Assembly: GCA_035527835.1 (NCBI GenBank)
Contig: DATKZS010000230.1
Coordinates: 1 to 10,077, forward strand
From: DATKZS01 sp035527835 [NCBI: bacterium]
GTDB lineage: Bacteria > RBG-13-61-14
Direction of reading: 5' to 3'
DNA length: 10,077 nucleotides
Part shown: in pieces, positions 1 to 10,077 of the stretch
Numbering within the stretch: the stretch's first letter is position 1
Layout of the letters: every line of letters begins with the position of its first letter
The notes under the pieces: model-generated
What the model was told of the DNA's origin: nothing
The model's database searches: none
What the model saw: only the letters and a program-made list of their open reading frames with translations
Position numbers and translations under genes: made by a program

Positions 1-137
1 TCGTCGAGTCCGTGTTTTGCCATTGGCTTCCTTCAGATTCCGCCTCGCGGCGGACACCCTTGCCTAGGCTGGCGGTTCCGCTCACCGCGGCCCGCAGAGG
101 ACTTCCACCTCCAACAGGTGCGACATGCCTGGCACAC
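1..137 (-). mobile_element. Group IIC intron, 5' end (domain I start; runs off the window)
   Basis: On the minus strand the intron begins with GTGTGCCAGGCATG at position 137 and continues past base 1. It matches what I recall of the Oceanobacillus iheyensis group IIC ribozyme: the GUGUGCC-GGCAUG start, a GGTGGAAGTCC block, CAAGGGTGTCCG, then GGAATCTGAAGGAAGC (26-41) and GGCAAA. A 5-bp hairpin with a GCGA tetraloop (40-53, CCGCC/GGCGG) replaces CCGUG/CAUGG at the same place in the reference, a compensated change that supports a real RNA fold. The insertion point is 4 nt after the stem of the atpE terminator, the site type used by class C introns. The EBS sequences, the reverse transcriptase and the 3' end lie outside, so I cannot tell whether the intron is intact. 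Confidence 0.9.
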
Positions 138-141
138 AAAT

Positions 142-172
142 CCGGCCCTGGCCGGAAGGCGGCCAGGGCCGG
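142..172 (-). terminator. Rho-independent terminator-like hairpin after atpE
   Basis: A perfect 12-bp GC stem (142-153 with 161-172; CCGGCCCTGGCC/GGCCAGGGCCGG) closes a 7-nt loop, 20 nt downstream of the atpE stop. On the minus strand it is followed only by ATTT and then the group II intron. The original U-tract has therefore probably been cut short by the insertion, with its remainder displaced to the far side of the intron. Confidence 0.75.
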
Positions 173-192
173 GGCTGGGATGAATTATCAGG

Positions 193-519
193 TTACCGGT
201 TAAAGAGCACGATCAGGATTTCGACGACCAGGGAGTAGATGACCAGGGACTCGATGAGGACGAGCCCGAGGATCATGGGAGTGAACATGCTGCCGGCCGC
301 TCCCGGGTTGCGGGCGATGCCCTCGAGGGCGGAGGACGCGGTCCGGCCCTGGCCCAGGGCGCCGCCGAAGGTCGCGAGGCCCATGCCCAGCGCCGCCGCG
401 AACACCGCGTAGTCCTTGACCTTGCTCACCGCCCCCGCCGCTTCCTGAGCGAGCGCCGGGCTGGCGAACAACACCATCAACGCGCCTAACACCAATACCG
501 CGAACACTTTTCTCTGCAT
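193..519 (-). CDS. atpE: ATP synthase Fo subunit c
   Basis: Forms the c-ring that carries ions through the membrane and drives ATP synthase rotation. The 108-residue protein is longer than the usual 70-90. Residues 1-24 look like a signal peptide ending ALAQ, followed by two membrane helices (about 37-62 and 78-105) around the polar loop ARNPG (69-73). The ion-binding carboxylate is E90 in helix 2. Q57 in GQG of helix 1, S91 and Y95 fall where Na+-binding c subunits such as that of Ilyobacter tartaricus have ligands, although proton-linked relatives can share this set. AAAGGAG lies 9 nt before the ATG. It is the last gene of the atpZ-I-B-E unit, followed by a terminator hairpin. The atpF/H/A/G/D/C genes are absent from the window, a split seen in deltaproteobacterial genomes. 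Confidence 0.96.
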   Translation of the reverse strand: MQRKVFAVLVLGALMVLFASPALAQEAAGAVSKVKDYAVFAAALGMGLATFGGALGQGRTASSALEGIARNPGAAGSMFTPMILGLVLIESLVIYSLVVEILIVLFNR

Positions 520-701
520 TTTCGTTTACTCCTTTCTGCTTTTTTTCTTTTTCGCTCTTTATTTTTTTCGCCGGGGCGGGAGTCCACGCCCCCATCGCTT
601 AACGACTCGTTGATTCCGGCGCCGGTTTTCCAATCATGATTGCGGCCTTCCCTCCCGCGCCGGGGGCGCCCACATAGTCGAGCTATGTGGGCTATCCTGG
701 A

Positions 702-1481
702 TTAATGGTGCGCGTGCTCCTCCGCCTCCTCCTCGTGCCCGCCCTCGTGCGCCGTGGCCAGCGCGATATAGATGATGGCCAGCACCGAGAAGACGAACGC
801 CTGCAAAAAGCACACGATGATCCCGAGCCCGGTGAACATCGCCGGCACCAGCGGCGCGAGCAGGAACAGGAAGATGGTCACCACCATGTGGTCCGCCATC
901 ATGTTGGCCATGAGTCGGATCGAAAGCGAGAGCACCCGCGCGAAGTGTCCGATGATCTCGATCATCAGGTAAATGGGCGACAGGATCCACAGCACCGCAG
1001 TAGGCGGCCACACCGGCGAGATGAAATGCTTGAAGTAGCCCAACCCGTGGGCCTGGATCCCGTAGAGGTGCGTGGCCACGAACACCACGATCGCCATCGA
1101 GATGGTGACGCTCCACTTGTCGGTCGCCGGCGCGAAGAACGGCAAGAGCCCGAACAGGTTGGCGAACAAGATGTAAAACCACAGGCCCATGATCAGCGGG
1201 ACGTAGCGCCGGTAATGCGGCCCGATGATGTCCTCCATCAGCCCCAGAATGAACTGGATCAGACCCTCGAAGAAGTTGCGCACCGTGAGTCGCTCGTCGG
1301 GCAGCAGATCATCGCCTTTGCTGAGCACCGCCTTGCGCGTGAGCAGCACCAGGAGGAGCAGGATCAGGGTGGACAACAGGGCGTGGAACAGGGGGGTGGG
1401 CTGGAAGTGTTTGGCCAAAAGCCCGGCCTCCTCCGGATCAAGCCCGAACAACAGCGTGGCAAAACTGAATCCGTGCGGCAT
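702..1481 (-). CDS. atpB: ATP synthase Fo subunit a
   Basis: Stator membrane subunit that forms the two ion half-channels against the c-ring. The 259 residues contain about five to six hydrophobic helices. The essential arginine is R189 in LSLSIRLMANMMADHMV, the helix facing subunit c, and Q227 in LQAFVF corresponds to the conserved last-helix glutamine of E. coli (Q252). The length is normal for the family. The C-terminus is unusual: the last 15 residues are almost only His, Glu, Gly and Ala (HEGGHEEEAEEHAHH). The ATG lies 4 nt after the atpI stop, and AAGGAG sits 8 nt upstream inside the end of atpI, so the two are probably coupled. The gap to atpE (182 nt) is wide for an operon, but I see no other gene in it. 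Confidence 0.97.
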   Translation of the reverse strand: MPHGFSFATLLFGLDPEEAGLLAKHFQPTPLFHALLSTLILLLLVLLTRKAVLSKGDDLLPDERLTVRNFFEGLIQFILGLMEDIIGPHYRRYVPLIMGLWFYILFANLFGLLPFFAPATDKWSVTISMAIVVFVATHLYGIQAHGLGYFKHFISPVWPPTAVLWILSPIYLMIEIIGHFARVLSLSIRLMANMMADHMVVTIFLFLLAPLVPAMFTGLGIIVCFLQAFVFSVLAIIYIALATAHEGGHEEEAEEHAHH

Positions 1482-1485
1482 GTCT

Positions 1486-1902
1486 TCACTCCTTGAACGA
1501 TTGATACTTCTTATTGGAACCCGTCAAATTCCTAAGCCCGGCCACCAGCATGCTCACGAACAGGCCGGACAGCCCGATCAGGAACGGTACCGCCTCGACG
1601 ATCCTGAAGGCGATCAGAAAAGTCACCAGCCCGTAAAGCATGATGACCTTCAGGGCCAGGCCGAGCGCGAAGCGCTGCTTGTTGACCGGGCCGGTCAAAA
1701 CTTCCCGCACGATGCGGGTAAGCCAGATCAAGTTGCAATATATCAGGAGTCCGCCGGCGAACACCCCGCCCAGGTACTGGAGCCCCGTCCACGCGCCATC
1801 AACGGCACTCGCCGCGACCGCCGCCACGACCCCCGCCGCCACCGTGTAAACCGCGATGCCGGAGGCCACGTCACGGATCAGCTTTTCCTGCTCCGGCGCT
1901 AT
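1486..1902 (-). CDS. atpI: ATP synthase protein I (AtpI), start codon uncertain
   Basis: Small membrane protein that helps c-ring assembly and has also been linked to Mg2+ supply. Four hydrophobic helices are visible (GIAVYTVAAGVVAAVAA; LGGVFAGGLLIYCNLIWL; LALKVIMLYGLVTFLIAF; FLIGLSGLFVSMLVAG), with the polar loop TRIVREVLTGPVNKQRF typical of the family. The start is a puzzle. The frame is open upstream to an ATG at 2058, but that stretch lies inside atpZ and reads as Arg/Gly/Ala-rich shadow sequence. Between there and the first helix there is no ATG, GTG or TTG. An ATA at 1902-1900 overlaps the atpZ stop as ATAG, in the place of a usual ATGA overlap. A GTG at 1869 is the other choice and would remove 11 residues. 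I mark the ATA position, which gives 138 residues. Confidence 0.85.
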   Translation of the reverse strand: MAPEQEKLIRDVASGIAVYTVAAGVVAAVAASAVDGAWTGLQYLGGVFAGGLLIYCNLIWLTRIVREVLTGPVNKQRFALGLALKVIMLYGLVTFLIAFRIVEAVPFLIGLSGLFVSMLVAGLRNLTGSNKKYQSFKE

Positions 1903-2216
1903 TGCTGCCGCGGCCCGTCCTCCTTCTTGTCCCGCTCGCGCGTCATGTCCTGCTCGCGCGTCATGGCGTCCTGCTTGGCCTTCATCTCCTTGATCGCATG
2001 GTACAGCGCATTGCCCGCCGCCACGATCCCTAAGCCGAAAAAGACCAGCGTGAGCCACGGGAACGTCCGGTTGTCGAATACCTTGGCGTCAATCAGCCAA
2101 CCGATCAGGATCCCGATCCCCACCGCCGCCCCCATCTCGATCCCGACCGACGAGTAGCTCAGCAGCTCGGAGTATTCCTTCTTCCACTGGAACCGGGGCG
2201 TCTTGCCAGAGGCCAT
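1899..2216 (-). CDS. atpZ: AtpZ-type accessory protein of ATP synthase
   Basis: Member of the short AtpZ/AtpI family (PF09527 type) that precedes Fo genes in many bacteria and is proposed to act with AtpI in assembly of, or ion supply to, the synthase. From the ATG at 2216 it has 105 residues: a short polar N-terminus (FQWKKEYSELLSYSS), two glycine-rich membrane helices (GIEMGAAVGIGILIGWLIDAKVF in outline, then FPWLTLVFFGLGIVAAGNAL), and a highly charged tail of Lys, Glu, Arg and Asp. The spacing of small residues and the aspartate after helix 1 fit the family. A GTG at 2225 would add three residues; neither start has a strong ribosome site. The stop TAG overlaps the proposed atpI start. It is the first gene of the unit. 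Confidence 0.88.
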   Translation of the reverse strand: MASGKTPRFQWKKEYSELLSYSSVGIEMGAAVGIGILIGWLIDAKVFDNRTFPWLTLVFFGLGIVAAGNALYHAIKEMKAKQDAMTREQDMTRERDKKEDGPRQQ

Positions 2217-2268
2217 TGCACCCACTTTCGCCGGGTCTTTAACACCGGCCCGGCAAAAAGTTCATTTT

Positions 2269-2297
2269 TATTTATCACAATAGGATAGGAAAGTCAA
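2269..2297 (-). promoter_or_regulatory. Candidate sigma70 promoter of the atpZIBE unit
   Basis: On the minus strand TTGACT (2297-2292) is followed after 17 nt by TAAATA (2274-2269). The -35 is good and the -10 is weak. It would start transcription near 2262, about 45 nt before atpZ. The leader can form a 6-bp GCCGGG/CCCGGC stem (2230-2235 with 2249-2254), of unknown meaning. Confidence 0.4.
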
Positions 2298-2324
2298 TGG
2301 TATTTTCAATTAAAATCCGTGGTG

Positions 2325-2473
2325 TCATGGCATGTAATGATAGCCCATGTCCACGGTGGCGCTGTCCAGCATCCCCGAGATATCGGTGGTGAAAAGGTCC
2401 ATGCCCAGACTGAAAGCGGTCCCGGACCCGGCATTGATGCATGGGCTGTTGCCGGCGGTCAGATAATAGTTGC
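2325..2473 (-). pseudogene. C-terminal remnant of a right-handed beta-helix surface protein
   Basis: The minus-strand frame ending at 2325 reads GNYYLTAGNSPCINAGSG, and then, after an interval, DSATVDMGYHYMP at its end. SPCINAGS and a final DxGYHY are typical of the last turn of secreted parallel beta-helix (PbH1-repeat) proteins. Only about 48 codons remain. There is no start and no upstream helix repeats, and on the 5' side the sequence joins a flavoprotein gene fragment in another frame at about 2474. It is debris of a deletion or recombination and not a working gene. The beta-helix call rests on motif recognition only. Confidence 0.6.
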
Positions 2474-2541
2474 CGCGCGGCCCGCAGCGCGCCCGTGTAA
2501 CCCGCCGGGCCGGCCCCCAGGATGCAGATGTCACAATCCAT
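2474..2541 (-). pseudogene. 5' fragment of a dihydrolipoamide dehydrogenase/thioredoxin reductase-like gene
   Basis: From an ATG at 2541, preceded by GAAAGGA, the minus strand reads MDCDICILGAGPAGYTGALR and then AAR. This is the first beta strand and helix of an FAD-binding Rossmann fold with the dinucleotide motif GAGPAGY. The arrangement resembles the start of dihydrolipoamide dehydrogenases. After residue 23 the similarity ends abruptly and a beta-helix protein tail continues in a different frame. The ribosome site and start look intact, so a 93-codon frameshifted peptide could still be translated. The IS element begins only 35 nt upstream, so the native promoter has been separated. Confidence 0.65.
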
Positions 2542-2575
2542 GATTTTTCCTTTCAAACGTGGGTCAATGCTTTAA

Positions 2576-4036
2576 GAGGGTGTCCGGTAATTCAGCGCCG
2601 CTTGGGAGGGCCTAATGGCATCTCAAGTTGGCGCAGTGATTGCCGATCAACCTCCTTGTACCGCCGTCCGTGATGTGATCGGAACTCGGCGGTAAGCATC
2701 AATATGTTACATGCATCGGCGAGGTATGACAAGGTGCGGGCCAACTCCAGGCTGTTTATGAAGAAGCCGCTCAAGTTGAATCGGTTCTTGTCGGCTTCAA
2801 AGCCGGCTTCCACCAGGGGCCGGATTCGAGCGAGCAGTTGTTTTGCCAGGCGGCTGTGGAGGGGGATCATTCCGAGGAAGGTTTCATGGTCATCGGGAGG
2901 AAACCGGAATTCTTTTTGGCATTGGTTTTTCTCCGGACAGATCATACAGATGTCTCCTCGCGAAGGAGGATGATAGAGGTGGCTTTTTTCATGGCCGACA
3001 TAATGTTCCCGGATCAGTCTTTGTCCTTGAGGGCAAGATGGGCATCCGTCTTTTTCGCATTCTTCGGGAGCGAGCATATTGCTTCTGGCCCTGGTCAACA
3101 CCGCCACCCCATATTGAATCCGCAATTGCTTTTTAATCTCCTGGTCAATGTATCCCATATCGGCTGCCACGATGTCCGGCAAAAAGTTCAATCAGCTCTG
3201 GGCCGCTTCCCGCAAGGGTTTAAGCAGACCGCCGTCGGAGAGGTTGGCCGGTTCGGTGCGGGTTATCATCGGCACGTTTCGCCATTTACCATGAAGACGA
3301 AAGATCAATCGCAGGGTGTGCTTCTTATATCCCACGAAGAATTCGGATTGCCCCGACTTCTTCGAGCGGCGGCCTTTAGCAGCACTTTTGGCGGTGTACT
3401 CGCGTTGGCATTTACATCTTTTTCGACAGGAGCATTTTTTTTGCCGCGGCCGGAACACGAGGCCTTAAGGTCGGTGGAGTCGGGCACGGCCACCGCCACT
3501 TCGGGCAGGGGAATAATGGAGAAGAGTCTTTCCAGGAGCAGGTCGTTGATCAGCGCAAAAGCCTCGGGCCCGATCTCGGAGCGAAAATCGGAGAGGGTCT
3601 TGGACTTGGGGACCTTGGCGATGGATTTAATCTGACAGAAGCGACGATAACCCTGATAATAGAGCGGCTCGGAGCACAGTCGGTTGAAGGAAGTGATTCC
3701 CTTGATAAGGGCCAAAAGATGAATTCGATAATATTGGGAGGTGGTGAGGGCGAAAGGTTTGCCCAGTTTGCCCGGATAGTTTGAGGGGAAAAACTCGTTA
3801 ATCGAGGCATCCGGAATCACCTGTGAAATGCGGTCCAGTTCGGGATCGGGTGAGTAACGAGGTCGTGACATGTTCTCCTCCTTCCAACTTTGAGTAATCA
3901 TTATCATTTCGAGGAAAAATGTCCACGGAAATTTAGGTTGGAGCCATGATTTTGAGGGTGGCCGAAGTGATGTAGTTTTAATTTGGGTGTTTTTATAAGG
4001 ATTCCAAGCGATTATGGAACATTGTTGAACACCCTC
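2576..4036 (-). mobile_element. Degenerate insertion sequence (IS1182-like DDE type), about 1.46 kb
   Basis: The ends carry inverted GAGGGTGT (2576-2583 and 4029-4036), extending imperfectly inward as GAGGGTGTyCrryAAT. Inside is one broken transposase gene occupying most of the length. No convincing target duplication is visible: flanks ending TTTAA and starting TATAA do not match. The element is less GC-rich than its neighbours, in line with foreign origin. The 160 nt between the right end and the transposase start hold no other gene. The IS family is assigned from the look of the transposase and has not been checked by search. Confidence 0.8.
2592..3871 (-). pseudogene. DDE transposase with -1 frameshift and in-frame stop
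   Basis: The start is MSRPRYSPDPELDRIS at 3871, with a strong GGAAGGAGG site; an upstream ATG at 3907 in the same frame lacks one. The N-terminal part contains the first catalytic-type aspartates (AVPDSTDLKA). The frame then changes by -1 at a run of eight A (3436-3443). The new frame continues KKSGQSEFFVGYKKHTLRLIF, is interrupted by TGA at 3192-3194, and goes on in the same frame with LNFLPDIVAADMGYID (second D). It then has a Cys-rich insert (CPSCPQGQ, CMICPEKNQC) and VEAGFEADKNRFNL, where the catalytic E is expected. The read-through length of about 426 codons fits the family. The A8 run could be a programmed frameshift, but the TGA would still cut the protein before the second catalytic residue. 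Confidence 0.85.
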
Positions 4037-4096
4037 TATAAGAAAATAAAAATGGTTCCTCCGGTTTTAGAGCACCTATCGCAGAGTTGAGAAGAG

Positions 4097-4326
4097 TTAC
4101 ACGGATGACACGGATGTAGCGGATAAAGAGAATCGGAGAAGAGTAATATAGGAAGTGCCGATCCGTGGAATCCGTTTCCATCCGTCCGCCCCCACTTGCG
4201 CCAAACGCCTGATGGCATGGAAACACGGTGGTTTTATCCCGGGCCTACGGATTGAAGAACGATGACACGGATTCCTCATCTCTATTTTGATCCGTGAAAT
4301 CCGTTTTATCCGTGTCATCCGTGTAA
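4097..4326. repeat. 230-bp composite repeat of ACGGAT units with 19-bp terminal inverted repeats
   Basis: TTACACGGATGACACGGAT (4097-4115) recurs exactly inverted at 4308-4326. Between them, each half is itself a hairpin. The left half pairs ACGGAT units at 4101-4136 with their complement at 4163-4190. The right half pairs units at 4244-4275 with the reverse set at 4290-4326. The units are ACGGAT spaced by two to five bases. There is no gene inside; short open frames here are chance. It lies 60 nt beyond the IS. Similar ACACGGATGACACGGAT repeats are dispersed in many genomes of uncultured anaerobes, as far as I recall. MITE-like or REP-like behaviour is an inference. Confidence 0.8.
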
Positions 4327-4619
4327 AATCTTAGGTATCGTGGATTCGGATGATCCATAAAAATCTCTTGGCGTTATTGGCTTGGCGGTTTAATTCGGCC
4401 TCTGATGTTATCGTCGCCGGCGAAGCCGCGGGTTTACCTTGCATGGATTTGGAAAACTCTCCCCCAACATCATTGCGCCTTAAGAAACAGGGTCGATTGT
4501 CGATGAGACAACTTATACCACGCGACAATAAACCTATGGCCTGCGGCCCTTTATTCCCGGTATGACCTTCCTAAAAAGGCGCGGTTTCCACCGGATTCCC
4601 GGCTCTATTGACCAGTCGA
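4327..4619. other. Intergenic stretch with no recognised gene
   Basis: Open frames of 71 codons (+, 4350-4565) and 65 codons (-, 4331-4528) exist. They have no ribosome site, no recognisable motif and no plausible codon pattern. I see no tRNA, repeat or strong hairpin in this stretch. Confidence 0.5.
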
Positions 4620-4673
4620 AAATGGGCGAAGTAGGATCCGGAATAGGTTCGGGGGTAATCCTTGCGCCCATTT
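4620..4673 (-). terminator. Possible terminator hairpin after the methyltransferase gene
   Basis: AAATGGGCG (4620-4628) pairs perfectly with CGCCCATTT (4665-4673), extended by AAG/CTT with one bulged G. An inner CCGGAA/TTCGG hairpin lies in the loop. It begins 14 nt after the methyltransferase stop, and on the minus strand the stem ends in TTTT. The long loop makes this only a candidate. Confidence 0.4.
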
Positions 4674-4687
4674 AAATATCGCGACTC

Positions 4688-5485
4688 TTACTCCCGGGGC
4701 GATAAATTCTCGACCAGCTCGAAGCCCAATCCGCAAACCTCCCCGGGAAACCGCCGCGGATCGAAGAATGAGAGCAAAGGCTCGCCGCGACGCGAAAAGA
4801 ATTTTGGGGTCATCTCGAACACACCTATATCTTCGGGGGCCAGGAGTTCCTTCGGGATCAGGTAGTCAAAAACGATTTCGGAGCCCGGCCGGGCAAAACC
4901 TGCCAGCGAGCCAAGGGTCCCGAAGACCGCTTCCCGGCTGAGGTAAGGCACGGTGCCCATCCAGGAGAAGAAGGCCGGCTTCTCGCGGGAGTAAGTGGAT
5001 CCGGCCAAGGCCTCGGCCAGGGTCTCCTTTTCAAAGTCGCAGGGAATGAATTCGAGGGTTTCCGGTTCCGCCAACTTTTTTGTGGCCAGCAGCTCGCGCT
5101 TTGCCGCCTGGGTGGCGGGATGGTCCACCTCAAAGACCTTGACCGCGGCGGCCCAATCCGGCCGGCGCCAGGCAAAGGTGTCCAGGCCCGCGCCCTGGAT
5201 GACGTACTGGCCGATCCCGGCCGCGACCGCTTTTTCCAGCTGGTCTTCGGCCCAGCGAGCACGGGTCAGATATTGAGCAAAACCCCGTTTGCGCCATCGC
5301 TAGAGAATATCGCGGGCAAATCGGAAAACCATCCGATTTTTGCTGCTGAGGCGATATAACGGATGGGTAATCAGGTCGCCGGCCAAGGGGTCCTCGAACA
5401 CCTTGGGAGACTCATCAAACGCAAAATGCGCCGCGCGAACTGCGGCGATGATTTCCGCGGTCTTGCTCCCCTGATTCCGCTGCAT
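4688..5485 (-). pseudogene. SAM-dependent methyltransferase (TIGR00027/leucine carboxyl methyltransferase-like), interrupted by one TAG
   Basis: Proteins of this class use S-adenosylmethionine to methylate carboxyl or other small acceptors; the substrate here is unknown. Residues 1-60 (MQRNQGSKTAEIIAAVRAAH, then FEDPLAGDLI) show the usual N-terminus. After an in-frame TAG at 5300-5302 the same frame continues with QYLTRARWAEDQLEKAV, the SAM-binding segment YVIQGAGLDTFAWRRPDW, FEVDHPATQAAKRE, and the acidic D-F after IPCDF. With the stop ignored it is 265 codons, near normal length. The start at 5485 has GGGGGAG before it and lies 36 nt after epmA, so it was the last gene of that unit. The only visible lesion is the single stop. 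The downstream part has no start that would keep the SAM loop except by reinitiation at a non-ATG codon. Confidence 0.85.
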
Positions 5486-5521
5486 GATTGCTCCCCCTAT
5501 TTCCAAGGTTGCATGGCTGGC

Positions 5522-6466
5522 TCATTCCGCGAACCCGAACGCCTGCACTTGTTCGATCCGGCCGGCGCCCGCGGCGATCATGGCGAGCCGGTCCACTCCG
5601 AGGGCCACCCCGGCGCACGGCGGCAGGCCCAGGGAATCGAGGTCATGGAGGAAGGCCTCGGGCAGGGGAAAGACTTTTTTGCCTCGCCGGCGGCGGAGCT
5701 CCTGCTCGGCTTGGAACCGTAGGCGGTGCTCGGCCGGGTCGGTGAGCTCGGTGCAGCCGTTGGCTATCTCCACTCCCGCGATGATCAGCTCGAAGCGCTC
5801 CGCGGTGAACGGATCGTCGTCCTTCATTTTGCCAAGCAGAGCGGCGGGCGCCGGGAAGTCGGTGAGAAAGACCGCGCCTTTCCCGGCCAGCCACGGCTCC
5901 ACGCGCGCCACAAAGGCGTCGTGGAAGCGGTCAAGCCACTCGCCGGGCCCGGTCCCGCGCCACGGCCCCGGGTCCACGCCCGCCTCCTTCATCGCCTCTG
6001 CCACGCTGACGCGCGGAAGCGGGGGCGTGAGATGGATATCTTTACCGCCGACGGTCACCCGGTCTCCCAGCGTCTGGGCGATCACCGCCTCCACTTCCTG
6101 CATCAACTCGCGGTAGGTCCAGCCGGCGCGGTACCACTCGGCCATGGTGAACTCCGGCGAGTGGAGCGGCCCGCTCTCGCCCTGCCGGAACACCGGGCCG
6201 ATCTGATAGATGGCGCCGAGGCCGCGGCAGAGCAGGCGCTTCATGGCGAACTCCGGCGAGGTATGCAGATACATTTCCCGGCCCGGCGGGTCGGGCTCCA
6301 TGAGCGGCGCGTAGGGGGCGATGATCGGCTCGATCTCGGGGTCGGGACCCGGCGCGGGTTGCAGGACGGGAGTTACTGCCTCCTGGTAGCCCCGGTTTTG
6401 CAGGGCGGCGCGGAGCCGGGACTGGAGTTGCATGCGGAGGATGAAGGAGGGGGCGGCCCGGGTCAC
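5522..6466 (-). CDS. epmA: EF-P lysine ligase EpmA (GenX/PoxA, LysRS-like)
   Basis: Paralog of the class II lysyl-tRNA synthetase catalytic domain that, in E. coli, attaches (R)-beta-lysine to a lysine of elongation factor P; the anticodon-binding domain is absent. Motif 2 is YQIGPVFRQGESGPLHSPEF, with R94 and E97. The amino-acid/ATP pocket segment is IIAGVEIANGCTEL (228-241), and motif 3 is GVALGVDRL (286-294). I chose the GTG at 6466: it overlaps the upstream TGA as GTGA and has GGGAAGGGGA just before it, whereas an ATG at 6484 has no ribosome site. This gives 314 residues, close to the E. coli protein (325). No efp or epmB is in the window, so the substrate is inferred from the family. Its coupling to an ImmA/XRE pair is unusual. 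Confidence 0.93.
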   Translation of the reverse strand: MTRAAPSFILRMQLQSRLRAALQNRGYQEAVTPVLQPAPGPDPEIEPIIAPYAPLMEPDPPGREMYLHTSPEFAMKRLLCRGLGAIYQIGPVFRQGESGPLHSPEFTMAEWYRAGWTYRELMQEVEAVIAQTLGDRVTVGGKDIHLTPPLPRVSVAEAMKEAGVDPGPWRGTGPGEWLDRFHDAFVARVEPWLAGKGAVFLTDFPAPAALLGKMKDDDPFTAERFELIIAGVEIANGCTELTDPAEHRLRFQAEQELRRRRGKKVFPLPEAFLHDLDSLGLPPCAGVALGVDRLAMIAAGAGRIEQVQAFGFAE

Positions 6467-7005
6467 AAAAATTCCCCTTCCCATTCGCGCAGGCGGGTGA
6501 GGTCATTGAGCCGGGATTTCATGGTTGCCCGGGTAACGCCGAAGACATCGGAGAGTCTCGCGATTTCCTTCTGGCACTCCGGCTCGGAGCTGCGGCCCAT
6601 GTCCGCGGCCAGGCGGTTGAGCACGGGCAGGGGCATGAGGAGCTCGGAGGAAAAATAATCGGCTTCCCACTCGCGGAGAATTCCGGCGGGCGGCTTGAAG
6701 AGGCTGAAGGCCGCGCTGACCTTGCACTGGAACTCCTCGTCCTCGTGGAGGAAGCCGTGTCCGATTTCATGCCCGATGGCGAAGCGGTTGGTGCTGGGCT
6801 TCGATCCCGTCCGGTACCTTACGATCCGGACGGGACCCTTGATGAGGATTTCGCCGTTGAACCCGCGGGGCAAGTCCGCGGGCTGCAGGTCGTAGGCCGG
6901 GAAGGCGGCGCAGAAGTCGAGCAGCGAGAATGGCGGATCCCGGAAACCGACCCGATTATGGATATAGGTTACGAGAGCGATGATCTCATTTTCTCGATCC
7001 GGCAT
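6463..7005 (-). CDS. ImmA/IrrE-family metallopeptidase
   Basis: Zinc protease-like protein (PF06114 type, 180 residues). The family includes ImmA of ICEBs1 and IrrE of Deinococcus, which cleave a cognate XRE repressor to induce genes. The metal site is FAIGHEIGHGFLHE (residues 75-88), giving H79, E80 and H83, with the third ligand in REWEADYFSSELLMP (probably E114). The C-terminal LSDVFGVTRATMKSRLNDL is the usual family helix pair. The protein is soluble, with no signal peptide. It starts inside the last codons of the upstream XRE gene (20-nt overlap) and its stop overlaps the epmA start by 4 nt. This is the classical regulator-protease order, so the neighbouring repressor is the likely target. 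GAGG 10 nt upstream may be the ribosome site. Confidence 0.93.
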   Translation of the reverse strand: MPDRENEIIALVTYIHNRVGFRDPPFSLLDFCAAFPAYDLQPADLPRGFNGEILIKGPVRIVRYRTGSKPSTNRFAIGHEIGHGFLHEDEEFQCKVSAAFSLFKPPAGILREWEADYFSSELLMPLPVLNRLAADMGRSSEPECQKEIARLSDVFGVTRATMKSRLNDLTRLREWEGEFL

Positions 7006-7438
7006 TCTCTTCGAACCTCAGATAACGGTGGTAATCGAGCACCCTCCGCATCTGCTTGCGGTCCTGGAAGAGATCCTTCATCATCTCGGCGAATTCGTCG
7101 GACTCGGGCAGGTGTGTGTCGCGGATGTAGCCCGCGGCCACCTCGATCAGGTCATCCCGGGTCATGTGCCGCGTGGTCTTGGCGCCGGCGCGCTTGACCT
7201 CGGCCCCGGAGGCGCGGGTTGACATCAGCTCCTGGCCCGTGAGCAGCCACTCGATGCTGGTGCCCGAGAACTGCGCGATGCGGAGCAGGACCTTGGGAGA
7301 AGGCGTCTCCTTGTCCGCCTCGTAGCGGCTGATCATGGCCTGCTTGATCCGCAGGATGTCCGCGAACTCCGACTGGGTCATCTCTCCCCGCAGCGACCGA
7401 ATCCTCTCTCCTAGTGTCTTCTCTTCTTTCTTTTTCAT
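6986..7438 (-). CDS. XRE-family transcriptional regulator
   Basis: A 150-residue DNA-binding protein. Residues 8-67 form a Cro/C1-type helix-turn-helix (LGERIRSLRGEMTQSEFADI, then IKQAMISRYEADKETPSP and SGTSIEWLLTG), with the recognition helix near KQAMISRYE. Residues 91-145 are predicted helical and highly charged, and could dimerise or present the site cut by the protease. There is no LexA-like S24 peptidase domain, so inactivation would need the neighbouring ImmA-like protein. The frame is open further upstream to 7546, but the ATG at 7438 follows AGGAAAGAGGAA and fits the family start. It is the first gene of the unit, behind a strong promoter and a 180-nt leader with a palindrome, which suggests autoregulation. 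Confidence 0.92.
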   Translation of the reverse strand: MKKKEEKTLGERIRSLRGEMTQSEFADILRIKQAMISRYEADKETPSPKVLLRIAQFSGTSIEWLLTGQELMSTRASGAEVKRAGAKTTRHMTRDDLIEVAAGYIRDTHLPESDEFAEMMKDLFQDRKQMRRVLDYHRYLRFEENAGSRK

Positions 7439-7496
7439 TTCCTCTTTCCTATGTCCTCGTTTGAATGTTAATGTTTTGTCCGGACTGGGGGGCGGC

Positions 7497-7518
7497 GTAT
7501 CCTGTATCCTTGAAGGAT
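7497..7518. promoter_or_regulatory. Candidate operator: direct repeat plus palindrome in the XRE gene leader
   Basis: GTATCCT occurs twice back to back (7497-7503, 7504-7510). The second copy merges into the 13-bp palindrome ATCCTTGAAGGAT (7506-7518), about 80 nt upstream of the XRE start codon. Paired half sites of this size suit an XRE repressor dimer. The location is downstream of the presumed transcription start, so it would act as a roadblock or serve a second, unseen promoter. Confidence 0.4.
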
Positions 7519-7626
7519 TTAAATCTGGCTCGCGCCCGGACCACAATTGCCCTGCTGGATCGTCTTTTTTTTATCCCATGCCGAAATATAACAAAAAGTC
7601 GGCGCAAATGCAAAGCAAGGCGGTAT

Positions 7627-7654
7627 AGTATAAGATGATGCCCCTGCTTGTCAA
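7627..7654 (-). promoter_or_regulatory. Near-consensus sigma70 promoter for the XRE-ImmA-EpmA unit
   Basis: The minus strand shows a perfect -35, TTGACA (7654-7649), a 16-nt spacer, and TATACT (7632-7627), one mismatch from consensus. The expected start is near 7620, giving a leader of about 180 nt before the XRE ATG at 7438. The promoter lies 21 nt after the stop of the upstream hypothetical gene, so the regulator unit is transcribed on its own. Confidence 0.7.
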
Positions 7655-7674
7655 GTCCGGGCGCCACCGAGCGC

Positions 7675-8598
7675 TCATGAAAGCCGCAAGCCGTCCTCCA
7701 CGTAGCTCCGTCCCTTGCTCGAAAGCTTGTAGCGCGCCGTCCCGCCCTTGTCCTGGCTCAGGATGAATCCGGACCGCGTGGCGTGATTGATCACCTGCTC
7801 GATGTTGATCCCGGGGTCCTGGCCCACGGCGCGGTAGCAGCGGTTGATCTCGGCGATGGTGAAGTCCGACCCGCCGCCTTCCTGCTCCATGTAATATCCG
7901 AACACCATGATGCGGTCATGGTGGGTGCGCGGCTTCTTGGCCTCAATGACGCGCACCAGCTCTTCAGCCATGATCCGCGGCGTGCGCCGACGCAGGAGGA
8001 ATTCCGGCCCGGCGAAGGTCTCCGGCCCGGGCGGGCCCTGGTCCGGGCCAATCGCTAAGCTCTTCCCCGCGGCCGTTTCCTCGAACGGCAGCTCGGGGGC
8101 GCCCGCTCCGGCGGCGATTTCGTGCATGGTCTCCCGGGCCTGTTCTTCGGCCACTTCGGGAGGCAACGGCGCGGGATGCTCTTCCCGTTCCTCGTACTCC
8201 CGCGACAGCGGGAAATCGCCCCCGCCCACATCACGGGCCGATGCCTCCTTGCGCGGCTGGTTGTCGCGCCGCCGGCGCTCCCAGCGGCCGCCCCGTCCCC
8301 TCCGCTCGCCCTGGGCGCGCTGGTCCGGGCCGCGTTCGGCCTGCCCGCGCTGGTCCGGGCCGCGTTCGGCCGGAGCACGCTGCGCCTCCGGCGGGCGCGG
8401 CTCCTTAGCCGCCGGCGCCGGTCCGTTTTCCGGCCGGAGAGGCTTCTTGTCCTCCCGCTCGCTGTTCAACATGTCGTGCTCGATCTTCTTGAGCACGTGG
8501 AAGATATAAGGCTCATACTTCGCAAGCTGTATGTCCACAAAGCCCGGGTCTCCGCCCAGCGCGATCTCGAACCACTTGCACGAAAACTTGAATTCCAT
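7675..8598 (-). CDS. Hypothetical protein: disordered linker with C-terminal winged-helix-like domain
   Basis: A 307-residue protein that I do not recognise as a named family. Residues 1-43 (MEFKFSCKWFEIALGGDPGF, continuing to HVLKKIEHD) look like a small folded alpha/beta unit. Residues 48-205 are low complexity, rich in Arg, Pro, Glu, Gly and Ala and surely disordered, with a tandem decapeptide AERGPDQR(G/A)Q at 77-96 and an Arg-rich patch RGRGGRWERRRR (101-112). Residues 222-305 resemble a winged helix: HHDRIMVFGYYMEQEG, FTIAEINRCYRAV, INIEQVINHATRSGFILSQD, then a wing ARYKLSSKGRSYVEDG. The C-terminus could bind DNA and the Arg patch nucleic acid; this is inference. The ATG at 8598 has GGGGGA before it. 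The gene stands alone between cysM and the XRE unit. Confidence 0.8.
   Translation of the reverse strand: MEFKFSCKWFEIALGGDPGFVDIQLAKYEPYIFHVLKKIEHDMLNSEREDKKPLRPENGPAPAAKEPRPPEAQRAPAERGPDQRGQAERGPDQRAQGERRGRGGRWERRRRDNQPRKEASARDVGGGDFPLSREYEEREEHPAPLPPEVAEEQARETMHEIAAGAGAPELPFEETAAGKSLAIGPDQGPPGPETFAGPEFLLRRRTPRIMAEELVRVIEAKKPRTHHDRIMVFGYYMEQEGGGSDFTIAEINRCYRAVGQDPGINIEQVINHATRSGFILSQDKGGTARYKLSSKGRSYVEDGLRLS
8311..8370 (-). repeat. Two 30-bp tandem repeats inside the hypothetical gene
   Basis: Two copies of a 30-bp unit (8311-8340, 8341-8370) differ only where GGGC in the first is CCCG-like in the second, about 28 of 30 identical. They encode the decapeptide AERGPDQR(G/A)Q. The near identity at DNA level points to a recent duplication, and copy number may vary between strains. 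Confidence 0.85.
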
Positions 8599-8646
8599 TT
8601 CCCCCGTCCTTGGTCATGTTAGAGCATGCGCCAACCGCGTGAAGTC

Positions 8647-8675
8647 AATCTATCATATTGTTCCGGCATATTCAA
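8647..8675 (-). promoter_or_regulatory. Candidate promoter of the hypothetical gene
   Basis: TTGAAT (8675-8670) and TAGATT (8652-8647) with a 17-nt spacer on the minus strand, about 42 nt before the ATG when the start site is counted. Each box has 4 of 6 consensus bases. This is a plausible but modest match. Confidence 0.35.
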
Positions 8676-8688
8676 GAATGGAAAGAAA

Positions 8689-8796
8689 AGAAGGTTCGAG
8701 GTTTGAGGTTTGAGGTGTAAAGCCGCCTGATCTTTTCTCCGCCTCGGATCCCAAGCCCCAAACCCTAAATCCCAAACCTCAAACCTCAAACCTTCT
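8689..8796. repeat. Inverted repeat of GGTTTGA units between cysM and the hypothetical gene
   Basis: Arms 8689-8714 and 8771-8796 are inverted with 24 of 26 bases matching. Each is built from the heptamer GGTTTGA (AGAAGGTTyGAGGTTTGAGG). Related degenerate units (CCCAAGCCCCAAACCCTAAA) fill the right side of the 56-nt centre. The right arm begins within the TAG stop codon of cysM. It could fold into a long hairpin that ends transcription from either side, or it may be a dispersed mobile repeat. Confidence 0.8.
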
Positions 8797-9709
8797 ATGG
8801 CGGGCACTTGGCGCATACCGAGGCGAAGAGATGGGTGGAGAGGTAGCGGTCGCCGCGGTCCGGGAACAGCGTCACCACCGTTGATCCGGCCGGCATGTCG
8901 CGCGCCAGGGTCAGGGCCCCGTGGAGAGCCGCTCCGCTGGACATGCCCACGAACAGGCCTTCCTTGACCGCCAGCTCGCGCGCCATCTCGAAGGCCTGGT
9001 CGTCGTTCGCGTAGATCAGCTCGTCCAGCCGCGAGGTGTTGTAGATGCCGGGACACTTCGACTCCTTCATGTTCTTGAGCCCCTGGATGTGGTGGCCCTC
9101 CATCGGCTCCACCCCGATCACCTCGATCTTTGCGTCCTGCTCCTTGAGAAAACGGCTCACCCCCATCAGCGTGCCGGTGGTCCCCATGCCGGCCACGAAC
9201 GCACTAACCTCGCCTTTGGTTTGCGCCCACACCTCCGGACCCGTGGTCTCGTAATGCGCCAGGAAGTTGTAGGGGTTCTCGAACTGGTTCGGCATGTAAT
9301 AACGGTCCGGGGCCTGTTCCATGATCTCCAGGGCCTTCTGGATCGCACCGTCCGTGCCCTGCTCGGAGGGCGTGAGCACGATCTCGGCCGACAGCGCGTT
9401 GAGCACGCTGCGGCGCTCCATGCTCACGCATTCGGGCATGCAGAGCACGAGCCGGTATCCCAGCGCCGCGCAGACCATGGCCAGTCCGATCCCGGTGTTG
9501 CCCGAGGTCGCCTCCAACACCGTCTTGTCAGGGGTCAGCTGGCCCGACTCGATCCCCATCCGCACCATCTTCACCGCGATCCGGTCCTTGACCGACCCGC
9601 AAGGGTTCGCGCCCTCCAGCTTCGCCAGCACCCGCACCTTGTCCCGCAGCGGATTGATCTTCCCGATCTCCACCAACGGGGTGTTGCCCACGGCCTCCAG
9701 AACTCCCAT
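8795..9709 (-). CDS. cysM: Cysteine synthase B (O-acetylserine sulfhydrylase, CysM type)
   Basis: PLP enzyme that makes cysteine from O-acetylserine and sulfide (or thiosulfate for CysM). 304 residues, the family length. The N-terminus VGNTPLVEI is typical. The PLP lysine is K41 in ANPCGSVKDR, where the usual NPGGSVKDR glycine is cysteine. EATSGNTGIGLA is the substrate loop, GMGTTGT the phosphate-binding turn, and GMSSGAA carries the serine for the PLP ring. MPECVSMERR, TTGPEVW and DRGDRYLST favour CysM over CysK. The ATG at 9709 has GGAGG 7 nt upstream. The same frame is open to 9982, but that part runs through noncoding DNA and intron domain VI and is not protein. The tail ends CAKCPP. No cysE or sulfate genes are in view. 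Confidence 0.95.
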   Translation of the reverse strand: MGVLEAVGNTPLVEIGKINPLRDKVRVLAKLEGANPCGSVKDRIAVKMVRMGIESGQLTPDKTVLEATSGNTGIGLAMVCAALGYRLVLCMPECVSMERRSVLNALSAEIVLTPSEQGTDGAIQKALEIMEQAPDRYYMPNQFENPYNFLAHYETTGPEVWAQTKGEVSAFVAGMGTTGTLMGVSRFLKEQDAKIEVIGVEPMEGHHIQGLKNMKESKCPGIYNTSRLDELIYANDDQAFEMARELAVKEGLFVGMSSGAALHGALTLARDMPAGSTVVTLFPDRGDRYLSTHLFASVCAKCPP

Positions 9710-9938
9710 CCCATTTCCTCCTCTACTATCCGCGCCATGATTCCTCACGATACATATAGTAAGGCCAAAATCGCCGGAAATAAAACAATAGGGTCCGCTC
9801 AAGGACCGCGCCATCGTTGATGTCATGTTCACACATGGCGCGCCGGCTCGATAAGAAGAACCGCAAACGCAATGAGTTAAGGGATCTGGTATGGCCCGGG
9901 GCAAGACCTGGAGCCGCCGGGTTTTTATTTTCCGGCAA

Positions 9939-10077
9939 ATCGGGTAGGAGGGGGCCTCACGGCCCCCGTCCTCCCACACCACCGGACGTACTCACCGTAT
10001 CCGGCGGTTTCTTCTATCGGTTCAACTCCTGATGCCTGACGAAAAGGCTGACCAATCCGATCACCTCAAACCAATCG
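9939..10077 (-). mobile_element. Group IIC intron, 3' end with domains V and VI (runs off the window)
   Basis: Domain V spans 10008-9978 on the minus strand. A nine-pair stem ACCGCCGGA/TCCGGTGGT, with one G-U, contains the class C catalytic triad CGC (10006-10004); a two-base CG bulge and a TAC/GTA stem with loop GGTGA follow. Domain VI has a 7-bp GGGGGCC/GGCCCCC stem closed by a GTGA tetraloop, then AGGA/TCCT and GGG/CCC. Between these an A (9945) is bulged, 7 nt from the intron end, the branch-point position. The intron ends ...CCGAT at 9939 and the 3' exon starts TTGCC. The last codons of its reverse transcriptase precede domain V. It has the same strand and class as the intron at 1-137, but different parts are visible, so identity cannot be compared. 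Confidence 0.92.
10014..10077 (-). CDS. ltrA: Group II intron reverse transcriptase/maturase, last 20 residues (partial)
   Basis: The minus frame entering from the right edge reads DWFEVIGLVSLFVRHQELNR and then TAG, ending 5 nt before domain V. Intron-encoded proteins lie in domain IV and end just before domain V, so position alone makes this the maturase C-terminus. The 20 residues themselves carry no diagnostic motif. The catalytic YADD and X/thumb regions are outside the window, so intactness is unknown. Confidence 0.65.
   Translation of the reverse strand, partial: DWFEVIGLVSLFVRHQELNR

What the first reader, a model, noticed from the sequence alone, without database searches (positions are those of the whole stretch)
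5522..7654. EF-P modifying enzyme coupled to an XRE repressor and ImmA/IrrE protease
A strong promoter drives XRE, then ImmA-like (20-nt overlap), then epmA (GTGA overlap), then a methyltransferase. XRE/ImmA pairs normally control mobile elements or DNA-damage regulons by repressor cleavage. Here the coupled output is EpmA, which alters translation at polyproline stalls. This suggests stress-triggered control of EF-P modification, or an EpmA paralog recruited to another target. I know of no described system of this form.
Basis: partly seen in the sequence, partly recalled or inferred. Interest (0 to 1): 0.68.

Follow-up and report, generated by a model that had tools for sequence, protein, structure and literature searches.

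The report
Repressor-protease pair beside EF-P ligase
In a little-known group of uncultured bacteria, the gene for the enzyme that activates translation factor EF-P sits right behind the gene of a repressor-cutting type of protease, in two of three cases also behind a repressor gene, so EF-P activation may be switched by stress; the link has not been tested at the bench.

Summary
On the minus strand XRE (7438-6986), ImmA/M78 protease (7005-6463) and EpmA (6484-5522) overlap as one unit behind a near-consensus promoter. The order is not unique to this genome. The window's organism falls with a phylum of which three genomes are held. One (G006) has XRE-ImmA-EpmA at 49/56/51% identity and shares no other gene with the window in 20 kb. 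A second (G001) has ImmA-EpmA overlapping by 20 nt but no XRE beside it. In the third (G005) the epmA frame runs off the contig start. Of 80 epmA loci, only G001's has an M78 gene in the stretch held; 41 have efp within 1 kb. In the three relatives this is the only EpmA-sized match; efp (with a Lys loop) and a KamA/EpmB-type gene lie on other contigs. A 13-base motif upstream of XRE is shared by window and G006 and occurs once in G006's 4.7 Mb, a good operator candidate. Best reading: an ImmR-ImmA / CapH-CapP / DdrO-IrrE-like module whose output is EF-P modification. Cleavage, signal and control of epmA are inferred, and G001 shows XRE can be missing. The downstream methyltransferase has an in-frame stop and is not part of the unit. 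New variant of a known kind.

The parts
6986..7438 (-). XRE-family repressor, 150 aa, HTH plus about 80-residue C-terminal region
   Evidence: PF01381 41.5 bits on the longer reading 7546-6986; start at 7438 chosen by alignment with G006
6463..7005 (-). ImmA-like M78 zinc protease, 180 aa, HEIGH and EWEAD motifs kept
   Evidence: PF06114 50.1 bits; conserved in G006 and G001; PADLOC capP E 3.5e-20
5522..6484 (-). EpmA/GenX-type EF-P ligase, 320 aa from ATG at 6484 (GTG at 6466 possible)
   Evidence: TIGR00462 E 2.2e-83, 280.2 bits, just under cut-off 286.9; PDB 3g1z E 1.3e-44 over residues 10-316
7627..7654 (-). sigma-70-type promoter TTGACA-16-TATACT
   Evidence: 11 of 12 consensus positions
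7497..7509 (-). candidate operator GGATACAGGATAC, 59-71 nt before the XRE start
   Evidence: same 13-mer upstream of XRE in G006, once in that genome; shared word of 13 or more in 2 of 2000 shuffled pairs

Best explanation
A self-regulated operon. XRE binds GGATAC-type sites upstream of itself and holds the operon down. ImmA, when activated, cuts XRE and raises XRE-ImmA-EpmA expression. More EpmA increases the share of EF-P carrying (beta-)lysine and so the capacity to translate Pro-Pro motifs. Shown here: gene order, overlap, conservation with changed flanks, a shared upstream motif, and one EpmA-sized match plus Lys-type EF-P in the three relatives. Inferred: repression, cleavage, the signal (DNA damage / ssDNA by analogy), and that EpmA level limits EF-P modification.
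For: Same three genes in the same order in G006, XRE 49%, ImmA 56%, EpmA 51% identity, with no other gene shared in the compared stretches. ImmA-EpmA overlapping by 20 nt in G001. An M78 HMM finds M78 in 1 of 80 epmA loci, that of G001. PF06114 at E 1e-6 in 23 of 80 genomes; the only one in G006 is beside epmA. Shared 13-mer upstream of XRE; G006 also has a 14-bp perfect palindrome there. One efp over cut-off in each of three relatives, loop PGKG; KamA/EpmB-type genes of 319-357 aa open frame, below the EpmB cut-off. HExxH and EAD motifs invariant in the three ImmA proteins.
Against: G001 has no XRE beside ImmA; ImmA there works without a neighbouring repressor or on one elsewhere (an XRE paralogue exists at G001:C621). 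The motif is inverted relative to XRE between window and G006, and in the window it lies about 120 nt downstream of the best promoter's -10. In G006 the consensus scan found no promoter on XRE's own strand, only one on the opposite strand. The unit is known from one small clade only: the ImmA profile rang in 0 of 29 other epmA-bearing genomes at E 1e-6 and in 1 of 377 genomes of the Myxococcota locus's phylum, where no EpmA or XRE relative lies in the 12 kb around it. No expression or cleavage data.
Confidence: 0.5

Rival explanations
1. XRE-ImmA is a self-contained pair (toxin-antitoxin-like or old mobile-element remnant) that settled upstream of a housekeeping epmA; epmA is simply carried on its transcript and is not meaningfully switched.
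For: XRE/M78 pairs control mobile elements; a TA database calls the TnSmu1 pair a putative TA module, though tests in that paper did not support it (PMC10233336, passages). XRE matches phage repressor families. EpmA itself looks ordinary.
Against: Retained in two lineages at about 50% identity while the compared flanking genes changed. ImmA-EpmA overlap kept in G001 without XRE. None of 488 viral-contig pattern matches encodes a relative of this ImmA; plasmids and phages gave one weak record each (E 6e-9 and 2e-6, about 70% of the query).
Confidence: 0.27
2. The core pair is ImmA-EpmA: the protease acts on a repressor encoded elsewhere, or on a translation or stress protein, and XRE is an optional local regulator.
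For: G001 keeps ImmA-EpmA without XRE. XRE paralogues matching almost the whole XRE profile lie elsewhere in G001, G005 and G006.
Against: XRE is adjacent in the window and G006. I recall no M78 protease that cuts an EF-P pathway protein (not searched for as such).
Confidence: 0.13
3. This EpmA has been recruited to a target other than EF-P.
For: TIGR00462 score is slightly under cut-off in window, G001 and G005. G001 and G005 have Ser where 67 of 83 compared rows have Ala in motif 3. The KamA-type genes are under the EpmB cut-off.
Against: One EpmA-sized match, Lys-loop EF-P and a KamA/EpmB-type gene in each of the three relatives; window and G006 keep the common Ala; the rows group with EpmA rows of Bdellovibrionota and Myxococcota.
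Confidence: 0.05
4. Chance neighbours inherited from a common ancestor, without function.
For: Three genomes only, all from one clade.
Against: AtpB of window and G006 is only 60% identical, so the ancestor is not recent; flanks differ; reading frames and catalytic motifs are kept.
Confidence: 0.05

Closest known systems
CapH-CapP controller of CBASS and other immune operons
   Same: XRE repressor plus M78 protease upstream of an output gene; ImmA's best PADLOC family is capP (E 3.5e-20) and its best PDB match is CapP 7t5t (E 3.5e-4). CapP, activated by ssDNA, cuts CapH (PMC13373217 and PMC10904395, passages).
   Different: Output is EpmA, not an immune operon. ImmA is 180 aa and its match ends at capP position 154 of 242. 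EpmA and the upstream ORF have no PADLOC family; the window's other proteins were not scanned with PADLOC.
ImmR-ImmA of ICEBs1 / TnSmu1
   Same: Two-gene XRE-M78 layout; cleavage of the repressor releases the target genes (PMC10233336, passages). Similar short protease (length recalled).
   Different: By eye no conjugation or integrase gene in the window ORFs or the part of G006 listed; output is a translation-factor ligase.
DdrO-IrrE/PprI of Deinococcus
   Same: M78 protease cuts an XRE repressor on DNA damage (PMC10904395, start of abstract and passages).
   Different: DdrO controls a regulon of genes with a shared motif (PMC5552922, start of abstract); here the exact 13-mer occurs once in G006.
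efp-epmA-epmB clusters
   Same: Same enzyme family and pathway.
   Different: Of 200 genomes with yjeA and yjeK, 31% have the three genes in an operon, 60% have two clustered, 9% show no clustering (PMC2821294, passages). Here epmA is clustered with a regulator pair, and in the relatives efp and the epmB-like gene lie on other contigs.

Membership tests
EpmA (EF-P lysine aminoacylase) | TIGR00462 equivalog score over curated cut-off | tested here: not met
   280.2 bits against 286.9 in the window; G006 homologue 314.6, over it; G001 283.7 and G005 285.3, under it. A near miss.
EpmA (EF-P lysine aminoacylase) | LysRS-like catalytic core without anticodon-binding domain, collinear with solved EpmA structures | tested here: met
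   PF00152 over residues 13-317 of 320; 3g1z, 3a5z, 3a5y best PDB hits from residue 10 to 316-317; titled putative lysyl-tRNA synthetase, that they are EpmA is recalled.
EpmA (EF-P lysine aminoacylase) | Ala instead of LysRS Gly in motif 3 (GVALGVDR) | tested here: met
   Ala in 67, Ser in 10, Gly in 6 of 83 rows (Gly: the one LysRS row and 5 Gemmatimonadota rows grouping with it); window Ala. The link to beta-lysine choice is recalled; the paper search for it found nothing.
EpmA (EF-P lysine aminoacylase) | lysylates EF-P | not testable with these tools
   needs enzyme assay
ImmA/IrrE (M78) protease | M78 domain with HExxH and downstream Glu | tested here: met
   PF06114 50.1 bits, cut-off 22; HEIGH and EWEAD aligned with other M78 proteins
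XRE repressor cleaved by M78 protease | adjacent HTH_3 repressor | tested here: met
   window and G006; absent beside ImmA in G001
XRE repressor cleaved by M78 protease | repressor is cut and its operon derepressed | not testable with these tools
   needs purified proteins or reporter
CapH-CapP | full-length CapP architecture and linked immune operon | tested here: not met
   match ends at capP position 154/242; EpmA and the upstream ORF have no PADLOC family
ImmR-ImmA of ICEs | carried on a conjugative element | tested here: inconclusive
   no such gene seen in the window ORFs by eye or in the proteins scanned; a transposase fragment at 3907-3305; wider context not held

The most novel reading that the evidence does not exclude
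A stress-gated switch of EF-P modification: in this candidate phylum the EF-P ligase is under a cleavable-repressor circuit, so cells retune Pro-Pro translation after DNA damage or phage attack, a translation-factor modification run by an ImmA/IrrE-type protease.
Probability: 0.3. Interest if true: 0.75.

Novelty: new variant of a known kind. Interest (0 to 1): 0.52.

Why it matters
EF-P modification is usually treated as constitutive housekeeping (recalled). A repressor-protease pair built into the epmA unit would make it conditional and would extend XRE-M78 controllers from mobile elements, DNA repair and immunity to translation. It also gives a clear test system: one operon, one motif, one readout (modified share of EF-P).

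Tried and rejected
Invariant Pro-Pro in ImmA (residues 24-25) as a built-in EF-P sensor: dropped. Pro-Pro also occurs near that place in two other M78 proteins of the 32-row comparison (L103, L119), and 63 of the window's 180 ImmA residues are invariant in the three proteins anyway.

Structure: AlphaFold models of XRE (single sequence) and ImmA (two rows) were poor, mean pLDDT 42.3 and 44.5; no fold search was run on them.

Spread outside the clade: ImmA profile over 29 genomes holding epmA relatives, 0 of 29 at E 1e-6; over 377 genomes of the phylum of the Myxococcota locus L001, 1 of 377 at E 1e-12. Around that one match neither the window's EpmA nor its XRE has a tblastn hit in 12 kb. A search meant for the phylum of the Oligoflexia locus L012 also examined 377 genomes, listed the same handles and the same single hit, so it added little or nothing. 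No centre in Desulfobacterota was at hand, so that group is untested.

Viral contigs: 488 pattern matches, none a relative. Plasmids and phages: one weak record each.

Full report
What is there. Three minus-strand genes overlap: XRE (7438-6986), ImmA-like M78 protease (7005-6463) and EpmA (6484-5522). Families: HTH_3 41.5 bits (on the longer reading from 7546), Peptidase_M78 50.1 bits, tRNA-synt_2 146.1 bits, all over their Pfam cut-offs. TIGR00462 EpmA gives 280.2 bits, slightly under its cut-off of 286.9. EpmA aligns over almost its whole length with entries 3g1z, 3a5z and 3a5y, titled putative lysyl-tRNA synthetase, which I recall to be EpmA. A promoter TTGACA-16-TATACT lies 189-216 nt before the XRE start. 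The next gene downstream, an LCM-type methyltransferase, has an in-frame TAG at 5302-5300.

Where it comes from. No whole genome is held for the window. A scan for EpmA relatives kept 80 of 116 loci, the first-ranked 42% identical. One, L002 from a sediment MAG titled delta proteobacterium (G001), has an ImmA relative directly before epmA. The phylum of G001 has three held genomes: G001, G005, G006. The window's AtpB is closest to G006 (60%), then G005 (49%), G001 (47%) and the Myxococcales genome G002 (43%), of 13 genomes asked, 9 with a match. So the window most likely belongs to that small group; its name was not determined.

Conservation. G006 has XRE 11552-11106, ImmA 11060-10500, EpmA 10496-9498 in L083, identity 49, 56 and 51%. 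Comparing ORFs of 90 aa or more, window and G006's 20 kb share only these three genes; the other matches are opposite strands or other frames of the same stretch. Window and G001's 11.7 kb share only ImmA and EpmA. G001's ImmA and EpmA overlap by 20 nt; the ORF before ImmA looks like a membrane protein by eye, not an XRE. In G005 the epmA frame runs off the contig start, so nothing can be said about its upstream gene; PF06114 was not found in G005 at E 1e-6.

Controls. An HMM from 32 M78 rows (one a repeat of G006) was run on the ORFs of the 80 epmA loci, which hold up to 10 kb on either side but are often shorter (four are under 6 kb; four have under 700 nt upstream of the match). It found M78 only in L002. 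Of four loci added as positive controls all rang, but three (L083, L105, L117) are of proteins in the model; only L101 (E 4.6e-12) is independent of it. Some of the 80 are not EpmA: five Gemmatimonadota rows group with LysRS and carry its Gly. Efp lies within 1 kb of the epmA match in 41 of 80. PF06114 was found at E 1e-6 in 23 of 80 genomes searched (77 of the 79 other locus genomes plus G001, G005, G006); G006 has one such gene, the one beside epmA, and G001 two, one beside epmA. A tree of 83 rows (L036 dropped for a stop in its span) puts window, G006, G001 and G005 together with the Oligoflexia fragment L012 at 98/92 support; the four alone are not one clade. L012 begins at a contig end, so its upstream gene is unknown.

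Pathway in the relatives. Each of the three has one efp over cut-off with the loop PGKG, one EpmA-sized match (only G006's over cut-off; the other rows are longer frames of 434-624 aa) and a best KamA/EpmB-type match of 319-357 aa open frame, under the EpmB cut-off, with weaker second matches. They lie on contigs other than epmA's. In the 2010 survey 9% of 200 genomes with yjeA and yjeK had no clustering among efp, yjeA and yjeK (PMC2821294, passages), so lack of clustering alone is not unusual.

Operator candidate. The longest word shared by the 236 nt upstream of XRE in window and G006 is 13 nt, GGATACAGGATAC / GTATCCTGTATCC; shuffled pairs reached 13 or more in 2 of 2000. It occurs once in G006 and not in G001 or G005, and exactly once in the window. 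It is inverted relative to XRE between the two genomes. G006 has three GGATAC half-sites within 46 nt before XRE, of nine in 20 kb, and a 14-bp perfect palindrome between the hexamers of a promoter-like site facing a divergent SNase gene; no promoter-like site was found there on XRE's own strand. The pattern fits a repressor binding its own control region, but no binding has been shown.

Function. ImmA's nearest named relative in the libraries used is CapP (PADLOC E 3.5e-20, PDB 7t5t E 3.5e-4). CapP is activated by ssDNA and cuts CapH (PMC13373217, PMC10904395, passages); ImmA cuts ImmR in ICEBs1, and IrrE cuts DdrO (PMC10233336, passages). By analogy the pair would be a cleavable-repressor switch. 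The new part is the output, EpmA. The strongest result against a simple switch is G001, where XRE is missing beside ImmA; XRE paralogues matching nearly the whole profile sit elsewhere in G001, G005 and G006 and could be partners.

Print. Searches for EpmA with ImmA (1 paper, on magnesium borides), EpmA with IrrE (none), and combinations of elongation factor P, ImmA, IrrE, XRE family, COG2856, yjeA, genX (20 of 46 and 10 of 30 papers listed) showed no paper joining the two by title, term counts or start of abstract. The library lacks most subscription journals and all preprints.

Verdict. A real, conserved, clade-limited gene unit; mechanism plausible and untested.

Noticed in passing
window 4688-5506 (-): LCM/TIGR00027-type methyltransferase interrupted by one in-frame TAG at 5302-5300: pseudogene, sequencing error or recoding; not followed.
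   Followed up: partly
window 7675-8598 (-): 307-aa protein with a charged low-complexity middle; no family in Pfam, NCBIfam, PADLOC or PHROGs.
   Followed up: partly
window 2592-3907 (-): Transposase of the DUF772/IS1182 type, apparently broken: 3907-3305 matches the family, the ORFs at 3458-3192 and 3191-2592 have no Pfam match but look like its continuation by eye.
   Followed up: no
G001:C621 1911-2342, G005:C361 7881-8324, G006:C123 13312-13734: A second XRE matching nearly the whole XRE profile, with no ImmA seen beside it, in all three relatives; in G001 and G005 next to START-like and CapA-like ORFs (names by eye).
   Followed up: partly
G001 and G006: The EpmA model rang on a 495-aa LysRS-like frame in G005 but on no such frame in G001 or G006; they may use class I LysRS or the MAGs may be incomplete.
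   Followed up: no
L083 11560-11612: In G006 a GGATAC-containing palindrome lies between the hexamers of a promoter-like site facing a divergent SNase gene, which XRE might also control.
   Followed up: partly
L051, L074, L076, L079, L080: Gemmatimonadota rows brought in as EpmA relatives group with LysRS and carry its motif-3 Gly.
   Followed up: partly
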